Shown here in pieces: positions 1 through 64,000 of a DNA stretch of 64,000 nt (position 1 is its first letter; each line of letters starts with the position of its first letter). The translations under genes and the position numbers were made by a program. Below the pieces are notes generated by a model. The model did not search any database and was not told where the DNA came from. It saw nothing but the letters and a program-made list of their open reading frames with translations. The stretch is from Streptomyces sindenensis (lineage in GTDB: Bacteria; Actinomycetota; Actinomycetes; Streptomycetales; Streptomycetaceae): NCBI RefSeq assembly GCF_014649035.1, contig NZ_BMSG01000009.1, forward strand, positions 124,001 through 188,000, given 5' to 3'.

Positions 1-795
1 CGGCTGCTGCTGGCGGTGGCGACCTTCGCGTTCAGCGCGTTCCTGGGGCGGTGGACGATGCGGATCGTCGCCCAGAGCCGCGAGCGGGCCGCGCTGATCG
101 CCGAGCTGGAGGCGGGCCGCGAGGAGATCGCCCGGCTGTCCACGGCCCACGGGGCGCTGGCGGAGCGGGAGCGGATGGCGCGGGAGATCCACGACACGCT
201 GGCCCAGGGCTTCACCAGCCTGCTGATGCTCTCGCAGGCCGTCGAGTCCGAGCTGGAGCACGATCTGCCGCGGGCCCGGCGGCATGTGGCGCTGATGACG
301 CGGACCGCGCGGGAGAACCTCGCCGAGGCACGGGCGCTGGTGGCCGGCGGTTCACCGGCCGATCTGGCGGGCAACTCGCCGGCGGACGCCCTGCACCGGC
401 TGACCGACCGGCACACCGCGCAGACCGGCGCCCCGGCCCAGCTGACGGTGACCGGAGGCGTCCGCCCGCTGCCGACCGCGTACGAGGTCGTCGTCCTGCG
501 CGCCTGTCAGGAGGCCCTCGCCAACACCCGTAAACACGCGGGCCCGTCCGTACCGGTGGCCGTCGTGCTGACGTACACCTCCGACGCCCTGACCCTGTCC
601 GTACGGGACGAGGGGTGCGGCTTCGACCCCCGGGCGCCGCGCGAGGGCTACGGCCTCGACGGCATCCGGGCCAGGGCCGAGGAGGCGGGCGGCGGCGCGA
701 CGGTACGCAGTGAGCCGGGCGCCGGGACCTCGGTGACCGTGACCCTGCCACTGCCGCCGGCCGCCCCGGCCACGGGCGGCGCTCAGCACCCCTAG
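1..795 (+). CDS. Two-component sensor histidine kinase, NarL/DegS type (5' truncated)
   Basis: This is the C-terminal part of a sensor kinase; the frame is already open at base 1, so the start and most of the sensor lie outside the window. The visible part begins with the end of a hydrophobic segment. It continues with a HisKA_3 phosphoacceptor helix (RMAREIHDTLAQGF, His at about codon 64) and a HATPase_c domain with an N box (ACQEALANTRKHA) and a G box (DEGCGF). By family knowledge it autophosphorylates on that His and passes the phosphate to a LuxR-type regulator. The response regulator follows 12 bases downstream, so the two are almost certainly an operon and a cognate pair. The stimulus cannot be told from what is visible. 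Confidence 0.93.
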   Translation, partial: RLLLAVATFAFSAFLGRWTMRIVAQSRERAALIAELEAGREEIARLSTAHGALAERERMAREIHDTLAQGFTSLLMLSQAVESELEHDLPRARRHVALMTRTARENLAEARALVAGGSPADLAGNSPADALHRLTDRHTAQTGAPAQLTVTGGVRPLPTAYEVVVLRACQEALANTRKHAGPSVPVAVVLTYTSDALTLSVRDEGCGFDPRAPREGYGLDGIRARAEEAGGGATVRSEPGAGTSVTVTLPLPPAAPATGGAQHP

Positions 796-807
796 AAGGA
801 GTTCCTG

Positions 808-1428
808 ATGATCCGAGTCCTGCTGGCCGACGACCACCCCGTCGTACGGGAGGGGCTGCGCGGGATGCTGGAGGCCGAGCCGGACCTGACCGTGGTGGCC
901 GAGGCGTCGAGTGGTCCGCGCGCCGAGGCCCTCTGCGCGGAGCTGCTGCCGGACATCGTGCTGATGGACCTGCGGATGCCGGGCGGCGGGGGCGTCGAGT
1001 CGATCCGGCGGATCCGTGCGGCCGGGCTGCCGTGCCGGGTCGTCGTGCTGACCACGTACGAGAGCGACAGCGACATCCTGCGAGCGGTGGAGGCCGGCGC
1101 GTCCGGTTATCTGCTCAAGGACCTGGGCCGGGCCCAGCTGGCGGACGCGATCCGGGCCGCGGCCCGGGGCGAGACGGTGCTGGCCCCGACGGTGGCGACC
1201 CGCCTGGTGGACCAGTTGCGCGAAGCGCCGGAGGTGCCCCGGCTCTCGGAGCGCGAAACGCAGGTGCTGCGGCTGGTGGCGGAGGGGTGCACCAACGCGG
1301 AGATCGGGCGGCGGCTGTTCATCGGCGAGTCGACGGTGAAGACCCATCTGCTGCGGGTCTTCGGCAAGCTGGGGGTCGGCGACCGGACCGCCGCGGTGAC
1401 GGGGGCGATGCGCCACGGGCTGCTGTGA
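808..1428 (+). CDS. NarL/LuxR-family response regulator
   Basis: A DNA-binding response regulator of 206 residues, the usual length for the family. The N-terminal receiver domain has the acidic pair (LLADDHP), the phosphoacceptor Asp in IVLMDLRMP, and a conserved Lys in YLLKDL. The C-terminal GerE/LuxR helix-turn-helix runs from about residue 145 (LSERETQVLRLVAEG, then the recognition helix near STVKTHLLRVFGKL). The ATG is preceded by an AAGGAG ribosome site at 797-802. It lies directly behind the kinase and is presumed to be its partner. Its regulon is unknown; such pairs often control genes nearby or to the left, outside the window. Confidence 0.95.
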   Translation: MIRVLLADDHPVVREGLRGMLEAEPDLTVVAEASSGPRAEALCAELLPDIVLMDLRMPGGGGVESIRRIRAAGLPCRVVVLTTYESDSDILRAVEAGASGYLLKDLGRAQLADAIRAAARGETVLAPTVATRLVDQLREAPEVPRLSERETQVLRLVAEGCTNAEIGRRLFIGESTVKTHLLRVFGKLGVGDRTAAVTGAMRHGLL

Positions 1429-1435
1429 ACGCGCA

Positions 1436-1478
1436 GGGGCGCGGGCGGCGGGACCTGGGGTCCTGCCGCCCGCGCCCC
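1436..1478. terminator. Intrinsic terminator between the regulator gene and hisS
   Basis: An 18-bp GC-rich stem (1436-1453 with 1461-1478, one G-T wobble) and a 7-base loop lie between the convergent response regulator and hisS. It probably terminates in both directions. Confidence 0.7.
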
Positions 1479-1491
1479 GTTCACGGCCCGG

Positions 1492-2754
1492 TCAGCCGAG
1501 GCGCTTCGCCAGCTCGGCCTCGACCTCGGCCAGCGGCACCGCGCTCTGCTCGCCGGACTCCATGTCCTTGAGCTGGACGACGCCCTCGGCGAGATCGCGC
1601 TCGCCCGCGACCAGGGCGTAGCGCGCGCCCGAGCGGTTGGCGCTCTTCATCGCGCCCTTCAGGCCCCGGCCGCCGAACGCGAAGTCCGCGGCGATCCCCG
1701 CGCGGCGCAGCCCGGTGACGACGCCGAACAGCGCCCGGCGGGCCTCCTCGCCGAGCGGGACCGCGTACACGCTGGTGGTGTAGGGCAGGTCGAGCTCGAT
1801 GCCCTCGGCCTCCAGGGCGAGGACCGTGCGGTCCACACCGAGCGCCCAGCCGACGGACGGCAGCTCGGGGCCGCCGATCATCTCGGAGAGGCCGTCGTAG
1901 CGGCCGCCGCCGCCCACCGCGGACTGGGCGCCGAGACCGTCGTGGACGAACTCGAAGGTGGTGCGGGTGTAGTAGTCGAGGCCGCGCACCAGCTTCTCGT
2001 CGTCCTCGAAGACCACACCGGCGGCCGTGAGAAGCGCCCGGACCTCCTCGTGGTACGCCTTGCACGCGTCGCACAGGTAGTCGCGGAGCTTCGGGGCGTC
2101 GGTCAGCTGCTTCTGCACGTCGGCCCGCTTGTCGTCCAGCACACGCAGCGGGTTGATCTCGATGCGGCGGCGGGTCTCCTCGTCGAGGTCCAGGTCGCGC
2201 AGGAAGCTCTGGAGCGCCTCGCGGTAGACCGGGCGGCACTCCTTGTCGCCCAGCGAGTTCAGCAGGATGCGGAACTGCCGCAGGCCCAGCGAGCGGTACG
2301 CCTGGTCGGCGAGGATGATCAGCTCGGCGTCCAGGACCGGGTCCTCGGTGCCGATGGCCTCGGCGCCGACCTGCGAGAAGTGGCGGTAGCGGCCCGCCTG
2401 CGGGCGCTCGTAGCGGTAGTACGAGCCGGAGTACCAGAGCTTGACGGGGAGGTTGCCCGCCTTGTGGAGGTTGGCCTCCAGGGCCGCGCGGAGCACGGAC
2501 GCGGTCCCCTCGGGGCGCAGCGCCAGCTGGTCGCCGCCCTTGGTGGTGAGGGTGTACATCTCCTTGGTGACGATGTCGGTGGACTCACCGACACCGCGGG
2601 CGAAGAGCTCGACGTTCTCGAAGCCGGGCGTCTCGATGTAGCCGTAGCCGGAGTCGCGCAGCGGGGCCGCGATGGCCTCGCGCACCGCGAGGAACGTCGC
2701 GGAACGGGGCGGGGTCAGGTCGTACGTGCCCTTGGGGGCCTGAAAGGTGCTCAC
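1492..2754 (-). CDS. hisS: Histidyl-tRNA synthetase
   Basis: HisRS charges tRNA-His in the cytoplasm. The 420-residue product begins [14 protein letters not shown], as bacterial HisRS does. It shows class II motif 2 ([13 protein letters not shown], about residues 77-90), the HisA motif [13 protein letters not shown] near residue 255, motif 3 ([14 protein letters not shown] and [11 protein letters not shown]), and a C-terminal anticodon-binding domain. The reading frame stays open far upstream, but the GTG at 2754 matches the family N terminus. The ribosome site is weak (GAGAGACG). The gene sits 17 bases behind the metallo-hydrolase gene and is probably co-transcribed with it. Confidence 0.96.
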
Positions 2755-2771
2755 GTGAATACGTCTCTCGT

Positions 2772-3461
2772 CTACAGTCCTCGGCGCGGAGCCGCGTCCA
2801 GCCCGTTCAGATACGGGTTGGTGGCGCGCTCGCGGCCGATGGTCGTCTGGGGGCCGTGGCCGGACAGCACCACGGTCGAGTCGTCGAGCGGCAGGCACAC
2901 ACGGGCCAGCGACTCGAGCAGCTCGGCGTGGTCGCCGCCGGGCAGGTCGGTGCGTCCGACGGAGCCGGCGAAGAGCAGGTCGCCCGAGAAGAGGAGCGGC
3001 GGAATGTCCGCGGCCTCGGGCATCCCGAACGTCACCGACCCCTTGGTATGGCCGGGCGCGTGCGAGACGCCGAACTCCAGGCCGGCCAGGGTCAGCTTCG
3101 ACCCGTCGGTCAGTTCCTTGACGTCGTCCGGCTCCCCCACGGTCAGCTCGCCCATGAGCGGCATCCCGATGGAGCGGCCCAGCGCCTTCTCCGGGTCGCT
3201 CATCATGTAGCGGTCCTCGGGGTGGATCCAGGCGGGGACGTCGTGGGCGCCGCAGACCGGCACGACCGAGGCGACGTGGTCGATGTGGCCGTGGGTGAGA
3301 ACGACGGCGACGGGCTTGAGCCGATGCTTCTTCAGCGCTTCCTCGACGCCCTGGGCGGCCTGGTGGCCCGGGTCGATGATCACGCACTCCTCACCGGCGG
3401 CGGGGGCGACCAGATAGCAATTGGTCCCCCAGGCCCCGGCGGGGAACCCGGCAATAAGCAC
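2772..3461 (-). CDS. MBL-fold metallo-hydrolase (glyoxalase II-like)
   Basis: A 229-residue metallo-beta-lactamase-fold hydrolase. The metal-binding signature THGHIDH is at about residues 55-61. Further ligands are the His in HAPGHTKGS, the Asp in FSGDLLF, and a C-terminal SGHGPQTT. This is the compact glyoxalase II-like subgroup (YcbL-like) that hydrolyses thioesters such as S-lactoylglutathione. Streptomyces use mycothiol rather than glutathione, so the true substrate is uncertain. GTG start with a clear AAGGA ribosome site 5 bases upstream. It is the first gene of a pair with hisS and is divergent from the cyclophilin gene. Confidence 0.9.
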
Positions 3462-3618
3462 GATCGTCCTTAATGTTCGGCGGAGGATGCGGCCCGCAGT
3501 ACGAGGATGCGGCGGATCAGAGCCTACCGGCGCTCCTCATGACACAGGTAACCCATATACGGTACGGGCAGCTCAGGCCCCCATCCGACGATCCACGACG
3601 TAACAAGGAGCCCAACCG

Positions 3619-4410
3619 GTGTCCAGCAGCGAACAGCGGCGGCGGCAGCTCGCCCGGGAGAAGTTCGAGCGCCAGCAGAAGCGCCGGGAGGAAGCCCGCC
3701 GCAGGACGAGGCGCATCACCGCGATCGTCGCGGCCTCGGTGGCCGTGGTCGCCGTCGTGGGCGTGAGCGCGTTCGTCGTGGCGGGCAAGGACGACGACAA
3801 GGACAAGAAGAGCGAGGCGGCGGCGAGCCAGACCCCCACTCCGGAGCCTTCGGAGAGCGAGAGCAAGGCTCCCACGCCTCCGATGAAGATCGACAAGAAG
3901 GCCACCTACACGATGTCGCTCGCCACGAGCCAGGGCGACATCGCGTTCTCGATGGACGCGGCGAAGACCCCGGAGACGGTGAACTCCTTCAAGGCGCTCG
4001 CCGACAAGGGGTACTTCAACGACACCAAGTGCCACCGGCTGACCACCCAGGGCATCTTCGTGCTCCAGTGCGGCGACCCCAAGGGCGACGGCACGGGCGG
4101 TCCGGGCTACAACATCCCGGACGAGAACCTGGACGCGCTCGGCAAGGCGGGCGACGACGGAACGGTCGTCTACCCGCCGGGCACGGTGGCGATGGCCAAC
4201 ACCGGCCAGCCGGACTCCGGCGGCAGCCAGTTCTTCCTGGTCTACAAGGAGACGAAGCTCCCGCCCACCTACACGCCGTTCGGCACGATGGACGACGCGT
4301 CGCTGAAGGCCGTCGAGAAGGTCGGCGCGGCCGGGGTCGAGGGCGGTGCGGGCGACGGCGCCCCCAAGAAGGCCGTGACGGTCGAGAAGGTCTCCGTCGA
4401 GAAGAGCTGA
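3619..4410 (+). CDS. Membrane-anchored peptidyl-prolyl cis-trans isomerase (cyclophilin)
   Basis: A 263-residue cyclophilin-type PPIase, which speeds prolyl isomerisation during protein folding. A very basic, helical N terminus of about 32 residues leads into one membrane segment (about 33-55). A Ser/Glu/Pro-rich linker then joins a cyclophilin domain from about residue 95, with the family pattern GGSQFFLVYKE and a TPFG turn. The basic residues before the helix put the catalytic domain outside the membrane, where it could act on Sec-exported proteins. GTG start, 8 bases after an AAGGAG site. It is divergent from the metallo-hydrolase; the roughly 157-bp gap should hold both promoters. Confidence 0.92.
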   Translation: MSSSEQRRRQLAREKFERQQKRREEARRRTRRITAIVAASVAVVAVVGVSAFVVAGKDDDKDKKSEAAASQTPTPEPSESESKAPTPPMKIDKKATYTMSLATSQGDIAFSMDAAKTPETVNSFKALADKGYFNDTKCHRLTTQGIFVLQCGDPKGDGTGGPGYNIPDENLDALGKAGDDGTVVYPPGTVAMANTGQPDSGGSQFFLVYKETKLPPTYTPFGTMDDASLKAVEKVGAAGVEGGAGDGAPKKAVTVEKVSVEKS

Positions 4411-4434
4411 GCCCGCGGGACGGCGACCACCGGG

Positions 4435-4462
4435 AAGGGGCTCCGCCCGGGCGGAGCCCTTT
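4435..4462 (+). terminator. Terminator after the cyclophilin gene
   Basis: GGGGCTCCGCCC (4437-4448) is followed directly by its complement GGGCGGAGCCCT and a TTTC tail, giving a Rho-independent hairpin 26 bases after the stop codon. Confidence 0.75.
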
Positions 4463-4499
4463 CACCCGCCCGAGCGGAGAATTTCAGCCGCGCTGAGTG

Positions 4500-4529
4500 C
4501 GGACAGCCGGGCGGCCGGTCGCCTAGATT
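4500..4529 (+). promoter_or_regulatory. Predicted vegetative promoter for the DUF349 gene
   Basis: CGGACA (4500-4505), an 18-base spacer, and TAGATT (4524-4529) fit the HrdB-type consensus. A start near 4535 would give a leader of about 88 bases, which holds two hairpins. Confidence 0.5.
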
Positions 4530-4540
4530 GGCGTTGTGCA

Positions 4541-4607
4541 GGGCGGGCGATGCCCGCCCCAGGAAACTGTGGACGATGCCCGGGGGGCGAACCCCCTCGC
4601 AGGCATC
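4541..4607 (+). promoter_or_regulatory. Structured 5' leader of the DUF349 gene (two hairpins)
   Basis: Hairpin 1 is a perfect 8-bp stem, 4541-4548 with 4552-4559, with a 3-base loop. After a purine-rich linker (AGGAAACTGTGGAC), hairpin 2 pairs GATGCC (4575-4580) with GGCATC (4602-4607). It encloses a GGGGG/CCCCC stem capped by GCGAA, a GNRA-like loop. Only 4 bases separate hairpin 2 from the GGAGGAGG ribosome site. No riboswitch class known to me matches it. Confidence 0.4.
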
Positions 4608-4623
4608 AGGTGGAGGAGGCGCT

Positions 4624-5853
4624 GTGAGCAGCGACCCGTGGGGCCGCGTCGACGAGACGGGCACCGTGTACGTGCGTACAGCCGAGGGCGAGCAGGTCGT
4701 CGGATCGTGGCAGGCCGGTTCCCCCGAGGAGGCTCTGGCCTATTTCGAGCGCAAGTACGACGGCATTGTGGTCGAGATCGGCCTCCTCGAACGGCGGGTG
4801 AAGACCACCGATCTGTCGGCGAAGGACGCGACGACGGCCATCGACCATCTGCGGCAGCAGGTCGACGAGCACCACGCGGTGGGCGACCTGGACGCGCTGC
4901 GCAAGCGGCTGGACGCGCTCGTCGCGACGGTCGAGGCGCGGCGCGAGGAGCGCAAGGCGCAGAAGGCCAAGCAGACCGACGAGGCCAAGCAGGCCAAGGA
5001 GGCGCTGGTCGCCGAGGCCGAGGAGCTGGCGCGGAGCGAGCAGTGGCGGTCGGCCGGTGAGCGGCTGCGGGCGCTGGTGGACACCTGGAAGGGTCTGCCC
5101 CGCCTCGACCGCAAGTCGGACGACGAGCTGTGGCACCGCTTCTCGCACGCCCGCTCGGCGTTCTCCAAGCGGCGCAAGGCCCACTTCGCCGCGCTGGACG
5201 CCCAGCGCGAGGAGGCCCGCAAGGCCAAGGAGAAGCTGGTCACCGAGGCCGAGTCGCTGTCCGGTTCGACGGACTGGGCGGGCACGGCGGCGCGCTACCG
5301 CGATCTGATGACCGAGTGGAAGGCGGCGGGCCGCGCCCAGCGCGAGGCCGAGGACGACCTGTGGAACCGTTTCCGCGGCGCCCAGGACATCTTCTTCGCC
5401 GCCCGCAGCGAGGTCTTCGCGGAGCGGGACGCCGAGCAGGGCGAGAACCTCAAGCTCAAGGAGGAGCTCGCTGCCGAGGCCGAGAAGCTGGTGCCGGTGA
5501 AGGACCTGAAGGCGGCCCGCGCCGCGTTCCGGTCCATCAACGAGCGCTGGGAGGCCATCGGTCACGTACCGCGTGACGCCCGCCCGAAGGTCGAGGGCCG
5601 GATGCAGGCGGTGGAGCGGGCGCTCCTGGAGTCGGAGGAGTCCGAGTGGCGCCGGACGAACCCGGAGGCGCGGGCCCGCGCCGAGGGTCTGACCGGCCAG
5701 CTCCAGGCCGCCGTGGACAAGCTGCGTGGCCAGATCGACACCGCGCGTGCCCAGGGCAACAACGCCCGCGCGGACAAGCTGGCCAAGGAGCTGGAGGGCC
5801 GCCAGGCGCTGCTGGACCAGGCGCTGAAGGGCCTGGAGGAGTTCGGCGGCTGA
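4624..5853 (+). CDS. DUF349 domain protein
   Basis: A highly charged 409-residue protein made largely of tandem DUF349 repeats. Each is an alpha-helical unit with a recurring Trp and an acidic/basic helix (for example LVDTWKGLPRLD, LMTEWKAAGRA, INERWEAIGHV). A short N-terminal domain (SSDPWGRVDETGTVYV) precedes them, and the C terminus is predicted coiled coil. The family has no assigned enzymatic role. The GTG at 4624 is preferred over an ATG at 4528 because GGAGGAGG lies 5-6 bases upstream and the ATG would fall inside the predicted leader hairpins. Monocistronic: a promoter upstream and a strong terminator downstream. Confidence 0.85.
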   Translation: MSSDPWGRVDETGTVYVRTAEGEQVVGSWQAGSPEEALAYFERKYDGIVVEIGLLERRVKTTDLSAKDATTAIDHLRQQVDEHHAVGDLDALRKRLDALVATVEARREERKAQKAKQTDEAKQAKEALVAEAEELARSEQWRSAGERLRALVDTWKGLPRLDRKSDDELWHRFSHARSAFSKRRKAHFAALDAQREEARKAKEKLVTEAESLSGSTDWAGTAARYRDLMTEWKAAGRAQREAEDDLWNRFRGAQDIFFAARSEVFAERDAEQGENLKLKEELAAEAEKLVPVKDLKAARAAFRSINERWEAIGHVPRDARPKVEGRMQAVERALLESEESEWRRTNPEARARAEGLTGQLQAAVDKLRGQIDTARAQGNNARADKLAKELEGRQALLDQALKGLEEFGG

Positions 5854-5873
5854 GCCCCGAGCGGTGACAGGCG

Positions 5874-5904
5874 AGGCCCCGGTACGCGATGCGTACCGGG
5901 GCCT
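5874..5904. terminator. Terminator between DUF349 and MFS genes
   Basis: A 14-bp stem (5874-5887 with 5891-5904), a 3-base loop and a following TTT. It lies between convergent genes, so it may serve both. Confidence 0.8.
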
Positions 5905-5919
5905 TTCCCGTGCCGGCGG

Positions 5920-7122
5920 CTACGGAATGGGGTGTTCCACCGTGCGCCGGGCGCCGCCCACCACGAACAGCGCCAGTACGGTCAGCGCGGCGCCGGCCCA
6001 CAGCACGCTCGTGGTGCCGATGCCGTCGACGGCGAAGCCGCCGAGGAGCGCGCCCAGGGCGATGGACAGGTTGAACGCCGAGACGTACAGCGAGGTGGCC
6101 GCCTCGGTGGCGTCCGGTGCGGCGTCGAGTATCCAGGTCTGGAAGGTGACCGGGACCGCGCCGTAGCCCAGCCCCCACAGCACCAGGATCGTCCCCGCCG
6201 AGAAGGCGCCGGTGTCGGCGAGCGCGAGGACGGCCATGGCCGCCGTGAGGACCGCCGAGATGCCCATGACGCAGCGCCGGAGGTGGCGGGTGACGAGGGC
6301 TCCGGCGATGAAGTTGCCGCAGATTCCGGCGGTTCCGAACGTCAGCAGCAGCACGCTGATCGAGCTGTCGGTCACGCCGTCGCCCTGGAGGACCGGCCGG
6401 ACGAACGTGTAGGCGAGGAAATGGCCGGTGATGACCAGGAAGGTGAGGGCGATACCCACCCGGACACCGGCGTTGCCCCTGAAGACCTGCGGCAGGGCCG
6501 AGAAGGTGACGGTCCGCCCGGCCGGCACCCTGGGCATGAGGAAGAGCATGCAGGCCAGGGAGACGAGCCCGAGGATGCCCACGGCGGCGAACGCGGTGCG
6601 CCATCCGCTGAGGTCGCCGATGAGCGTTCCGCTGGGCACGCCCAGGACGGACGCGGTCTCCACCCCGCCGAAGATCACGGCGGTGGCCCGGGCGACATGC
6701 CTGGCCGGCACCAGCCGCAGGGCGATGCCTCCGGCGACGGACCAGAAGCCGCCGACGCTGAGACCGACCAGGAACCGGGCGACGAGGACCAGCGTGAAGC
6801 CGGTGGCGAAGGCGGAGGCCAGATTGGCCGCGCCCATCAGCCCGATCAGGACCACCAGGACGACACGGCGGTCGATGTGTCCGGTCGCCACGGTGACCAG
6901 GGGCGCCGAGACCGCGGCGACCAGGCCGGGCACCGTCACCATGAGCCCGGCGGTCCCCTCGGAGACGTCGAGCGCCTGGCCGACGGGGGTGAGCAGTCCC
7001 ACCGGGAGCAGCTCGGAGGTCATCAGGGAGAAGATGCCCAGGGTCACCGCCATGACGGCGAGCCAGCCCTTGGCGGGTGAGCGACCGGTGGCCGTGGTCG
7101 TCCCGGTCTCGACGGTGGTCAC
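5920..7122 (-). CDS. MFS drug/sugar efflux transporter
   Basis: A 400-residue major facilitator of the 12-helix DHA1/AraJ-like type. The first helix carries the pattern GIFSLMTSELLPVGLL, and a typical loop-2 motif follows (ATGHIDRRVVLV). A long hydrophobic protein with a Gly-rich helix 5 region fits drug or arabinose-like efflux pumps; the substrate is unknown. The GTG at 7122 overlaps the TGA of the upstream AhpD-like gene (GTGA), showing translational coupling. The open frame continues upstream, but the overlap and family length support this start. Confidence 0.9.
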   Translation of the reverse strand: MTTVETGTTTATGRSPAKGWLAVMAVTLGIFSLMTSELLPVGLLTPVGQALDVSEGTAGLMVTVPGLVAAVSAPLVTVATGHIDRRVVLVVLIGLMGAANLASAFATGFTLVLVARFLVGLSVGGFWSVAGGIALRLVPARHVARATAVIFGGVETASVLGVPSGTLIGDLSGWRTAFAAVGILGLVSLACMLFLMPRVPAGRTVTFSALPQVFRGNAGVRVGIALTFLVITGHFLAYTFVRPVLQGDGVTDSSISVLLLTFGTAGICGNFIAGALVTRHLRRCVMGISAVLTAAMAVLALADTGAFSAGTILVLWGLGYGAVPVTFQTWILDAAPDATEAATSLYVSAFNLSIALGALLGGFAVDGIGTTSVLWAGAALTVLALFVVGGARRTVEHPIP

Positions 7123-7571
7123 GGGGTACCGGGCGTCTTGCGCGTGGTGACGTTCATCCGGTTCCACGCGTTGACGGTGAGGACGAGGGCGATGAGCTGG
7201 GCGAGCTCCTTCTCCTCGAAGTGCCGTGCGGCTTCCTCGTACACCGCGTCCGGCACTCCCTCGGGCAGGAGGGTGACCGCTTCGGTCAGGGCGAGGGCGG
7301 CCCGTTCCTTCGCGGTGAACAGACTCGACTCCTCCCATGCGGAGAGCTGGTGGATCCGGTCCTCCAGCTCTCCGGCCCTGCGGGCGTCCCCGGTGTGGTA
7401 GTCGATGCAGTAGGCGCACCGGTTGATCTGCGAGGCGCGGATCTGCACCAGTTCCACAAGGACGGGGTCGAGCCCCTCGCGGGCGGCGGCGTCGAGGGCG
7501 AGGACGGCCTTGAACACCCGGGGGGAGACGGCGGCGAAATTCATGCGCTGAGGCACCTGAAAAGTGGTCAT
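7119..7571 (-). CDS. Carboxymuconolactone decarboxylase/AhpD-family protein
   Basis: A 150-residue AhpD-like helical protein. The redox motif CAYCIDYHT (CxxC followed by His, about residues 60-68) is the AhpD signature associated with peroxidase-partner or decarboxylase activity. Other conserved features are ERAALALTEAV and LIALVLTVNAWNR. The ATG at 7571 gives the normal family length. No clear ribosome site precedes it, so an upstream start at 7637 cannot be excluded. It is coupled to the MFS gene by a 4-base overlap, which suggests detoxification or stress export. Confidence 0.88.
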   Translation of the reverse strand: MTTFQVPQRMNFAAVSPRVFKAVLALDAAAREGLDPVLVELVQIRASQINRCAYCIDYHTGDARRAGELEDRIHQLSAWEESSLFTAKERAALALTEAVTLLPEGVPDAVYEEAARHFEEKELAQLIALVLTVNAWNRMNVTTRKTPGTP

Positions 7572-7678
7572 GCAAGGACCGTAGGCGCGGAAGCGACCTC
7601 GCTCGGGGTGCACTCTCAGGGCAAAATCATGGGTCAATCGCCGGGCGTCAAAGACGCGGCGGCCGTACGGAAAGGGCC

Positions 7679-7707
7679 GTGGCGTGACCTCGGTACGGTC
7701 ACGCCAC
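7679..7707 (-). terminator. Terminator after rel
   Basis: A perfect 11-bp stem, GTGGCGTGACC (7679-7689) with its complement at 7697-7707, and a 7-base loop. It lies 21 bases past the rel stop codon. Confidence 0.7.
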
Positions 7708-7727
7708 GACCGTGGTTACGGCAGTGC

Positions 7728-10349
7728 CTACGGCCTGCGGGCCGACGTGACCCGGTAGACGTCGTAGACGCCCTCCACACCGCGTACGGCCTTCAGGACG
7801 TGGCCCAGGTGCTTGGGGTCGCCCATCTCGAAGGTGAAGCGTGAGGTGGCCACCCGGTCGCGGGACGTCTGGACGGCCGCCGAGAGGATGTTGACGTGCT
7901 GGTCGGAGAGGATCCGGGTGACGTCGGAGAGCAGCCGGGAGCGGTCCAGCGCCTCGACCTGGATGGCGACCAGGAAGACGGAGGACTGGGTGGGCGCCCA
8001 CTCGACGTCGAGGATCCGCTCGGGCTGCTGCGAGAGCGACTCCACGTTGACGCAGTCCGCGCGGTGCACGGAGACGCCGCTGCCCCGGGTGACGAAGCCG
8101 ATGATCGGGTCGCCGGGGACGGGGGTGCAGCAGCGGGCGAGCTTGACCCAGACGTCCTCGACGCCCTTGACGACGACGCCGGGATCCGCGTTTGCGCGGC
8201 GCTTGCTGCGCCCGCCGTGCGAGGGCGGGGTGGACTCGGCGATGTCCTCGTTGGCCTCGTCGTGGCCGCCGAGCGCCTGCACCAGCTTCTGGACGACACC
8301 CGCCGCCGCGACATGGCCCTCGCCGATCGCCGCGTACAGCGAGGAGATGTCGGGGTAGCGCATCTCGTGGGCGAGGGTGACCAGGGAGTCGCCGGTCAGG
8401 ATGCGCTGGATCGGCAGGTTCTGCTTGCGCATGGCCCGCGCGATGGCGTCCTTGCCCTGCTCGATGGCCTCGTCGCGGCGCTCCTTGGAGAACCAGGCGC
8501 GGATCTTGTTGCGGGCGCGCGGCGACTTGACGAAGCCGAGCCAGTCCCGGGAGGGCCCGGCGCCGGCCGCCTTGGAGGTGAAGACCTCGACCAGGTCGCC
8601 GTTGTCGAGCGTCGATTCGAGCGGGACGAGCCGCCCGTTGACGCGTGCTCCTATGGTCCGGTGCCCGACCTCGGTGTGGACGGCGTACGCGAAGTCGACG
8701 GGGGTCGCGCCGGCGGGCAGCGCTATCACGTCGCCCTTCGGCGTGAAGACGAAGACCTCGTTGCGCGAGAGGTCGAAGCGCAGGGACTCCAGGAACTCAC
8801 CGGGGTCCTCGGTCTCCTTCTGCCAGTCCAGGAGCTGGCGCAGCCACGCCATGTCGTTCACCGTGTCCTGGCCGCGCCCGGTGTTCTTGGGGACGTCGGT
8901 ACGGACCTTCGAGGCGCCCGCGACGGCTTCCTGCTTGTACTTCCAGTGGGCGGCGATGCCGTACTCGGCGCGGCGGTGCATGTCGAACGTACGGATCTGG
9001 AGCTCGACGGGCTTGCCGCTGGGACCGATCACCGTGGTGTGCAGTGACTGGTACATGTTGAACTTGGGCATTGCGATGTAGTCCTTGAACCGCCCCGGGA
9101 CCGGGTTCCACCGGGCGTGGACGGTGCCGAGCGCCGCGTAGCAGTCGCGGACCGTGTCGACGAGGACGCGGATGCCGACCAGGTCGTAGATCTCGGCGAA
9201 GTCGCGGCCTCGCACGATCATCTTCTGGTAGACGCTGTAGTAGTGCTTGGGGCGGCCGGTGACGGTGGCCTTGATGCGGGCGGCGCGCAGGTCGGACTGG
9301 ACCTCGTCGGTCACTATGGCGAGGTATTCGTCGCGCTTGGGGGCCCGCTCGGCGACGAGGCGGACGATCTCGTCGTACATCTTGGGGTAGAGGATCGCGA
9401 AGGCGAGGTCCTCCAGCTCCCACTTGATGGTGTTCATGCCCAGCCGGTGCGCCAGCGGGGCGTAGATCTCCAGCGTCTCGCGGGCCTTCTTCTCCTGCTT
9501 CTCCCGCTTGAGATAGCGCATGGTGCGCATGTTGTGCAGGCGGTCGGCGAGCTTGATGACCAGGACCCGGGGGTCCTTGGCCATGGCGACGACCATCTTG
9601 CGTACGGTCTCGGCCTGGGCGGCCTCGCCGAACTTGACCTTGTCCAGCTTGGTGACGCCGTCGACGAGCAGGGCGACCTGGTCGCCGAAGTCCCGCCGGA
9701 GGGTGTCCAGGCCGTACTCGGTGTCCTCGACGGTGTCGTGCAGCAGGCCCGCCATCAGCGTCGCCGGGTCCATGCCCAGCTCGGCGAGGATCGTGGTGAC
9801 GGCCAGCGGGTGGGTGATGTAGGGGTCGCCGCTCTTGCGCTTCTGGCCCCGGTGCCAGCGCTCGGCGACCTGGTAGGCCTTCTCGATCTGCCGGAGCGTG
9901 GTCGTCTCGATCTTGGGGTCGTTGCCCCGGACCGTACGCAGCAACGGTTCCAGGACGGGGTTGTACGGGCTGGAGCGCTGTACGCCCAGCCGGGCGAGGC
10001 GGGCCCGCACCCGGTTGGAGGAGCCGCCGGTGCGGGAGGCGGAGCCGCCGGCGGCCCCGGCCTTCGCGGGGGGCCCGGGGGGCGGGGGCTTGGGCGCGGC
10101 GGGGGCCGGTTTCCTGGCCGGAGGCTGCGCGGGGCCCGTCGTCCCGGCCGGTTTCGGCGGGGCCTCGGGGGCCGCGGGTTTCACGGGAGGAGTGGCAGGC
10201 TTCGCGGCCCGGGGGGGCGCGGGCTCGGCGGCCGGCTCGGCGGGCGCGGGCTCCGGCGCGTTCGAGGGCGCAGCCTTCTCGGGCGTGGCGGGGGCCGCCA
10301 CGGGCTTGTCGGGCTGCGGGGCGGCGGCTGACTGGGCCTCGTCTGGCAA
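7728..10349 (-). CDS. relA: Bifunctional (p)ppGpp synthetase/hydrolase Rel
   Basis: The stringent-response enzyme, which makes and degrades (p)ppGpp; 873 residues. After an Ala/Pro-rich N-terminal region of about 130 residues come four parts: the HD hydrolase domain with an intact HDTVED near residue 203; the synthetase domain with [10 protein letters not shown] near 418 (the RXKD form found in bifunctional Rel enzymes); a TGS domain (about 535-595); and a Cys-containing segment ([12 protein letters not shown], near 733) leading into a C-terminal ACT domain. The start chosen is TTG at 10349, just after GAGGAG, giving LPDEAQSA. The upstream open frame lacks a ribosome site and runs into a spacer. 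In streptomycetes Rel affects antibiotic production and growth-rate control. Confidence 0.96.
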
Positions 10350-10448
10350 GAGCGCTCCTCGTGCGGATCCGGGGTACCCGGAGAGCCCATGGTATCGATC
10401 CCCCGGCGAGACCTCGTCCGGGGACGGTGGGAGCCTGCACAACGAGGA

Positions 10449-10477
10449 ATGGGCACCCGGTGTTCCCGGGTGCCCAT
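10449..10477 (-). terminator. Terminator between apt and rel
   Basis: A perfect 12-bp stem (10449-10460 with 10466-10477) and a 5-base loop, 43 bases beyond the apt stop and 100 bases before the rel start. It makes rel a separate transcription unit, at least in part. Confidence 0.75.
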
Positions 10478-10519
10478 CCTGGTGTGCTCGATGTCCGTCG
10501 CCGGACCGCGGTCCGGCGT

Positions 10520-11071
10520 TCAGACCGTGATCAGGGCCTCCAGCGGGATGCCGTCGAGGCCCGGCTCCAGGCGGGCGCGGCCCGCGAGGAAGCCGAGCTC
10601 CATGAGGACCGCGACGCCGGCGACCTGCGCGCCGGCCCGCCGGATGAGGTCCAGCGAGGCCTCGGCGGTGCCGCCGGTGGCGAGGACGTCGTCGATGACC
10701 ATGACCCGGTCATCAACGTCGAGGTCCTCCGCGTGGATCTCGATCTCCGCGCTGCCGTACTCCAGCTCGTAGGTCTGGCTCAGCGTGGCTCCGGGGAGCT
10801 TTCCGGCCTTGCGGACCGGGACGAAACCGATGCCCGCCCGGACCGCGACGGGTGCGGCCAGGATGAAGCCGCGCGCCTCCAGGCCGACGATCTTCGTGGC
10901 CCCGTGCCGTACGCACAGCTCCGCGAGGGCGTCGGTGAGCGCCGTGAAGGCGACCGGGTCCGCGAGCAGCGGGGTGATGTCCTTGAACACCACGCCCGGC
11001 TTCGGATAGTCCGCGACATCGCGGATCCGGCTGAGCAGCAGCTCCCTGATGGATTCCGTGGTGCTCGTCAT
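10520..11071 (-). CDS. apt: Adenine phosphoribosyltransferase
   Basis: A 183-residue purine-salvage enzyme that converts adenine and PRPP to AMP. The N terminus ([18 protein letters not shown]) and the PRPP-binding loop [14 protein letters not shown] (about 126-139) are diagnostic, and length is normal. ATG start. It lies immediately behind secF (3-base gap) and so belongs to the yajC-secD-secF transcript. The order secD-secF-apt-rel is common in actinobacteria. Confidence 0.96.
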
Positions 11072-11074
11072 CGC

Positions 11075-12145
11075 TCAGCGCTTCCCGGGGGTGCGGGGCG
11101 ACCGGGGGCGGCCGATCGCCGTGCCCGCCGTCGCGGCGCCCTCGCGCCGGTCCTCGGGGGACTCGCCCTTGGCGGCCGCGGCGGCCCGCTTGGCCAGGAC
11201 CCGCTTCTTCAGCGCCTTCATCTGCGGGTCGCGTTCCTTGAGGTCGGCGACGAGCGGCGTGGCGATGAAGATCGAGGAGTAGGCACCGGCGGCGAGACCG
11301 ACGAACAGCGACAGCGAGATGTCGTTCAGCATGCCGGCGCCGAGGACGCCGCCGCCGATGAACAGCAGGCCGGCCACCGGCAGCAGCGCCACGACGGTGG
11401 TGTTGATGGAGCGGACCAGAGTGCTGTTGATCGACCGGTTGGCGATCTCGCTGTACGTGAAGCGGGTCTGCTTGGTGATGTCCTTCTGGCCCTCCTTGAG
11501 GCTGTCGAAGACGACCACCGTGTCGTACAGGGAGTAACCGAGAATGGTCAGCAGACCGATCACCGTGCCCGGGGTGACCTCGAAGCCGACCAGGGCGTAG
11601 ACGCCGACCGTGATGGTGATGTCGTGGATCAGCGCGATGAGGGCGGCGACGGCCATCCGCCACTCGAAGGCGATCGCCAGATAGATCACCACCAGGATCA
11701 TGAAGACCCCGAGGCCGGTCCACGCCTTGTTGGCGATCTGCTCACCCCAGCTGGGGCCGACCAGGTCCGCGTTGATGTCGTTGGCGGGGATGCCGAGCTC
11801 GTCGGAGAGGGTCTCCTTGATCTCGTTCGCCTTCGCGGTGTCGACCTCGGTGATCTGGATGCGCAGACCGCCGTTGCCGAGCTCCTGGACGATGGCCTGG
11901 TGCCCGGAGGCCTCGGTCGCCACGTCGGTGGCCTGGGAGGTGGAGATCTGGGCCTTGGTGTCGGTCGTGAAGACCGCGCCGCCCTTGAACTCGATGCCCA
12001 TCCGGAGGCCGCCCACCGCCACGCCGATGATGGCCGTGATGGTGATCAGGATCGAGACGCCGTACCAGATCTTGCGGTTGCGGATGAAGTCGTAGCCGAC
12101 CTCGCCGCGGTAGAGCCGGGCGCCGAGATTGCCGAGTCGCGACAT
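11075..12145 (-). CDS. secF: Protein-export membrane protein SecF
   Basis: SecF with SecD uses the proton gradient to pull proteins through SecYEG. The 356-residue product has the family start (IRNRKIWYGVSILI), a GIEFKGG motif after the first membrane helix, a periplasmic-type domain, and five further helices including PGTVIGLLTILGYSLYDTVV. Its cytoplasmic C terminus is basic. The ATG at 12145 has a GGAGG site 7 bases upstream and follows the secD stop by one base, so translation is coupled. Confidence 0.96.
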   Translation of the reverse strand: MSRLGNLGARLYRGEVGYDFIRNRKIWYGVSILITITAIIGVAVGGLRMGIEFKGGAVFTTDTKAQISTSQATDVATEASGHQAIVQELGNGGLRIQITEVDTAKANEIKETLSDELGIPANDINADLVGPSWGEQIANKAWTGLGVFMILVVIYLAIAFEWRMAVAALIALIHDITITVGVYALVGFEVTPGTVIGLLTILGYSLYDTVVVFDSLKEGQKDITKQTRFTYSEIANRSINSTLVRSINTTVVALLPVAGLLFIGGGVLGAGMLNDISLSLFVGLAAGAYSSIFIATPLVADLKERDPQMKALKKRVLAKRAAAAAKGESPEDRREGAATAGTAIGRPRSPRTPGKR

Positions 12146-12146
12146 C

Positions 12147-13937
12147 TCACGCCTCCTTCGGTTCGGTGGGGGCGTTGACACGGCGCGAGCGGCGCAGCGG
12201 CGGCTGGGCGCCGAGCCGCTTCGGGTCCAGCCCGGACCACGGGCCGCCCTTCGAGAAGAACTTCGTCCGGCCCATGAGCGTCATCAGGGGCTTGGTGAAG
12301 AGGAACACCACGACGACGTCGAGCAGCGTGGTGAGGCCGAGGGTGAAGGCGAAGCCCTGCACCTTGCCGACGGTGACGATGAAGAGCACCGCGGCGGCCA
12401 GGAACGACACGAAGTCGGAGACCAGGATGGTGCGGCGGGCACGCGGCCAGGCGCGCTCGATGGCCGGTCGCAGCGTGCGTCCTTCGCGGATCTCGTCCCT
12501 CACCCGTTCGAAGTACACGATGAAGGAGTCCGCTGTGATGCCGATGGCGACGATGGCGCCGCAGACCGCGGGCAGGTTCAGCGCGAAGCCGATGGCCGGG
12601 CCCAGCAACGACATGATCGTGTAGGTCAGGATGCCGGAGACCAGAAGACTCAGCAGCGCGATGAACGCGAGACCCCGGTAGTAGACGACCAGGTAGATGA
12701 TGACCAGCGCCAGACCGATCGCACCGGCGATCAGGCCCGCCCGGAGCTGCTCACTGCCGAGCGCGGCGGTCACCGTGGTGACGCTGACCTCCTTGAAGGT
12801 CAGCGGCAGGGCGCCGTAGGACAGGATGTTGCCGAGGTCCTCGGCCGACTGCTGGTCGAAGCTGCCGGAGATCTGGGCGTTCTTGCTGAGCGCCGTGCGC
12901 ACCGACGGGGCGGAGACGACCTCGCCGTCGAGGACGATCGCGAACTGGTTCATCGGCGGCTGCTGCTGCGAGAGCCGGCTGGTGATCGTCTGGAACTTCT
13001 TCGCGCCCTTGGAGGTGAACTCCATGGACACGATCCACTCGCCGGTCTGCTGGTCGATGGCGCCCTTGGCGTCGTCGACGTCGCTGCCGGAGACCTCGGC
13101 GGGGCCGAGGATGTACTTCTCGTAGCTGCCCGGGACGTTCGAACCGCAGGCGACGATCGTGTCGGTGGCCTTGGCGTTCTTGCCCGCCTCGGTCCGCTGC
13201 TTGGGGTCGGTGCAGTCGAGCTTGGCGAACTCCTCCTGGAGCTTGGCCGTGGCCGGGTCCGCGGAGGGCGACGCCTCGGGGGATTCGGAGGCCTTCGGCT
13301 TGTCGGAGGCGCCGGGGGTCGGGTCGTCCTTCTTCAGGGCGCCGGTGACCGCGCGGCCCTGGGTGGTGGCGCTCGCCGAGGGGGTGGCCTCCGAACCGGT
13401 GGCCTCCTCGCCCTGGGGCTCGCCCTCGTCCTTGGCCTTGTCCTCGCCCTGGGCGGACTCACCGGGCTTCGGGGTCGCGGAGGGCGAGGAGGTGGCGGAG
13501 CCGGAGGGCGTGGGCGTCTCGGGGCCGCTCGCCTGCACCGTCAGAACAGGCCGGAAGTAGAGCTGGGCGGTGGTACCGACCTGCTCCTGGGCCTGCTTGG
13601 AGTTCGTCCCCTTGGGGATGTTGACGATGATGTTCTTGTTGCCCTGGGTCTGGACCTCGGCCTCGGAGACGCCCAGACCGTTGACCCGCCGCTCGATGAT
13701 CCCGACCGCGGTGTCCATGTTGGTCGGGTTGATCGCGTTCGGCTTGCCGGGCTGGTTCTGCGCTTCCAGCGTGATCGAGGTCCCGCCGGCCAGGTCGATG
13801 CCCAGCCGGGGTGTGGTGTGCCCGGACAGGAACATCCCTCCGGCGAGCGCGACCATGACGATGAGGATCAGCGCCAGGGCACGCCCCGGCCTGCCCTGAC
13901 CGCTGGACGGCCCTCGGCCCTTCTTGGGTGCTGCCAC
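12147..13937 (-). CDS. secD: Protein translocase subunit SecD
   Basis: SecD, 596 residues, six membrane helices. The N-terminal helix is followed by RLGIDLAGGTSITLEA. The conserved DGEVVSAPSV lies near residue 330, and the membrane bundle includes GITADSFIVYFERVRDE. The first extracytoplasmic domain carries a long Ser/Glu/Lys/Pro-rich insertion (about residues 125-230) absent from most SecD proteins. GTG start with a GGGAG-type site some way upstream. It follows yajC after about 150 bases and overlaps nearly into secF. Confidence 0.95.
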   Translation of the reverse strand: MAAPKKGRGPSSGQGRPGRALALILIVMVALAGGMFLSGHTTPRLGIDLAGGTSITLEAQNQPGKPNAINPTNMDTAVGIIERRVNGLGVSEAEVQTQGNKNIIVNIPKGTNSKQAQEQVGTTAQLYFRPVLTVQASGPETPTPSGSATSSPSATPKPGESAQGEDKAKDEGEPQGEEATGSEATPSASATTQGRAVTGALKKDDPTPGASDKPKASESPEASPSADPATAKLQEEFAKLDCTDPKQRTEAGKNAKATDTIVACGSNVPGSYEKYILGPAEVSGSDVDDAKGAIDQQTGEWIVSMEFTSKGAKKFQTITSRLSQQQPPMNQFAIVLDGEVVSAPSVRTALSKNAQISGSFDQQSAEDLGNILSYGALPLTFKEVSVTTVTAALGSEQLRAGLIAGAIGLALVIIYLVVYYRGLAFIALLSLLVSGILTYTIMSLLGPAIGFALNLPAVCGAIVAIGITADSFIVYFERVRDEIREGRTLRPAIERAWPRARRTILVSDFVSFLAAAVLFIVTVGKVQGFAFTLGLTTLLDVVVVFLFTKPLMTLMGRTKFFSKGGPWSGLDPKRLGAQPPLRRSRRVNAPTEPKEA

Positions 13938-14087
13938 CTTCTCGTTTCTCCCTGTCCAACCGCCCCGCGCCGGGTACGCGCCCGAGCGGCCACGAAGTGT
14001 AGTGGGGACCCTGCCCCCGCGGACGACCGCACGGTCCCGGGGACGCCCCGCGCCGGTGGGCGCGCGACGTCCCCGGGATCGTGAGAA

Positions 14088-14570
14088 CTACTTGGAGTCG
14101 GCGTCGCCGTCGGTCTTGTCCTCGCCCTTGGCGTCCCTGACGTCCTTGGCCGTGGCGTCCTCGGTCTCGGCGTCGTCGGCCACGTCGTCCTTGCCCAGGT
14201 CGATCTTGGCGACCTCGGCGTCGGCGTCACCGGTCAGCGACGAGGCGTCGTCGGGAACGACGGTGCCGTCCGCGTCGAGCTCCTGGTCGTCGCCGTGGAC
14301 GATGCGGTTGTACTCCGCGTCGTCGAGAACGGCGCCGATGGCGTTCTTCGCGTAGACCGCGTGCACGCCGGGGGCGACCTCGAGGAGCACGGTGTCGTCG
14401 TGGACTTCCTTCACGGTCGCGTACATGCCCCCGATCGTGCGGACGCCGGTGCCGGGCTGCATGTCGTTGCGCATCTGCGCGGCCGCCGCCTGCTTCTTCT
14501 TGGCGGAGCGGGTCATCAGGAACATGGCCCCGATGAGCACGATGAAGGGGAGGAGAGTGATGAGATCCAC
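14088..14570 (-). CDS. yajC: Preprotein translocase subunit YajC
   Basis: A 160-residue YajC, an accessory of the SecDF complex. One N-terminal membrane helix (LITLLPFIVLIGAMFLM) is followed by a basic patch (RSAKKKQ) and the conserved YajC domain (MRNDMQPGTGVRTIGG, then VLLEVAPGVHAVYAKNAIG). The last 60 or so residues are an Asp/Glu/Lys-rich tail not found in short proteobacterial YajC. GTG at 14570 is chosen because AAGGAA lies 10 bases upstream; a second GTG at 14591 would give a 167-residue form. Confidence 0.93.
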   Translation of the reverse strand: MDLITLLPFIVLIGAMFLMTRSAKKKQAAAAQMRNDMQPGTGVRTIGGMYATVKEVHDDTVLLEVAPGVHAVYAKNAIGAVLDDAEYNRIVHGDDQELDADGTVVPDDASSLTGDADAEVAKIDLGKDDVADDAETEDATAKDVRDAKGEDKTDGDADSK

Positions 14571-14737
14571 GGGACGGGAATTCCTTCGCACGACCGCGAC
14601 TGGAATGCGGCCTCTATATACGGGGGTGGGTACACCGACCGGTTAGGGCGGCATCGGCGGAGTCTAGATGAGTCCGCATCGATGGAACAACGCCCAGCAT
14701 GGCACCCGGGTTCCTGTCCGGTCGAACCTGTGACGTA

Positions 14738-15823
14738 TCACGCCCCGAACAGGCCCTGTTGTCCCTTTGCTCCGTGCTGCGGCGGGACCAGTCCCAGGTG
14801 GGCCCAGGCAGCGGGGGTGGCGACCCGGCCGCGCGGGGTCCTGGCCAGCAGTCCTTCCCGTACGAGGAAGGGCTCGGCGACCTCCTCGACGGTCTCGCGC
14901 TCCTCCCCCACGGCGACCGCCAGGGTGGACAGGCCGACGGGGCCGCCGCCGAACAGCTTCAGCAGGGCGCCGAGGACGGCGCGGTCCAGCCGGTCGAGGC
15001 CGCGGGCGTCGACCTCGTACACCTTGAGGGCCGCCGCGGCGATCTCCCGGTCGATCGTCCCCTCCGCCTTGACCTGGGCGTAGTCGCGGACCCGGCGGAG
15101 CAGCCGGTTGGCGATACGGGGGGTGCCCCGGGAGCGTCCGGCGATCTCGGCGGCGCCCTCCACGTCGATCACCACGTCCAGCAGGCGGGCGGAGCGGTGG
15201 ACGACGCGCTCCAGCTCGGCGGGGGCGTAGAACTCCATGTGCCCGGTGAAGCCGAAGCGGTCGCGCAGCGGGGGCGGCAGCAGTCCGGCCCGGGTGGTGG
15301 CCCCGACCAGGGTGAAGGGGGGCAGCTCCAGCGGGATCGCGGTGGCGCCGGGGCCCTTGCCGACGATGACGTCGACCCGGAAGTCCTCCATGGCCATGTA
15401 GAGCATCTCCTCGGCGGGCCGGGACATGCGGTGGATCTCGTCGAGGAAGAGGACCTCGCCCTCCTGGAGGGAGGAGAGGATCGCCGCGAGGTCGCCGGCG
15501 TGCTGGATGGCGGGGCCCGAGGTGATGCGGATCGGGGCGTTCATCTCGGCCGCGATGATCATCGAGAGGGTGGTCTTGCCGAGGCCGGGGGCGCCGGAGA
15601 GCAGCACGTGGTCGGCGGTGGCGCCGCGGGCGCGGGCCGCCTTGAGGACCAGGTCGAGCTGTTCGCGGACCTTCTCCTGGCCGACGAACTCGTCCAGGTC
15701 CTTCGGGCGCAGCGCCGCCTCGACCGCGGTGTCCTCGCCGTCGGCGTCCGCGTCGACCAGCCGGTCGTCGAAGACCGGGCCGGTCGGCTCGTCGGTTTCG
15801 GGTCCGGTCTCGTCCCAGTTCAT
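14738..15823 (-). CDS. ruvB: Holliday junction branch-migration ATPase RuvB
   Basis: The motor of the RuvAB complex, 361 residues. An acidic N-terminal stretch precedes [10 protein letters not shown]. Walker A is [10 protein letters not shown] (about residue 85), Walker B FLDEIHRM, sensor 1 VGATTRAG, and the arginine-finger/sensor 2 region runs through [18 protein letters not shown]. The C-terminal winged helix ends [12 protein letters not shown]. The frame is open upstream into ruvA, but ATG at 15823 begins the expected MNWDET sequence. It is the third gene of ruvC-ruvA-ruvB, 29 bases after ruvA. Confidence 0.96.
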
Positions 15824-15852
15824 CAGGGGCCTCTTCGGTGGTTCGGTGCCGG

Positions 15853-16479
15853 TCAGCGTGCGCGGTTGAGAGTCTGCAGGGCGGCCCGCAGGAGCTGGGG
15901 CACGGGGGGTGCGGTGCCCTCGGCGGCGGCGGCCTCGGCCTGCGGAGCGACGGCGTTGACGGCCTCGTCGGCCTCGCGGCTCGCGTAGCCCAGGCCGATC
16001 AGGGCGGCCTGGAGCTGGTCGCGCCAGCCGGCGGTGTGGGGGGTGCCGATGCCCTGCTGGCCGATGTGCGCGCCGGCCGGTTCGCCGAGCCGGTCCTTGA
16101 GCTCCAGCAGCAGCTTCTGGGCGCCCTTCTTGCCGATGCCGGAGACGGCGGTCAGCGCCTTCTCGTCGCCGGTGGAGACCGCGAGACGCAGGGCGTCGGG
16201 GCTGTGGGTGGCGAGCATGGCCTGGGCGAGCCGGGGCCCGACGCCGCTGGCGGTCTGGAGCAGCTCGAACACCTGACGCTCGTCGTCGTTCGCGAAGCCG
16301 TACAGCGTGAGGGAGTCCTCCCGGACGACCAGGGAGGTGGCGAGCCGGGCCTCCTTGCCGACGCGCAGGTCGGCGAGGGTGTGCGGGGTGCACTGGACGG
16401 CCATGCCGATGCCGCCGACCTCGATGACGGCCGTGGTCGGGGCGAGGGCGGCCACCGGGCCGGAGACGAAGGCGATCAT
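15853..16479 (-). CDS. ruvA: Holliday junction DNA helicase subunit RuvA
   Basis: RuvA, 208 residues, binds four-way junctions and loads RuvB. The N-terminal OB domain starts [10 protein letters not shown]. Two helix-hairpin-helix motifs follow ([17 protein letters not shown] and [19 protein letters not shown]), and domain III lies at the C terminus. Its ATG overlaps the ruvC stop codon (ATGA), so it is translationally coupled to ruvC. Confidence 0.96.
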
Positions 16480-17279
16480 GCGGAGCGGCCTTTCAGCGTG
16501 CGCGGGGCGCGGGACGCGCCGGAGGTACGGGGTGCGGCGGACGCGCCGGAGGTACGAGGTGCGGCGGACGCGCCGGAGGTACGAGGTGCGGCGGACGCGC
16601 CGGAGGTGCGGGGTGCGGCGGACGCGCCGGAGGAACGGGGTGCGGCGGACGCGCCGGAGGAACGGGGTGCGGCGGACGCGTCAGGCGTACGGGGTGCGTC
16701 CGCCGCACCGGACGCGCCAGGGGTGCGGGAGATGCCCGGCGTGGCCTGCCGGCGAGAGGCGCCCGTCGTGCGGTGCGCCGCCACCGCCTGCTGGAGCCGG
16801 TTCTGGGCGGGAGCCCGCCAGATGTGGCAGATGGCGAGGGCCAGGGCGTCGGCGGCGTCGGCGGGCCTGGGCGGGGCGTCCAGTCGGAGCAGCCGGGTCA
16901 CCATGGCCCCGACCTGGGCCTTCTCCGCGCGGCCCGATCCGGTGACGGCGGCCTTGACCTCGCTGGGCGTGTGCAGGGCGACCGGGATGCCCCGGCGGGC
17001 GGCGCAGAGCATGGCGATGGCGCTGGCCTGGGCGGTGCCCATCACCGTACGGACGTTGTGCTGGGCGAAGACCCGCTCCACCGCCACGTAACCCGGGGAG
17101 TACTCGTCGAGCCAGGCTTCGATGCCCCGCTCCACGGCGACGAGCCGCTCGCCCAGCTCCGCGTCGGAGGGGGTGCGCACGACGCCGACGCCGAGCATGG
17201 TCAGCGGGCGGCCCGCGACCCCCTCGACCACGCCGACGCCGCACCGGGTCAGTCCCGGGTCAACGCCCAGAACCCGCAT
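16476..17279 (-). CDS. ruvC: Holliday junction resolvase RuvC with a repeat tail
   Basis: RuvC cuts Holliday junctions. The core domain (about residues 1-178) has the RNase H-like fold and four acidic residues: Asp7 in VDPGLT, the Glu in YVAVERVF (about 68), a later Glu in SEVKAA, and the Asp pair in DAADAL (about 140). Typical RuvC proteins end near residue 180-190. This one continues for about 89 residues of Ala/Ser/Pro/Arg-rich sequence made of 9-residue repeats (GASAAPRTS) encoded by a 27-bp tandem repeat. The tail is in frame and ends in the ATGA overlap with ruvA, so it should be translated. ATG at 17279. Confidence 0.94.
16513..16701. repeat. 27-bp tandem repeat inside ruvC
   Basis: Six units of exactly 27 bp begin at 16513, 16540, 16567, 16594, 16621 and 16648, each starting GACGCGCCGGAGG and ending GGTGCGGCG, with one to three substitutions. 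A seventh, degraded unit covers 16675-16701. Because 27 is a multiple of three, copy number can vary without shifting the ruvC frame. Confidence 0.95.
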
Positions 17280-17373
17280 GGAACCCCCTGTCCTCGCCGC
17301 TCGCGACGCCCACTCGTTCATCTGTTCCCGCAGGCTATCGGCTCGCACTGACAAAGCCCCGCAACCACATGAC

Positions 17374-17406
17374 GACGGGCCGACGGGGTGTCCCCGTCGG
17401 CCCGTC
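17374..17406 (-). terminator. Terminator after yebC
   Basis: A perfect 15-bp stem (17374-17388 with 17392-17406) and a 3-base loop between yebC and ruvC. Confidence 0.8.
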
Positions 17407-17430
17407 GCACCGTGCTGTGCCGGCCGCGCC

Positions 17431-18183
17431 TCAGGCGTCGACCTTCTCCATGACCTCGTCGGACACGTCGAAGTTGGCGAAGACGTTCTGCACGTCGTCG
17501 CTGTCCTCCAGCGCGTCGATGAGCTTGAAGATCTTGCGGGCGCCCTCTTCGTCCAGCTCGACCTGCATGGTGGGCAGGAAGTTGGCCTCGGCGGAGTCGT
17601 AGTCGATACCCGCCTCCTGGAGGGCGGTGCGCACCGCGACCATGTCGGTGGCCTCACTGACCACCTCGAAGGTCTCGCCGAGGTCGTTGACCTCCTCGGC
17701 GCCCGCGTCCAGGACCGCGCCGAGGACGTCGTCCTCGGTCAGCTCGCCCTTGGGCACGATCACGACGCCCTTGCGGTTGAACAGGTACGAGACGGAGCCC
17801 GGGTCGGCCATCGAGCCGCCGTTCCGGGTCATCGCGACACGTACGTCGGAGGCGGCACGGTTGCGGTTGTCGGTGAGGCACTCGATGAGCACCGCGACAC
17901 CGTTCGGGCCGTAACCCTCGTACATGATCGTCTCGTAGTCGGTACCGCCCGCTTCGAGCCCGCCGCCGCGCTTGACGGCGGAGTCGATGTTCTTGTTCGG
18001 GACGGAACTCTTCTTCGCCTTCTGGATGGCGTCGACGAGCGTGGGGTTGCCATCGGGGTCGACGCCGCCGGAGCGGGCCGCGACCTCGATGTTCTTGATC
18101 AGCTTCGCGAAGAGCTTGCCGCGCTTGGCGTCAATCACGGCCTTCTTGTGCTTCGTCGTAGCCCATTTAGAGTGGCCGGACAT
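17431..18183 (-). CDS. yebC: YebC/PmpR-family protein
   Basis: A 250-residue protein of the YebC/TACO1 family, which binds DNA or ribosomes; members act as transcription regulators or help ribosomes through proline stretches. The N terminus [15 protein letters not shown] is diagnostic, with conserved NIDSAVKRG and the middle block [21 protein letters not shown] at 18183 follows an AAGGAGAAGG site. It lies between pdxT and ruvC with its own terminator, an arrangement common in actinobacteria. Confidence 0.95.
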
Positions 18184-18244
18184 CTGCCTTCTCCTTCGCG
18201 TCACCAAAATCGAGTCGAACCCGAGAGATCCTACCGGGGTCCGC

Positions 18245-18838
18245 TCACTTCACTGCGCGCACCATGTCCACGAACAGAGCGTGCACGCGATGGTCGCCGG
18301 TCAGTTCGGGATGGAACGACGTGGCGAGGACATTCCGCTGGCGTACGGCCACGATGTGACCGCCGTGCTCGGCGATGACCTCGGCCCCGGCCCCGACGGA
18401 CTCCACCCAGGGGGCGCGGATGAACACGCCCTCCACGGGGCCGCCGTCGATCCCGGCGACCTCGACCGCGGCCTCGAAGGACTCGTTCTGCCGGCCGAAG
18501 GCGTTGCGCCGCACGATCATGTCGATGCCGCCGGCGGTCTCCTGGCCGGAGCGCGGGTCGAGGATCTTCTCGGCCAGCAGGATCATCCCGGCGCAGGTGC
18601 CGTAGACCGGCATCCCGGCCCGGATCCGCTCGCGCAGCGGCTCCATCATGCCGAAGAGGACCGCCAGCTTGGACATGGTGGTCGACTCGCCGCCCGGGAT
18701 GACCAGGCCGTCGACCTCCGCCAGCTCCTCGGGGCGCCGGACCGGCCTGGCCAGGGCGTCCGCCGAGGCCAGGGCGATCAGGTGCTCCCGTACGTCGCCC
18801 TGGAGCGCCAGGACGCCGATCACAGGGGTGTCGCTCAT
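18245..18838 (-). CDS. pdxT: Pyridoxal 5'-phosphate synthase glutaminase subunit PdxT
   Basis: PdxT hydrolyses glutamine and channels ammonia to PdxS for vitamin B6 synthesis. The 197-residue class I glutaminase has the triad Cys82 (GTCAGM), His176 and Glu178 (SFHPEL). The family motif [12 protein letters not shown] and the oxyanion-loop sequence PGGESTT are present. ATG start; it follows pdxS by 6 bases and is clearly its operon partner. Confidence 0.97.
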
Positions 18839-18844
18839 CAGTGG

Positions 18845-19765
18845 TTACCAGCCGCGGTTGGCGTAGCGCTCGGACTCGGGCAGGGTGTCGCAGTTGATGC
18901 CGACCATGGCCTCGCCCAGGTTGCGGGAGGCGTCCGCGATGACCTTGGGGTCGTCGTAGAAGGTGGTGGCCTTCACGATGGCGGCGGCGCGCTTGGCCGG
19001 GTCGCCGGACTTGAAGATGCCGGAGCCGACGAAGACGCCCTCGGCGCCGAGCTGGCGCATCAGTGCGGCGTCGGCCGGGGTGGCCACACCACCGGCGGAG
19101 AACAGCACGACGGGCAGCTTGCCGAGCTCGGCGACCTCCTTGACCAGCTCGTAGGGGGCGCGGAGGTCCTTGGCGGCGGCGTACAGCTCGTTGTTGTCGA
19201 AGCCGCGCAGCCGCGCGATCTCGTTCTTGATCTGGCGCAGGTGGCGGACGGCCTCGACGACGTTGCCGGTGCCGGCCTCGCCCTTCGAGCGGATCATGGC
19301 CGCGCCCTCGGCGATGCGGCGCAGGGCCTCGCCCAGGTTGGTGGCGCCGCAGACGAAGGGGGTGGTGAAGGCGAACTTGTCGCTGTGGTTGACCTCGTCG
19401 GCCGGGGTGAGGACCTCGGACTCGTCGATGTAGTCGACACCGAGGGACTGGAGGACCTGGGCCTCGACGAAGTGACCGATGCGGGACTTGGCCATGACCG
19501 GGATGGAGACGGCCCCGATGATCTCCTCGATCATGTTGGGGTCGGACATCCGGGCCACGCCGCCGTCCTTGCGGATGTCGGCGGGGACCCGCTCCAGGGC
19601 CATGACGGCCACGGCGCCCGCGTCCTCGGCGATCTTCGCCTGCTCGGCGTCGACGACGTCCATGATCACGCCGCCCTTGAGCTGCTCGGCCATGCCGCGC
19701 TTGACGCGGGCGGTGCCGGTGGCGGGGGACTCGGCGGACTGCGGGGTGCTGGGAAGCGTGGACAC
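18845..19765 (-). CDS. pdxS: Pyridoxal 5'-phosphate synthase subunit PdxS
   Basis: PdxS builds PLP from ribose 5-phosphate, glyceraldehyde 3-phosphate and ammonia. The 306-residue barrel has [18 protein letters not shown] at the N terminus, the active-site Lys region [27 protein letters not shown], and the phosphate-binding glycine stretch [15 protein letters not shown] start; first gene of pdxS-pdxT. Confidence 0.97.
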
Positions 19766-19908
19766 GGGACCTCACTCGGTGAAAGACGCTGGATACTGCA
19801 TCGCCGAGCAAACGCTGTGGGGGCAGGCCACAGCAAGGGCCAATGAACAGGCCGTGGATCGTTTTGGCCCCAGATCGCCCTCCCGACCGCGCTCCGGCCC
19901 GGCGACCG

Positions 19909-20457
19909 TCAGGTGCCCGGCCGGTCCGCGAGGGCCACCGGCGGGGCGTCGTCCATCTCGAAGGCGAGCGGGAACGGCGCGTGCCCGGCCAGCCGGAGGA
20001 ACCGGACGGTGCGGTGCCGGCGCAGGGCGCGGGCGGCGCGCACGGCGTCGTTGTGGAAGCGCCGGGCCATGGGCACGCGGCGTACGGCGGCGGCCAGTTC
20101 GGTGGCCGCCTCCACGCCGCCGGGGATCTCCTTCACCGCGTCGACCTGGGCCGGCTCGCCGAAGACGGCGCGCAGCGCGGCGCTCAGCTCGCTCTCGGCG
20201 ACCTCGCGATGGTCCTCCTCGGCCTGCCGGGCGGCGTGCGCGGCCTCGTACAGGACGATCGAGGCGGCCGGGTCCAGGACGCCGGAGGTGGCCAGCTCCT
20301 GGGTGACCGAGGCGCGGCGCAGCAGTTGGGCGTCGAGGGCGGCGCGGGCGGCGTCGATCCGGGAGTGCAGGCGGTCGAGCCGGCCGGCGGTCCAGCTGAG
20401 GTACACGCCGATCGCGATCAGGGCGAGGACGATCCAGACGATGAGGGTTACGGTCAC
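19909..20457 (-). CDS. Small LemA-like membrane protein
   Basis: A 182-residue protein with one N-terminal membrane helix (LIVWIVLALIAIGVYLSW) followed by a long helical region. The pattern after the helix (RLDRLHSRIDAARAALDAQL, then RRASVTQELA) resembles LemA-family proteins, which anchor a coiled-coil domain to the membrane; the match is by eye and the function is unknown. GTG at 20457 has no ribosome site and may be translated leaderless; the open frame reaches 20520. It sits between pdxS and the mannosyltransferase triad. Confidence 0.7.
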   Translation of the reverse strand: MTVTLIVWIVLALIAIGVYLSWTAGRLDRLHSRIDAARAALDAQLLRRASVTQELATSGVLDPAASIVLYEAAHAARQAEEDHREVAESELSAALRAVFGEPAQVDAVKEIPGGVEAATELAAAVRRVPMARRFHNDAVRAARALRRHRTVRFLRLAGHAPFPLAFEMDDAPPVALADRPGT

Positions 20458-20563
20458 GGGCCCACACGCTACCGTCGCCGGCGGCCCCCGCTTCAACAGG
20501 AGTCCACCGAGGCCACGCACCGGCGCCCCGGTACGCGCCGCCGCCGGCCGCGGGCCCCGGCGC

Positions 20564-21724
20564 TCAGTCCCGCGCGAGCCCGAACCGGGCCCGCAGCCCG
20601 GAGCGTTCGTCCGCCGCGACCGACGCGGCCCCGTCGGTCACCGTCTCGTACACCGCGAGGATGTCGGCCCCCACCGTCGCCCAGTCGAAGCGCCGTACGT
20701 GGGCCTCGCCGCGCTCCCGCAGCCCCTTCCGGCGCTCCGGGTCGCCCAGCAGCCGGATCGCCGCCTCGGCCAGCGCGTCGGCGTCCTCGTTGGCGAACAG
20801 GTCGCCCGCGGCCCCCTGGTCCAGCACCTGCGCGAAGGCGTCCAGGTCGCTGGCGAGGACCGGCGCACCGGCCGACAGCGCTTCGACCAGGATGATGCCG
20901 AAGCTCTCGCCGCCGGTGTTCGGGGCCACGTACACATCGACGCTGCGCAGCAGCCGGGCCTTGTCCTCGTCGCTGACCATGCCGAGGAACTCGACGCGCT
21001 CGCGCAGCTCCTTCGGCAGCGTGGCCACCGCCTCCTCCTCGTCCCCGCGCCCGGCGACCAGCAGCCGGGCCCCGGGGCGGGCGGCGAGGATCGCGGGCAG
21101 CGCCTTCATCAGGACGGGCAGGCCCTTGCGGGGTTCGTCGATGCGGCCGATGAAGCCGAGCGTCTGGCCCTGCCACTCGGCCTTCGGCTCGGCCCCGGCG
21201 AAGAAGCCGACGTCGACGCCGTTGGGGATGACGACGGCGTCCCCGCCGAGATGCTCGACCAGGGTGCGCCGGGCGTACTCGCTGACCGCGATCCGGGCGC
21301 TGATCTTCTCCAGCGCGGGCTGCAGGATCGGGTACGCGGCGATCATCGCCCGGGAGCGCGGGTTGGAGGTGTGGAAGGTGGCCACGATCGGCCCCTGCGC
21401 CGCCCAGCAGGTCAGCAGGCCCAGCGACGGGGAGGTCGGCTCGTGGATGTGGATCACGTCGAACGTGCCGTCGTGCAGCCAGCGCCGCACCCGGGCCGCC
21501 GACAGGAAGCCGAAGTTCAGCCTGGCGACGGACCCGTTGTACGGGACCGGGACGGCCCGGCCCGCCGAGACCACGTACGGCGGCAGCGGGGTCTCGTCGT
21601 CGGCGGGGGCCAGCACGGAGACCTCGTGGCCGAGCCGGATCAGGTGTTCGGCCAGGTCCCGGATGTGGAACTGCACGCCGCCCGGTACGTCCCAGGAGTA
21701 CGGGCAGACGATGCCGATCTTCAC
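20564..21724 (-). CDS. pimA: GT4 glycosyltransferase, PimA-like phosphatidylinositol mannosyltransferase
   Basis: A 386-residue GT-B glycosyltransferase (GT4 family). The N terminus (KIGIVCPYSWDVPGGVQFH) and the inner motifs HIHEPTSPSLGLL and GRIDEPRKGLPVLMKALP match the enzyme that moves mannose from GDP-mannose to phosphatidyl-myo-inositol. The retaining E-x7-E motif is in GGESFGIILVEAL. It acts at the inner face of the membrane. GTG at 21724 overlaps the acyltransferase stop (GTGA). The context of PI-phosphate synthase plus acyltransferase strongly supports the PIM assignment. Confidence 0.9.
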   Translation of the reverse strand: MKIGIVCPYSWDVPGGVQFHIRDLAEHLIRLGHEVSVLAPADDETPLPPYVVSAGRAVPVPYNGSVARLNFGFLSAARVRRWLHDGTFDVIHIHEPTSPSLGLLTCWAAQGPIVATFHTSNPRSRAMIAAYPILQPALEKISARIAVSEYARRTLVEHLGGDAVVIPNGVDVGFFAGAEPKAEWQGQTLGFIGRIDEPRKGLPVLMKALPAILAARPGARLLVAGRGDEEEAVATLPKELRERVEFLGMVSDEDKARLLRSVDVYVAPNTGGESFGIILVEALSAGAPVLASDLDAFAQVLDQGAAGDLFANEDADALAEAAIRLLGDPERRKGLRERGEAHVRRFDWATVGADILAVYETVTDGAASVAADERSGLRARFGLARD

Positions 21725-22632
21725 TGCGGTCCCCCCCGGGGATCCAGGTCGTCCAGCCAGAGCCGCTGGAGCATGTGCCAGTCCTCCGGATGCTCGGCGA
21801 TCCCGCCGGCGAAGGCGTCGGCCAGCGCCTGCGTCATCGCGGCCGTCCTCTCCGTACGGGTGCCCTCCTCGGGCACCTCGACCGCGGGGTGGACGCGGGC
21901 GCCCATCACCGGCGTGCCGTCGTACCAGAGGGTGACCGGCAGCAGGAGCGCGCCGGTCTGCTGGGCGAGCAGCGCCGGGCCCGCGGGCATCCGGGCGGTG
22001 GCGCCGAAGAACGACACCTCGACGCCGGAGGCGGACAGGTCCCGGTCCGCGACCAGACAGACCAGGCCGCCCGCGCGCAGCCGCCGGGCCAGGGTCCCGA
22101 AGGCCGCCCCGCCGCTGTGCGGCAGCACCTCCATGCCGAGGCCCTCGCGGTAGGCGACGAACCGGTCGTAGAGGGTGGCGGGCTCCAGCCGTTCGGCGAC
22201 GGTGGTGAAGGGGACCTCCAGGTCGGTGGTGACCCAGGCGCCCGCGAGGTCCCAGTTGCCCAGGTGGGGCAGGGCGAGGATCACACCGTTCCCGGCGTCC
22301 AGGCCCTCGGTCAGCAGGTGGGCGTCCTTGACGTCGATGCTCGCCCTGATCCGCTCCGGGCTCCACGTCGGCAGCCGGAACGACTCCATCCAGTAGCGCA
22401 TGTAGGAGCGCATCCCGGCCCGCGACAGCTCGGCCAGCCGCGCCGGCGTGGCGTCCGGGACGACCCGCGCGAGGTTGGACTCCAGGCGCAGCACGCTCTT
22501 GCCGCGCCGCTTCCAGACCTGGTCGGCGATGGTCCGGAAGAGGCGGGCGGCGGCGGGCTCGGGCAGCGTCTTGACCGCGCCCCAGCCCAGTCCGTACAGC
22601 CCGTCGGTGAGCCGTCCCTTGAGCGTGCTCAC
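21721..22632 (-). CDS. Phosphatidylinositol mannoside acyltransferase (LPLAT/HtrB family)
   Basis: A 303-residue acyltransferase of the lauroyl/myristoyl (HtrB/LpxL-like) superfamily. The HxxxxD/E-type signature is LPHLGNWDLAGA, and the later block GLVCLVADRD fits the family's second conserved region. In actinobacteria this branch acylates the mannose of PIM lipids. GTG at 22632 overlaps the preceding phosphatidyltransferase stop, and its own stop overlaps the mannosyltransferase start, so all three proteins are translationally coupled. Confidence 0.9.
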   Translation of the reverse strand: MSTLKGRLTDGLYGLGWGAVKTLPEPAAARLFRTIADQVWKRRGKSVLRLESNLARVVPDATPARLAELSRAGMRSYMRYWMESFRLPTWSPERIRASIDVKDAHLLTEGLDAGNGVILALPHLGNWDLAGAWVTTDLEVPFTTVAERLEPATLYDRFVAYREGLGMEVLPHSGGAAFGTLARRLRAGGLVCLVADRDLSASGVEVSFFGATARMPAGPALLAQQTGALLLPVTLWYDGTPVMGARVHPAVEVPEEGTRTERTAAMTQALADAFAGGIAEHPEDWHMLQRLWLDDLDPRGGPQ

Positions 22633-23336
22633 CGGTCGGCCTCGCTCCCCTGGCCCGCGGCACCCGCGGAATCCGTGGCCGCCGGTCCCGTGACCGCCGC
22701 CTCGGCGGCGTCCGCCTCCGCCGACTCGCGGCGTACGGTCACCACCCGCTGGACAAGCGTCACGAGGCTGCCGACGGCGACGATCCACAGCGCGATCGGG
22801 AGCAGCACGTCGATGCCGGGGACACCGAACGTGTGCAGTCCGGCGAGACCGGCGGCGACCAGCGAGATCACCAGGCGCTCGGCGCGCTCCACCAGGCCGT
22901 TGACCGCGACCGGCAGCCCGATCGACTCGCCGCGCGCCTTGGTGTACGAGACCACCTGGCCGCTGGCCAGGCAGAAGATCGCGACGGCGCAGAGGATGTT
23001 GTCGTCACCGCTGCCCGCGTACCAGAGGGCGAAGCCGGCGAAGATCGCCCCGTCGGCGACCCGGTCCAGCGTCGAGTCGAGGAACGCGCCCCACCGGCTG
23101 GAGATCCCGGCCTGCCGCGCCATGTTGCCGTCGACGAGGTCGGAGAAGACGAAGATCGTGATGACGATCGTGCCCCAGAAGAACTCCCCCATCGGGAAAA
23201 AGACCAGCGCACCTGCCATCACTCCGGCCGTGCCGATGAGAGTGACCGCGTCGGGGCTGACCCCGAGGCGGAGCAGCAGAGCGGCGAACGGTGTGAGGAC
23301 ACGCGTGAAGAATGCACGCGCGTACTTGTTCAGCAT
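22629..23336 (-). CDS. CDP-alcohol phosphatidyltransferase (phosphatidylinositol phosphate synthase type)
   Basis: A 235-residue membrane enzyme that joins a CDP-diacylglycerol lipid to an alcohol. The catalytic motif D-G-x2-A-R-x8-G-x3-D-x3-D is intact in DGNMARQAGISSRWGAFLD followed by STLD. About six membrane helices are predicted. As first gene of the PIM triad it most likely makes phosphatidylinositol phosphate from inositol 1-phosphate; a phosphatidylglycerol phosphate synthase is the alternative. ATG at 23336 starts MLNKYARAFF. An Ala/Glu/Ser-rich tail follows the last helix. Confidence 0.88.
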   Translation of the reverse strand: MLNKYARAFFTRVLTPFAALLLRLGVSPDAVTLIGTAGVMAGALVFFPMGEFFWGTIVITIFVFSDLVDGNMARQAGISSRWGAFLDSTLDRVADGAIFAGFALWYAGSGDDNILCAVAIFCLASGQVVSYTKARGESIGLPVAVNGLVERAERLVISLVAAGLAGLHTFGVPGIDVLLPIALWIVAVGSLVTLVQRVVTVRRESAEADAAEAAVTGPAATDSAGAAGQGSEADR

Positions 23337-23655
23337 GGCCTTCCCGAGGGTTCGGTTCGCCGGGCGGCCCCTTCGGCCACCGGCTGGCCCATCGTAGTCA
23401 CGGCCGGTCCCTTCCACCGGACGGGCACCCGCCGCCGGGTGTCACCCGCCCCGGGCCCCGCCGCGCCCGGGACGCCGTCCACGGAGGCGGCCGCCCGTGC
23501 GCGAGCTATGGACGAGGTCCCGCCGCGGTGCCAAGCTCGAAGGACCGCGGGCGTCGCCGAGACCGCCGCGGCGGCCTCCCCACCCCCGTGACCACCGCTG
23601 CTCCGCGCGCGGTCGCCCTCCCCCGCACCGCGCCATCGACCGGGAGGCACGCACC
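23337..23655. other. Divergent intergenic region
   Basis: A 319-base spacer between the phosphatidyltransferase (minus) and the EF-G-like gene (plus). It should hold both promoters, but no convincing -10/-35 pair, hairpin or repeat was found. The open frames crossing it lack the codon bias of the neighbours. Confidence 0.5.
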
Positions 23656-25878
23656 ATGGGCGACAAGGCACACGCACACCCCGGAGCCGCCGGAGGAGCA
23701 CCGGCGGCCGGCCATCCCTCCGCCGTACGGAACGTGGTGCTGGTCGGCCCCAGCGGATCGGGCAAGACCACTCTGGTCGAGGCTCTGGCCCTGACGGCGG
23801 GGGCGCTGAACCGGGCCGGCCGGGTCGAGGACGGGGCGACCGTCTCCGACTACGACGAGATCGAGCAGCGCCGACGGCGTTCCGTCCAGCTCTCGCTGGT
23901 CCCGGTGGCCTGGGACGGGTACAAGATCAATCTGCTGGACACCCCCGGCTACGCGGACTTCGTCGGGGAGCTGCGGGCCGGTCTGCGCGCGGCGGACGCG
24001 GCCCTCTTCGTCGTCTCGGCGGCCCAGGAGGCCCAGTCCGTGGCGGCGACCACCCGGGCCGCCTGGGAGGAGTGCGCGCTCGTCGGCATGCCGCGCGCGA
24101 TCGTCGTCACCCATCTGGACACCGCCCGCACCTCCTTCGACGCCATGACCCGCATCTGCGCCGAGAACTTCGGGGGCGAGGACCCCGACGCCGTACTGCC
24201 GCTGTACCTGCCCGTGACAGGTCCCGAGGCGGCCGACGGGCACGCCCCGCTGACCGGGCTCACCGGGCTGCTGAGCCGGCGGATCCTGGACTACTCCTCC
24301 GGCGGACGCGCCGAGCTGCCGCCCGCACCCGACCAGGAGGAACCACTGCGTCAGGCCCGCGAGCGGCTGATCGAGGGAATCATCGCCGAGAGCGAGGACG
24401 AGTCCCTGATGGACCGCTACCTGGACGGCGAGGACATCGACGTCGCGACCCTGATCGCCGATCTGGAACGCGCCGTCGCCCGGGGCTCCTTCCACCCCGT
24501 CCTCACGGCCGCCCCCGCGGCCGAGGGCGCCCGCCAGGGCATCGGCACCGTCGAACTGCTGGAGCTGATCACCCGCGGCTTCCCGACCCCGCTGGAGCGC
24601 ACCCCGCCCGTCGTCACCACCCCCTCGGGCAAGCCCCGGCCCGCGCCGGTCTGCGACCCCGACGGCCCGCTGGTCGCCGAGGTCGTCAAGACGTCCTCCG
24701 ACCCCTACGTGGGCCGCGTCTCGCTGGTCCGCGTCTTCTCCGGGACCCTGCGCCCCGACGACTCCGTGCACCTGTGCGGCCACGGCCTGGACGCCACGGG
24801 GCACGCCCCGCGCCCCTGCCACGAGGCGGAGATCCGGGTCGGGGCGCTCACCTCTCCGTTCGGCCGCAGGCAGAACGCGCTGGACCGGTGCGTCGCGGGC
24901 GATCTGGCGTGCGTGGCCCGGCTCGGCGAGGCGGAGACCGGCGACACGCTCTCCCCGGCCGGCGACCCGGTCCTCATCGAGCCCTGGTCGACACCGGACC
25001 CGTTGCTCCCGCTGGCCGTACGGGCACACGGCAAGGCGGACGAGGACAAGCTGTCGCAGGGCCTGGCCCGGCTGGTCGCCGAGGACCCCACGCTGCGCCT
25101 CGAACAGAACCCGGAGACCGGCCAGGTCGTCCTGTGGTGCCTGGGCGAGGCCCACCAGGAGGTGGCCCTGGAGCGGCTGCGCAGCCGTTACGGCGTCCAG
25201 GTCGACGCGGAACCGCACCGGGTGCCGCTGCGCGAGACGTTCGCGGGCCGGGCCGCCGGGCGCGGACGACACGTCAAACAGTCGGGCGGACACGGCCAGT
25301 TCGCGATCTGCGAGATCGAGGTGGAGCCGCTGCCGCCGGGCTCCGGCATCGAGTTCGTCGACAAGGTCGTCGGCGGTTCGGTGCCGCGCCAGTTCATCCC
25401 CTCGGTGGAGAAGGGCATCCGGGCCCAGGCCGCCAAGGGGCTGTCCGCCGGGCACCCGCTGGTCGACGTACGGGTCACGCTGCTGGACGGAAAGGCGCAC
25501 TCGGTGGACTCCTCGGACGCCGCGTTCCAGACCGCCGGGGCGCTGGCGCTGCGCGAGGCCGCCGCCGAATCCCGCATCCAGCTCCTGGAGCCGGTGTGCG
25601 AGGTGAGCGTCCTGATCCCCGACGACTACGTGGGCCCGGTGATGAGCGACCTGTCGGGGCGGCGCGGCCGGGTCGTGGGCACCGAACAGGACGCGGGCGG
25701 GCGCACCCTCGTACGGGCGGAGGTGCCGGAGATCGAGGTCGGCCGGTACGCGGTGGACCTGCGCTCCCTGTCGCACGGCACCGGCCGCTTCGACCGCGCC
25801 TACGCCCGGCACGAACCGATGCCTCCGCAGATCGCCGACCGGGTCCGCGCGGAGCGGGCGGACGGGTCCCCCGTCTGA
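23656..25878 (+). CDS. Elongation factor G-like GTPase (EF-G2 type)
   Basis: A 740-residue translational GTPase with the five-domain layout of EF-G. The P-loop is GPSGSGKTT (31-39) instead of the GHVDHGKT of true EF-G. The switch 2 motif is DTPGYADF (95-102), and the NKxD guanine motif is replaced by THLD. Domain IV-like sequence follows (SGGHGQFAICEIEVEP, GSVPRQFIPSVEKGI). These are traits of the actinobacterial EF-G paralogue whose exact role is not settled; it is not expected to replace FusA. ATG at 23656 with a GGGAGG site 8 bases upstream. Transcribed alone. Confidence 0.9.
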   Translation: MGDKAHAHPGAAGGAPAAGHPSAVRNVVLVGPSGSGKTTLVEALALTAGALNRAGRVEDGATVSDYDEIEQRRRRSVQLSLVPVAWDGYKINLLDTPGYADFVGELRAGLRAADAALFVVSAAQEAQSVAATTRAAWEECALVGMPRAIVVTHLDTARTSFDAMTRICAENFGGEDPDAVLPLYLPVTGPEAADGHAPLTGLTGLLSRRILDYSSGGRAELPPAPDQEEPLRQARERLIEGIIAESEDESLMDRYLDGEDIDVATLIADLERAVARGSFHPVLTAAPAAEGARQGIGTVELLELITRGFPTPLERTPPVVTTPSGKPRPAPVCDPDGPLVAEVVKTSSDPYVGRVSLVRVFSGTLRPDDSVHLCGHGLDATGHAPRPCHEAEIRVGALTSPFGRRQNALDRCVAGDLACVARLGEAETGDTLSPAGDPVLIEPWSTPDPLLPLAVRAHGKADEDKLSQGLARLVAEDPTLRLEQNPETGQVVLWCLGEAHQEVALERLRSRYGVQVDAEPHRVPLRETFAGRAAGRGRHVKQSGGHGQFAICEIEVEPLPPGSGIEFVDKVVGGSVPRQFIPSVEKGIRAQAAKGLSAGHPLVDVRVTLLDGKAHSVDSSDAAFQTAGALALREAAAESRIQLLEPVCEVSVLIPDDYVGPVMSDLSGRRGRVVGTEQDAGGRTLVRAEVPEIEVGRYAVDLRSLSHGTGRFDRAYARHEPMPPQIADRVRAERADGSPV

Positions 25879-26094
25879 CCGGCGCCCCGGTCGGCGACGG
25901 CCGCACCGGCGCCGGCCCTGGGGTCGCACCCGGCGCGTGACCGGCGCACTGTCGCACACGCCACCCGTGTCCACGCCGGTGACCGCCGGTGGAGTGATCC
26001 GGACGATACGCTGTGGGCGCAGCTCAGAAGGTATGCCGCGTACGGTAGTTGGGCACACCGCAGGAGCAGACGTGCGGCGAGTGGGGGCGACAAG

Positions 26095-27765
26095 GTGGCC
26101 AACGACGGATTCGACTTCTCACCCGGGGCCCAGGTCCCGATCCAGGGCTCGGGCAGCGAGACCGTGGCGACCAATGCCCTGGCCTCGGCGGCGTATCGGG
26201 ACAGCCCGGTGGAGACGATCCTCGACGCCAACAGCGAGTGGCACAAATCCGAAGTGAAGCCGGGCTCCTCCAAACTCTTCAAGTCCGACTACTTCAAGCC
26301 GAATCTCGGCGAGGCGTTCGCCCGCGCCGTCCAGGAGCGCATGCTCGGCGGCGCCCGCAAGGCGCTCATCCAGTCCTTCGGCACGGACCCGCAGACCGTG
26401 GTGGAGCACTGCCTGTCGGCGAACAACCTGCGCAAGGCCCGCGACACCCGGCTCACCCTGGTGACCGTGGTGTTCGGCGTGCTGTTCCTGCCCGGCATGC
26501 TGGCCTGGGTGATCGCCTTCCGGATCCGGGACGCGCTCAACAAGTCCGAGGACACCGCGTTCCGCGCGGTCGGCACGGTGCTGCTGGCCGCCTTCGGGAT
26601 CGGCGCCCTGGTCCTGATGATCCGGCTCCCCCTGGACGGACTGCTCGCGCTCTACATCCGGGGCGCGATCATCGCCCCGGTGATCGGCTGGCTGCTCGCC
26701 AAACGGATCGCGGAGACCTCGGCGAAGGACCTGCGGGCCCGCTGGGAGGGCCTTCTCTCCGGCAGCGGGGTGATCGCGAAGATCCCCGAGGCGGTGCCGA
26801 AGAACCCCAACGAGACCGCGCGCGAGGCCCTGCGCCAGGGCCTGGAGAAGCTGTCGGCCGAGCAGCAGTCGAACGCCGTCTTCTACGCAGGACCCAAGGG
26901 CGTCCTGGGGATGGGCACCCGCTGGGGCAGCTGGCAACTGGCCGAGGAGCTGGTCCCCAAGGACCCGACGAAGGAGATCCACCAGTTCCGCAGCTGGGAC
27001 CTGATCCGGATCATCCACGACCAGCTGAAGATGCTGGAGCGCGGACCGCTGAACACCGGCGGCTTCCCCAAGCCGTCCGTGAAGCACTGGATCGTCTCGC
27101 CCATCGGCGAGAACGCCGACGCCGTCACCCGCCCCGAGGGCGAGGACGTCGCCACCTTCCAGGTGAAACCGCACGAGATACAGCGGATCTGCAACCACCA
27201 GCAGTTCGGCAGCGGCGACCGGCACTACCTGGGCGTCCAGTTCACCCTGTGGGACGGCCAGCTGGTGATCACCATGATGATCACCGTCACCGTCCTCCAC
27301 GAGACCCTGCGCATCGAGGTCACCGGCCACGCACTCGGCCCGGTGCACGGCCTGTTCCTCACCAAGCCGGCGGCGAAGACGAAGACGGTCAACAAGACCG
27401 TCCGCTTCTGGGAGACCCGGGACGTCCAACTGGCCCTGGTGGACGCCAAGGAGGTCGTCCGGCTCGCCCTGCGGGCCCCCCTCACCTGGTATCCGCCGCT
27501 GCTCGACTACCTGGGCGGAAAGATCGTGCTGCCCGAGCCGTTCGGCCTGCGCCACGCGTGGGCGGCGAAGCCCTGGAACCACCGCTTCATGGCGGACGAC
27601 GCGATGCGAGCCGCCACCCCGGTCCTGCGGGCGGTCCACTCGGCGGCGATGCGCGTCCTTGAGGAGAACGGCGTCGACACCGAGCGCTTCGACAGCCGCT
27701 CGATGGTACTGAGCGGCCTCGTCCAGGACCCGGCCCCGCGCAAGGCCGACGTCTACGAAGCGTAG
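26095..27765 (+). CDS. Membrane protein of unknown function
   Basis: A 556-residue protein I cannot assign. The N-terminal 110 residues are hydrophilic (MANDGFDFSPGAQVPIQG, then a helical LGEAFARAVQERMLGGARKA). Three or four membrane helices occupy about residues 120-205 (TVVFGVLFLPGMLAWVIAF, TVLLAAFGIGALVLMIRL, GAIIAPVIGWLLA). A large soluble domain of about 350 residues follows, with the Trp-rich block GTRWGSWQLAEELVPKD. Codon use is like its neighbours, so it is native. GTG start with GGGGG a few bases upstream. Monocistronic, ended by a very strong hairpin. Confidence 0.8.
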   Translation: MANDGFDFSPGAQVPIQGSGSETVATNALASAAYRDSPVETILDANSEWHKSEVKPGSSKLFKSDYFKPNLGEAFARAVQERMLGGARKALIQSFGTDPQTVVEHCLSANNLRKARDTRLTLVTVVFGVLFLPGMLAWVIAFRIRDALNKSEDTAFRAVGTVLLAAFGIGALVLMIRLPLDGLLALYIRGAIIAPVIGWLLAKRIAETSAKDLRARWEGLLSGSGVIAKIPEAVPKNPNETAREALRQGLEKLSAEQQSNAVFYAGPKGVLGMGTRWGSWQLAEELVPKDPTKEIHQFRSWDLIRIIHDQLKMLERGPLNTGGFPKPSVKHWIVSPIGENADAVTRPEGEDVATFQVKPHEIQRICNHQQFGSGDRHYLGVQFTLWDGQLVITMMITVTVLHETLRIEVTGHALGPVHGLFLTKPAAKTKTVNKTVRFWETRDVQLALVDAKEVVRLALRAPLTWYPPLLDYLGGKIVLPEPFGLRHAWAAKPWNHRFMADDAMRAATPVLRAVHSAAMRVLEENGVDTERFDSRSMVLSGLVQDPAPRKADVYEA

Positions 27766-27770
27766 GCGCG

Positions 27771-27814
27771 CGTACGCCGGAGGGCCCCGCCTCGGCGGGG
27801 CCCTCCGGCGTACG
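27771..27814. terminator. Strong bidirectional terminator
   Basis: A perfect 21-bp stem (27771-27791 with 27794-27814) lies between convergent genes, 5 bases from each stop codon. Confidence 0.85.
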
Positions 27815-27819
27815 ACGTA

Positions 27820-28374
27820 CTACCGGACGGCGGCGGGCCAGACCTCGGCCAGCATGGCCCGGGTGTCGCCCAGCAGCTGGGGCAGCACCTTGGTGTGGCC
27901 GATGACCGGCATGAAGTTGGTGTCCCCACCCCAGCGCGGCACCAGGTGCTGGTGCAGGTGGGCGGCGATCCCCGCGCCGGCCACGGAGCCCTGGTTCATG
28001 CCGATGTTGAAGCCGTGCGCCCCGGAGGCGGCGCGCAGCGCGACCATCGCCCGCTTGGTGAAGTCCGCGAGCTCCAAGGTCTCCGGACCGTCCAGCTCGG
28101 TGTAGTCGGCGACATGCCGGAAGGGCACGACCATGAGGTGGCCGCCGTTGTACGGATACAGGTTCAGCACCGCGTAGACGTGCTCGCCACGGGCCACGAC
28201 GAGCCCGTCCTCGTCGGATTTCGCCGGGATCGAGCAGAACGGACAGCCGTCCTCGGCGCCCGGGCCGCTCGGCTTGTTCTCACCCTGGATGTACGCCATC
28301 CGATGGGGCGTCCACAGGCGCTGGAATGCGTCGGGCGTCCCCACGCCGATCTGCTGCTCCGGCTCACTCGTCAT
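27820..28374 (-). CDS. HIT-family nucleotide hydrolase/transferase
   Basis: A 184-residue histidine-triad protein. The triad is HLHQHLVPRW near residue 143, with upstream HGFNIGMNQG. The N-terminal half carries CPFCSIP, a zinc-binding pair typical of the actinobacterial Ap4A-phosphorylase-like HIT branch. Such enzymes split dinucleoside polyphosphates or nucleotide conjugates. The start is ambiguous: ATG at 28374 (MTSEPEQQ) or ATG at 28386 (MLIGMTSE); neither has a good ribosome site. Upstream of thrS only in a loose sense, since the ion-channel gene on the other strand intervenes. Confidence 0.92.
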   Translation of the reverse strand: MTSEPEQQIGVGTPDAFQRLWTPHRMAYIQGENKPSGPGAEDGCPFCSIPAKSDEDGLVVARGEHVYAVLNLYPYNGGHLMVVPFRHVADYTELDGPETLELADFTKRAMVALRAASGAHGFNIGMNQGSVAGAGIAAHLHQHLVPRWGGDTNFMPVIGHTKVLPQLLGDTRAMLAEVWPAAVR

Positions 28375-28452
28375 GCCGATCAGCATATTGCGTCACCCCG
28401 GCGGAGCGTGTCGCCGGGGCCGGACCGCTCGGCCGCCCACGATGCTGAGGCG

Positions 28453-29130
28453 ATGAGCGACCGAACCGCCCACGCCGCACCCGCCCGGCTCACCCGCTGG
28501 GAGCAGCGCACGGAAGTGCCGCTCTTCCTCGCGGGGCTGCTCTTCCTGGCGGGGTACGCGGTCCGGGTGCTGACCCCGCACGACGCCGGGCCCTGGAACG
28601 ACATCGCGCTGATCCTCGTCTGGTCGACCTGGCTGCTCTTCCTCGTCGACTACGCGACCCGGCTGCACCTCAGCGGCCTGGGCGCGCGCTTCGTTCCCGT
28701 GCGCTGGCTCGACACCCTGGTCCTGCTGCTGCCCCTGCTGCGCCCATTGCGGATGGTCCAGGTGTACCTGGCGGTACAGCGCCGCCGGGACCGGCCCAGG
28801 CTGAACCTCTACGCGCGCGTGATGGCGTACGCGGGTCTGACCGCCGTGCTGCTCGGCTTCGCCGCCTCGCTCGCCGTCTACCACCTGGAGCGCACGGCCC
28901 CCGGCGCGTCCATCCGCACCTTCGGTGACTCGGTGTGGTGGGCGTGCGCGACGCTCACGACGGTCGGTTACGGGGACGCCGCACCGGTCACGTTCTGGGG
29001 GCGGGTGGTCGCCGCGGGACTGATGGCCGGCGGTCTCGCGCTGCTGGGGGCGGTGACGGGGTCGTTCTCGTCGTGGCTGATCCAGGTGTTCACCAGGGAG
29101 GACGAGAAACGGCCCCCGGAGCGCGGGTAG
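28453..29130 (+). CDS. Potassium channel (two-pore/voltage-like)
   Basis: A 225-residue ion channel. The potassium selectivity filter TLTTVGYGD is at about residues 167-175, between two membrane helices. Upstream lies a shortened voltage-sensor-like set of helices with a charged segment (LLRPLRMVQVYLAVQRRRDR), so this is a six-helix Kv-like subunit and not a simple KcsA type. ATG at 28453 after GAGG. The stop codon lies inside the terminator shared with thrS. Confidence 0.9.
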   Translation: MSDRTAHAAPARLTRWEQRTEVPLFLAGLLFLAGYAVRVLTPHDAGPWNDIALILVWSTWLLFLVDYATRLHLSGLGARFVPVRWLDTLVLLLPLLRPLRMVQVYLAVQRRRDRPRLNLYARVMAYAGLTAVLLGFAASLAVYHLERTAPGASIRTFGDSVWWACATLTTVGYGDAAPVTFWGRVVAAGLMAGGLALLGAVTGSFSSWLIQVFTREDEKRPPERG

Positions 29131-29145
29131 CGCTCCGGGGGCCGT
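29109..29145. terminator. Terminator overlapping the channel gene stop
   Basis: A perfect 16-bp stem (29109-29124 with 29130-29145) and a 5-base loop between convergent channel and thrS genes. The left arm is coding sequence. Confidence 0.75.
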
Positions 29146-29159
29146 TCCCGCCGTACGGA

Positions 29160-31136
29160 TCAGACCTGTACGCGGTCCTCGACGGCCTTCGCGATCTTGG
29201 CGATGGCCTCGTCGACCGGGATGCCGTTCTCCTGCGAACCGTCGCGGTAGCGGAAGGAGACGGCACCATTGGCCATGTCCTCGTCACCAGCGATGATCAT
29301 GAAGGGGACCTTGCTCTTCTGCTGGTTGCGGATCTTCTTCTGCATCCGGTCCGAGGACGCGTCCACGTCCACCCGCAGCCCCTGCTTGCGCGCCTTGGCG
29401 GCGAACTCCTGGAGATACGGGATGTGGGCGTCGCCGATCGGGATGCCGACGGCCTGGACGGGGGCGAGCCAGACCGGGAACGCGCCCGCGTAGTGCTCCA
29501 GGAGCACGGCGAAGAAGCGCTCGATGGAGCCGAACAGGGCACGGTGGATCATCACCGGACGCTGCTTGGAGCCGTCCGGGCCGGTGTACTCCAGGTCGAA
29601 CCGCTCCGGCAGGTTGAAGTCGAGCTGCACGGTCGACATCTGCCAGGTGCGGCCGATGGCGTCCTTGCACTGCACGGAGATCTTCGGGCCGTAGAACGCG
29701 GCGCCGCCCGGGTCCGGGACCAGGGGCAGGCCCTGCTTCTCGGCGACCTGCCGGAGCGTCTCGGTGGCCTCTTCCCAGGTCTCGTCGGAGCCGACGTACT
29801 TCTCCGGGTCCTTGGTGGACAGCTCCAGGTAGAAGTCGGTCAGACCGTAGTCGCGGAGCAGGTTCAGCACGAAGGTGAGCGTGCGGTCCAGCTCCTGGGC
29901 CATCTGCTCCTTGGTGCAGTAGATGTGCGCGTCGTCCTGCGTGAAGCCGCGCGAGCGGGTCAGGCCGTGCACGACGCCCGACTTCTCGTACCGGTACACC
30001 GTCCCGAACTCGAAGAGGCGCAGCGGCAGTTCGCGGTAGGAGCGGCCGCGCGCGTCGAAGATCAGGTTGTGCATCGGGCAGTTCATCGGCTTGAGGTAGT
30101 AGTCCACCCCGTCGTCGAGCTGCATGGGCGGGTACATGCCGTCGGCGTACCAGTCCAGGTGGCCGGACTTCTCGAAGAGCTTGCCCTTGGTGGCGTGCGG
30201 CGAGTAGACGAACTCGTAGCCCTCCTCCTCGTGCCGGCGGCGCGAGTAGTCCTCCATGGCCCGGCGGATGACGCCGCCCTTGGGGTGGAAGACGGCGAGG
30301 CCGGGGCCGATCTCGTCGGGGAAGGAGAAGAGGTCCAGCTCGTTGCCGAGCTTGCGGTGGTCGCGCTTGGCGGCCTCCTCCAGGAACTCCAGGTGCGCCT
30401 TCAGCTCGTCCTTGGTGGGCCAGGCGGTGCCGTAGATGCGCTGGAGCATCGGGTTCTTCTCGCTGCCGCGCCAGTACGCCGCGGCGTTGCGCATCAGCTT
30501 GAACGCCGGGATGAACCGGGTGGTGGGCAGGTGCGGACCCCGGCAGAGGTCCTTCCAGCACAGCTCGCCGGTCTTGGCGTCGAGGTTGTCGTAGATGGTC
30601 AGCTCGCCGCCGCCCACCTCGACGTCCGCGCCGTCGTCCGAGGAGGCGGAACCCTTGATGCCGATGAGCTCCAGCTTGTACGGCTCGTTCGCGAGCTCCT
30701 CGCGGGCGTCCTCGTCGGAGACCACGCGGCGGGAGAACTTCTGGCCCCGCTTCTGGATCTCCTGCATCTTCTTCTCGATGGCCTTGAGGTCCTCGGGCGT
30801 GAACGGCTTCTCGACGTCGAAGTCGTAGTAGAAGCCGTCCTTGACCGGCGGGCCGATGCCGAGCTTGGCCTCGGGGAAGAGCTCCTGCACGGCCTGGGCC
30901 ATGACGTGCGCGGTGGAGTGGCGCAGGATGTTGAGGCCGTCCTCGGAGGAGATCTCCACGGGCTCGACGCTCTCGCCGTCCTGGAGGACGTACGCGAGGT
31001 CCTTCAGCTCGCCGCCGATGCGCGCGGCGACGACGGTGCGCTGACCGGGGAAGAGCTCACCGGCGGTCGTGCCCGTCGTCACCACGTGCTCTTCCCGCTC
31101 GGAATCGCGTTGGATGATCACACGGACGTCTGACAC
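29160..31136 (-). CDS. thrS: Threonyl-tRNA synthetase
   Basis: ThrRS, 658 residues, full length. Domain order: TGS (1-60), the SAD editing domain with the [16 protein letters not shown] motif (two His for editing of mischarged Ser), the class II core with zinc ligand Cys in [20 protein letters not shown] and motif 3, then the anticodon-binding domain. GTG at 31136 is preceded by CAGGAGAG at good spacing; the frame is open further upstream but without a ribosome site. No T-box leader was seen. Confidence 0.97.
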
Positions 31137-31203
31137 CGGTCTCTCCTGACTGAGGGGGATGCCTGCCTTCGTACGGCCAAGCAAGAGGAATCGTACCGAG
31201 CCC

Positions 31204-32490
31204 TCAGCCCCCGATGCGAACGCGTTCCGGGCCGCCCTCCGCCTCCTCCCCCGCGCACGCCTCCTCGAAGAAGTCGACGTTCTCCTGGAGCGCCTTCATC
31301 AGCCGGTCCCGCTCCGCCTCGTCGACCTGGACGGGTGCGACCTGCGAGGCCCCGGTGAGCCGCCGGAAGCCGCCCCGGTTCTCCAGCCGCCCCTCCACCC
31401 GCAGCGGCAGCCCCACGAGGTGGGCGTGGCCCGCGATGCGGTAGGCCTCCTCGTCCAGCTCCACGCGGACGTGCGCGACCTCGGCCCCGGCCAGCACCCG
31501 CAGCCGTACGATCCCGGCGCCGCGCGGCCCGGAGCGGCGGAGCCGGACCACCGCACCGGTCAGGCGGACCTGCACGGCGGGTTCGTCGCGGAGGTAGCGG
31601 GCTCCGGCGGCGCGCAGGGCGGGCAGGTCGCCCGGGGAGAACTCGACGGGGGCGGGGCGGGCCGGGCAGCCGTCCGGGGTACCTGCGGCGGGCGCCCACC
31701 GCAGATCGATCCGGGCCCCTTCCGAGCCGCGTACCAGGGTGATCAGCGCCTCGGTCAGCTCCCGGCCGACACCTGCGGCGATCGCGCTGTCGAAGGCCTC
31801 CATGCCGCCGGTGGCCCGCTGGTAGTCCACGGCCTCCCGGGCGGCGTGCAGGGCGTGGCAGAGCCGGACGGCGACGGCGCGCCCGGAGGCGACGGGGACG
31901 TACGCGGTGAGGCTGCGGCTGTCGGCGCCGGGCCCGATCAGGGCGTCGTCGAGGGCGGCCCGGGCCTTTCGGCGGTGCCGGGCGCCGTGGTAGCCGGCCC
32001 GGCCGCGGGCCGCGAGGGCTCCGGCCATGAGGACCTGCCGGGCGGCCGACCGCAGCTCCTCGGCTTCGGTCCAGCCCGCGGCCCCGGCCGCCCCGGCCGC
32101 CGATTCGGGGACCTCGCGCCACCAGCGGATCTCGTCGCTGGGCACGGCGAGGGAGACGAGGACGTCGCGGGCGGAGGGGTCGGCGCTGCGGCCGAGGGCG
32201 AGGAGAGCCTCCTCGATCAGCTCGGCGCTGTCGGGGAAGGCCGCGCTCTCGGGCACCAGCAGGCTGGTGGCGCCGGCGGCGGATCCGGGCGGGGTCCAGC
32301 GGCCGTAGCGTCCCGGTGCTCCGCCGCGCCGCTGCCAGCCGTGCCGGCGCAGGAGGGCCCCGAGGACGGCGGGGTCGGGCAGCTCGGTGCCCGACCCGGT
32401 GAGCGGCGGGGGCCAGGCGCGGGCGGTGGGGTGCGAGCGGGCGGCGGGCAGTCCCGCCGCGCCCGTGGGCTCGTCCATCGACCGGTGCAT
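31204..32490 (-). CDS. Unknown protein coupled to a DUF4365-like gene
   Basis: A 428-residue protein with no family I recognise. Residues 1-60 are Pro/Arg/Gly-rich. A helical middle follows ([34 protein letters not shown]). The C-terminal 150 residues look like beta strands ([34 protein letters not shown]) and end in an acidic tail; an OB-like fold is possible but unproven. No signal peptide or membrane segment. ATG at 32490 shares its A with the TGA of the upstream gene (TGATG), so the two proteins are made together. Codon usage is native. Confidence 0.75.
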
Positions 32491-33086
32491 CAGGGTCTCC
32501 CTCCGGCCCCGACCCGGGCCATGATGTCGCAGAGTGCGCGGTCGTCGAAGATCCGCGAGGTCGGAATGCGCACGGTGGTCCGGTACCGGCCCGTCACCGC
32601 GTGGCCGGCCAGGTTGGTCCAGTAGCAGCAGTGGCGCAGGTCGAGGCCGCCGGGCCCGGCGCGCAGCCAGTCGTCCTGGCTGCGGGGCACGATCATCACG
32701 ACCAGGATCTTGTGCACCGTCACCGGTGAGCGGGCGAGCTTGACGAGGTGGGCGTTGTCGAGGGTGAAGGAGAACGCCCCTCCCGCCGGGTGCGGCGGTA
32801 TCTGGTAGGTGCACTTGAGCTGCACCTTGATGGTCACTTCGTCGTCGACGGTGTGGGTCGGGGCGCCGTGGCTGACGTGCCAGTCGATGCCGTTGTCGGG
32901 GAAGGGCTGGGACAGGGAGCATCCGGCCGCCGCCGCGACGGCGTGCAGATAGCCCACCTGGAGGGTCTCCATGCAGGCGGTGGTGGCGAGGGAGCCGCGC
33001 AGCGGCGCGCCCGGCTGATGCGGCGGCCGGGGCCCGAAGGGCTCGGCTCGGGCGGTTCCCCCGGGGTCGGGCTGCGCGAGCGCCAT
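32490..33086 (-). CDS. DUF4365-like protein with a PD-(D/E)XK-type pattern
   Basis: A 198-residue protein. After a Pro-rich N terminus the sequence GSLATTACMETLQVGYLHAV, then DNGIDWHVSH (64-73) and EVTIKVQLKCT (about 83-93) follow the D...QxK spacing of nuclease-fold proteins such as the DUF4365 family. The assignment rests on this pattern only. A Cys pair (RHCCYWTN) lies later. ATG at 33086 after GGAG at short spacing. It is the first gene of a coupled pair with the unknown 428-residue protein. Confidence 0.7.
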   Translation of the reverse strand: MALAQPDPGGTARAEPFGPRPPHQPGAPLRGSLATTACMETLQVGYLHAVAAAAGCSLSQPFPDNGIDWHVSHGAPTHTVDDEVTIKVQLKCTYQIPPHPAGGAFSFTLDNAHLVKLARSPVTVHKILVVMIVPRSQDDWLRAGPGGLDLRHCCYWTNLAGHAVTGRYRTTVRIPTSRIFDDRALCDIMARVGAGGRP

Positions 33087-33313
33087 GGCTCCGTGTGCCT
33101 TCCGGGCGTGCCGATCGCCGGCAGGCAGCCTGCCGGCGGGTGTGGTGGGACGGGACGGACCGACGGACGTCGATGGCAACTCCCCGACGCCTCACTTGTG
33201 TTGTCACCGCATCAGACCGCCCGCAAACGGCGTATCAGGCAAACAGCCCGGGTATCACCGATATCGGGCAGAGGAATCACTCCATCTGCCGTGCGGGTGC
33301 GAGGAGTTCGGGG

Positions 33314-34039
33314 ATGATGCACTGGTTCGAAGGGCCGCTGGCCGCTTTTGACACGGAGACGACAGGCGTGGACGTCGAGCGGGACCGGATCGTTTCGGCC
33401 GCTCTCGTCGCGCAGGACACCGCGGGCGGCCGCGTCCGCGTGACCCGCTGGCTGGTCAATCCGGGGGTTCCGGTCCCTCCCGGGGCGACCGAGGTCCACG
33501 GGCTGACCGACGACCACCTTCAGCGCAACGGGCGTTGGCCCGCCCCGGTGATGGACGAGATAGCCCGGGCGCTGGCGGAGAGCTGTGCGACCGGCCGGCC
33601 GCTGGTCGTGATGAACGCTCCCTTCGATCTGACGCTGCTGGACCGGGAGTTGAAGCGGCACCGGGCGTCGTCGCTGGCGCGGTATCTCGACGGGGTGTCG
33701 ATGCGGGTGGTGGACCCGCGGGTGCTGGACAAGCATCTGGACCGCTACCGCAAGGGCCGCCGGACGCTCACGGACCTGTGCGCGAGTTACGAGGTGGTGC
33801 TCGACGGGGCCCACGACGCGGCGGCGGACGCAACGGCCTCACTGGAGCTGGTGCGGGCGGTGTGCCGGCGCTTCTCGACCCGGCTGGAGCGGCTGTCGCC
33901 GTCGGAGCTGCACACCTTGCAGGCGACCTGGCACGCGGCCCAGGCGCGGGGCCTGGAGGCGTGGTTCGCGAAGAGCGGGACGCCGGAGGCGGTGGACCCG
34001 TCGTGGCCGCTGCGCCCGGAGCTGCCCGCGGCGGCGTGA
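33314..34039 (+). CDS. DEDDh 3'-5' exonuclease (DnaQ-like)
   Basis: A 241-residue stand-alone proofreading-type exonuclease. ExoI is FDTETTG (Asp13, Glu15), ExoII is NAPFDLTLL, and ExoIII is HDAAADA near residue 167, with the His that defines the DEDDh group. The early HGLTDDH is also typical. It resembles the epsilon subunit of DNA polymerase III but has no polymerase-binding extension visible; RNA substrates are possible. ATG at 33314 with GAGGAG 7 bases upstream; a second ATG follows directly. Confidence 0.92.
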   Translation: MMHWFEGPLAAFDTETTGVDVERDRIVSAALVAQDTAGGRVRVTRWLVNPGVPVPPGATEVHGLTDDHLQRNGRWPAPVMDEIARALAESCATGRPLVVMNAPFDLTLLDRELKRHRASSLARYLDGVSMRVVDPRVLDKHLDRYRKGRRTLTDLCASYEVVLDGAHDAAADATASLELVRAVCRRFSTRLERLSPSELHTLQATWHAAQARGLEAWFAKSGTPEAVDPSWPLRPELPAAA

Positions 34040-34062
34040 GGGGTTCGAGGGTCCGGACATGC

Positions 34063-34099
34063 GAAAGCCGGTCCGCGTGATTTTTGCGGACCGGCTTTC
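34063..34099. terminator. Terminator between exonuclease and tRNA-Val
   Basis: A 14-bp stem (34063-34076 with 34086-34099) with a loop containing TTTTT. It serves the exonuclease on the plus strand and tRNA-Val on the minus strand. Confidence 0.75.
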
Positions 34100-34104
34100 C
34101 CCGG

Positions 34105-34176
34105 TGGGCGATACTGGGTTCGAACCAGTGACCTCTTCGGTGTGAACGAAGCGCTCTCCCACTGAGCTAATCGCCC
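34105..34176 (-). tRNA. tRNA-Val (anticodon CAC), copy 1
   Basis: A complete cloverleaf of 72 bases. Acceptor GGGCGAT pairs with ATCGCCC; the D-arm is GCTC/GAGC; anticodon stem CTTCG/CGAAG encloses TTCACAC, so the anticodon is CAC (reads GTG); the T-arm has the loop TTCGAAC. No CCA is encoded. An identical gene lies at 37086-37157. Confidence 0.97.
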
Positions 34177-34316
34177 GGGAACGGGTTGAACCATACAGGG
34201 CTCGGCACTCTTCGTTCAAACCGCTTCCGGCCGGGCTCTACTCAGGGCGTCCCCGGCCGGTAAGTGAGTATCCGAGCGCATGTACGGGCCGGGCGGCCGG
34301 GGTCACACTCCCGTAC

Positions 34317-36974
34317 ATGGAACATGTGCCCCCGCCCGCCGAGGAACTGGCCCGCCTCGACCGTGAACTGGCCGAGCTGGACGCCCGCCGGGCCCAGCTG
34401 CTGACCCGGCGCGCCTGGCTGCTCGCCGCGCTGCGGCCGCCCGCGCCGAAGGCGGCCCCGGGCTGGAACCCGTCGGCCTGGGGCGCGCCCGCTCCCGGCC
34501 GCCCGGGGGCTCCGGCACAGCCGTGGGGTTACGTCCCCCCGAAGCAGGCGTCCGCGCCGCGCAGCGCGCAGAACGTCCTGCTGACGCTGGGCGGTCTGCT
34601 GCTGACGGTCGCGGCCATCGCGTTCACGCTGGTGAGCTGGGGCTCGATGGGGATCGGCGGCCGGTCGGCGGTGCTGGCCGCGGTCACCATCGGGGCGCTG
34701 GCCGCCCCGGCGGTGCTGCTGCGGCGGGGGCTGACGGCCACCGCCGAGGCGCTGGCCGCCCTGGCCCTGGTGCTGACGCTGCTGGACGCCTACGCGGTCC
34801 ATGCCGTGGCGGCCCCGGACACGGACGGGCTCGGTTTCACGGCGGTCGCGGCCGCGGTGCTGGCGGCGCTGTGGACGGCGTACGGGCTGGCGCTGGGCAG
34901 GCTTCACCTTCCGCTGCCCGCCGCCGTGGTCCTCGTCCAGTGGCCGCTGCTGTTCGGGGCGTGGGCCGCGGGCGCGCCGGCGCTGGTGGTCGGGTGGGCG
35001 CTGCTGGCCACGGCGGTGCTGGACGGGGCGATCGCACTGTGGGGCAAGGGCACCGGGGCGCGGGTCACGGCGTGCGTCGGCGGATCGGTGATGGCGTTCT
35101 CGGCGCTGCTGGTGGGTCTGACGCTGTCCGTGACGGCCTCCGGGCCGCTCGGGGCTCTGGCGCCCGGCGCCCTGCTGCTGACGGCCGCCGCGGCGGCCCT
35201 CGCGGGGGCGTGGCGCGCGCCGAGGGGGTTCGCGCGGACGGGCGGTGTGGTGGCGGGTCTCGCGGCGGTGGCCGCGGTGGGCGGCGTACCGGCGGCGGCG
35301 GTGCCGGAGGAGTGGGGGGTGCTCGCGTACCTGGCGGCCGGCCTCGCGCTGACGGCGGTCGTACGGACCCCGCTGCCGAGGAACGCGGCGCTCGGGGTGC
35401 TGGTGGCGTCGGCGGCGGTGGTGGCCGGAGCCGTGGCGGGAACGGTGCCGGGGGTCGCGGCGGTGCTGCTGGGCCCGGTGTCACTGCTGTCGGACGTGTG
35501 GGCGGGTTCGCCGGAGGGCTTCCGCGCCGCACTGGGCTCGACGCTGCCGTGGACGGGCCTGGCCGCGGCCCCGGTGGTGCTCGCGGTGTCGGCCGGTCTG
35601 CTGGGCTCGGCGTACCGCTGGTGGCCGTCGCTGACCCGGATCGCCGCGCCGCTGATCGCACGGGAGACGCCGGGGACGGCCGGTGCCCCAGGGACGGCCG
35701 GTGCCCCGGAGACGGCCGGTGCGCCGGGGACGGCCGAGACAGCACACGGAGCGCCCTGGTACGCCGGCGGCCGGGCCGGAGCGCCCTGGTACGCCAGTGG
35801 GGCGCCCGCTGCCCGCAGGCGGCCGTCCGGGGCTGCCCTGCGCGGGGCCGCCGGGGCGGGGGCCGTGGTGCTGGCCTGGGGTGCCCTGTTGCTGGCCGGG
35901 GCCGTGCTGGATGTGCCCTACGCGGTCGCGGTGGCCGGGGAGACGGCCTTGGTGGCCGGTCTGCTCGCCCTGGCCGTACGCGGCACGGGGAGCGGCCGGG
36001 AGGGTGCGGCGGCGGTTCCGGTGACCGCGCTGGTGGCGGCGTCGGCCGGGGCGGTGAGCGCCGGGCTGCTGTCGCTGGCGTCCGAGGGGGCCTCCTACGC
36101 GGTGTTCGGCGCGCTGGCGGCGCTGTTCGGCGGGGCGGCGGTCCGGGCGGGGGCCGGGGTGCCGCGTGCGGTGTTCGCGGTCGCCGCCACGGTCGGGGGC
36201 ACCGTGCTCACGGGGTTGGCGGGCCGGTCCCTGGGGCTCGCCCCGCACGAGGCCGCGCCGCTGATGCTCCTGGTGCCCGCGCTGACGGTGCTGTCCGGGG
36301 CCCGGCTGCGGCGGAACCCGGTGGCGTTGCCGGTGGAGCTGACGGGCGCGCTGGGTGCGCTGATCGCGGTGGCTCTGGCGGTGCCGGACGCGCCGTTCCT
36401 GGCGCTGGTGCTGGCTCTGTGCGGGGTGCTGGCGGCAGGCGCGGCGGTGCGGCCGGAGCGGCGGCCGGTGGCGGGCTACCTGGCGGCGGCGCTGTTCGTG
36501 CTGGCCGCCTGGGTGCGGCTGGCGGCCTCGGAGGTGACGTTCCCGGAGGCGTACACGCTGCCGGTGACCGTGCCCGCGCTGGTGGTCGGGTTCCTTCGGC
36601 GGCGGAAGGACCCGGAGGCGTCGTCGTGGACAGCGTACGGTCCGGGGCTCGCGGTGACGCTGCTGCCGAGCCTGGCGGCGGCCTGGACCGATCCGGACTG
36701 GCAGCGGCCGCTGCTGCTGGGGGTGGCGGCGCTGGTGATCACGTTGCTGGGGGCGCGGTACCGCCTCCAGGCGCTGCTGCTGCTCGGCGGGGCGGTGCTC
36801 GCGCTGGACGGGCTGCACGAGCTGGCGCCGTACGTGGTGCAGGTGGCCGGGGCGCTCCCCCGCTGGCTGCCGCCGGCCCTGGCCGGACTGCTGTTGCTGG
36901 TGGTGGGGGCGACGTACGAACAGCGGCTGCGCGACGCCCGTCGGCTGAAGGACGCGCTGGGGCGGATGCGGTGA
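34317..36974 (+). CDS. Large polytopic membrane protein (SCO7613 C-terminal-domain type)
   Basis: An 885-residue membrane protein with about 20 predicted helices. A short coiled-coil N terminus (LARLDRELAELDARRAQL) and a Pro/Gly/Ala linker with WNPSAWGAP and PWGYVPP precede NVLLTLGGLLLTVAAIAF. The layout resembles actinobacterial membrane proteins named after SCO7613; no activity is known. A loop near residues 450-500 holds short repeats (GTAGAP, GAPWYA). ATG at 34317 has no ribosome site and may be leaderless. It is flanked by two identical tRNA-Val genes. Confidence 0.8.
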   Translation: MEHVPPPAEELARLDRELAELDARRAQLLTRRAWLLAALRPPAPKAAPGWNPSAWGAPAPGRPGAPAQPWGYVPPKQASAPRSAQNVLLTLGGLLLTVAAIAFTLVSWGSMGIGGRSAVLAAVTIGALAAPAVLLRRGLTATAEALAALALVLTLLDAYAVHAVAAPDTDGLGFTAVAAAVLAALWTAYGLALGRLHLPLPAAVVLVQWPLLFGAWAAGAPALVVGWALLATAVLDGAIALWGKGTGARVTACVGGSVMAFSALLVGLTLSVTASGPLGALAPGALLLTAAAAALAGAWRAPRGFARTGGVVAGLAAVAAVGGVPAAAVPEEWGVLAYLAAGLALTAVVRTPLPRNAALGVLVASAAVVAGAVAGTVPGVAAVLLGPVSLLSDVWAGSPEGFRAALGSTLPWTGLAAAPVVLAVSAGLLGSAYRWWPSLTRIAAPLIARETPGTAGAPGTAGAPETAGAPGTAETAHGAPWYAGGRAGAPWYASGAPAARRRPSGAALRGAAGAGAVVLAWGALLLAGAVLDVPYAVAVAGETALVAGLLALAVRGTGSGREGAAAVPVTALVAASAGAVSAGLLSLASEGASYAVFGALAALFGGAAVRAGAGVPRAVFAVAATVGGTVLTGLAGRSLGLAPHEAAPLMLLVPALTVLSGARLRRNPVALPVELTGALGALIAVALAVPDAPFLALVLALCGVLAAGAAVRPERRPVAGYLAAALFVLAAWVRLAASEVTFPEAYTLPVTVPALVVGFLRRRKDPEASSWTAYGPGLAVTLLPSLAAAWTDPDWQRPLLLGVAALVITLLGARYRLQALLLLGGAVLALDGLHELAPYVVQVAGALPRWLPPALAGLLLLVVGATYEQRLRDARRLKDALGRMR
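35673..35740 (+). repeat. 18-bp tandem repeat within the membrane-protein gene
   Basis: Units starting at 35673, 35691 and 35709 (GGGACGGCCGGTGCCCCA and close variants), with a partial fourth, encode GTAGAP repeats in a loop. A separate pair of 27-30 bp repeats encoding GAPWYA follows at about 35747-35800. Confidence 0.85.
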
Positions 36975-37037
36975 GCCGCGCCGGTCCGGGGGCGCGCTGT
37001 ACGCGGCGGTTCCCGGACCGGTGAGGAGGCGGGCAAC

Positions 37038-37080
37038 GCAGAGGGCCCGGGAGACGGAATCCGTCTCCCGGGCCCTCTGC
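37038..37080. terminator. Strong terminator between the membrane-protein gene and tRNA-Val
   Basis: A perfect 43-base hyphenated palindrome (37038-37058 with 37060-37080) lies between convergent units. Confidence 0.85.
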
Positions 37081-37085
37081 CCGGG

Positions 37086-37157
37086 TGGGCGATACTGGGT
37101 TCGAACCAGTGACCTCTTCGGTGTGAACGAAGCGCTCTCCCACTGAGCTAATCGCCC
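37086..37157 (-). tRNA. tRNA-Val (anticodon CAC), copy 2
   Basis: Identical over all 72 bases to the gene at 34105-34176, with the same 3' flank start and no encoded CCA. Anticodon CAC inside TTCACAC. Confidence 0.97.
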
Positions 37158-37211
37158 GGGCGCACCGCAAACATTACCCCATGTCAGCGGTGCTCCTGGA
37201 CCGTCCCCGGG

Positions 37212-37667
37212 TTACTCGCTGATCTTCCACGGCATGGTGATCCCGAACTTCCAGACGTAGACCCCGACCAGCACCGCCACGATCACGAGCCCCACCGTGG
37301 TGAGGATGATGTTGCGCCGCCGGACCTTGGGATCCAGGGCCCGCTGCGCCGCCTCGGTGACCTTGCGCTTGGTCCAGCGCAGCACCAGCTGGGCCCAGAC
37401 GAACTCGGTCGCCCAGATCGCCATGCCGGCGAAGATCACCAGCCAGCCGGGGCCGGGCAGCACCAGCATGAGCACGCCCGCGACCACGACGCCGAGGCCG
37501 ACGATGAAGACGCCGACCTGCCAGCTCAGATGGAGCGCCTTCGACGCCTTGATGAAGCCGGGCGCCCGCGAGCCCAGCGCGCGTTCCTCCCGGTCCGTTC
37601 CCCCCGTGGCGGATGCCGGGGGCGTCTGCTCGACGACCCTGTTCCGCTCGTCACTCTCCGCGTTCAT
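37212..37667 (-). CDS. PGPGW/TIGR02611-family membrane protein
   Basis: A 151-residue actinobacterial membrane protein. The motif LMLVLPGPGWLVIFAGMAIW, which names the PGPGW family, lies between two helices. A third helix is near the C terminus (IILTTVGLVIVAVLVGVYVW). Function unknown. ATG at 37667 with a weak ribosome site. Divergent from ssgB across about 200 bases. Confidence 0.88.
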   Translation of the reverse strand: MNAESDERNRVVEQTPPASATGGTDREERALGSRAPGFIKASKALHLSWQVGVFIVGLGVVVAGVLMLVLPGPGWLVIFAGMAIWATEFVWAQLVLRWTKRKVTEAAQRALDPKVRRRNIILTTVGLVIVAVLVGVYVWKFGITMPWKISE

Positions 37668-37867
37668 GAACCCAACTTACCCGACCCGCCGCGGTCACAC
37701 TTGTGTCACTGGAATGGGCGCATAACTCAAAGTTACACACCGCTGAGCGAGGGACCCGAAGCATCACAAATGGGTCAGAGGGGTTTACAACGCCACCGTA
37801 GGTGGCATGTCGATTTCGCCGACGTGCGAATCCCCGAGCGCACACTGAGCGAAAGGCCCTGGCGCTT

Positions 37868-38281
37868 ATGAACACCACGGTCAGCTGCGAGCTGCACCTG
37901 CGCCTCGTTGTGTCGAGCGAGTCCTCACTGCCTGTACCCGCGGGCCTGCGGTATGACACGGCCGATCCCTATGCCGTGCACGCCACCTTCCACACCGGAG
38001 CGGAGGAGACGGTCGAATGGGTATTCGCCCGCGACCTCCTTGCCGAGGGGCTGCACAGGCCCACCGGCACCGGAGACGTCCGCGTCTGGCCATCTCGTAG
38101 TCACGGTCAAGGCGTCGTATGCATCGCCCTGAGCTCCCCGGAGGGAGAAGCTCTGCTCGAAGCTCCGGCGCGGGCCCTGGAGTCGTTCCTGAAGAGGACC
38201 GACGCCGCGGTTCCGCCCGGCACCGAGCATCGTCACTTCGATCTCGATACGGAGCTCTCCCACATCCTGGCCGAGAGCTGA
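37868..38281 (+). CDS. ssgB: Sporulation-specific cell division regulator SsgB
   Basis: A 137-residue SsgA-like protein whose sequence (MNTTVSCELHLRLVVSSESS, then PVPAGLRYDTADPYAVHA and the end DLDTELSHILAES) is recognisable as SsgB, which is almost invariant across streptomycetes. SsgB binds FtsZ and marks future septum sites in sporulating aerial hyphae. ATG at 37868 gives exactly the known length. The upstream 200 bases contain AT-richer stretches and a GTTT element (37779-37788); in S. coelicolor ssgB is transcribed by a stress sigma factor, but I could not fix its -10 here. Confidence 0.96.
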   Translation: MNTTVSCELHLRLVVSSESSLPVPAGLRYDTADPYAVHATFHTGAEETVEWVFARDLLAEGLHRPTGTGDVRVWPSRSHGQGVVCIALSSPEGEALLEAPARALESFLKRTDAAVPPGTEHRHFDLDTELSHILAES

Positions 38282-38353
38282 GCCAGGCAGAGAGCCGCTC
38301 GACGCCGTCCGACTCGGGGCGACGGCGTCGTGCTGACAACCGCATAGGGCAGA

Positions 38354-38399
38354 CACCGGCGCCGTCGCCGCGGAATCCACCGCGACGACGGCGCCGGTG
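38354..38399 (+). terminator. Long hairpin downstream of ssgB
   Basis: CACCGGCGCCGTCG (38354-38367) pairs with 38386-38399, and a further 5 bp inside pair after one mismatch. A smaller stem (GACGCCGTC 38301-38309 with 38321-38329) precedes it. Together they look like a tandem terminator. Confidence 0.65.
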
Positions 38400-38552
38400 C
38401 GTGCGCCCCCTCTCGCTCCCCCACCCCCGGCCGCCGGAGGGGCACGTTCCGCTCCCGGGCGGGGCCGCACCGGCCCCGGCCGGGACGGGCCGAGCCAGTA
38501 GAGTCAGCCGCCATCGGCAGGCGCCCGCCCGCCGAAGGCCAGGGAGCGAAGC

Positions 38553-39137
38553 GTGCTGATCCCCCACGACACCCGGATCGCCCTCGACACGGTGGTCGAT
38601 CTGATGAACACCGCGCCGGAGAGCCAGCCGCCGCCGGACGGGACCGGGGACGGGCCCGAGGACGGGCTCGCCGACATCGCCGCGCTGTACGACTTCGCGG
38701 AGCGACATCTCATCAGCGGTGTCGGCACGCTCGGCGAGAAGGACCTGACCGCCGTGCGCGACGTACGGGCCCGCTTCGCCGAGGTCTTCGCGGCGCCCGA
38801 CCCCCGGACCGCGGCCGATCTGGTCAACCGGCTCGTCGCCGCCGCCGGGACCACCCCGCAGCTCACCGACCACGACGGCTACGACTGGCACGTGCACTAC
38901 TTCGCGCCGGACGCCTCGATCGCCGACCACCTCGCGGCCGACTGCGGCATGGCGCTGGCCTTCATCATCGTGGCGGGCGAGCAGGAGCGACTGCGGCGCT
39001 GCGAGGCCCCGGACTGCGGGCACGCGTTCGTCGACCTGTCGCGCAACCGCTCCCGCCGCTACTGCTCCAGCCGTACGTGCGGGAACCGGCTCCACGTCGC
39101 GGCATACCGGGCCCGGCGCAGGGAAGCCGCGGGGTGA
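38553..39137 (+). CDS. ABATE/CGNR zinc-finger regulator
   Basis: A 194-residue protein. The N-terminal helical ABATE-type domain (RIALDTVVDLMN) is followed by a C-terminal CGNR zinc finger with Cys pairs RRCEAPDCGHAF and YCSSRTCGNRLHVAAYRARR. Such proteins are predicted DNA-binding regulators; the inducer is unknown. GTG at 38553 with GGGAG upstream. Confidence 0.9.
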   Translation: MLIPHDTRIALDTVVDLMNTAPESQPPPDGTGDGPEDGLADIAALYDFAERHLISGVGTLGEKDLTAVRDVRARFAEVFAAPDPRTAADLVNRLVAAAGTTPQLTDHDGYDWHVHYFAPDASIADHLAADCGMALAFIIVAGEQERLRRCEAPDCGHAFVDLSRNRSRRYCSSRTCGNRLHVAAYRARRREAAG

Positions 39138-39158
39138 CGCCGCCCGCGGCGTCACCCC
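39131..39158. terminator. Terminator between CGNR and small membrane-protein genes
   Basis: A perfect 13-bp inverted repeat (39131-39143 with 39146-39158) overlaps the CGNR stop codon and lies before the convergent small gene. Confidence 0.65.
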
Positions 39159-39176
39159 GCGCGGCGGCGCGGCGCG

Positions 39177-39332
39177 TCACAGCATGAAGAGGTCGTGCAG
39201 GGCGGCCATCAGTAACAGCACCCCGATGACCGTCAGGAAGATCATCAGGGGCGGCTGGGAGAGCGCGAAGAGACAGCCGCGGGGCTCTTCGGCGGGGGGT
39301 GCGGGGGCTTCGCCCCGGGAAATGTCCACCAT
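39177..39332 (-). CDS. 51-residue membrane protein containing a TTA codon
   Basis: A short gene read directly from the minus strand. It begins MVDISRGEAPAPPAEEPRG, then a Cys-Leu-Phe turn, one membrane helix (PPLMIFLTVIGVLLLMAAL) and the end HDLFML. A Pro/Glu-rich head plus a single C-terminal helix suggests a tail-anchored microprotein. Codon 40 is TTA (complement at 39213-39215), the rare Leu codon that needs the bldA tRNA. Other codons are GC-ending. No clear ribosome site; GTG at codon 2 is an alternative start. Function unknown. Confidence 0.65.
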   Translation of the reverse strand: MVDISRGEAPAPPAEEPRGCLFALSQPPLMIFLTVIGVLLLMAALHDLFML

Positions 39333-39484
39333 CTCGGGGTGATCATGACGCACCGACGGTCGGGTTGGCGATCAACCAGCGGCATTCCGACGGGAGTTCA
39401 CCGTCCCGTGGCCATCGAAAATCGCTCCGGCGTACGGGTCGCCGTCAGACATTCGGAACCGGGCGGCCCCGGACGCCCGGGGGC

Positions 39485-39958
39485 TCAGATGCCGTGCTTC
39501 TTGAGGATGGCCTCGATGTCGCTGAAGTCGTCGCCGGACGCGGCGGCCTCCTGCTTCCTCTTCGGCTTCGACTGCGGCTTCGCCGCCGTCACCGCGGGCC
39601 CGGTCCCGCCGCCCGCGCCGAGCGAGGGGGCCGAGGCGCCCGGGGCGAGGGCCTCGTTGCGCCCGGCGGCCCGCGCGGCCTTGCGTTCCGCGCGGGTGGT
39701 GCCGCTGCGGCGCTCGATGGCGCGAGTGGTCATGAACAGCAGCCAGGAGAGGCCGAGCACCCCGAAGCCGAGCCAGACACTCGGCTTGAAGGCGATCCCG
39801 GCGAGCCACTCGACGACCCCGGTCAGCACGAGCCCGACCGGGACGAGGGAGTAGGCGGCGATCCTCGTCGCCGTGAGGAACCGCTTGCGGTACGCGGTCA
39901 CGGCGGCGATGCCCAGGCCGGCCGCCGACACCGCGGAACAGATGGTCTCGGCAAGCAT
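39485..39958 (-). CDS. Small three-helix membrane protein
   Basis: A 157-residue protein with three predicted membrane helices (AETICSAVSAAGLGIAAV, RIAAYSLVPVGLVLTGVVEW, WLGFGVLGLSWLLFM). A basic, Ala/Gly-rich tail follows, ending in an acidic helix (DDFSDIEAILKKHGI). No function known to me. ATG at 39958 has GGAGG five bases upstream of its GTG/ATG pair; a longer start at 39994 is less likely. Codons are native. Confidence 0.75.
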   Translation of the reverse strand: MLAETICSAVSAAGLGIAAVTAYRKRFLTATRIAAYSLVPVGLVLTGVVEWLAGIAFKPSVWLGFGVLGLSWLLFMTTRAIERRSGTTRAERKAARAAGRNEALAPGASAPSLGAGGGTGPAVTAAKPQSKPKRKQEAAASGDDFSDIEAILKKHGI

Positions 39959-40126
39959 CACGGCCTCCAGGCGCAGGGGGTACGTCCCTTCCATCCTGCA
40001 CCGGCGAGCGGCGTCGCGGCCACGGTGGCGGCCCACCTCAGGGACATTTCAGGGCCGGGCTCCTCCCCAGGGGGTGGGGCCCGATGCCGATTGGGTCGCG
40101 TCCGCCCGGCCTGGAAGACTGGGCAT

Positions 40127-40645
40127 ATGAGCGATTCCACCTCTGCGGCACCGGTCGTCCTCGATCTCTGGTGCGACCTCGAATGCCCCGACTGCCACCG
40201 AGCCCTCGACGACGTCCGCGCCCTGCGCGCCCGGTACGGGGACCGCGTCGAGATGCGGCTGCGGCACTTCCCGCTGGAGAAGCACAAGCACGCGTTCGCC
40301 GCGGCCCAGGCCGCCGAGGAGGCCGTCGAGCAGGGCCAGGGCTGGCCGTACATCGAGGCCCTGCTGGCCCGGACCGACGAGCTCGGCCGCACGGGCGATC
40401 CGGTCCTCCTCGACGTGGCCCGCGAACTGGGCCTGGACACCGAGGAGTTCGACACGGCGCTGATCGACGGCCGGCATCTGCTGATCGTCGACGCCGACCA
40501 CGCGGAGGGCAAGGCGATCGGCGTCACGGGCACGCCCACCTATGTGATCGGCGAGGAGCGACTGGACGGCGGCAAGAGCCAGGAGGGGCTGCGCGAGCGG
40601 ATCGAGGAGATCATCGACCGGACCCTGGCGGCGCGGGACCGCTAG
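40127..40645 (+). CDS. DsbA-family thioredoxin-like protein
   Basis: A 172-residue thioredoxin-fold protein without signal peptide. The active site is CPDC (about residues 21-24, WCDLECPDC); the long helical insertion and the cis-Pro loop TGTPTYVIG are typical of the DsbA/FrnE group. Probably a cytosolic thiol oxidoreductase or isomerase. ATG at 40127, with GGAAG about 9 bases upstream. Confidence 0.9.
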   Translation: MSDSTSAAPVVLDLWCDLECPDCHRALDDVRALRARYGDRVEMRLRHFPLEKHKHAFAAAQAAEEAVEQGQGWPYIEALLARTDELGRTGDPVLLDVARELGLDTEEFDTALIDGRHLLIVDADHAEGKAIGVTGTPTYVIGEERLDGGKSQEGLRERIEEIIDRTLAARDR

Positions 40646-40654
40646 GTCCGGTCG

Positions 40655-40688
40655 TCGAACTGCCGTCGCACCGCAGACGGCAGTTCGA
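40655..40688. terminator. Terminator between DsbA-like and GNAT genes
   Basis: A perfect 13-bp stem, TCGAACTGCCGTC (40655-40667) with 40676-40688, and an 8-base loop, between convergent genes. Confidence 0.75.
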
Positions 40689-40755
40689 GTTCGACGACAG
40701 GGCCTGGGGCGGGCCGGGACCGGGCGGCCGGCCCGGAGCGGGCCGCTGCGGCGCG

Positions 40756-41592
40756 CTACAGCGCCTTGGCCAGGTTGTACCGCGTCGTCGTGTAGCCGAG
40801 GGACTCGTACAGCCGCAGGGCCGGGGTGTTGGAGGCGAAGACGTGCAGGCCGAGCCGGTCCGCACGCCAGGCGCGGCCGATGTCCTCGGCGAGCAGCATC
40901 AGGGCCCGGCCGTAGCCCCTGCCCCGGTGCTCGTCGCGGACTTCGACGTCGAAGACGTATCCGGCCGTCCCGCCCGGCGCCGGCTCGCGCCGGGCCACCC
41001 ATACATGACCGACGACCTCGCCGGACCGGACCAGTACCCGGAAGCGCACCCCTTCGGTGGCCAGTCCGTCCGGCAGGTGGGCGGCGTGGTCGGCCTCGGA
41101 CTTGAGTCGGGCCTGCTCGGCGGGCACGCCGCGGTCGATCCAGCCCTGGGCGTACGTCCGTACCGCCTCCTGCCGCCAGGCGGCGAACTCCTCCTCGCTC
41201 ATGTCGCGCGAGGTGAGGCCCGCGGGCAGCGGGGTGGTGTCCGGGCCGAGTTCCTTGACCATGTTCCGGCTGCGTTCGGTGTAGCCGAGGGCGGCGGCGA
41301 GGCGGCGGGCCGGGTCGTTGTCGGCGGGGACCTCCACGCGCACGCGGGTGCAGCCCCACCCCCGGAGCACCTCCTCGGCGGCGAGCGCCGCGATGACGCC
41401 CCTGCCGCGTCGGCGCCGGGACTCCTCCACGCCGAGGGAGCGCAGCACTCCGGCGGTCGGGCCGAACGCGTCGTCGGTGCTGATCTCGACGGAGCCGACG
41501 GGCCGCCCGTTGTCGCACACGTCGTAGCGGCGGGCCCGAGCTCCGCCGGCCCCCTCCTGAAGCGGCCCGGACGGCCGGAGTGTCGTCGTCAT
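40756..41592 (-). CDS. Tandem GNAT acetyltransferase
   Basis: A 278-residue protein with two GNAT domains. The first (about 20-115) has SLGVEESRRRRGRGVIAALA as its acetyl-CoA loop. The second (about 150-278) has FDVEVRDEHRGRGYGRALML and ASNTPALRLYESLGY. The double layout resembles mycothiol synthase MshD, but the MshD-specific sequence was not recognisable, so the substrate is open. ATG at 41592; weak ribosome site. Confidence 0.88.
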   Translation of the reverse strand: MTTTLRPSGPLQEGAGGARARRYDVCDNGRPVGSVEISTDDAFGPTAGVLRSLGVEESRRRRGRGVIAALAAEEVLRGWGCTRVRVEVPADNDPARRLAAALGYTERSRNMVKELGPDTTPLPAGLTSRDMSEEEFAAWRQEAVRTYAQGWIDRGVPAEQARLKSEADHAAHLPDGLATEGVRFRVLVRSGEVVGHVWVARREPAPGGTAGYVFDVEVRDEHRGRGYGRALMLLAEDIGRAWRADRLGLHVFASNTPALRLYESLGYTTTRYNLAKAL

Positions 41593-41632
41593 CAAAGGTT
41601 TGTATCCCCCGGACGACGCCCCGTCACGCGCT

Positions 41633-42457
41633 TTACGGATCGAGGTCGTCACCGGCCCGCTCGGCGAAGATCCGCATGGCCTTCGCCGTCACCGGCCCGA
41701 TCCCGGGCGTGAGCTCCCGGTCGTCGACCCGGTGCACCGCCTGGATGTCACGGAGGGTGGAGGTCAGGAACACCTCGTCGGCCTCGGCGAGCACGTCCAT
41801 CGGCAGGTCGGTCTCCTCGGCGCCGGTCCACTCGACGGCCAGCGCGCGGGTGATCCCGGCGAGGCAGCCGGAGGCGACCGGCGGGGTGTGGATACGGCCG
41901 CCGAGGACGACGAACACATTGGAGCCGGTGCCTTCGCAGAGCCGGTCGGCGGTGTTGGGGAACAGCGCCTCGGACGCGCCCCTCTCCCGCGCCCGGGCCA
42001 GGGCGACGACGTTCTCCGCGTACGAGGTGGTCTTCAGGCCCGCGAGCGCGCCGCGTTCGTTGCGGGTCCAGGGCACGGTGATCACCGCCGTGCTGTCCGG
42101 GCGGCGGCTCACCCCGTCGAGGGCGACGACGAGGCTCGTCCCGTTGTCGCCCCGGTCCGAGCCGAGCGGGGACAACCCGCCCGTACAGGTGATCCGCAGG
42201 CGTCCCAGGGCGACGGGGTTGGCGTCGATGACCGCGGCGACGGCGTGCCGGACCTCGTCGTGGTCGGGGTCGGGCAGGCCGAGGCCCCGGGCGGACCGGG
42301 TGAGGCGGTCGAGGTGCCGGGTCAGCGCGAAGGGGCGCCCCTCGCTCGTACGCACCGTCTCGAAGATGCCGTCGCCTACGGTCAGGCCGTGGTCGAGCAC
42401 CGAAAGCCGGGCGTCGTCGGCGTCCCGCAGTCCGCCGTTGACCCAGATCCTCATCAT
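41633..42457 (-). CDS. pabC: Class IV aminotransferase, 4-amino-4-deoxychorismate lyase (PabC-like)
   Basis: A 274-residue PLP enzyme. RIWVNGGL, then LDHGLTVGDGIFETVR, the PLP-Lys in LKTTSYAEN, and EGTGSNVFVV are class IV hallmarks. Next to pabB it most likely releases pyruvate from aminodeoxychorismate to give p-aminobenzoate for folate. A branched-chain or D-amino-acid aminotransferase is the alternative. Two consecutive ATGs (42457, 42454) overlap the pabB stop in ATGATG; AGGAAGG lies upstream. Confidence 0.88.
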   Translation of the reverse strand: MMRIWVNGGLRDADDARLSVLDHGLTVGDGIFETVRTSEGRPFALTRHLDRLTRSARGLGLPDPDHDEVRHAVAAVIDANPVALGRLRITCTGGLSPLGSDRGDNGTSLVVALDGVSRRPDSTAVITVPWTRNERGALAGLKTTSYAENVVALARARERGASEALFPNTADRLCEGTGSNVFVVLGGRIHTPPVASGCLAGITRALAVEWTGAEETDLPMDVLAEADEVFLTSTLRDIQAVHRVDDRELTPGIGPVTAKAMRIFAERAGDDLDP

Positions 42458-43509
42458 GCGGTCCTTCCTGTCTCCGGATGCGTGCCCGACGCTACAGCGA
42501 GCAGTCGGGAGGCCTTGAGCTCGGTCTCGTCCCATTCGCGCTCCGGATCGGATCCCCAGGTGATCCCGGCGCCGGTGCCGAACCGCAACAGCGGGGCGGG
42601 GCCGGTCCGGTCGATCCAGAACGTCCGTATGCCCACGGCGAGCGACGCGGTCCCCCGGTCGGCGTCGACCCAGCCGATCGCCCCGCAGTACGGCCCGCGC
42701 GGCCCCCGTTCCAGCTCGGCGATGATCCGCAGCGCGCTGGACTTGGGCGCGCCGGTGACCGAGCCGGGCGGGAAGGCCGCGGCGAACAGCTCCGGCCAGC
42801 CCGCCCCGTCGGCCAGCAGGCCCCGGACCGTGGAGACGAGGTGGACGAGGCCCGGGTGCTTCTCCACCACACAGAGATCGGGAACGCTCACGCTGCCGGT
42901 GGCGCAGACCCGGCCGAGGTCGTTGCGGACCAGGTCCACGATCATCACGTTCTCGGCGTGGTCCTTCTCCAGCAGATCGTCCTCGGTCCGGCCGGTGCCC
43001 TTGATCGGCCCGGACTCCACCGTCCGCCCCTCGCGCCGGAGGAAGAGCTCCGGGGAGGCGGTGGCGATCTCCACCCCGTGGCCGGGCAGCCGGATCGTTC
43101 CCGCGTACGGGGCGGGGTTGCCGCGGGCGAGCAGCGAGGTCAGGGCGTCGACATCGGCGCCGGCCCCGCCGTCGGGGAGCGGCGCGGACAGCACGCGGCA
43201 GAGGTTGGCCTGGTAGACGTCGCCCGCCGCGATGTGTTCACGGATCCGCCGTACGCCCGCCGTGTAGGCGTCACGGTCCAGCGAGGAGGTCCAGTCCCCG
43301 GCGGCGGGGCCGCGCCAGGCTCCGGGCACGGGAGGGGGCACGGTCTGCCTGCTGACGTCGGAGAAGCGGGCGCAGACGATACGGCCCTCGAAATCAGCGG
43401 ATACCGCCCAGAAGCCGGACGAGTCGAGCGCCGCGGGATCGTGGGTCACATCCTGCAGACCGGAGGCTATGAGGCCGTCGAAACGGGCCAAGGGGGCGAG
43501 GTCGGACAC
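42454..43509 (-). CDS. pabB: Aminodeoxychorismate synthase component I (PabB-like)
   Basis: A 351-residue chorismate-binding enzyme. Conserved blocks: AGDVYQANLCRVL, ASPELFLRREGRTVESGPIKG, DLVRNDLGRV and PPGSVTGAPK. It aminates chorismate with ammonia from a PabA glutaminase, which is not in the window. It lacks a fused glutaminase. GTG at 43509 has no ribosome site but sits 7 bases after a TAGACT -10 element, so the transcript is probably leaderless. Confidence 0.9.
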   Translation of the reverse strand: MSDLAPLARFDGLIASGLQDVTHDPAALDSSGFWAVSADFEGRIVCARFSDVSRQTVPPPVPGAWRGPAAGDWTSSLDRDAYTAGVRRIREHIAAGDVYQANLCRVLSAPLPDGGAGADVDALTSLLARGNPAPYAGTIRLPGHGVEIATASPELFLRREGRTVESGPIKGTGRTEDDLLEKDHAENVMIVDLVRNDLGRVCATGSVSVPDLCVVEKHPGLVHLVSTVRGLLADGAGWPELFAAAFPPGSVTGAPKSSALRIIAELERGPRGPYCGAIGWVDADRGTASLAVGIRTFWIDRTGPAPLLRFGTGAGITWGSDPEREWDETELKASRLLAVASGTHPETGRTA

Positions 43510-43516
43510 GCGAATG

Positions 43517-43522
43517 AGTCTA
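43517..43522 (-). promoter_or_regulatory. -10 element for leaderless pabB mRNA
   Basis: TAGACT on the minus strand ends 7 bases before the GTG start, placing the transcription start at or next to the start codon. No clear -35 was found. Confidence 0.5.
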
Positions 43523-43582
43523 GGACGGCGCGCGGTGACCTGCGTCGGGGCGAGGACCGGGCCGAGGTCGCCGCAGCACGCT

Positions 43583-43602
43583 GCACAAACGCGTTTTTGT
43601 GC
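43583..43602. promoter_or_regulatory. Inverted repeat over the tRNA promoter -35
   Basis: GCACAAA (43583-43589) and TTTGTGC (43596-43602) form a 7-bp inverted repeat with a 6-base spacer. It overlaps the -35 box of the tRNA promoter and could be an operator. Confidence 0.35.
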
Positions 43603-43624
43603 TGGCCCAGGAATCCGCTAGAGT
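43597..43624 (+). promoter_or_regulatory. Promoter of the tRNA cluster
   Basis: TTGTGC (43597-43602), 16 bases, TAGAGT (43619-43624): a good HrdB-type match, about 43 bases before tRNA-Gly. Confidence 0.6.
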
Positions 43625-43666
43625 TCAACACGTCGCCGGGACGCGCAAGCGGAACGGGAAAGACAA

Positions 43667-43739
43667 GCGGACGTAGCTCAGTTGGTAGAGCGCAACCTTG
43701 CCAAGGTTGAGGTCGCCAGTTCGAACCTGGTCGTCCGCT
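43667..43739 (+). tRNA. tRNA-Gly (anticodon GCC)
   Basis: 73 bases. Acceptor GCGGACG/CGTCCGC, anticodon stem CAACC/GGTTG around TTGCCAA (anticodon GCC), T-loop TTCGAAC. First gene of a five-tRNA operon. Confidence 0.98.
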
Positions 43740-43777
43740 CGCAGAAGGTGGGGGATCCTTCCCGAGCCCCCACCCCT

Positions 43778-43848
43778 GGTGGAGTGGCCGAGAGGCGAGG
43801 CAACGGCCTGCAAAGCCGTCTACACGGGTTCAAATCCCGTCTCCACCT
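43778..43848 (+). tRNA. tRNA-Cys (anticodon GCA)
   Basis: 71 bases. Acceptor GGTGGAG/CTCCACC, anticodon stem ACGGC/GCCGT around CTGCAAA (anticodon GCA), T-loop TTCAAAT. Confidence 0.97.
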
Positions 43849-43852
43849 CCAA

Positions 43853-43924
43853 GGACGATTAGCTCAGCGGGAGAGCGCTTCCCTGACACGGAAGAGGTCA
43901 CTGGTTCAATCCCAGTATCGTCCA
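43853..43924 (+). tRNA. tRNA-Val (anticodon GAC), copy 1
   Basis: 72 bases. Acceptor GGACGAT/ATCGTCC, anticodon stem CTTCC/GGAAG around CTGACAC (anticodon GAC), T-loop TTCAATC. Starts 4 bases after tRNA-Cys. Confidence 0.97.
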
Positions 43925-43960
43925 CTGATCCGCAAGGATCATCGGTCCGCAAGGATCCCC

Positions 43961-44032
43961 GCGCGATTAGCTCAGCGGGAGAGCGCTTCCCTGACACGGA
44001 AGAGGTCACTGGTTCAATCCCAGTATCGCGCA
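43961..44032 (+). tRNA. tRNA-Val (anticodon GAC), copy 2
   Basis: 72 bases, the same as copy 1 except for the acceptor pairs (GCGCGAT/ATCGCGC). The spacer before it contains two copies of CCGCAAGGATC. Confidence 0.97.
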
Positions 44033-44065
44033 CGCAGTACACAGGCAGTAAACGCAGGTTCACCT

Positions 44066-44137
44066 GCGCGATTAGCTCAGCGGGAGAGCGCTTCCCTGAC
44101 ACGGAAGAGGTCACTGGTTCAATCCCAGTATCGCGCA
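44066..44137 (+). tRNA. tRNA-Val (anticodon GAC), copy 3
   Basis: 72 bases, identical to copy 2. Unlike the others it is followed by a genomic CCA (44138-44140). Last gene of the operon. Confidence 0.97.
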
Positions 44138-44142
44138 CCAGC

Positions 44143-44178
44143 AAGAACCCCCGGCCGTCTCCACGGCCGGGGGTTCTT
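44143..44178 (+). terminator. Terminator of the tRNA operon
   Basis: A perfect 16-bp stem (44143-44158 with 44163-44178), a 4-base loop and a T-rich tail (TTCTTTCGTTCG). Confidence 0.9.
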
Positions 44179-44261
44179 TCGTTCGTACGGGTCCGGTCCG
44201 GCCCGGTCCGCCCCGTCCTGCGTGGCCCGGACATCGGGCCACGCAGGCAACGGCTGACGGC

Positions 44262-44558
44262 TCAGGACGAGAAGAGCATCCGGCCGAAGCCCTTCTGGCG
44301 GCGGTGGCCGTAGTGCCCGCCGTGCTGCGGGGCGCCCCAGGCCGGAGCGTGGGCGGCGGGAGGAGCGGGCGGGTAGGCCTGCTGCGGGGCCGGGGGCGCG
44401 GGCGGAGCCTGCTGGGCCCACTGGGACTCCAGGCGGGTCAGCGACTCCAGCTCGCCGTAGTCGAGGAATATCCCCCGGCAACCGTTGCACTGCTCGATCT
44501 GCACACCGTTGCGGTTGTACGTGTTCATCTGCGCGTGACACTTCGGACACTGCATCAT
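44262..44558 (-). CDS. TFIIB-type zinc-ribbon protein
   Basis: A 98-residue protein. The N-terminal zinc ribbon has CPKCHAQMN and CNGCRGIFLDYGELE, the zf-TFIIB pattern common in small actinobacterial proteins. The C-terminal half is Pro/Ala/Gln-rich with Gly and His near the end. It may bind nucleic acid or act as a redox or zinc sensor; unknown. Two ATGs in tandem (44558, 44555); GAGGAG lies 11 bases upstream. It follows the phosphotransferase gene. Confidence 0.85.
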   Translation of the reverse strand: MMQCPKCHAQMNTYNRNGVQIEQCNGCRGIFLDYGELESLTRLESQWAQQAPPAPPAPQQAYPPAPPAAHAPAWGAPQHGGHYGHRRQKGFGRMLFSS

Positions 44559-44623
44559 CGACTCGGCTCCTCGCCCTCGTTGTGCCGTCGCCGGAATGTC
44601 TGCCCGGCCACGGTCCGTTCACC

Positions 44624-45616
44624 CTACGACGCGGGACCGGGGGCCAACTCGGGCGGCAACGTAGCGATTCGGGCACAGGATTCGATCATCAGCTGCTCGT
44701 GGTCGTCCGGATCCCGCTGCTCCGCGGCGCACTTGGCCAGGGCGACGGCCGCCGTCTGCACCGTCAGCGCACGGGCGGGGACGTCCAGGGCGGGCCAGGG
44801 GTCGCCGTGGGACGGAACAGCCGGTCCCCCGGCGGCGCGGTAGGCGTCCAGGAAGGTGGCCCAGTCCTCGGGGGCCAGGAGCCCGGCCGCGTACCAGGCG
44901 GCGGGCCGGCCGAGGTCCCACGCGGGATCGCCCACCCCCGCGTCGTCCATGTCGATGAGCAGCCAGGACCCGTCCGGGGCGGGGTGGCGGACGAGCTGGC
45001 CGAGGTGCAGGTCCCCGTGGCACAGGGCCCCGGCCCGCCGCGCGGGGGCCGGGGCCTCGCCGCGTGCCCAGGCGGGCAGGGCTCGCCAGCCGGCCAGCAC
45101 GGAAAGGGCGGCCGGGTCGCGGAGCCCGGTGGAAACGGTGGTCGCGTCATCGCGCAGGGCCGCGCGCATCCGGGCGACGGCCCGGGCCGCCTTGGCCGGG
45201 CCGCGCATCGGCGGCAACGGGAACGGGGGCTTCGTCCGGTGGAGGCGGGCGAGCAGGTCGGCGGCCTCGGCCCAGGGCGCCGCGCCGGGGTCGGTGGGGT
45301 CCACGGGGGCGCCGAGCGGCCAGAGGGTGACGGGGCGGGCGGTAGGCGCGGCGGGCGCCGGGGCGGTGAGCGGTGGGAGCAGGATGCCGGCCAGCCGCGG
45401 GTCGGCGGCCAGGGCGATCCGGGCGGCCAGCGCATCGCGGTCGGTGTCCGCGGCGTGGGCCTTCGCGACGATCGCGCCGCTGCGCACCACCGTGCCGTCG
45501 GGCCGGTCCGCGAGCACCTGCGGAGGCTCGCACACGCACGGCGTCCGGGCGGGGTGGGAGAGGCGGTGCGCGAGCGTGCCCAGGTCATGGACTACAGAGG
45601 TCTGGGTGGTGGTCAA
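44624..45616 (-). CDS. Aminoglycoside/choline kinase-like phosphotransferase
   Basis: A 330-residue protein-kinase-like phosphotransferase. The catalytic Brenner motif is CHGDLHLGQL (about 198-207) and the metal-binding motif IDMDDAGVGDPAWDLG (about 219-234). The N-lobe Lys is probably in IVAKAHA. Members phosphorylate small molecules (antibiotics, sugars, choline); substrate unknown. TTG at 45616 is chosen for the GGGGGAG site 3 bases upstream. The frame remains open through the upstream tandem-repeat array, which is not thought to be coding. Confidence 0.85.
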   Translation of the reverse strand: MTTTQTSVVHDLGTLAHRLSHPARTPCVCEPPQVLADRPDGTVVRSGAIVAKAHAADTDRDALAARIALAADPRLAGILLPPLTAPAPAAPTARPVTLWPLGAPVDPTDPGAAPWAEAADLLARLHRTKPPFPLPPMRGPAKAARAVARMRAALRDDATTVSTGLRDPAALSVLAGWRALPAWARGEAPAPARRAGALCHGDLHLGQLVRHPAPDGSWLLIDMDDAGVGDPAWDLGRPAAWYAAGLLAPEDWATFLDAYRAAGGPAVPSHGDPWPALDVPARALTVQTAAVALAKCAAEQRDPDDHEQLMIESCARIATLPPELAPGPAS

Positions 45617-45784
45617 CGGCTCCCCCGACGGCGGTCGGTCCGGCCGTGCTGCCGGGCCCGCCGTGAGCGTAACGCGCGAGCCGGTCCGAGCCACGGCGGT
45701 GCGAGCCACGGCGGTGCGCGGGGCGGCCGGCCCCAGCGTGGGCACCGGCCCCGGTGGGGCCGGGAAGCGTCCGGCCCCGGACAG

Positions 45785-46110
45785 CCGGAAGGCACCTCGG
45801 CACGGACAGCCGGGGAGTGCTTGGCCCGGACGACCGGAAGGCACCTCGGCACGGACAACCGGGGAGTACTTGGCCCGGACGACCGGAAGGCACCTCGGCA
45901 CGGACAACCGGGGAGTACTTGGCCCGGACGACCGGAAGGCACCTCGGCACGGACAACAGGAAAGCCTCAGGGCCGGACCACCGGGGAGCGCCTGGGCCCG
46001 GGACGCCCGGAAAGCGCCTCGGCCCGGCCGATGGGGAAGGCCAGGCCCTGACGCCCGGTAAGCACCTCGGCACGGATCGCCGTGAGCATCCGGGCCCGGA
46101 CAGCGCGATG
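45785..46110. repeat. 49-bp tandem repeat array in an intergenic region
   Basis: Three full units of 49 bp start at 45785, 45834 and 45883 (CCGGAAGGCACCTCGGCACG, continuing to CCCGGACGA); units 2 and 3 are identical and unit 1 has two changes. A partial fourth starts at 45932. Each unit splits into two related halves of 24-25 bp, and the shorter motif continues in degraded form to about 46110. The array fills much of the 610-base gap between the phosphotransferase and a small membrane-protein gene. Since 49 is not a multiple of three, it is unlikely to be coding. Confidence 0.9.
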
Positions 46111-46226
46111 CCCGGTCAGCTCCCCAGCTGACCGGACAAACGCTGCCGTCCGCCGCACCCCCGTCCCCACGGGGCTGTTGGCCGGATGTGTGGGTCCGGA
46201 CCGCTCTTCCGGACCCCGGGCGCCGC

Positions 46227-46433
46227 TCAGCGCCCCAGCATCACCGCCACGGACGACGCCTGTGTGACCACCGCTTCCCAGCCGCCGAAGACGACCGCCA
46301 GCAGGGTCGCCAGGGGAAGGACCATGGCCGTCGCCACCAACGGGTGACGGGTGCCGGACGGGCGGGCGCCGAACGAGGCGTACGCCTTGCGGCCCCGCAT
46401 GCGGACCACCGTCCGCGTTGCCGTGTCCGCCAT
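46227..46433 (-). CDS. 68-residue membrane protein
   Basis: A small protein with a basic N terminus (MADTATRTVVRMRGRKAY) and one hydrophobic C-terminal helix (LVATAMVLPLATLLAVVFGG), ending VAVMLGR. ATG at 46433 has an excellent ribosome site (AGGAGAGG) five bases upstream, which is the best evidence it is real. Function unknown. It stands between the repeat array and the kinase promoter region. Confidence 0.7.
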   Translation of the reverse strand: MADTATRTVVRMRGRKAYASFGARPSGTRHPLVATAMVLPLATLLAVVFGGWEAVVTQASSVAVMLGR

Positions 46434-47044
46434 GGTTCCTCTCCTGACCTGATCGGGAAGCGGCGGGCGTGACCTCGGGGGACGAGTGCTTCACCCGCCG
46501 CTTGATCTCAACATTAGGTAAGCGGCGAGCACAGGGCGTCATGCCCGCGTACCGAATACCGGGCCTCCCGGAGGATGAGCCGTCGTCGATCGGCGTACTC
46601 CCCTGGGTGGAGGCGGGCCACTGAAGGTTGGGGTCATCCCGGAGGGGGCGCCGGGGCCCGCCGGGTACGGGCCCGGTACGGCCAGGGCCCGGGAAGGGCG
46701 TCGGCGGGTGACTTCACTCACGTCCACCGCTGCCCGGCGGACGGCCGCCGCACCCGGGGCCACCGGGGGCACCTCCGCCCCGTACGCGGCGGCGGTGGTC
46801 GCGTCCTGGGCGGCAGTCCTTCCCCGGCGTTCGCCCGGTGATCCAATCCCTTTGCCCCGGTGGCCGTTTGGGGCGACCGGGCGGCCGACGGGCCCGGATC
46901 CGCCGCGCACTGATCCCTCTTCATTTCTGCCGTCCGGCACGGACAATCGAAACCCGGGCGAGGGCGCGGCCTCTGAGCGCGTCGGGCGCGGGGTACGTAA
47001 GCTGTGCCTCGTCAGGCGGACCAGGCAGCGGGGATGGGCAGACG
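46434..47044. other. Divergent intergenic region before the kinase gene
   Basis: 611 bases. The left end should hold the promoter of the small membrane protein; a TTAGGTAAG stretch at about 46515 resembles half an iron box only. An open frame on the minus strand (46539-46946) is low-complexity and lacks a ribosome site. I see no RNA gene or repeat. Confidence 0.5.
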
Positions 47045-48361
47045 ATGGCGATGATGCGGCTCCGGCGCGAGGACCCGCGTCTCGTCGGCTCGTTCCGGCT
47101 GCACCGGCGGCTCGGCGCGGGCGGCATGGGCGTCGTCTACCTCGGCTCCGACCGGCGCGGCCAGCGGGTCGCGCTCAAGGTGATCCGGCCCGACCTGGCG
47201 GAGGATCAGGAGTTCCGTTCCCGGTTCGCGCGCGAGGTGTCGGCGGCCCGGCGGATCCGCGGCGGTTGCACGGCCCGGCTGGTCGCCGCCGATCTGGAGG
47301 CGGACCGCCCGTGGTTCGCCACGCAGTACGTGCCCGGCCCCTCGCTGCACGACAAGGTCGCCGAGGAAGGGCCGCTGGCCGCCGCGGAGGTCGCCTCGAT
47401 CGGGGCGGCGCTCTCCGAGGGCCTGGTGGCGGTGCACGAGGCGGGGGTGGTCCACCGGGACCTGAAGCCGTCGAACATCCTCCTCTCCCCCAAAGGTCCC
47501 CGCATCATCGACTTCGGTATCGCCTGGGCGACCGGGGCGAGCACCCTCACCCACGTCGGTACGGCGGTGGGGTCGCCCGGATTCCTCGCGCCCGAGCAGG
47601 TCCGGGGCGCGGCGGTGACGCCCGCGACGGACGTGTTCTCGCTCGGCGCGACCCTGGCGTACGCGGCGATGGCCGACTCCCCGTTCGGGCACGGCAGTTC
47701 CGAGGTGATGCTGTACCGCGTGGTGCACGAGGAGGCGCAGCTGCGCGGGGTGCACGACGCGTTGGCCCCGCTGATCAGCGCCTGTCTGGCGAAGGATCCG
47801 GAGGAGCGGCCCAGCACCCTGCAACTGTCCATGCGGCTCAAGGAGATCGCGGCGCGCGAGGCTCAGGGGCTGCACGAGAGCCGGCCGCCCGTGCAGCGTT
47901 CCGCCCGGGACGCCGAACGGCCGACGGGGCGGATGGCCGATCCGTACGCCGATCAGCACACCCGTCGTGCGGAGGCGCCGTCCGGCTCCCGTCCCCAGCC
48001 CGGCAGGCGTGGCGCGCCGGTGCGTTCGGGGCCGCCGCGCACCGGTGGATCGCGCCCGCCGCAGGCGTCGCGCAACACGACGCGTTCGGGTGGGAAGAGC
48101 GGGAAGCGGCCGGGGGCCCCGGCCGGGACGAACGGGCGCCCGGGGACGCGTTCCGGGGGCCGCACGACCTCGGCGGGGCGGCGTCCGGCCAATCCGCGGC
48201 TGCTGCGTCAGCGGCTGGTGGTGTTCGTCGTGGTGACGTTGCTGGTGGCGCTGGGCATCGCGGCGGCGCAGGGCTGCCAGGGGCCGGCGCGCGGGCTGGG
48301 CGAGGGCGAGCGGGCGCCGGGCGGGGTGTCGCAGGCACGGGCGGCTGCGTCTGCCCCCTGA
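47045..48361 (+). CDS. Membrane-anchored Ser/Thr protein kinase (PknB-like)
   Basis: A 438-residue Hanks-type kinase. Gly loop GAGGMGVVYLG (about 24-34), Lys in VALKVI, catalytic HRDLKPSN (about 137-144), DFG in IIDFGIAW, APE in LAPEQV: all catalytic residues are present. The kinase domain ends near 275. A long Arg/Pro/Gly/Ser-rich linker follows, then one membrane helix (VVFVVVTLLVALGIAAAQ, about 392-409), leaving only about 30 residues outside, so there is no PASTA sensor. ATG at 47045; further ATGs at 47051 and 47054 are alternatives. Confidence 0.93.
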   Translation: MAMMRLRREDPRLVGSFRLHRRLGAGGMGVVYLGSDRRGQRVALKVIRPDLAEDQEFRSRFAREVSAARRIRGGCTARLVAADLEADRPWFATQYVPGPSLHDKVAEEGPLAAAEVASIGAALSEGLVAVHEAGVVHRDLKPSNILLSPKGPRIIDFGIAWATGASTLTHVGTAVGSPGFLAPEQVRGAAVTPATDVFSLGATLAYAAMADSPFGHGSSEVMLYRVVHEEAQLRGVHDALAPLISACLAKDPEERPSTLQLSMRLKEIAAREAQGLHESRPPVQRSARDAERPTGRMADPYADQHTRRAEAPSGSRPQPGRRGAPVRSGPPRTGGSRPPQASRNTTRSGGKSGKRPGAPAGTNGRPGTRSGGRTTSAGRRPANPRLLRQRLVVFVVVTLLVALGIAAAQGCQGPARGLGEGERAPGGVSQARAAASAP

Positions 48362-48388
48362 GGTCCGGTCCGGCCGAGCCGTCCGTGC

Positions 48389-49207
48389 TCAGTTCTCCGG
48401 CCGCCCCGTGGCCACCGCGTAGAAGGCGACCGCGGCGGCGGCGCCCACGTTCAGTGAGTCGACGCCGTGCGCCATCGGGATGCGAACCCATTCGTCGGCG
48501 GCCATCAGGGCCCGCGTGGACAGCCCGTCGCCCTCGGCTCCGAGCATCAGCGCCACCCGTTCCAACCGGTGCGGGGCCGCCTCGTCGATGCTGGTGGCCT
48601 TGGCGTCCGGGGTGAGGGCGAGAAGCCGGAAGCCGGCCTCCCGTACCGTTTCCAGCGACTGGGGCCAGGCTTCGAGCCGGGCGTAGGGGACGGAGAAGAC
48701 CGCGCCCATCGAGACCTTGACGGAGCGCCGGTAGAGCGGGTCGGCGCAGTCCGGGGAGAGCAGGACCGCGTCCATGCCGAGGGCCGCCGCGCTGCGGAAG
48801 ATGGCGCCGATGTTGGTGTGGTCGTTCACCGACTCCATGACCACGACCCGGCGCGCGGTGGCGAGCAGTTCGTCGGCGGCGGGCAGCGGCTTGCGCTGCA
48901 TGGACGCGAGCGCGCCGCGGTGGACGTGGTATCCGGTGACGCGTTCGGCCAGCTCGGGGGCGACCGCGTACACCGGGGCCGGGACCTCGTCGATGACATC
49001 GCGCATCACGTCGACCCACTTGGCCGAGAGCAGCATGGACCGCATCTCGTACCCGGTCTGCCGGGCGCGGCGGATCACCTTCTCGCCCTCGGCGATGAAG
49101 AGGCCTTCGGCGGGTTCGCGCCGTCGTCGCAGCTCGACGTCGGTCAGGCCGATGTAGTCGCTCAGCCTCGGGTCGTCGGGGTCGTCGACGGTGATGAGTT
49201 CTGCCAC
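48389..49207 (-). CDS. TrmH/SpoU-family RNA 2'-O-methyltransferase
   Basis: A 272-residue SPOUT methyltransferase. The three SpoU motifs are present: NDHTNIGAIFRSAAALG, LMLGAEGDGLS, and IPMAHGVDSLNVGAAAAVA. An N-terminal substrate-binding domain (RREPAEGLFIAEGEKVIRRA) is of the L30e-like type. It methylates ribose in rRNA or tRNA; the exact site is unknown. GTG at 49207 lacks a ribosome site. Confidence 0.92.
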   Translation of the reverse strand: MAELITVDDPDDPRLSDYIGLTDVELRRRREPAEGLFIAEGEKVIRRARQTGYEMRSMLLSAKWVDVMRDVIDEVPAPVYAVAPELAERVTGYHVHRGALASMQRKPLPAADELLATARRVVVMESVNDHTNIGAIFRSAAALGMDAVLLSPDCADPLYRRSVKVSMGAVFSVPYARLEAWPQSLETVREAGFRLLALTPDAKATSIDEAAPHRLERVALMLGAEGDGLSTRALMAADEWVRIPMAHGVDSLNVGAAAAVAFYAVATGRPEN

Positions 49208-49299
49208 AGGGTGATACTGCCTTGTCCGGTGTGCGGTGCCAACGCCCGGGAGGGAGTCGCGTAACCGCGGGTTACGGGGCGGGGGGGGTGGACCCTTGC

Positions 49300-50619
49300 C
49301 TACTCGGCCGCTTCCTGGACGGGGGACGGCGCGGAGTCCGGGCCGACCGCGACGACGTCGCCGATGACGATCACGGCGGGCGGCCGTACGTCCTCGGCCA
49401 CGACTCGCTCCCCGACGTCCGCGAGGGTCGCGTCGACCCGGCGCTGGGCGGCAGTGGTGCCCTCCTGGACGAGGGCGACCGGGGTGGCCGGGTCCTTGCC
49501 GTGGGCGATCAGGGCGGCGGCGATGGCGCCGATCTTGTCGACGGCCATGAGGAGGACCAGGGTGCCTCGCAGCCGGGCGATCGCCTCCCAGTCGACCAGC
49601 GAGCGCGGGTCCTCGGGGGCGACGTGGCCGCTGACCACGGTGAACTCGTGGGCGACGCCCCGGTGGGTGACCGGGATGCCGGCCGCCCCGGGGACGGAGA
49701 TGGTGCTGGAGATACCGGGGACGACCGTGCAGGGGATGCCCTCGGCGGCCAGCGCCTGGGCCTCCTCCATGCCGCGGCCGAAGACGAACGGGTCGCCGCC
49801 CTTGAGCCGGACCACGGACTTGCCCGCCTTGGCGTGCTCGATGAGCGCCTGGTTGATCGCCTCCTGGGCCATGAACCGGCCGTACGGGATCTTCGCGGCG
49901 TCGATGACCTCGACGTGCGGCGGCAGTTCGTCGAGCAGGTCGCGGGGGCCGAGGCGGTCGGCGATGACCACGTCGGCCTCGGCGAGGAGGCGGCGGCCCC
50001 GGACGGTGATCAGGTCCGGGTCGCCGGGGCCGCCGCCGACGAGCGCGACGCCGGGGGCGCGGGTGCGGTGGTGCGGGGCGGCGAGGGTGCCGTCGCGCAG
50101 GCCTTCGACGATGGCGTCGCGGAGGGCGGCGGAGTGCCGGGGGTCGCGGCCTCGGGGGGTGGTGTTGAGGACGGCGACGGTGATGTTCTCGATGCGGCCG
50201 GTGGCCGGGGTCCAGGCGGTGGCGGCCTCGGCGTCGTCGGACCGGACGCACCAGGTGCGGGTGCGCTCGGCCTCGGCGGAGGCGGCGTCGTTGGCCGTGG
50301 AGTCGGAGGAGGCGACGAGGGCGTACCAGGTGTCGGCGAGGTCGCCGTCCTGGTAGCGGCGGCGCTCCCAGCGGATCTCCCCGGCGTCCGCCATCGCCTC
50401 GACGGAGGGGGTGGCGGAGGGGGAGATCAGGGTGATGGCGGCACCGGTGGCGATGAGCTGCGGCAGCCTGCGCTGGGCGACCTGTCCGCCGCCGATGACG
50501 ACGACGCGGCGGCCGTGCAGGCGCAGGCCTACGGGGTACGCGGGGTGGTCGGCGTGGTCGGTGTGACCCGCGGGGTCGGCGTGACCTGAGCGGTCGGCGT
50601 GGTCTGCGTGCTCGGCCAT
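49300..50619 (-). CDS. cobA: CysG-like uroporphyrinogen-III methyltransferase/precorrin-2 dehydrogenase with a His-rich N terminus
   Basis: A 439-residue bifunctional tetrapyrrole enzyme. The N-terminal Met8/CysG domain (about 30-150) has the NAD loop VVVIGGGQVAQRR and should oxidise precorrin-2 to sirohydrochlorin. The C-terminal methyltransferase (from about 190) has VALVGGGPGDPDLITVRG, GDPFVFGRGMEEA and VPGISSTISVPGAAGIPVTH. It feeds both siroheme and cobalamin. Residues 3-26 contain six His among Ala, Asp and Gly, encoded by a GGTCGGCGTG-type repeat. ATG at 50619, with GAGGAG about 11 bases upstream. Confidence 0.93.
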   Translation of the reverse strand: MAEHADHADRSGHADPAGHTDHADHPAYPVGLRLHGRRVVVIGGGQVAQRRLPQLIATGAAITLISPSATPSVEAMADAGEIRWERRRYQDGDLADTWYALVASSDSTANDAASAEAERTRTWCVRSDDAEAATAWTPATGRIENITVAVLNTTPRGRDPRHSAALRDAIVEGLRDGTLAAPHHRTRAPGVALVGGGPGDPDLITVRGRRLLAEADVVIADRLGPRDLLDELPPHVEVIDAAKIPYGRFMAQEAINQALIEHAKAGKSVVRLKGGDPFVFGRGMEEAQALAAEGIPCTVVPGISSTISVPGAAGIPVTHRGVAHEFTVVSGHVAPEDPRSLVDWEAIARLRGTLVLLMAVDKIGAIAAALIAHGKDPATPVALVQEGTTAAQRRVDATLADVGERVVAEDVRPPAVIVIGDVVAVGPDSAPSPVQEAAE

Positions 50620-50791
50620 GGCGGTACGGCTCCTCGTGCGGGTGCTGCGTTTCTTGCCGCTGCGGCGGTGGAGCGGCTGTGACGTGCGGAAAGTGGAGAT
50701 GCGGGTGGGAACACGATACGGGGTGGACGCCGGGGGTGCGGCGGGGCGCCTGCGGCGGGACTTCTCCCCTGCCCCGCCCCTTCCCGGAACC

Positions 50792-50837
50792 GGGGCTCCG
50801 CCCCGGGCCCGGTTTCGTCCTCAAGCGCCGGACGGGC
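50792..50837. repeat. Streptomyces-type intergenic GC repeat, copy 1
   Basis: GGGGCTCCGCCCC (50792-50804) followed by TCCTCAAGCGCCGGACGGGC (50818-50837). This two-part element is a familiar dispersed repeat near gene ends in streptomycetes; the first part can fold as a hairpin. Confidence 0.7.
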
Positions 50838-50864
50838 CGGGGTGGGCCGGGTTCGCTGGGTCTC

Positions 50865-50905
50865 GGGGCTCCGCCCCGGGCCCCCTCCTCAAGCACCGAA
50901 GGGGC
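50865..50905. repeat. Streptomyces-type intergenic GC repeat, copy 2
   Basis: GGGGCTCCGCCCC (50865-50877) followed by TCCTCAAGCACCGAAGGGGC (50886-50905), 73 bases from copy 1. It lies just beyond the cobT stop and may act as its terminator. Confidence 0.7.
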
Positions 50906-50929
50906 GGGACCGGGGCGGAGCCGGGTGTT

Positions 50930-53900
50930 CTACTTCTCCGTTACGCCTGCCGAGTCGAACGTCGCCACCTCGTGCATCGCCCGTGCCGCGCTCTGCACGA
51001 TCGGGAGTGCCAGCAGCGCGCCGGTGCCCTCGCCCAGGCGGAGGTCGAGGTCGACCAAGGGGCGCAGGCCCAGCTTGTTGAGCGCGGCGACGTGGCCGGG
51101 CTCCGCGCTGCGGTGGCCCGCGATGCAGGCGGCCAGTGCCTCGGGGGCGATGGCCCGGGCGACCAGGGCGGCCGCCCCCGCGCTCACGCCGTCGAGGATC
51201 ACCGGCGTACGCAGGGAGGCGCCGCCCAGCAGGAAGCCCGCCATCGCCGCGTGTTCCAGGCCGCCCACGGCCGCGAGCACGCCGATCGGGTCGGCCGGGT
51301 CCGGCTGGTGCAGGTCGAGGGCGCGGCGTACGACGTCGACCTTGCGGGCGTGCATCTCGTCGTTGATGCCGGTCCCCCGGCCGGTCACCTCGGCGGCGTC
51401 GATCCCCGTGTAGACGCAGATCAGAGCGGCCGACGCCGTGGTGTTCGCGATGCCCATCTCGCCGGTGAGCAGCGCCTTGTTGCCCGCCGCCACCAGGTCC
51501 CTGGCCGTCTCGATGCCGACCTCGATCGCGGCCAGCACCTCTTCGCGGGTGAGCGCGGGGCCGGTCGTGAAGTCCGCCGTACCCGGGCGCACCTTGCGGG
51601 GCAGCAGACCGGGCGTCGCGGGCAGGTCCGTCGCCACGCCGACGTCCACGACACAGACCTCCGCGCCGACCTGGGCCGCGAAGGCGTTGCAGACGGCTCC
51701 GCCGCCGAGGAAGTTCGCCACCATCTGGGCGGTGACCTCCTGCGGCCAGGCGGTGACCCCCTGGGCGTGCACCCCGTGGTCACCGGCGAAGATCGCGACG
51801 GCCGCGGGCTCCGGGATCGGCGGCGGGCACATCCGGGAGAGCCCGGACAGCTGTGCGGAGATGATCTCCAGCATGCCGAGCGCCCCGGCGGGCTTCGTCA
51901 TCCGCTTCTGGCGTTCCCACGCCTCGCCGAGCGCCTTGGCGTCCAGCGGGCGGATCGCGGAGATCGTCTCCTGGAGCAGGTCGTGCGGCTCGGCGCCGGG
52001 CAGCGCGCGACGGCCGTACGTCTCCTCGTGGACGACCCAGGACAGCGGGCGGCGCTTCGACCAGCCCGCCTGCAGCAGCTCGGGCTCCTCGGGGAACTCG
52101 TCGACGTAACCGACGCAGAGGTAGGCCACGACCTCCAGGTGCTCGGGCAGGCCCAGCGCACGGACCATCTCGCGCTCGTCGAAGAAGCTGACCCAGCCGA
52201 CGCCGAGGCCCTCGGCCCGGGCCGCCAGCCACAGGTTCTCCACGGCCAGCGCCGAGGAGTACGGGGCCATCTGCGGCTGCGTGTGACGGCCGAGGGTGTG
52301 GCGGCCGCCACGGGTCGGGTCGGCGGTCACGACGATGTTGACCGGGGTGTCGAGGATCGCCTCGATCTTCAGTTCCTTGAACTGCTTCGCCCGGCCCTTG
52401 GGCAGCGACTTGGCGTAGGCGTCGCGCTGGCGCTGGGCCAGTTCGTGCATGGAGCGGCGGGTCTCCGCCGAGCGGATGACGACGAAGTCCCACGGCTGCG
52501 AGTGGCCGACGCTCGGCGCGGTGTGCGCCGCCTCCAGCACCCGGAGCAGAACCTCGTGCGGAATCGGGTCGCTGCGGAACCCGTTGCGGATGTCCCGGCG
52601 TTCGCGCATGACCCGCAGCACCGCTTCGCGCTCGGCGTCGTCGTAACCGGGAGCGGGCGGGGTGGCCGCCGGCTGCTCGGCGGACTCCACGGCCTCCAGC
52701 GGCTCCACCGACTCCTCGGGCGGCGCTGCCGCCACCGGCTGCTGTTCCGCCTCGGCATGCCGCGGTGACTCCTGGAACTGCCGCGCCGCCTCGGCCTGTG
52801 CCTCCTCGGCATGTGCCTGCGGCTGCGGCTGCTGCTCCGGAAGGAGCTCCGGCGTCTCGATGACCTCGGGGCCGGTACCGTCCTCGGCGTCGGGCGCGAC
52901 CACGGGGGCCGCCTCGGGCTCGGTCACGGCCACCGGGGGCTCGACCACGGGGGCGGGAGCGGGGGCCGCTTCCTGCTCCGGCGCGTCGCCTCCGGCCGTT
53001 TCCTCGGCGACGGCCTCGGCGGGCGCGACCGGCTCTGCCGCGACCGGCTCGGCAGTGGCCAGCTCCGGCTCTTCCGCGGCCAGCTCCGGCTGTGCAGGCT
53101 CCGGCTGTACGGGCTCGGGGGTGGGCGGCACAGCCATCTGCTCGGGCTGTGCCACGGCAGGCTCCGGAGCCACGACCGCCTCCGGGCCTTCGGCCACCGC
53201 TGCGGCCGGCGTCGGCTCGACGGGCTGCTCCTGCTCGGGCTGTGCCACCTGCTCAGGCTGCACCGCGGGGTCGGGCTGTGCCACCGGCTCGACGACGGGC
53301 TGGGCCTCCACCGGAGCCTGGGGCTCCGGGGCGGCGGCCTCCATCGGGGCAGCCGGTGCTGCGGATTCCGGGGTCACGGCGACGGCCTGCTGGGCCTCCA
53401 CCGGCTCCACCGGCTCCACCGGCTCCGGCAGCTCCTGTGCGGTCACTTCGTCGGCCGGGAGCTGGACGGGCGCTTCCACCGGTTCGGCCGGGGCCTGAGG
53501 CTGTGCCGCTTCGGGCTCCGGGACGAGGATCGGCCCGGCGGGGGGCATCGCCACCGCGACCGGCCCGGGAACGACCGTTTCTGCCGGAACGGCCTCCGGG
53601 GCCGGCTCGGGCTGCACACCGGCAGCGGGCTGCGCGGGCTGCACCGGCTGGGCCGGCTGGGCCGGCTGGTCCGGCTGGTCCGGCTGCACCGGTTGGTGCA
53701 GCTGCTCGGCCGGGGCCGCCGGGGCCGCCAGGGCGTCCTCGGGGGCTGACACGGGCGCCTGCTCCGGCTGCTGGACCGGCGGAGCCGTCTGAACCGGCTG
53801 CTCGGCCGGGACCGGCTGCTCCGCCACCGCCTCGGCCTGGTCGGCCTGCTCGGCCACCGCGGGCTCCGTCACCGCCTCGGCCTGCTCGGCCACCGCGGGC

Positions 53901-54730
53901 TCCGTCACCGGCTGTTCGGCCACGACAGCCTGCTCCGGCTCCGCGACGATCTGCTCCGGCTGCTGAACCGGCTCGGCAGCGGGCTGCTCGGCGGCAGGCA
54001 CCGGCTCCGCCACGGGCTGCTCCGGCTGGGCCGCTCCCCACGGGGCGCCGGCCTGCGGCGGGATCTCGCCGAGCTGCGGGCCCGGCAGGGCCGAGGGGTC
54101 CTCGGCCGGGATGTCCAAGTACTCGGGGCCGGTCGTCGGCGGGCCCGCGTGGCGTGCGGGGGCGGCGGTCCGCGTGGAACCGGCGGGGCCGCGGTCGGCC
54201 AGGGAGCGTACGACGCCGCCCTGTGTGCCGCCGCCGTACGACGGGGGGTCGGCGGCGGCCGGGCCCCGGTGCAGGGGGCGGCGCGCGGGGGCGGGGGCGG
54301 TGTGCGCGCCCACCGGTGCGGGGGCGGGCGCCGGGACGCGTACGCCGTTGAGGTCCACGGAGCCGGAGTCGCGGCCAACGGTCTCGTGCGTGCTGGGCGT
54401 CTCAGCGGCGGGGGCTGCCTGGACCTGCTGCGCGGACACCTGCGGCTGGGGCTGCACCGGACCGTGCTCGGCCACGGGCGGCACCGCCGGCTGCGCGAGG
54501 GGCTGGCCCTGCGCGAGGGCGGGGGCAGGGGCAGGGGCGGCCTGATGGTCGCTCCAGGCGCCCTGGGAGGTCGGCATCAGCAGGAGGTCGTCGTCCTCGG
54601 GAGTGTGCTCGGGAGTGTGCTCGGAGGGGTCGAGGAAGGTGTGCGCGTCCGGGGCGGGGACGCCCGGCTGCTCCACCATGCCTGCGTTCTCCGGCAGTCC
54701 CTCGCCCGGGATCTGGCCGGTGTCAGTCAT
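50930..54730 (-). CDS. cobT: BluB-CobT fusion with a very long low-complexity N terminus
   Basis: A 1266-residue protein. Residues about 910-1266 are CobT, which activates dimethylbenzimidazole as alpha-ribazole phosphate (KPAGALGMLE, FAGDHGVHAQGVTAWP, GEMGIANTTASAA, GRGTGI). Residues about 690-905 are a nitroreductase-fold BluB domain (RERRDIRNGFRSDPIPHEVL, APSVGHSQPWDFVVI, GLGVGWVSFFDE) that makes dimethylbenzimidazole from FMNH2. So two consecutive steps for the lower ligand of cobalamin are joined. The first 690 residues are Pro/Ala/Glu/Gln/Val-rich with no recognisable domain. ATG at 54730 after GAGGGG. Confidence 0.93.
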   Translation of the reverse strand: MTDTGQIPGEGLPENAGMVEQPGVPAPDAHTFLDPSEHTPEHTPEDDDLLLMPTSQGAWSDHQAAPAPAPALAQGQPLAQPAVPPVAEHGPVQPQPQVSAQQVQAAPAAETPSTHETVGRDSGSVDLNGVRVPAPAPAPVGAHTAPAPARRPLHRGPAAADPPSYGGGTQGGVVRSLADRGPAGSTRTAAPARHAGPPTTGPEYLDIPAEDPSALPGPQLGEIPPQAGAPWGAAQPEQPVAEPVPAAEQPAAEPVQQPEQIVAEPEQAVVAEQPVTEPAVAEQAEAVTEPAVAEQADQAEAVAEQPVPAEQPVQTAPPVQQPEQAPVSAPEDALAAPAAPAEQLHQPVQPDQPDQPAQPAQPVQPAQPAAGVQPEPAPEAVPAETVVPGPVAVAMPPAGPILVPEPEAAQPQAPAEPVEAPVQLPADEVTAQELPEPVEPVEPVEAQQAVAVTPESAAPAAPMEAAAPEPQAPVEAQPVVEPVAQPDPAVQPEQVAQPEQEQPVEPTPAAAVAEGPEAVVAPEPAVAQPEQMAVPPTPEPVQPEPAQPELAAEEPELATAEPVAAEPVAPAEAVAEETAGGDAPEQEAAPAPAPVVEPPVAVTEPEAAPVVAPDAEDGTGPEVIETPELLPEQQPQPQAHAEEAQAEAARQFQESPRHAEAEQQPVAAAPPEESVEPLEAVESAEQPAATPPAPGYDDAEREAVLRVMRERRDIRNGFRSDPIPHEVLLRVLEAAHTAPSVGHSQPWDFVVIRSAETRRSMHELAQRQRDAYAKSLPKGRAKQFKELKIEAILDTPVNIVVTADPTRGGRHTLGRHTQPQMAPYSSALAVENLWLAARAEGLGVGWVSFFDEREMVRALGLPEHLEVVAYLCVGYVDEFPEEPELLQAGWSKRRPLSWVVHEETYGRRALPGAEPHDLLQETISAIRPLDAKALGEAWERQKRMTKPAGALGMLEIISAQLSGLSRMCPPPIPEPAAVAIFAGDHGVHAQGVTAWPQEVTAQMVANFLGGGAVCNAFAAQVGAEVCVVDVGVATDLPATPGLLPRKVRPGTADFTTGPALTREEVLAAIEVGIETARDLVAAGNKALLTGEMGIANTTASAALICVYTGIDAAEVTGRGTGINDEMHARKVDVVRRALDLHQPDPADPIGVLAAVGGLEHAAMAGFLLGGASLRTPVILDGVSAGAAALVARAIAPEALAACIAGHRSAEPGHVAALNKLGLRPLVDLDLRLGEGTGALLALPIVQSAARAMHEVATFDSAGVTEK

Positions 54731-55062
54731 GCGTACCCCTCGCCCATCGTCAGTGCTCCTTCGGCCCTTCGCCCGGGACGCCGAACCACGGCACGCCGGT
54801 GCTCGTCATCAAGAACGAGCGGGCTCGCCGCGCGGCACGAAACGCCCGCGGGCTTCCTATTCTCGCGGCCGATCGCCGCCGCGACAGGCAGTTCTGCCAC
54901 GGCTCACTGTGGACTGCGCCACGTTGCGCGTCCCCCGGGTTGTGCCGTACCACAGGGCGGACCAAAACAGTCCACTTTTCCGGACATTGACGAACGAAAC
55001 GACGAACGCCCGGGCGCGGTACAACAATCGGCCAGCCTACCTCGCGTACCGGGCGTAACGGA
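54731..55062. other. Intergenic region upstream of the BluB-CobT gene
   Basis: 332 bases between cobL and cobT on the minus strand. It contains a 19-codon mini-ORF (54750-54809, minus: MTSTGVPWFGVPGEGPKEH) whose codons are almost all GC-ending, ending just before cobT. No cobalamin riboswitch core could be aligned. Confidence 0.45.
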
Positions 55063-56301
55063 TCAGGGGGCGAGGTCCGAACGCCCCGCGGAGAGAAGGA
55101 ACACGACGGACCTCTCCCGCTCGGTCCACACCTCGGTGTCCAGGTCGACGGACTGGAGCAGCGAGCATTCGACGGTGTAGCCGTTGCCGGTGAGGGCCGC
55201 GCCGAGCGCCTCGGCCTCGTCCCGGTTGGAGGCGTGCGTGACGATGCGTTCCGGCCGCCGGTCCACGACGGCCCGGACCACCGGGGCTCCCCCGCCGCCG
55301 ATCCGTACGACGTCGGGTTCGGGCAGCCGTTCCAGGACGTGCGGGGCGCTGCCGCGGACGACCTGGACGGGGACGCCGAAGGCGCGGGCGGCGGCCTCGG
55401 TGCGGGCGCAGGCGGCCGGGTCGGCGTCCACGGCGAGGACCGCCGCGCCGAAGCGGGCCGCCTCGACGGCGAGGGCGCCACTGCCGGAGCCGATGTCCCA
55501 GAGCAGGTCGCCGGTGCGGGGGCCGAGGCGGGCGAGCTGCGCGGCGCGCAGTCCGGGGAACTCGCCCTCGCCGGACTCCTGCATGCGTTCGGCCCCGGCG
55601 GCCCGGTAGGCGCGGGCGGGCAGGGCCCAGCCGCGTATGCCCTGGGGGTAGGCGGGTTGGCGGCCGGCGATCCAGGCGCCCGCCGCGGTGGTCTCGGGGC
55701 CACTGCCGATGACGATCACGACGTTGGGGTCGCGCCAGGCGTGGTCGGCCGCCTTGTCGGAGGTGAGGACGGTGACGCGTTCGCGGTCGGTGCCCAGCTC
55801 CTCGCAGATGACGAAGGTGCGGTGGATCCCGTCGAGCAGGAGGGCCAGTTCGGCGGGGCCGGCGCCCGGTGAGGTGAGGACGGCGACCTTGTGGTGGGCG
55901 CGGCAGACGTTGACCGCGCGGCGCAGGGTGCGGGGGTGGGCGACGACGATCTGGGCGTCGTCCCACGGCATACCGGCCCGGGCGAAGGCGGTGGCCACGG
56001 AGGAGACGGCGGGGACGACCTCGACCTCCAGGCCGTGTTCGCGGGCGCGCAGGGTGCGGACGACGCCGAAGAAACCGGGGTCGCCGTCGGCCAGGACCAC
56101 GGCGCTGCCGCGGTGTCCGGCGATCCTGCGGGCGGCGAGGTCGACGCTGCCGAGTCTGATGCGTTCGGCGTTCGGGGGCACTTCCGGCAGGGCGAGGTGG
56201 TGGGCGGCGCCGGCGACGAGCGTGGCGGCCGAGAGCGCGGCCGTGGCCGCTCCGGGCAGTGGCGAGCCGTCCCAGCCGATCACCGTGACCCGGTCGGCCA
56301 T
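55063..56301 (-). CDS. cobL: Precorrin-6Y C5,15-methyltransferase (decarboxylating), CobL/CbiET
   Basis: A 412-residue two-domain cobalamin enzyme. The N-terminal CbiE-like half (VTVIGWDGSPLP, VLADGDPGFFGVVRTL) methylates C5; the C-terminal CbiT-like half (DIGSGSGALAVEAARFGA near residue 267, AVDADPAACART, IGGGGAP) methylates C15 and decarboxylates. ATG at 56301 with AGGAGA 9 bases upstream. It is part of the minus-strand corrin block with cobT and the CysG-like gene. Confidence 0.93.
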   Translation of the reverse strand: MADRVTVIGWDGSPLPGAATAALSAATLVAGAAHHLALPEVPPNAERIRLGSVDLAARRIAGHRGSAVVLADGDPGFFGVVRTLRAREHGLEVEVVPAVSSVATAFARAGMPWDDAQIVVAHPRTLRRAVNVCRAHHKVAVLTSPGAGPAELALLLDGIHRTFVICEELGTDRERVTVLTSDKAADHAWRDPNVVIVIGSGPETTAAGAWIAGRQPAYPQGIRGWALPARAYRAAGAERMQESGEGEFPGLRAAQLARLGPRTGDLLWDIGSGSGALAVEAARFGAAVLAVDADPAACARTEAAARAFGVPVQVVRGSAPHVLERLPEPDVVRIGGGGAPVVRAVVDRRPERIVTHASNRDEAEALGAALTGNGYTVECSLLQSVDLDTEVWTERERSVVFLLSAGRSDLAP

Positions 56302-56349
56302 CGTCGTCTGTCTCCTGAGGTGTCGGAGGGGTGGGGCGTTCACCCGTGC

Positions 56350-56460
56350 GGTGCGGGGTGTTCCCTGCGGTGCGGGGGTGTTCCCCGGTGGGTGCGGGGT
56401 GTTCCCCGGCAGGTGCTGGATGCTCCCCTGCGGTGCGGGATGTTTCCCGTGCGGTGCCGG
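56350..56460. repeat. About 21-bp tandem repeat upstream of cobL
   Basis: Imperfect units begin at 56350, 56369, 56391, 56412, 56432 and 56453 (GGTGCGGGGTGTTCCCC and variants), with spacing 19-22 bp. The array lies between cobL and the GNAT gene. Each unit contains a small GGGG/CCCC inverted repeat. Confidence 0.85.
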
Positions 56461-56524
56461 GCAGGGGTGAGAGTACCTGGTCCGGACCTTGGGCCCGCGG
56501 GTGGCCCCGGGGCGGCCCTGGACT

Positions 56525-57172
56525 CTACTTCCAGTCGTTGTACGTGCCGTAGCCGCCGGCGTCCGCGAGCTGTTCGGCGACCCCTTCGAGGTCCTCGGGG
56601 AGGAGTCCCCAGACGATCAGGTCGGTGCGGATGTCGGTCCAGCCGCCGTCGGTGCCGTTCTCGGTGCGGGTGCGGGCGATACGGGCGTTGCGCAGGACGC
56701 CCTCGCTGATGCAGCCGAGCTTCTGGGCGACCTGCTGGGAGGCGGTGTTGTCGGCGGGGGTGCGCAGCTCGATGCGTTCGAAGCCCTGGTCGCGGAAGAG
56801 CCATTCGGCTATGGCGAGCACGGATTCGGTGGCGTACCCCTCGCCGCGGGCCCAGGGGGCCGTGATGTAGCGGACCTCCGTGGAGCGGGTGCGCCAGTCG
56901 GTGTTGAGGAGGCGGACGCTGCCGACGAGCCGCTGGGTGAGGAACTCGGTGACGGCGAGGGCGATGCCCTGGCCGCCGGTGCGTTCGGCGGGGGCGATTC
57001 TGCGGACCCAGCGTTCGGCGTCGACCTGGGTGTACGGGTTCGGTCCGTCCATCCACGCGACGACCGCCTCGTCGTTCATCATCTCGATGTACGCGGGGAT
57101 GTCGGCCATCTCGAAGGGGCGCATCACCAACCTGTCCGTGCTGATGGAGATGGACGGAAAGGTGGTAGTCAT
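56525..57172 (-). CDS. RimJ/RimL-like GNAT acetyltransferase
   Basis: A 215-residue GNAT. STDRLVMRPFEMADIPAY opens the domain, VRYITAPWARGEGYATESVL is the acetyl-CoA loop, and RIELRTPADNTASQQVAQKLG is the RimJ/RimL-type helix. It may acetylate a ribosomal protein N terminus or a small molecule. ATG at 57172 with GGAG six bases upstream; the frame is open further but without a better start. Confidence 0.9.
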   Translation of the reverse strand: MTTTFPSISISTDRLVMRPFEMADIPAYIEMMNDEAVVAWMDGPNPYTQVDAERWVRRIAPAERTGGQGIALAVTEFLTQRLVGSVRLLNTDWRTRSTEVRYITAPWARGEGYATESVLAIAEWLFRDQGFERIELRTPADNTASQQVAQKLGCISEGVLRNARIARTRTENGTDGGWTDIRTDLIVWGLLPEDLEGVAEQLADAGGYGTYNDWK

Positions 57173-57250
57173 GCGCAGCTCCATGCCGAGGACCGGGTAA
57201 AAGCACAGCATGCAGCATCGGGTCCGCCTTGCGCATGGGCGGGTCGGCAC

Positions 57251-57294
57251 GACGGAGCCCCGCGCCTCCGGGGAGGGAGGGGCGGGGCTCCGTC
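57251..57294 (-). terminator. Terminator after metQ
   Basis: GACGGAGCCCCGC (57251-57263) pairs with 57282-57294 over 13 bp; the loop is GC-rich. It lies 20 bases past the metQ stop. Confidence 0.75.
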
Positions 57295-57313
57295 GGCAAG
57301 TGCCGGGCAGGCG

Positions 57314-58180
57314 TCAGGACTTGGCGGGGGCGCCGAAGGCCGGGACGATCGAGCCCTGGTAGGTGTCCTCGATGAACTTCTTGACCTCGTCGGAGTTGAG
57401 GAGCTTCGCGAGCTTCTCGACGCGCGGGTCCTTCTCGTTGCCGTCCTTGACCGCCAGGAAGTTGGCGTACGGGTTGCCCTCGGCCTTCTCCAGGGCGATG
57501 GAGTCCTTGCCGGGCTCCAGCTCGGCCTCGATGGCGTAGTTGCCGTTGATGACGGCGGCGTCCACGTCGTTCAGGGCGCGGGGCACGGTGGCGGCCTCCA
57601 GCTCCTTGAACTCCAGGCCCTTCTTGTCGATGATGTCGCTCAGCTTGGCGCTGGTGCCGACGCCGTCCTTGAGGGTGATGAGGCCGTTCTCGGCGAGCAG
57701 CTGGAGTGCGCGGCCGCCGTTGGTGGTGTCGTTGGGGACGGCTATGGTCTGGCCGGCCTTGATGTCCTTGAGGTCCTTGACCTTGTTGGAGTAGAGGCCG
57801 AGCGGCTCCAGGTGGACGTCGACCACCGGGACGATGGTGGTCTTCTGCTTGGCGTTGAAGTCGTCCAGGTAGGGCTTGTGCTGGAAGAAGTTGGCGTCGA
57901 CCTGGCCGTTCTGGGTGGCGGTGTTCGGCAGGACGTAGTCCGTGAACTCCTTGACCTCCAGCTTGAGGCCTTCCTGGTCCGCCAGGTTCTTCTTGACGAA
58001 GTTCAGGATGTCGGCGTGGGGCGTCGGGGACGCGGCGACGACGAGGGCCTTGGAGGTGTCGGCGTTCGCGCCGGTCCCGCTCTTGGACGCCGGGTCGGAG
58101 GACGTACCGCAGGCGCTGAGGCCGATGGCGAGGGCGGCGGTGGCGGCGGCAGCCGCGGTGATCTTGATGTTCTTGCGCAC
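57314..58180 (-). CDS. metQ: D/L-methionine ABC transporter substrate-binding lipoprotein MetQ
   Basis: A 288-residue lipoprotein of the NlpA family. The signal peptide ends in the lipobox LSAC (Cys24). The binding domain starts VVAASPTPHADIL and contains NFFQHKPYLDDFN and VPNDTTNGGRALQLL, typical of methionine binders. GTG at 58180 with GAGG upstream. Last gene of metN-metI-metQ, about 86 bases after metI. Confidence 0.94.
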   Translation of the reverse strand: MRKNIKITAAAAATAALAIGLSACGTSSDPASKSGTGANADTSKALVVAASPTPHADILNFVKKNLADQEGLKLEVKEFTDYVLPNTATQNGQVDANFFQHKPYLDDFNAKQKTTIVPVVDVHLEPLGLYSNKVKDLKDIKAGQTIAVPNDTTNGGRALQLLAENGLITLKDGVGTSAKLSDIIDKKGLEFKELEAATVPRALNDVDAAVINGNYAIEAELEPGKDSIALEKAEGNPYANFLAVKDGNEKDPRVEKLAKLLNSDEVKKFIEDTYQGSIVPAFGAPAKS

Positions 58181-58266
58181 GAAAAGTGCCTCTTTCTTAC
58201 TGGTGGTGCGCCCGGACAAGGAGTTCGGGCTCGGTGGGGACGGAAAGTTCTGGGGGCGGGCCGGCC

Positions 58267-58938
58267 TCAGGAGGCGGTGCGGCCGCGGCGGGCCAGCAGC
58301 CGGACGGTGAGGTCGCCGATCAGCTGGATCACGGTGACGATGACGATCAGCAGCGCGACGGTGATCAGCATGAACTGGTTGTCGAAGCGCTGGAATCCGT
58401 AGGTGACGGCCTTGGAGCCGAGCCCTTCGCCGCCGACCGCACCGGCCATCGCGGAGTAGCCGATGAGCACGATGAGGGTGGTGGTGACGCCCGAGACGAG
58501 CGAGGGCAGGGCCTGTGGGAGGAGCACCTTGCGGACGATCGTGGGGATGGAGCCGCCCATCGACTGGACCGCTTCGACGAGCCCGTGGTCGACCTCGCGG
58601 ATCGCCGTCTCGACGAGCCGGGCGAAGAACGGGATGGCGCCGACGGCGAGCGGCACGATCATCGCGGTGGGGCCGATGAAGGTGCCGACGACCCAGGTGG
58701 TGAAGGGGATCAGGGCGATCAGCAGGATGATGAAGGGCAGCGAGCGGCCGATGTTCACGATCACGCCGATGACCTTGTTCACCACGGTGTTCTGGAGCAG
58801 TCCGCCCTTGTCGGTGAGGACCAGCAGTACACCGAGCGGCAGTCCGCCGACGACGGTGACCAGGGCGGACCACAGCACCATGTAGAGGGTGTCGTAGGTG
58901 CCCTGGGTCAGCAGGGGCTGCATCTCGGACCAGGTCAC
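58267..58938 (-). CDS. metI: Methionine ABC transporter permease MetI
   Basis: A 223-residue permease with about five helices. GTYDTLYMVLWSALVTVVGG and the ABC-interacting EAA loop region (GLVEAVQSMGGSIPTIVRKV) are clear. GTG at 58938 overlaps the metN stop (GTGA) and has a strong AAGGAGG site. Confidence 0.95.
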   Translation of the reverse strand: MTWSEMQPLLTQGTYDTLYMVLWSALVTVVGGLPLGVLLVLTDKGGLLQNTVVNKVIGVIVNIGRSLPFIILLIALIPFTTWVVGTFIGPTAMIVPLAVGAIPFFARLVETAIREVDHGLVEAVQSMGGSIPTIVRKVLLPQALPSLVSGVTTTLIVLIGYSAMAGAVGGEGLGSKAVTYGFQRFDNQFMLITVALLIVIVTVIQLIGDLTVRLLARRGRTAS

Positions 58939-60014
58939 TTGACGACCTCCTTGGTGATCGCGGCGGGCGTCTGCTCCGGTACGAGGGGGGCGGCGGCGGT
59001 CGCGGCGCTCCCGCCGTCGACGACCTCGGCCTGGAGGCCCTGCTCACGGAGGAAACCGATGGGGACGACGTTCTCCTCGAACCGGCCGGGCAGTTCGATG
59101 CGCATCCGGCCGATCTGCTTGCCGCCGACGGTGTCCATCGCGGCGCCGAGGATCGAGATGTCGATGTTGTACGTCCGCGAGAGCTGGGAGATGACCGGCT
59201 GGGAGGCCGACTCCCCGTGGAAGGTGACGTCGACGACCGTGCGGTCCGGGCCGGAGGCGGTCCCGCCGACCGGGAACAGCTCGTCGGCCAGTTCGGAGCC
59301 GGGGGTGGCGAGGAGTTCGCCGACGGTCCCGGACTCGACGATCCGGCCGCGCCGCATGAGCGCGGCGGAGTCGCAGATGGTCTTCACCACGTCCATCTCG
59401 TGGGTGATGAGCAGGACGGTGAGGCCGAGCTGCTGGTTGAGGTCGCGCAGCAACTGGAGGATGGAGCGGGTGGTCTCGGGGTCGAGCGCGGAGGTCGCCT
59501 CGTCGGAGAGCAGCACCTGGGGGTCGCCCGCGAGGGCGCGGGCTATGCCCACGCGCTGCTTCTGGCCGCCGGAGAGCTGGCCGGGGTAGGACTTCGCCTT
59601 GTCGGCGAGACCGACCAGGTCCAGCAGCTCCCTGGCCTTGCGGGTGCGCGCCTGGCCGGAGACGCCGAGGATCTCCAGGGGCAGTTCGATGTTGTCCAGG
59701 ACGGTGCGGGAGTCCAGCAGGTTGAAGTGCTGGAAGACCATGCCGATGCGGGTGCGCGCCCGGCGCAGCTCGGCGCTCGCCCGCCGGCCGCGGCCGGCGA
59801 GGGCGGTGAGGTCCTGGCCGGCCACCGTGACGGTGCCGGAGGTGGGGCGTTCCAGGAGGTTGACGCAGCGGATGAGGGAGGACTTGCCGGCGCCGCTCTG
59901 TCCGATGACGCCGTACACCTCGCCTTCGCGGACGTGCAGGTCGACGCCGTCGAGTGCGGTGACCTCACGGTCGCGCGACTGGTAGACCTTCGTGAGGCCC
60001 GTCGTGGTGATCAC
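58935..60014 (-). CDS. metN: Methionine ABC transporter ATPase MetN
   Basis: A 359-residue ATPase. Walker A GQSGAGKSS (38-46), signature LSGGQKQRVGIARALA, Walker B VLLSDEATSALD, and the C-terminal NIL regulatory domain (VVDVTFHGESASQPVISQL) that senses methionine. GTG at 60014. First gene of metNIQ; a leader peptide ORF and a palindrome lie upstream. Confidence 0.95.
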   Translation of the reverse strand: MITTTGLTKVYQSRDREVTALDGVDLHVREGEVYGVIGQSGAGKSSLIRCVNLLERPTSGTVTVAGQDLTALAGRGRRASAELRRARTRIGMVFQHFNLLDSRTVLDNIELPLEILGVSGQARTRKARELLDLVGLADKAKSYPGQLSGGQKQRVGIARALAGDPQVLLSDEATSALDPETTRSILQLLRDLNQQLGLTVLLITHEMDVVKTICDSAALMRRGRIVESGTVGELLATPGSELADELFPVGGTASGPDRTVVDVTFHGESASQPVISQLSRTYNIDISILGAAMDTVGGKQIGRMRIELPGRFEENVVPIGFLREQGLQAEVVDGGSAATAAAPLVPEQTPAAITKEVVK

Positions 60015-60230
60015 AGGGGGTTTCCGTCACTGTCGAGTGCGCGGCGCGGTGTCCGCCGGGCACGGGGCATTCGTCGAGGAGACTGTTCGGGCTGGTGGGC
60101 CGGAGGATGTCTCGGCATGGCTCGGGCGGCGATCGGCCGGGGCGGCACATGCGCGGGCAGGCTCGTTCCAGGGACTGCGAACGGCACAGGCTCGGTCTCG
60201 CTTCGGGGCGCGAGGCTCAGGCGGGGGCCC

Positions 60231-60317
60231 TCAGAAGGCGCGCATTCGACACATACAACGAGCACCGGGCGTGCTGATCGCCTCGGTCGCAAGGGTGCGG
60301 CTGCTCGTCGTGGTCAT
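60231..60317 (-). CDS. Candidate Cys/Met leader peptide of metNIQ
   Basis: A 28-codon ORF ending 217 bases before metN. It starts MTTTSSRTLATEAISTPGA and ends RCMCRMRAF, so two Cys (both TGT) and two Met codons are packed into the last eight residues, alongside CGT and CGA, which are uncommon in this DNA. A GTTTTACTT stretch 4-12 bases before the ATG suggests a leaderless start. The layout fits an attenuator that senses charged tRNA-Cys or tRNA-Met. No database check was possible. Confidence 0.55.
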   Translation of the reverse strand: MTTTSSRTLATEAISTPGARCMCRMRAF

Positions 60318-60355
60318 GGGCCAAGTAAAACAGACGTGAGGTCGCGGCGATCCCG

Positions 60356-60376
60356 ACTGTCCGCATAGCGGACAGT
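60356..60376. promoter_or_regulatory. Palindromic operator candidate upstream of the met leader
   Basis: ACTGTCCGC and GCGGACAGT form a perfect 9-bp inverted repeat with a 3-base centre (ATA). It lies about 39 bases upstream of the leader ORF start, where an activator would bind. TGTCCGC/GCGGACA arms recall operators of IclR-family regulators; that link is inference. Confidence 0.55.
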
Positions 60377-60598
60377 GCTGGATGGTCGGACGCTCGCCTT
60401 CCGGTACAGCCGAACAGCTCGACTCGTACGGCTTTGACCTGCGATGACGGGCCGGATTCGGGGGTGCATCCGGTGGCGCCCGCACCGCCGGGGAGCGGAA
60501 CCTCGCCCCCCGGTTGTGTTCAAGGCCACCCCTGCGCGGCCGGGGCGCCGGCCGCCCGGGCGGGGGCCGGGGCCGCACGCGGGCGGGCGTTCCGTCCG

Positions 60599-60604
60599 TA
60601 ATAC
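60599..60604 (+). promoter_or_regulatory. -10 element, leaderless start of the 119-residue membrane protein
   Basis: TAATAC ends 9 bases before the ATG at 60614; no ribosome site lies between, so the mRNA probably begins at or near the start codon. Confidence 0.45.
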
Positions 60605-60613
60605 CCTCGACTC

Positions 60614-60973
60614 ATGCTTGACGCCCTGACGGTCGCGGTCGCCGTGACCGCGCTCGCCCTCGCCGCCTGGTGCGGACATGCCGCCTACCGGGACCAGCCG
60701 ACGAAGGACTGGCATTTCATCGGGATGGCGGTCGTCTCCGTGCTGGCGCTGGCCCAGTTGGTGGTGGGCGTCGTGCAGCTGGCGCGCGGGGAGCGGCCGG
60801 AGCAGGGGATGGCGGTGTTCATCGCCTATCTGATCGGTTCGTTCGCCGCCGTGCCCGCGGCCGGATTCCTGTCGTTGACCGAGCGGACCCGCTGGGGCTC
60901 GGTCACGGTGGCGGCGGGCGCGGTGGTGCTGGCGGTTCTGGAGGTCCGGCTCTATGACATCTGGGGAAACTGA
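60614..60973 (+). CDS. Small four-helix membrane protein
   Basis: A 119-residue protein with four predicted helices: ALTVAVAVTALALAAWCG, FIGMAVVSVLALAQLVVGVV, VFIAYLIGSFAAVPAAGFLS, and VTVAAGAVVLAVLEVRL. Function unknown. Probably leaderless. It is followed at once by another membrane protein gene and is likely co-transcribed with it. Confidence 0.78.
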   Translation: MLDALTVAVAVTALALAAWCGHAAYRDQPTKDWHFIGMAVVSVLALAQLVVGVVQLARGERPEQGMAVFIAYLIGSFAAVPAAGFLSLTERTRWGSVTVAAGAVVLAVLEVRLYDIWGN

Positions 60974-60974
60974 C

Positions 60975-61415
60975 GTGAGCGACACCGACCGCCCCGAGGT
61001 GGCCGCGGACCCGAAGCCGGCGTTCGAGCTGGGCACCGGGCCCGGGCGGGTCCTGGTCTGGTTCTACGGGGTGTTCACGGTCGCGGCGGCCTCGCGCTCG
61101 ATCGTCCAGATGATCGTGGACTTCGACCGGGCGCCGCTGGCGTACGTGCTCTCGGCCGTGGCGGCCGTGGTGTACGGCTTCATCACGTACTCGCTGGTGC
61201 GCGGCGGGGAGAAGGCCCGCCGCGCGGCGCTGGTGTGCTGCGCGGCGGAGCTGCTGGGCGTGCTGGTCGTCGGCGCGTGGACGCTGGCCGAGCCGACCGC
61301 GTTCCCGGACGCGACGGTGTGGTCGGACTTCGGAATGGGGTACCTCTTCATCCCGGTGATCCTGCCGGTCACCGGGATGCTCTGGCTGCGCCGCGCGAAG
61401 ACGGTGACGATCTGA
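60975..61415 (+). CDS. Small membrane protein, partner of the preceding gene
   Basis: A 146-residue protein with an acidic N terminus (SDTDRPEVAADPKPAFELG) and four predicted helices (VLVWFYGVFTVAAASRSIV, AYVLSAVAAVVYGFITYSL, LVCCAAELLGVLVVGAWTL, GYLFIPVILPVTGMLWL). Function unknown. GTG at 60975 has GGGGAAAC upstream and lies one base past the previous stop; ATG at 60954 would overlap it. Confidence 0.78.
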   Translation: MSDTDRPEVAADPKPAFELGTGPGRVLVWFYGVFTVAAASRSIVQMIVDFDRAPLAYVLSAVAAVVYGFITYSLVRGGEKARRAALVCCAAELLGVLVVGAWTLAEPTAFPDATVWSDFGMGYLFIPVILPVTGMLWLRRAKTVTI

Positions 61416-61465
61416 GGCTTGCGGCTTCGCCCGCCCCGATCCCGCCCGGCCTCGCGCGGCGCCCC

Positions 61466-61969
61466 TCAGGCGCTGGCCACGAAGTCCCGCTCGGCGGCGT
61501 CCTTCTCCAGCAGGACCATCTGTACGCCGTCGGCCCCGGTGACGGCCCCGACCTGGGCGTATCCGGCCTTCCGGTAGAGCCGCAGATTGCTCTCGCTGCG
61601 GTGGCCGCTGTGCAGCCGGAAGCGGGTCGCCGACCGCTCGGCGGTCAGGGCCGACTCGGCGGCCAGCAGCAGCCGGGCTCCGAGGCCGTGGCCCTGGAGC
61701 CGGGGGTGGACGCAGAGCTTCCCGATCAGACCCGTGCCGTCGGGATCGGTGAATCCCCGGACCGCGCCGACGACTTCGTCCCCGAGCCGGGCCACGAACA
61801 CCAGGTCGTCGGCGACTTCCGCGCGCAGTGAGTCGAGGCTCTGGACGAGCGGGTCGATCCGGTAGTTGTCGTACAGCTCGGCCTCGCGCTGGAAGCAGAG
61901 GTACTGAAGTCTGAAGATCTGCTCGACGTCCTGTGCCGTCGCCGCCGAGATGGTCACGCTCATGCCCAT
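61466..61969 (-). CDS. GNAT acetyltransferase
   Basis: A 167-residue single-domain GNAT. GLIGKLCVHPRLQGHGLGAR is the acetyl-CoA site (QGHGLG), with HRSESNLRLYRKAGY after it. Substrate unknown. ATG at 61969 has GGGAGG seven bases upstream; a second ATG is at 61963. Confidence 0.9.
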   Translation of the reverse strand: MGMSVTISAATAQDVEQIFRLQYLCFQREAELYDNYRIDPLVQSLDSLRAEVADDLVFVARLGDEVVGAVRGFTDPDGTGLIGKLCVHPRLQGHGLGARLLLAAESALTAERSATRFRLHSGHRSESNLRLYRKAGYAQVGAVTGADGVQMVLLEKDAAERDFVASA

Positions 61970-62015
61970 GTGTGCACGCCTCCCGCTCACCTGTCCGCCG
62001 GTTGCCTACCGCTCC

Positions 62016-62561
62016 CTATCCCCGCACGGATGGGGCGACAACCTCCGCAGCCAGCATTCTGCGCAGACATCCAAGGCAACGGGAACGGATCGGACCCAAA
62101 CTCCCCTGTGACATACCCAACTCCCCTGCGATTTCCCGGTAGGTCGGGTCGCCGGGGTCGAGTAACGCCTCCAGCAGCCGGGGGCAGCGTCCGGGCAGCC
62201 TGGCCATCGCGGAGCGCAGCGCCCGGCGTTCGGCGGCCCCGAGCGCGGCGCGTTCCGGGCAGTCGGCCGGCCCGGCGACGGGTTCCGTTCCGGCGTACGG
62301 GCGTTCCCGCCGGGCCGTGCGGCGGGCGCGGCGGGCCTCGGCCCGTACGGTGTCGCGGACCCAGCGGGCGGCGTCGGCGGGCGGTCCGGCGGCGGCCGGG
62401 CGCTCCAGGAGCCGCACCCAGACGCCCTGTTCGAGATCGGCGGGATCGACCCCGGCCGCCGGGGCCTCGGCCCTCGCCTCCGCGCGCACCAGGGGTTGCA
62501 GGGCGCGGACGACGAGAGCGGTGGAGGAGGCGGGACCGCGGTCATGGTCGAGAAGCGTCAT
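62016..62561 (-). CDS. ECF-like RNA polymerase sigma factor with a TTA codon
   Basis: A 181-residue sigma-70-family protein. A region 2-like helix (DPADLEQGVWVRLLE) is followed by a basic linker (AEARRARRTARRE) and a region 4 helix-turn-helix (YREIAGELGMSQGSLGPIRS, about 138-157). Codon 133 is TTA (complement at 62163-62165), so translation should depend on the bldA tRNA. The C-terminal end also uses TTG, TGT, TCA and CTT codons, more than neighbours. No anti-sigma gene lies next to it. ATG at 62561; weak ribosome site. Confidence 0.82.
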   Translation of the reverse strand: MTLLDHDRGPASSTALVVRALQPLVRAEARAEAPAAGVDPADLEQGVWVRLLERPAAAGPPADAARWVRDTVRAEARRARRTARRERPYAGTEPVAGPADCPERAALGAAERRALRSAMARLPGRCPRLLEALLDPGDPTYREIAGELGMSQGSLGPIRSRCLGCLRRMLAAEVVAPSVRG

Positions 62562-62648
62562 GCCCCGGCGGACGTGCCGGTGGGGGCGGCCGGTTGCTCC
62601 GGTCGCGCCGCACCACCCGACCGGGGCATGCGGGGGCGTACGGCTGAC

Positions 62649-62676
62649 GGCGCGCCTCGCGTACGGGAGGCGCGCC
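62649..62676 (-). terminator. Terminator after the glycerophosphodiesterase gene
   Basis: GGCGCGCCTC (62649-62658) pairs with 62667-62676; 8-base loop. It lies 14 bases past the stop. Confidence 0.7.
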
Positions 62677-62689
62677 GCCCCGTACCCCG

Positions 62690-63850
62690 TCAGCGTCCCG
62701 CGTGGTCCGCCGCGGCGAGCAGCGCCGTGTCCGGATGGTCGGCGAAGATGCCGTCGATGCCGGTGGCGAAGTAGGCCGCGCAGGCGCCGAACACGTCCCC
62801 GTAGGCGTTGGGGTCGGTGCCGCGCCGGAAGTCGGCGGGCAGGAAGCTGTTCTCGTTGCGCATCGTGTACGGGTGCAGGAGCAGGCCCCTGGCATGCGCG
62901 TCCCGCACCAGCGTCGTCGGGGTGGTGAGCCGCCCCGAGGCGTCCTTGGGGATGATCAGGTCGAGGGTGGGGCCGATGCCCTGGGCGAAGGAGGCCAGCC
63001 ACTTCAGCCCGGAGGGCTTCACCAGATCCGCGACCGTGCGCGGGTCGCCCGACTCGACGAAGTCCCAGGGGCGCGACTTCGGGCCGGACAGCAGCACGAT
63101 GCGCGGGGTGTCGACGAGGCGCGCGAGGCGCTGGACCGAGGTCGGCTCGAAGGACTGGAGGATGAGCGCGGAGTTCTTGCCGTCACGGCCGTACCGGCGC
63201 AGCAGCCGGGCGAGCGGCTCCTCCGGGCCGAGGCCGAGCTTGCGGAAGTAGGTGGGGTGCTTGGTCTCGACGTACAGCCAGACGGGCGCACCGCGCTTGC
63301 GGCCCTCCTTGTCGGCCCAGCGCAGGACCTCCTCGAAGGTGGGGATCGTCCACCGGCCGTTGTAGAGGGTGTTGTCGGGGCGGTTGCCCGGGATGCGTTC
63401 CGTGGCCCGCAGGGTCTTGAGCTCGGCGAGGGTGAAGTCCTCGGTGAACCAGCCGGTGTAGGTGACGCCGTCGATGCTCTTGGTGGCCTTGCGGTCGGCG
63501 AACTCGGGGTGGTCGGCGACGTCGGTGGTGCCGGTGATGTCGTTCTCGTGACGGCAGACGAGGTGGCCGTCCTTGGTCGGCACGAGGTCCTGCTCGACGA
63601 TGTGGGCGCCCATGTCGAGGGCCAGCTGGTAGGAGCCGAGGGTGTGCTCGGGGCGGTAGCCGCTGGCCCCGCGGTGGCCGATCACCGTCGGCACGGGCAG
63701 ATCGCGCAGCGACCCGTGGCCGCCCCCGCCGTGGCCACGGCCCCGCTCGGCGGCCTGGGCGGCGGCGGGCAGGCCGAGGGCCGCGGTGCCGAGGACCGCG
63801 GCGCCCAGCAGGGCCCGTCGGCCGGGGGTCTTCCACGCACGCTCCGTCAT
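62690..63850 (-). CDS. glpQ: Secreted glycerophosphodiester phosphodiesterase
   Basis: A 386-residue GDPD that releases glycerol 3-phosphate from glycerophosphodiesters. The N terminus (TPGRRALLGAAVLGTAALG, then AQAA) is a Tat-like signal with a twin Arg. The catalytic sequence is GHRGASGYRPEHT (His59, Arg60, Glu68), followed by EQDLVPTKDGHLVCRHE. ATG at 63850 with GAGGAG upstream. In streptomycetes such enzymes are often phosphate-regulated; no PHO box was identified. Confidence 0.93.
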   Translation of the reverse strand: MTERAWKTPGRRALLGAAVLGTAALGLPAAAQAAERGRGHGGGGHGSLRDLPVPTVIGHRGASGYRPEHTLGSYQLALDMGAHIVEQDLVPTKDGHLVCRHENDITGTTDVADHPEFADRKATKSIDGVTYTGWFTEDFTLAELKTLRATERIPGNRPDNTLYNGRWTIPTFEEVLRWADKEGRKRGAPVWLYVETKHPTYFRKLGLGPEEPLARLLRRYGRDGKNSALILQSFEPTSVQRLARLVDTPRIVLLSGPKSRPWDFVESGDPRTVADLVKPSGLKWLASFAQGIGPTLDLIIPKDASGRLTTPTTLVRDAHARGLLLHPYTMRNENSFLPADFRRGTDPNAYGDVFGACAAYFATGIDGIFADHPDTALLAAADHAGR

Positions 63851-63954
63851 GAATGCTCCTCGCTTGGTGATGTCCGGGACCGGTCGAGCGAGGCCCGATC
63901 GTAGGCTGGGAGACGTAACCGAGGACGGACCTTCGGCCAACGTGGCGGAAACAC

Positions 63955-64000
63955 ATGTCAACACCGCGTATCCGCTCCGTGAACCCGATGTGCGATCAGC
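63955..64000 (+). CDS. Possible start of a divergent gene (3' truncated)
   Basis: ATG at 63955 opens MSTPRIRSVNPMCDQ and stays open to the window end. It is divergent from glpQ and preceded by GGCGGAAAC. Only 15 codons are visible, so the call is tentative. Confidence 0.35.
   Translation, partial: MSTPRIRSVNPMCDQ

Follow-up and report, generated by a model that had tools for sequence, protein, structure and literature searches.

The window analysed here, a stretch of 64,000 nucleotides from Streptomyces sindenensis, contains a short open reading frame (ORF) directly before the methionine importer operon metNIQ. This raises the question of whether the ORF adjusts the expression of the importer to the supply of sulphur amino acids, and by which mechanism. 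The ORF, an orthologue of metL, occupies positions 60231..60317 on the minus strand and encodes MTTTSSRTLATEAISTPGARCMCRMRAF* (28 codons plus TGA). Cys21, Met22, Cys23 and Met25 are located near its end, which reads TGT ATG TGT CGA ATG CGC GCC TTC TGA. An earlier note, made from the DNA letters, had interpreted the ORF as a leader peptide acting by translational attenuation through cysteine or methionine supply; translation of 60317..60231 on the minus strand confirms the coordinates, length and codons given there.

The GTG start codon of metN lies 303 nt past the start of the leader ORF and 219 nt past its stop codon. metN (58935..60014, minus strand) encodes an ATPase with ABC_tran and NIL domains, metI (58267..58938, minus strand) a permease (BPD_transp_1), and metQ (57314..58150, minus strand, 5' boundary approximate) an NlpA-type binding lipoprotein. 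The Shine-Dalgarno core of metN, ACGGA, is found at 60023..60027 on the minus strand. The available part of an oxidative stress study in S. coelicolor lists metQ, metI and metN as 2.26-, 3.51- and 5.24-fold up, respectively (PMC4991794). Two small ORFs on the plus strand (60614-60973 and 60954-61415) are divergent from metN and have no Pfam match. Five tRNA genes are clustered at 43667-44137 (plus strand) of the window.

Conservation of the Leader

The leader is present in 154 of the 155 full-length Streptomycetaceae metN upstream regions examined, and its ORF, reading frame, Cys/Met-rich end and promoter are conserved across the family. The alignment of metN upstream regions that the earlier note had proposed thus reveals a conserved ORF with conserved Cys/Met codons, rather than the lack of conservation that it had named as evidence against attenuation. 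In 117 distinct peptides (start Met excluded), the last 12 positions hold 330 cysteines and 210 methionines among 1404 residues, compared with 42 and 67 among the 1823 residues outside them. The Cys/Met-rich end before metN is therefore real and exceeds what chance would give. Both amino acids occur within the last 12 residues of 116/117 peptides. At least two cysteines are found there in 112/117 and at least two methionines in 85/117, with a single Met in 31 and none in one (L120).

These numbers derive from 174 metN upstream regions in total, with L132 and L137 left out since their metN match starts late. Seventeen contigs (L031-L047) were used from the best 80 of 591, and the remaining regions came from further genomes. 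A genus search detected metN in 286/295 genomes; since the 30 best of these and a divergent set were used, the sampling of regions is not random. Leaders were defined by a promoter-plus-ATG pattern with 14-45 codons, which gave 153 leaders, 150 of them distinct from the ATG to 75 nt past the stop. Among the 21 regions outside this pattern, three are truncated at the end of a contig (L116, L123 and L232, the last also from another family), and a further 16 come from other families (L046, L151-L164 and L227). The two remaining family members are L223, with a 50-codon leader, and L193, which has lost the 5' part.

Within the family, a more distant example is the Kitasatospora leader L043, MTTTTTCIPTGATPAGERRMCRRMRRMCCR. 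In another family, Actinomadura rubrisoli (L046) has an ORF ending in RMCCRRMCDR that matches the full leader model with E 2.4e-17 in a search of 22 fetched loci, and the same search gave no match up to E 1 for L151-L164 and L227. Short Met/Cys-rich ORFs are nevertheless seen before metN in three of these loci from another actinomycete family (L151, L152 and L155), for example MTPQGRVMCRGMRRCGTSRMCAMGGMPSMR. The promoter pattern is absent before them, and they are possibly parallel leaders.

A search of 79 genomes of the class gave strong leader matches in the five Streptomyces only, together with three weak ones (E 0.0015-0.008). In the S. sindenensis genome itself, the metN copy alone scores well (E 3e-36); second copies before other genes were considered and rejected, the next match having E 0.38. 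Of the 32 family genomes without a metN match, 18 were searched, and 16 of these gave no leader match at E 0.01 or better. L256 carries a strong leader match (E 4e-38) followed by a metN ORF (1898..2566) whose end, judged by eye, is the C-terminus of MetQ; this operon has apparently decayed by internal deletion. L257 has a weak leader match (E 0.003) and no metN.

Promoter and Upstream Region

An extended -10 promoter-like element, TG-T-TTTACT (60324..60332, minus strand), is situated 6 nt before the leader ATG. Across the 153 leaders, the spacing between a TG-n-TTTACT-like element and the ATG is 6 or 7 nt, where the search pattern allowed 4-8 nt. This spacing fits a leaderless start, as reported for S. 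lividans, on which the proposed mechanism builds.

A palindrome, GTCCGCTATGCGGAC (60359..60373), lies 41 nt before the ATG. Its pattern GTCC-N7-GGAC occurs within 110 nt in 118/153 leaders, where its frequency in the fetched loci would predict about 4. The palindrome ends 41-44 nt before the ATG in 71 leaders, 51-53 nt in 46 and 63 nt in one, so that the two main positions are about one helical turn apart, as might be expected for a regulator bound on one face of the DNA. The palindrome is probably a regulator site, and its half-sites are NdgR-like: they are the same as those of reported NdgR sites such as GTCCACCACGCGGAC (PMC4340878). The main text of that ChIP study, in the part available, contains no mention of metN, SCO1559 or SCO1557, and NdgR binding at metN is put forward only as a lead. 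The palindrome is located in the intergenic region common to the metN side and the two divergent ORFs.

Reading Frame and Codon Choice

The reading frame of the leader appears to be under selection. In 146/146 regions, counted with no ORF required, the distance from the ATG to CGAATG takes 11 values between 66 and 135 nt, all of which are multiples of three, and from the start of CGAATG to the first in-frame stop it is always 12 or 15 nt. That 11 distinct lengths all keep the frame indicates that the frame is selected; such an outcome is unlikely by chance, with the limit that related sequences are not independent. On this sequence evidence, the leader ORF is translated.

The codons near the end are uncommon ones, as the earlier note had remarked. 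In metN of the fetched loci, cysteine is encoded by TGC 227 times and by TGT 7 times, and CGA accounts for 59 of 3395 arginine codons. In the 69 Streptomyces leaders of 28 codons, these rare codons are fixed: position 24 is CGA in 66/66 cases of Arg, and TGT is used in 60 of the 62 cysteines at position 21 and 59 of the 61 at position 23. CGA directly precedes the last inner ATG in 149/152 leaders, and this ATG is 4 codons from the stop in 137/152. When the same residue is compared between sequences, the codon is identical in 0.97 of pairs in the 69 leaders, versus 0.71 at conserved positions within metN codons 4-70. Position 9 holds Leu, Pro, Arg or Cys, yet its codons mostly share a T as third base. 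These patterns show that the RNA, and not the codons alone, is under selection.

Predicted RNA Structures

The ORF is predicted to fold into a three-way junction. Its closing helix P1 is formed by ACGACGAGC (60303..60311, codons 3-5) and GCUCGUUGU (60255..60263, codons 19-21), the latter having the metN Shine-Dalgarno region as an alternative partner. The two enclosed hairpins are P2, CGCA-CCCU-UGCG (60288..60299), and P3, ACCG-A-GGCG ... CGCC-CGGU (60264..60287), all on the minus strand. In an alignment of 75 of the 76 distinct sequences (L196 was left out because of an insertion), 95.2% of the cells of P1-P3 are paired. Double-changed cells number 45 versus 10.2 in shuffles, with 0/500 shuffles reaching the observed value, and slid versions give 5 to 21. 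One pair of P1, for example, changes from GC to AU in 15 sequences. Further pair types are not clearly above shuffles (72/500). A version slid by -2 has more double-changed pairs (9 vs 7) and pair types (23 vs 20) than the unslid junction, but only 40.6% of its cells are paired. RNAalifold on the alignment of the ORF alone predicts P3 and not P1. These results, obtained with shuffles that ignore relatedness, give strong support rather than proof for a covarying junction.

A further conserved hairpin, CUCGC-GCCCCGAA-GCGAG (60197..60214, minus strand), lies shortly after the leader stop. Its sequence is kept in many leaders and also in Actinomadura L046, and in the RNAalifold prediction the CCC of its loop pairs with GGG directly after the leader stop.

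Minimum free energy folding of the window RNA returned, unasked, both the junction and a long-range helix, P4; the whole fold has a z of -1.8, and 2/100 shuffles are as low. The 5' strand of P4, UGUCGA-A-UGCGC (60240..60251), comprises codons Cys23-Arg24-Met25-Arg26 and thus holds the near-invariant CGA-AUG. Its 3' strand, GCGCA-C-UCGACA (60031..60042), ends 3 nt before the metN Shine-Dalgarno, both strands being on the minus strand. The register was tested by anchoring on CGNATG and the Shine-Dalgarno, which was possible in 147/153 leaders; L120 was left out for lack of CGNATG, and L184, L217, L234, L235 and L236 for lack of a matched Shine-Dalgarno. In 67 distinct Streptomyces-type sequences, the P4 register scores 8.92 of 12, versus a mean of 4.29 (sd 0.86) over 70 registers. 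The same register is found in a sister group of 19 sequences, with 8.97 against a mean of 4.36 (sd 1.07). It is not among the best six in 33 distinct sequences filed as Kitasatospora-like, a grouping set by peptide pattern in which some rows are misfiled (e.g. L128, L129 and L198 among the Kitasatospora-like).

The cells of P4 are 85% paired, compared with 16-48% in slid versions. Row shuffles, however, pair 84.8% against 85.1% observed, so there is no clear covariation in P4. Shuffles reach the observed pairing in 44/300 cases for both groups together, in 8/300 for Streptomyces alone and in 300/300 for the sister group. Since redealt partners pair as well, P4 is to be read as complementarity between two conserved stretches and not as covariation. 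Group-wise RNAalifold, which took 40 of 57, 14 and 8 sequences, recovers the UGUCG-CGACA part of P4 in both the Streptomyces-type and the sister group; again in both, it matches the GCGCA half of the 3' strand to a stretch that lies close by on the upstream side. In a run on 33 sequences of all groups, the leader-end GUCG pairs instead with codons 3-4 (31-33/33 at four of five pairs). This pairing could represent the competing conformation of a switch, or else indicate that the main fold is one other than P4.

Codons 19-21 and the Shine-Dalgarno can form a weaker helix, which beats shuffles in Streptomyces (0/300) and does not in the sister group (299/300). It was rejected as a unique register, since the version slid by +3 pairs 79% of cells, compared with 87%. 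The duplex energy between the leader end and the metN leader (mean z -0.93, 17/153 below -2) was likewise discarded as a test of P4: such values are unexceptional for RNA this GC-rich and therefore uninformative.

The near-invariant CGA extends to the Kitasatospora-like leaders, although P4 is not seen in them; its conservation is not fully explained by pairing.

To estimate what a leader ribosome would do to this fold, a footprint of 28 nt was forced single-stranded at successive positions in 117 leaders, one per distinct peptide. The mean accessibility of the Shine-Dalgarno rises from 0.355 to 0.397-0.402 with the footprint at -30 to -10 nt from the leader stop; it is 0.374 with the footprint at the stop and 0.334-0.361 elsewhere. 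With footprints at -30 to -10, the gain exceeds 0.1 in only 28-29% of leaders, and with the footprint at -60, 16% of sequences gain more than 0.1 though the mean falls. For the copy in the window, accessibility increases from 0.31 to 0.51 with the footprint at -10 and to 0.46 at -60. Over the whole ribosome-binding region the change is about 0.01.

Proposed Mechanism

No intrinsic terminator is apparent before metN: the longest T run there is at most 4 in 153/153 leaders. The sole terminator-like site in window positions 59900-60700 sits inside the ORF and was rejected. Because an intrinsic terminator is missing and the leader codons are predicted to pair with the ribosome-binding region of metN, we favor a translational over a transcriptional form of attenuation. 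The conserved ORF, its frame and its Cys/Met-rich end also speak for attenuation, and we infer, as the earlier note did, that the metL leader is probably a translational attenuator of metNIQ.

We propose that transcription starts at or beside the leader ATG and that ribosomes translate the 28 codons. When Cys-tRNA and Met-tRNA are ample, the ribosomes would finish and leave, and the RNA of the ORF would refold into the junction P1-P3. The Cys-Arg-Met codons could then pair just 5' of the metN Shine-Dalgarno through P4, whose presumed function would be to keep metN poorly translated. When Cys, or Cys together with Met, is short, a ribosome would stall on codons 21-26 and probably cover the P4 strand as well as the 3' strand of P1, which would leave the metN ribosome-binding site exposed. 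The upstream palindrome is probably the site of a further control by a regulator, which may be NdgR.

A more specific version of this scheme can be put forward tentatively. The leader may be a combined Cys-plus-Met sensor, with UGU and AUG codons around the rare CGA setting the exact position of the ribosome; its read-out would be a competition between the junction and a helix of about 11 pairs that spans roughly 200 nt and occludes the metN start region. If this holds, the near-invariance of CGA in leaders without a visible P4 would imply that the sensor relies in part on slow decoding of CGA.

As to the signal, cysteine is kept as well as methionine (at least two in 112/117 peptides), and 'methionine-dependent', the label under which metL was published, is therefore not the sole reading. 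From the peptide sequences, Cys alone or Cys plus Met appears to fit at least as well. Methionine would, moreover, be an awkward signal, as its starvation would be expected to lower initiation at the leader itself. Transsulfuration links cysteine and methionine; through this pathway, a Met importer whose leader senses Cys would couple the two amino acids. Sulphur amino acid import in antibiotic-producing Streptomyces appears to be set by the supply of charged tRNA, by way of a leaderless mini-gene.

Alternative Explanations

A less likely but still credible explanation is transcriptional attenuation without an intrinsic terminator, in which the C-rich RNA would let Rho enter and termination before metN would depend on where the leader ribosome stands. 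In the 153 sequences, the RNA between the leader stop and metN has a mean content of 46% C and 29% G, a putative C excess in view of the GC-rich leaders of these genomes. A precedent in tuberculosis is indicated by a title, and the S. lividans authors, in the text available, also left termination open (PMC8079986). Rho-dependent attenuation leaves the complementarity to the Shine-Dalgarno flank unexplained.

That the conserved RNA acts as a riboswitch with a ligand such as SAM or methionine, the ORF being secondary, is improbable. The strong synonymous constraint (0.97 versus 0.71 identical codons) and the compact three-way junction with conserved nucleotides would suit such an RNA. However, the frame is kept while the ATG-to-CGAATG distance varies over 66-135 nt, and the Cys/Met codons are kept in Kitasatospora-like genomes with a different predicted fold. 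In addition, no Rfam family reaches its gathering score at the leader; with the covariance models for SAM and other riboswitches and the Streptomyces-metH/metK RNA included, only seven tRNAs reach gathering scores in the window.

A functional small protein, such as a metal- or thiol-binding one, is very improbable despite the conserved Cys-rich end (at least two Cys in the last 12 residues of 112/117 distinct peptides), since residues vary at positions 8, 9, 14, 15 and 26, at positions 8/9 it is the second base that changes (ACC/ATC/AGC; CTT/CCT/CGT) and the third that is nearly constant, opposite to what protein selection would produce, the tail varies in length, and an NCBIfam search with the peptide returned no family.

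Comparison with Known Leader Peptides

The earlier note implied that this exact leader had not been described, which proved incorrect. The orthologue in S. lividans TK24 is metL (SLIV_29928), which is given in Table 4 of PMC8079986 as a methionine-dependent attenuator, and a leaderless start was assigned to it there by 5'-end RNA-seq. The S. lividans peptide, MSTTSDRTPATEATTTPGARCMCRRMCAF, is closely similar and occupies the same place directly before metN. The accessible part of that paper describes it with 'several methionines and threonines' and unclear termination, and includes no role for Cys, RNA model or comparison of sequences. In the open-licence PMC literature, viewed mostly as titles and the beginnings of abstracts, no other study was recognised as treating this metN leader. 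As far as that literature goes, the leader element is already known; what the present comparison adds is the three-way junction and P4, together with the test of the reading frame and the constraint on CGA-AUG.

Candidate cys leader peptides have been reported in Mycobacterium, Propionibacterium and Bifidobacterium (PMC1262725). According to the portion of this survey available, they resemble the metL leader in having Cys codons near the stop and no terminator found, and differ in that they precede cys/cbs genes, unlike the metL leader before metN. For the upstream regions of actinobacterial methionine operons, the same portion reports no conserved RNA structures.

A further parallel in description is provided by the mycobacterial polycysteine leaderless short ORFs (Canestrari et al. 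2020), which act by translational attenuation in response to Cys supply (PMC9031893, PMC13236596 and PMC9094748, with a forerunner in PMC4633059). In the texts available, the tested examples of Cys-responsive leaderless ORFs are mycobacterial. Both they and the metL leader, with its leaderless start as reported for S. lividans, are short ORFs with Cys codons before sulphur genes, and the two are likened by this description and not by sequence kinship. The mycobacterial ORFs contain contiguous Cys and precede Cys-related genes, whereas here Cys alternates with Met and Arg before a Met importer. The copy in the window has no contiguous Cys, Met being placed between (CMCRM), and some relatives, such as L214, have two or three adjacent Cys.
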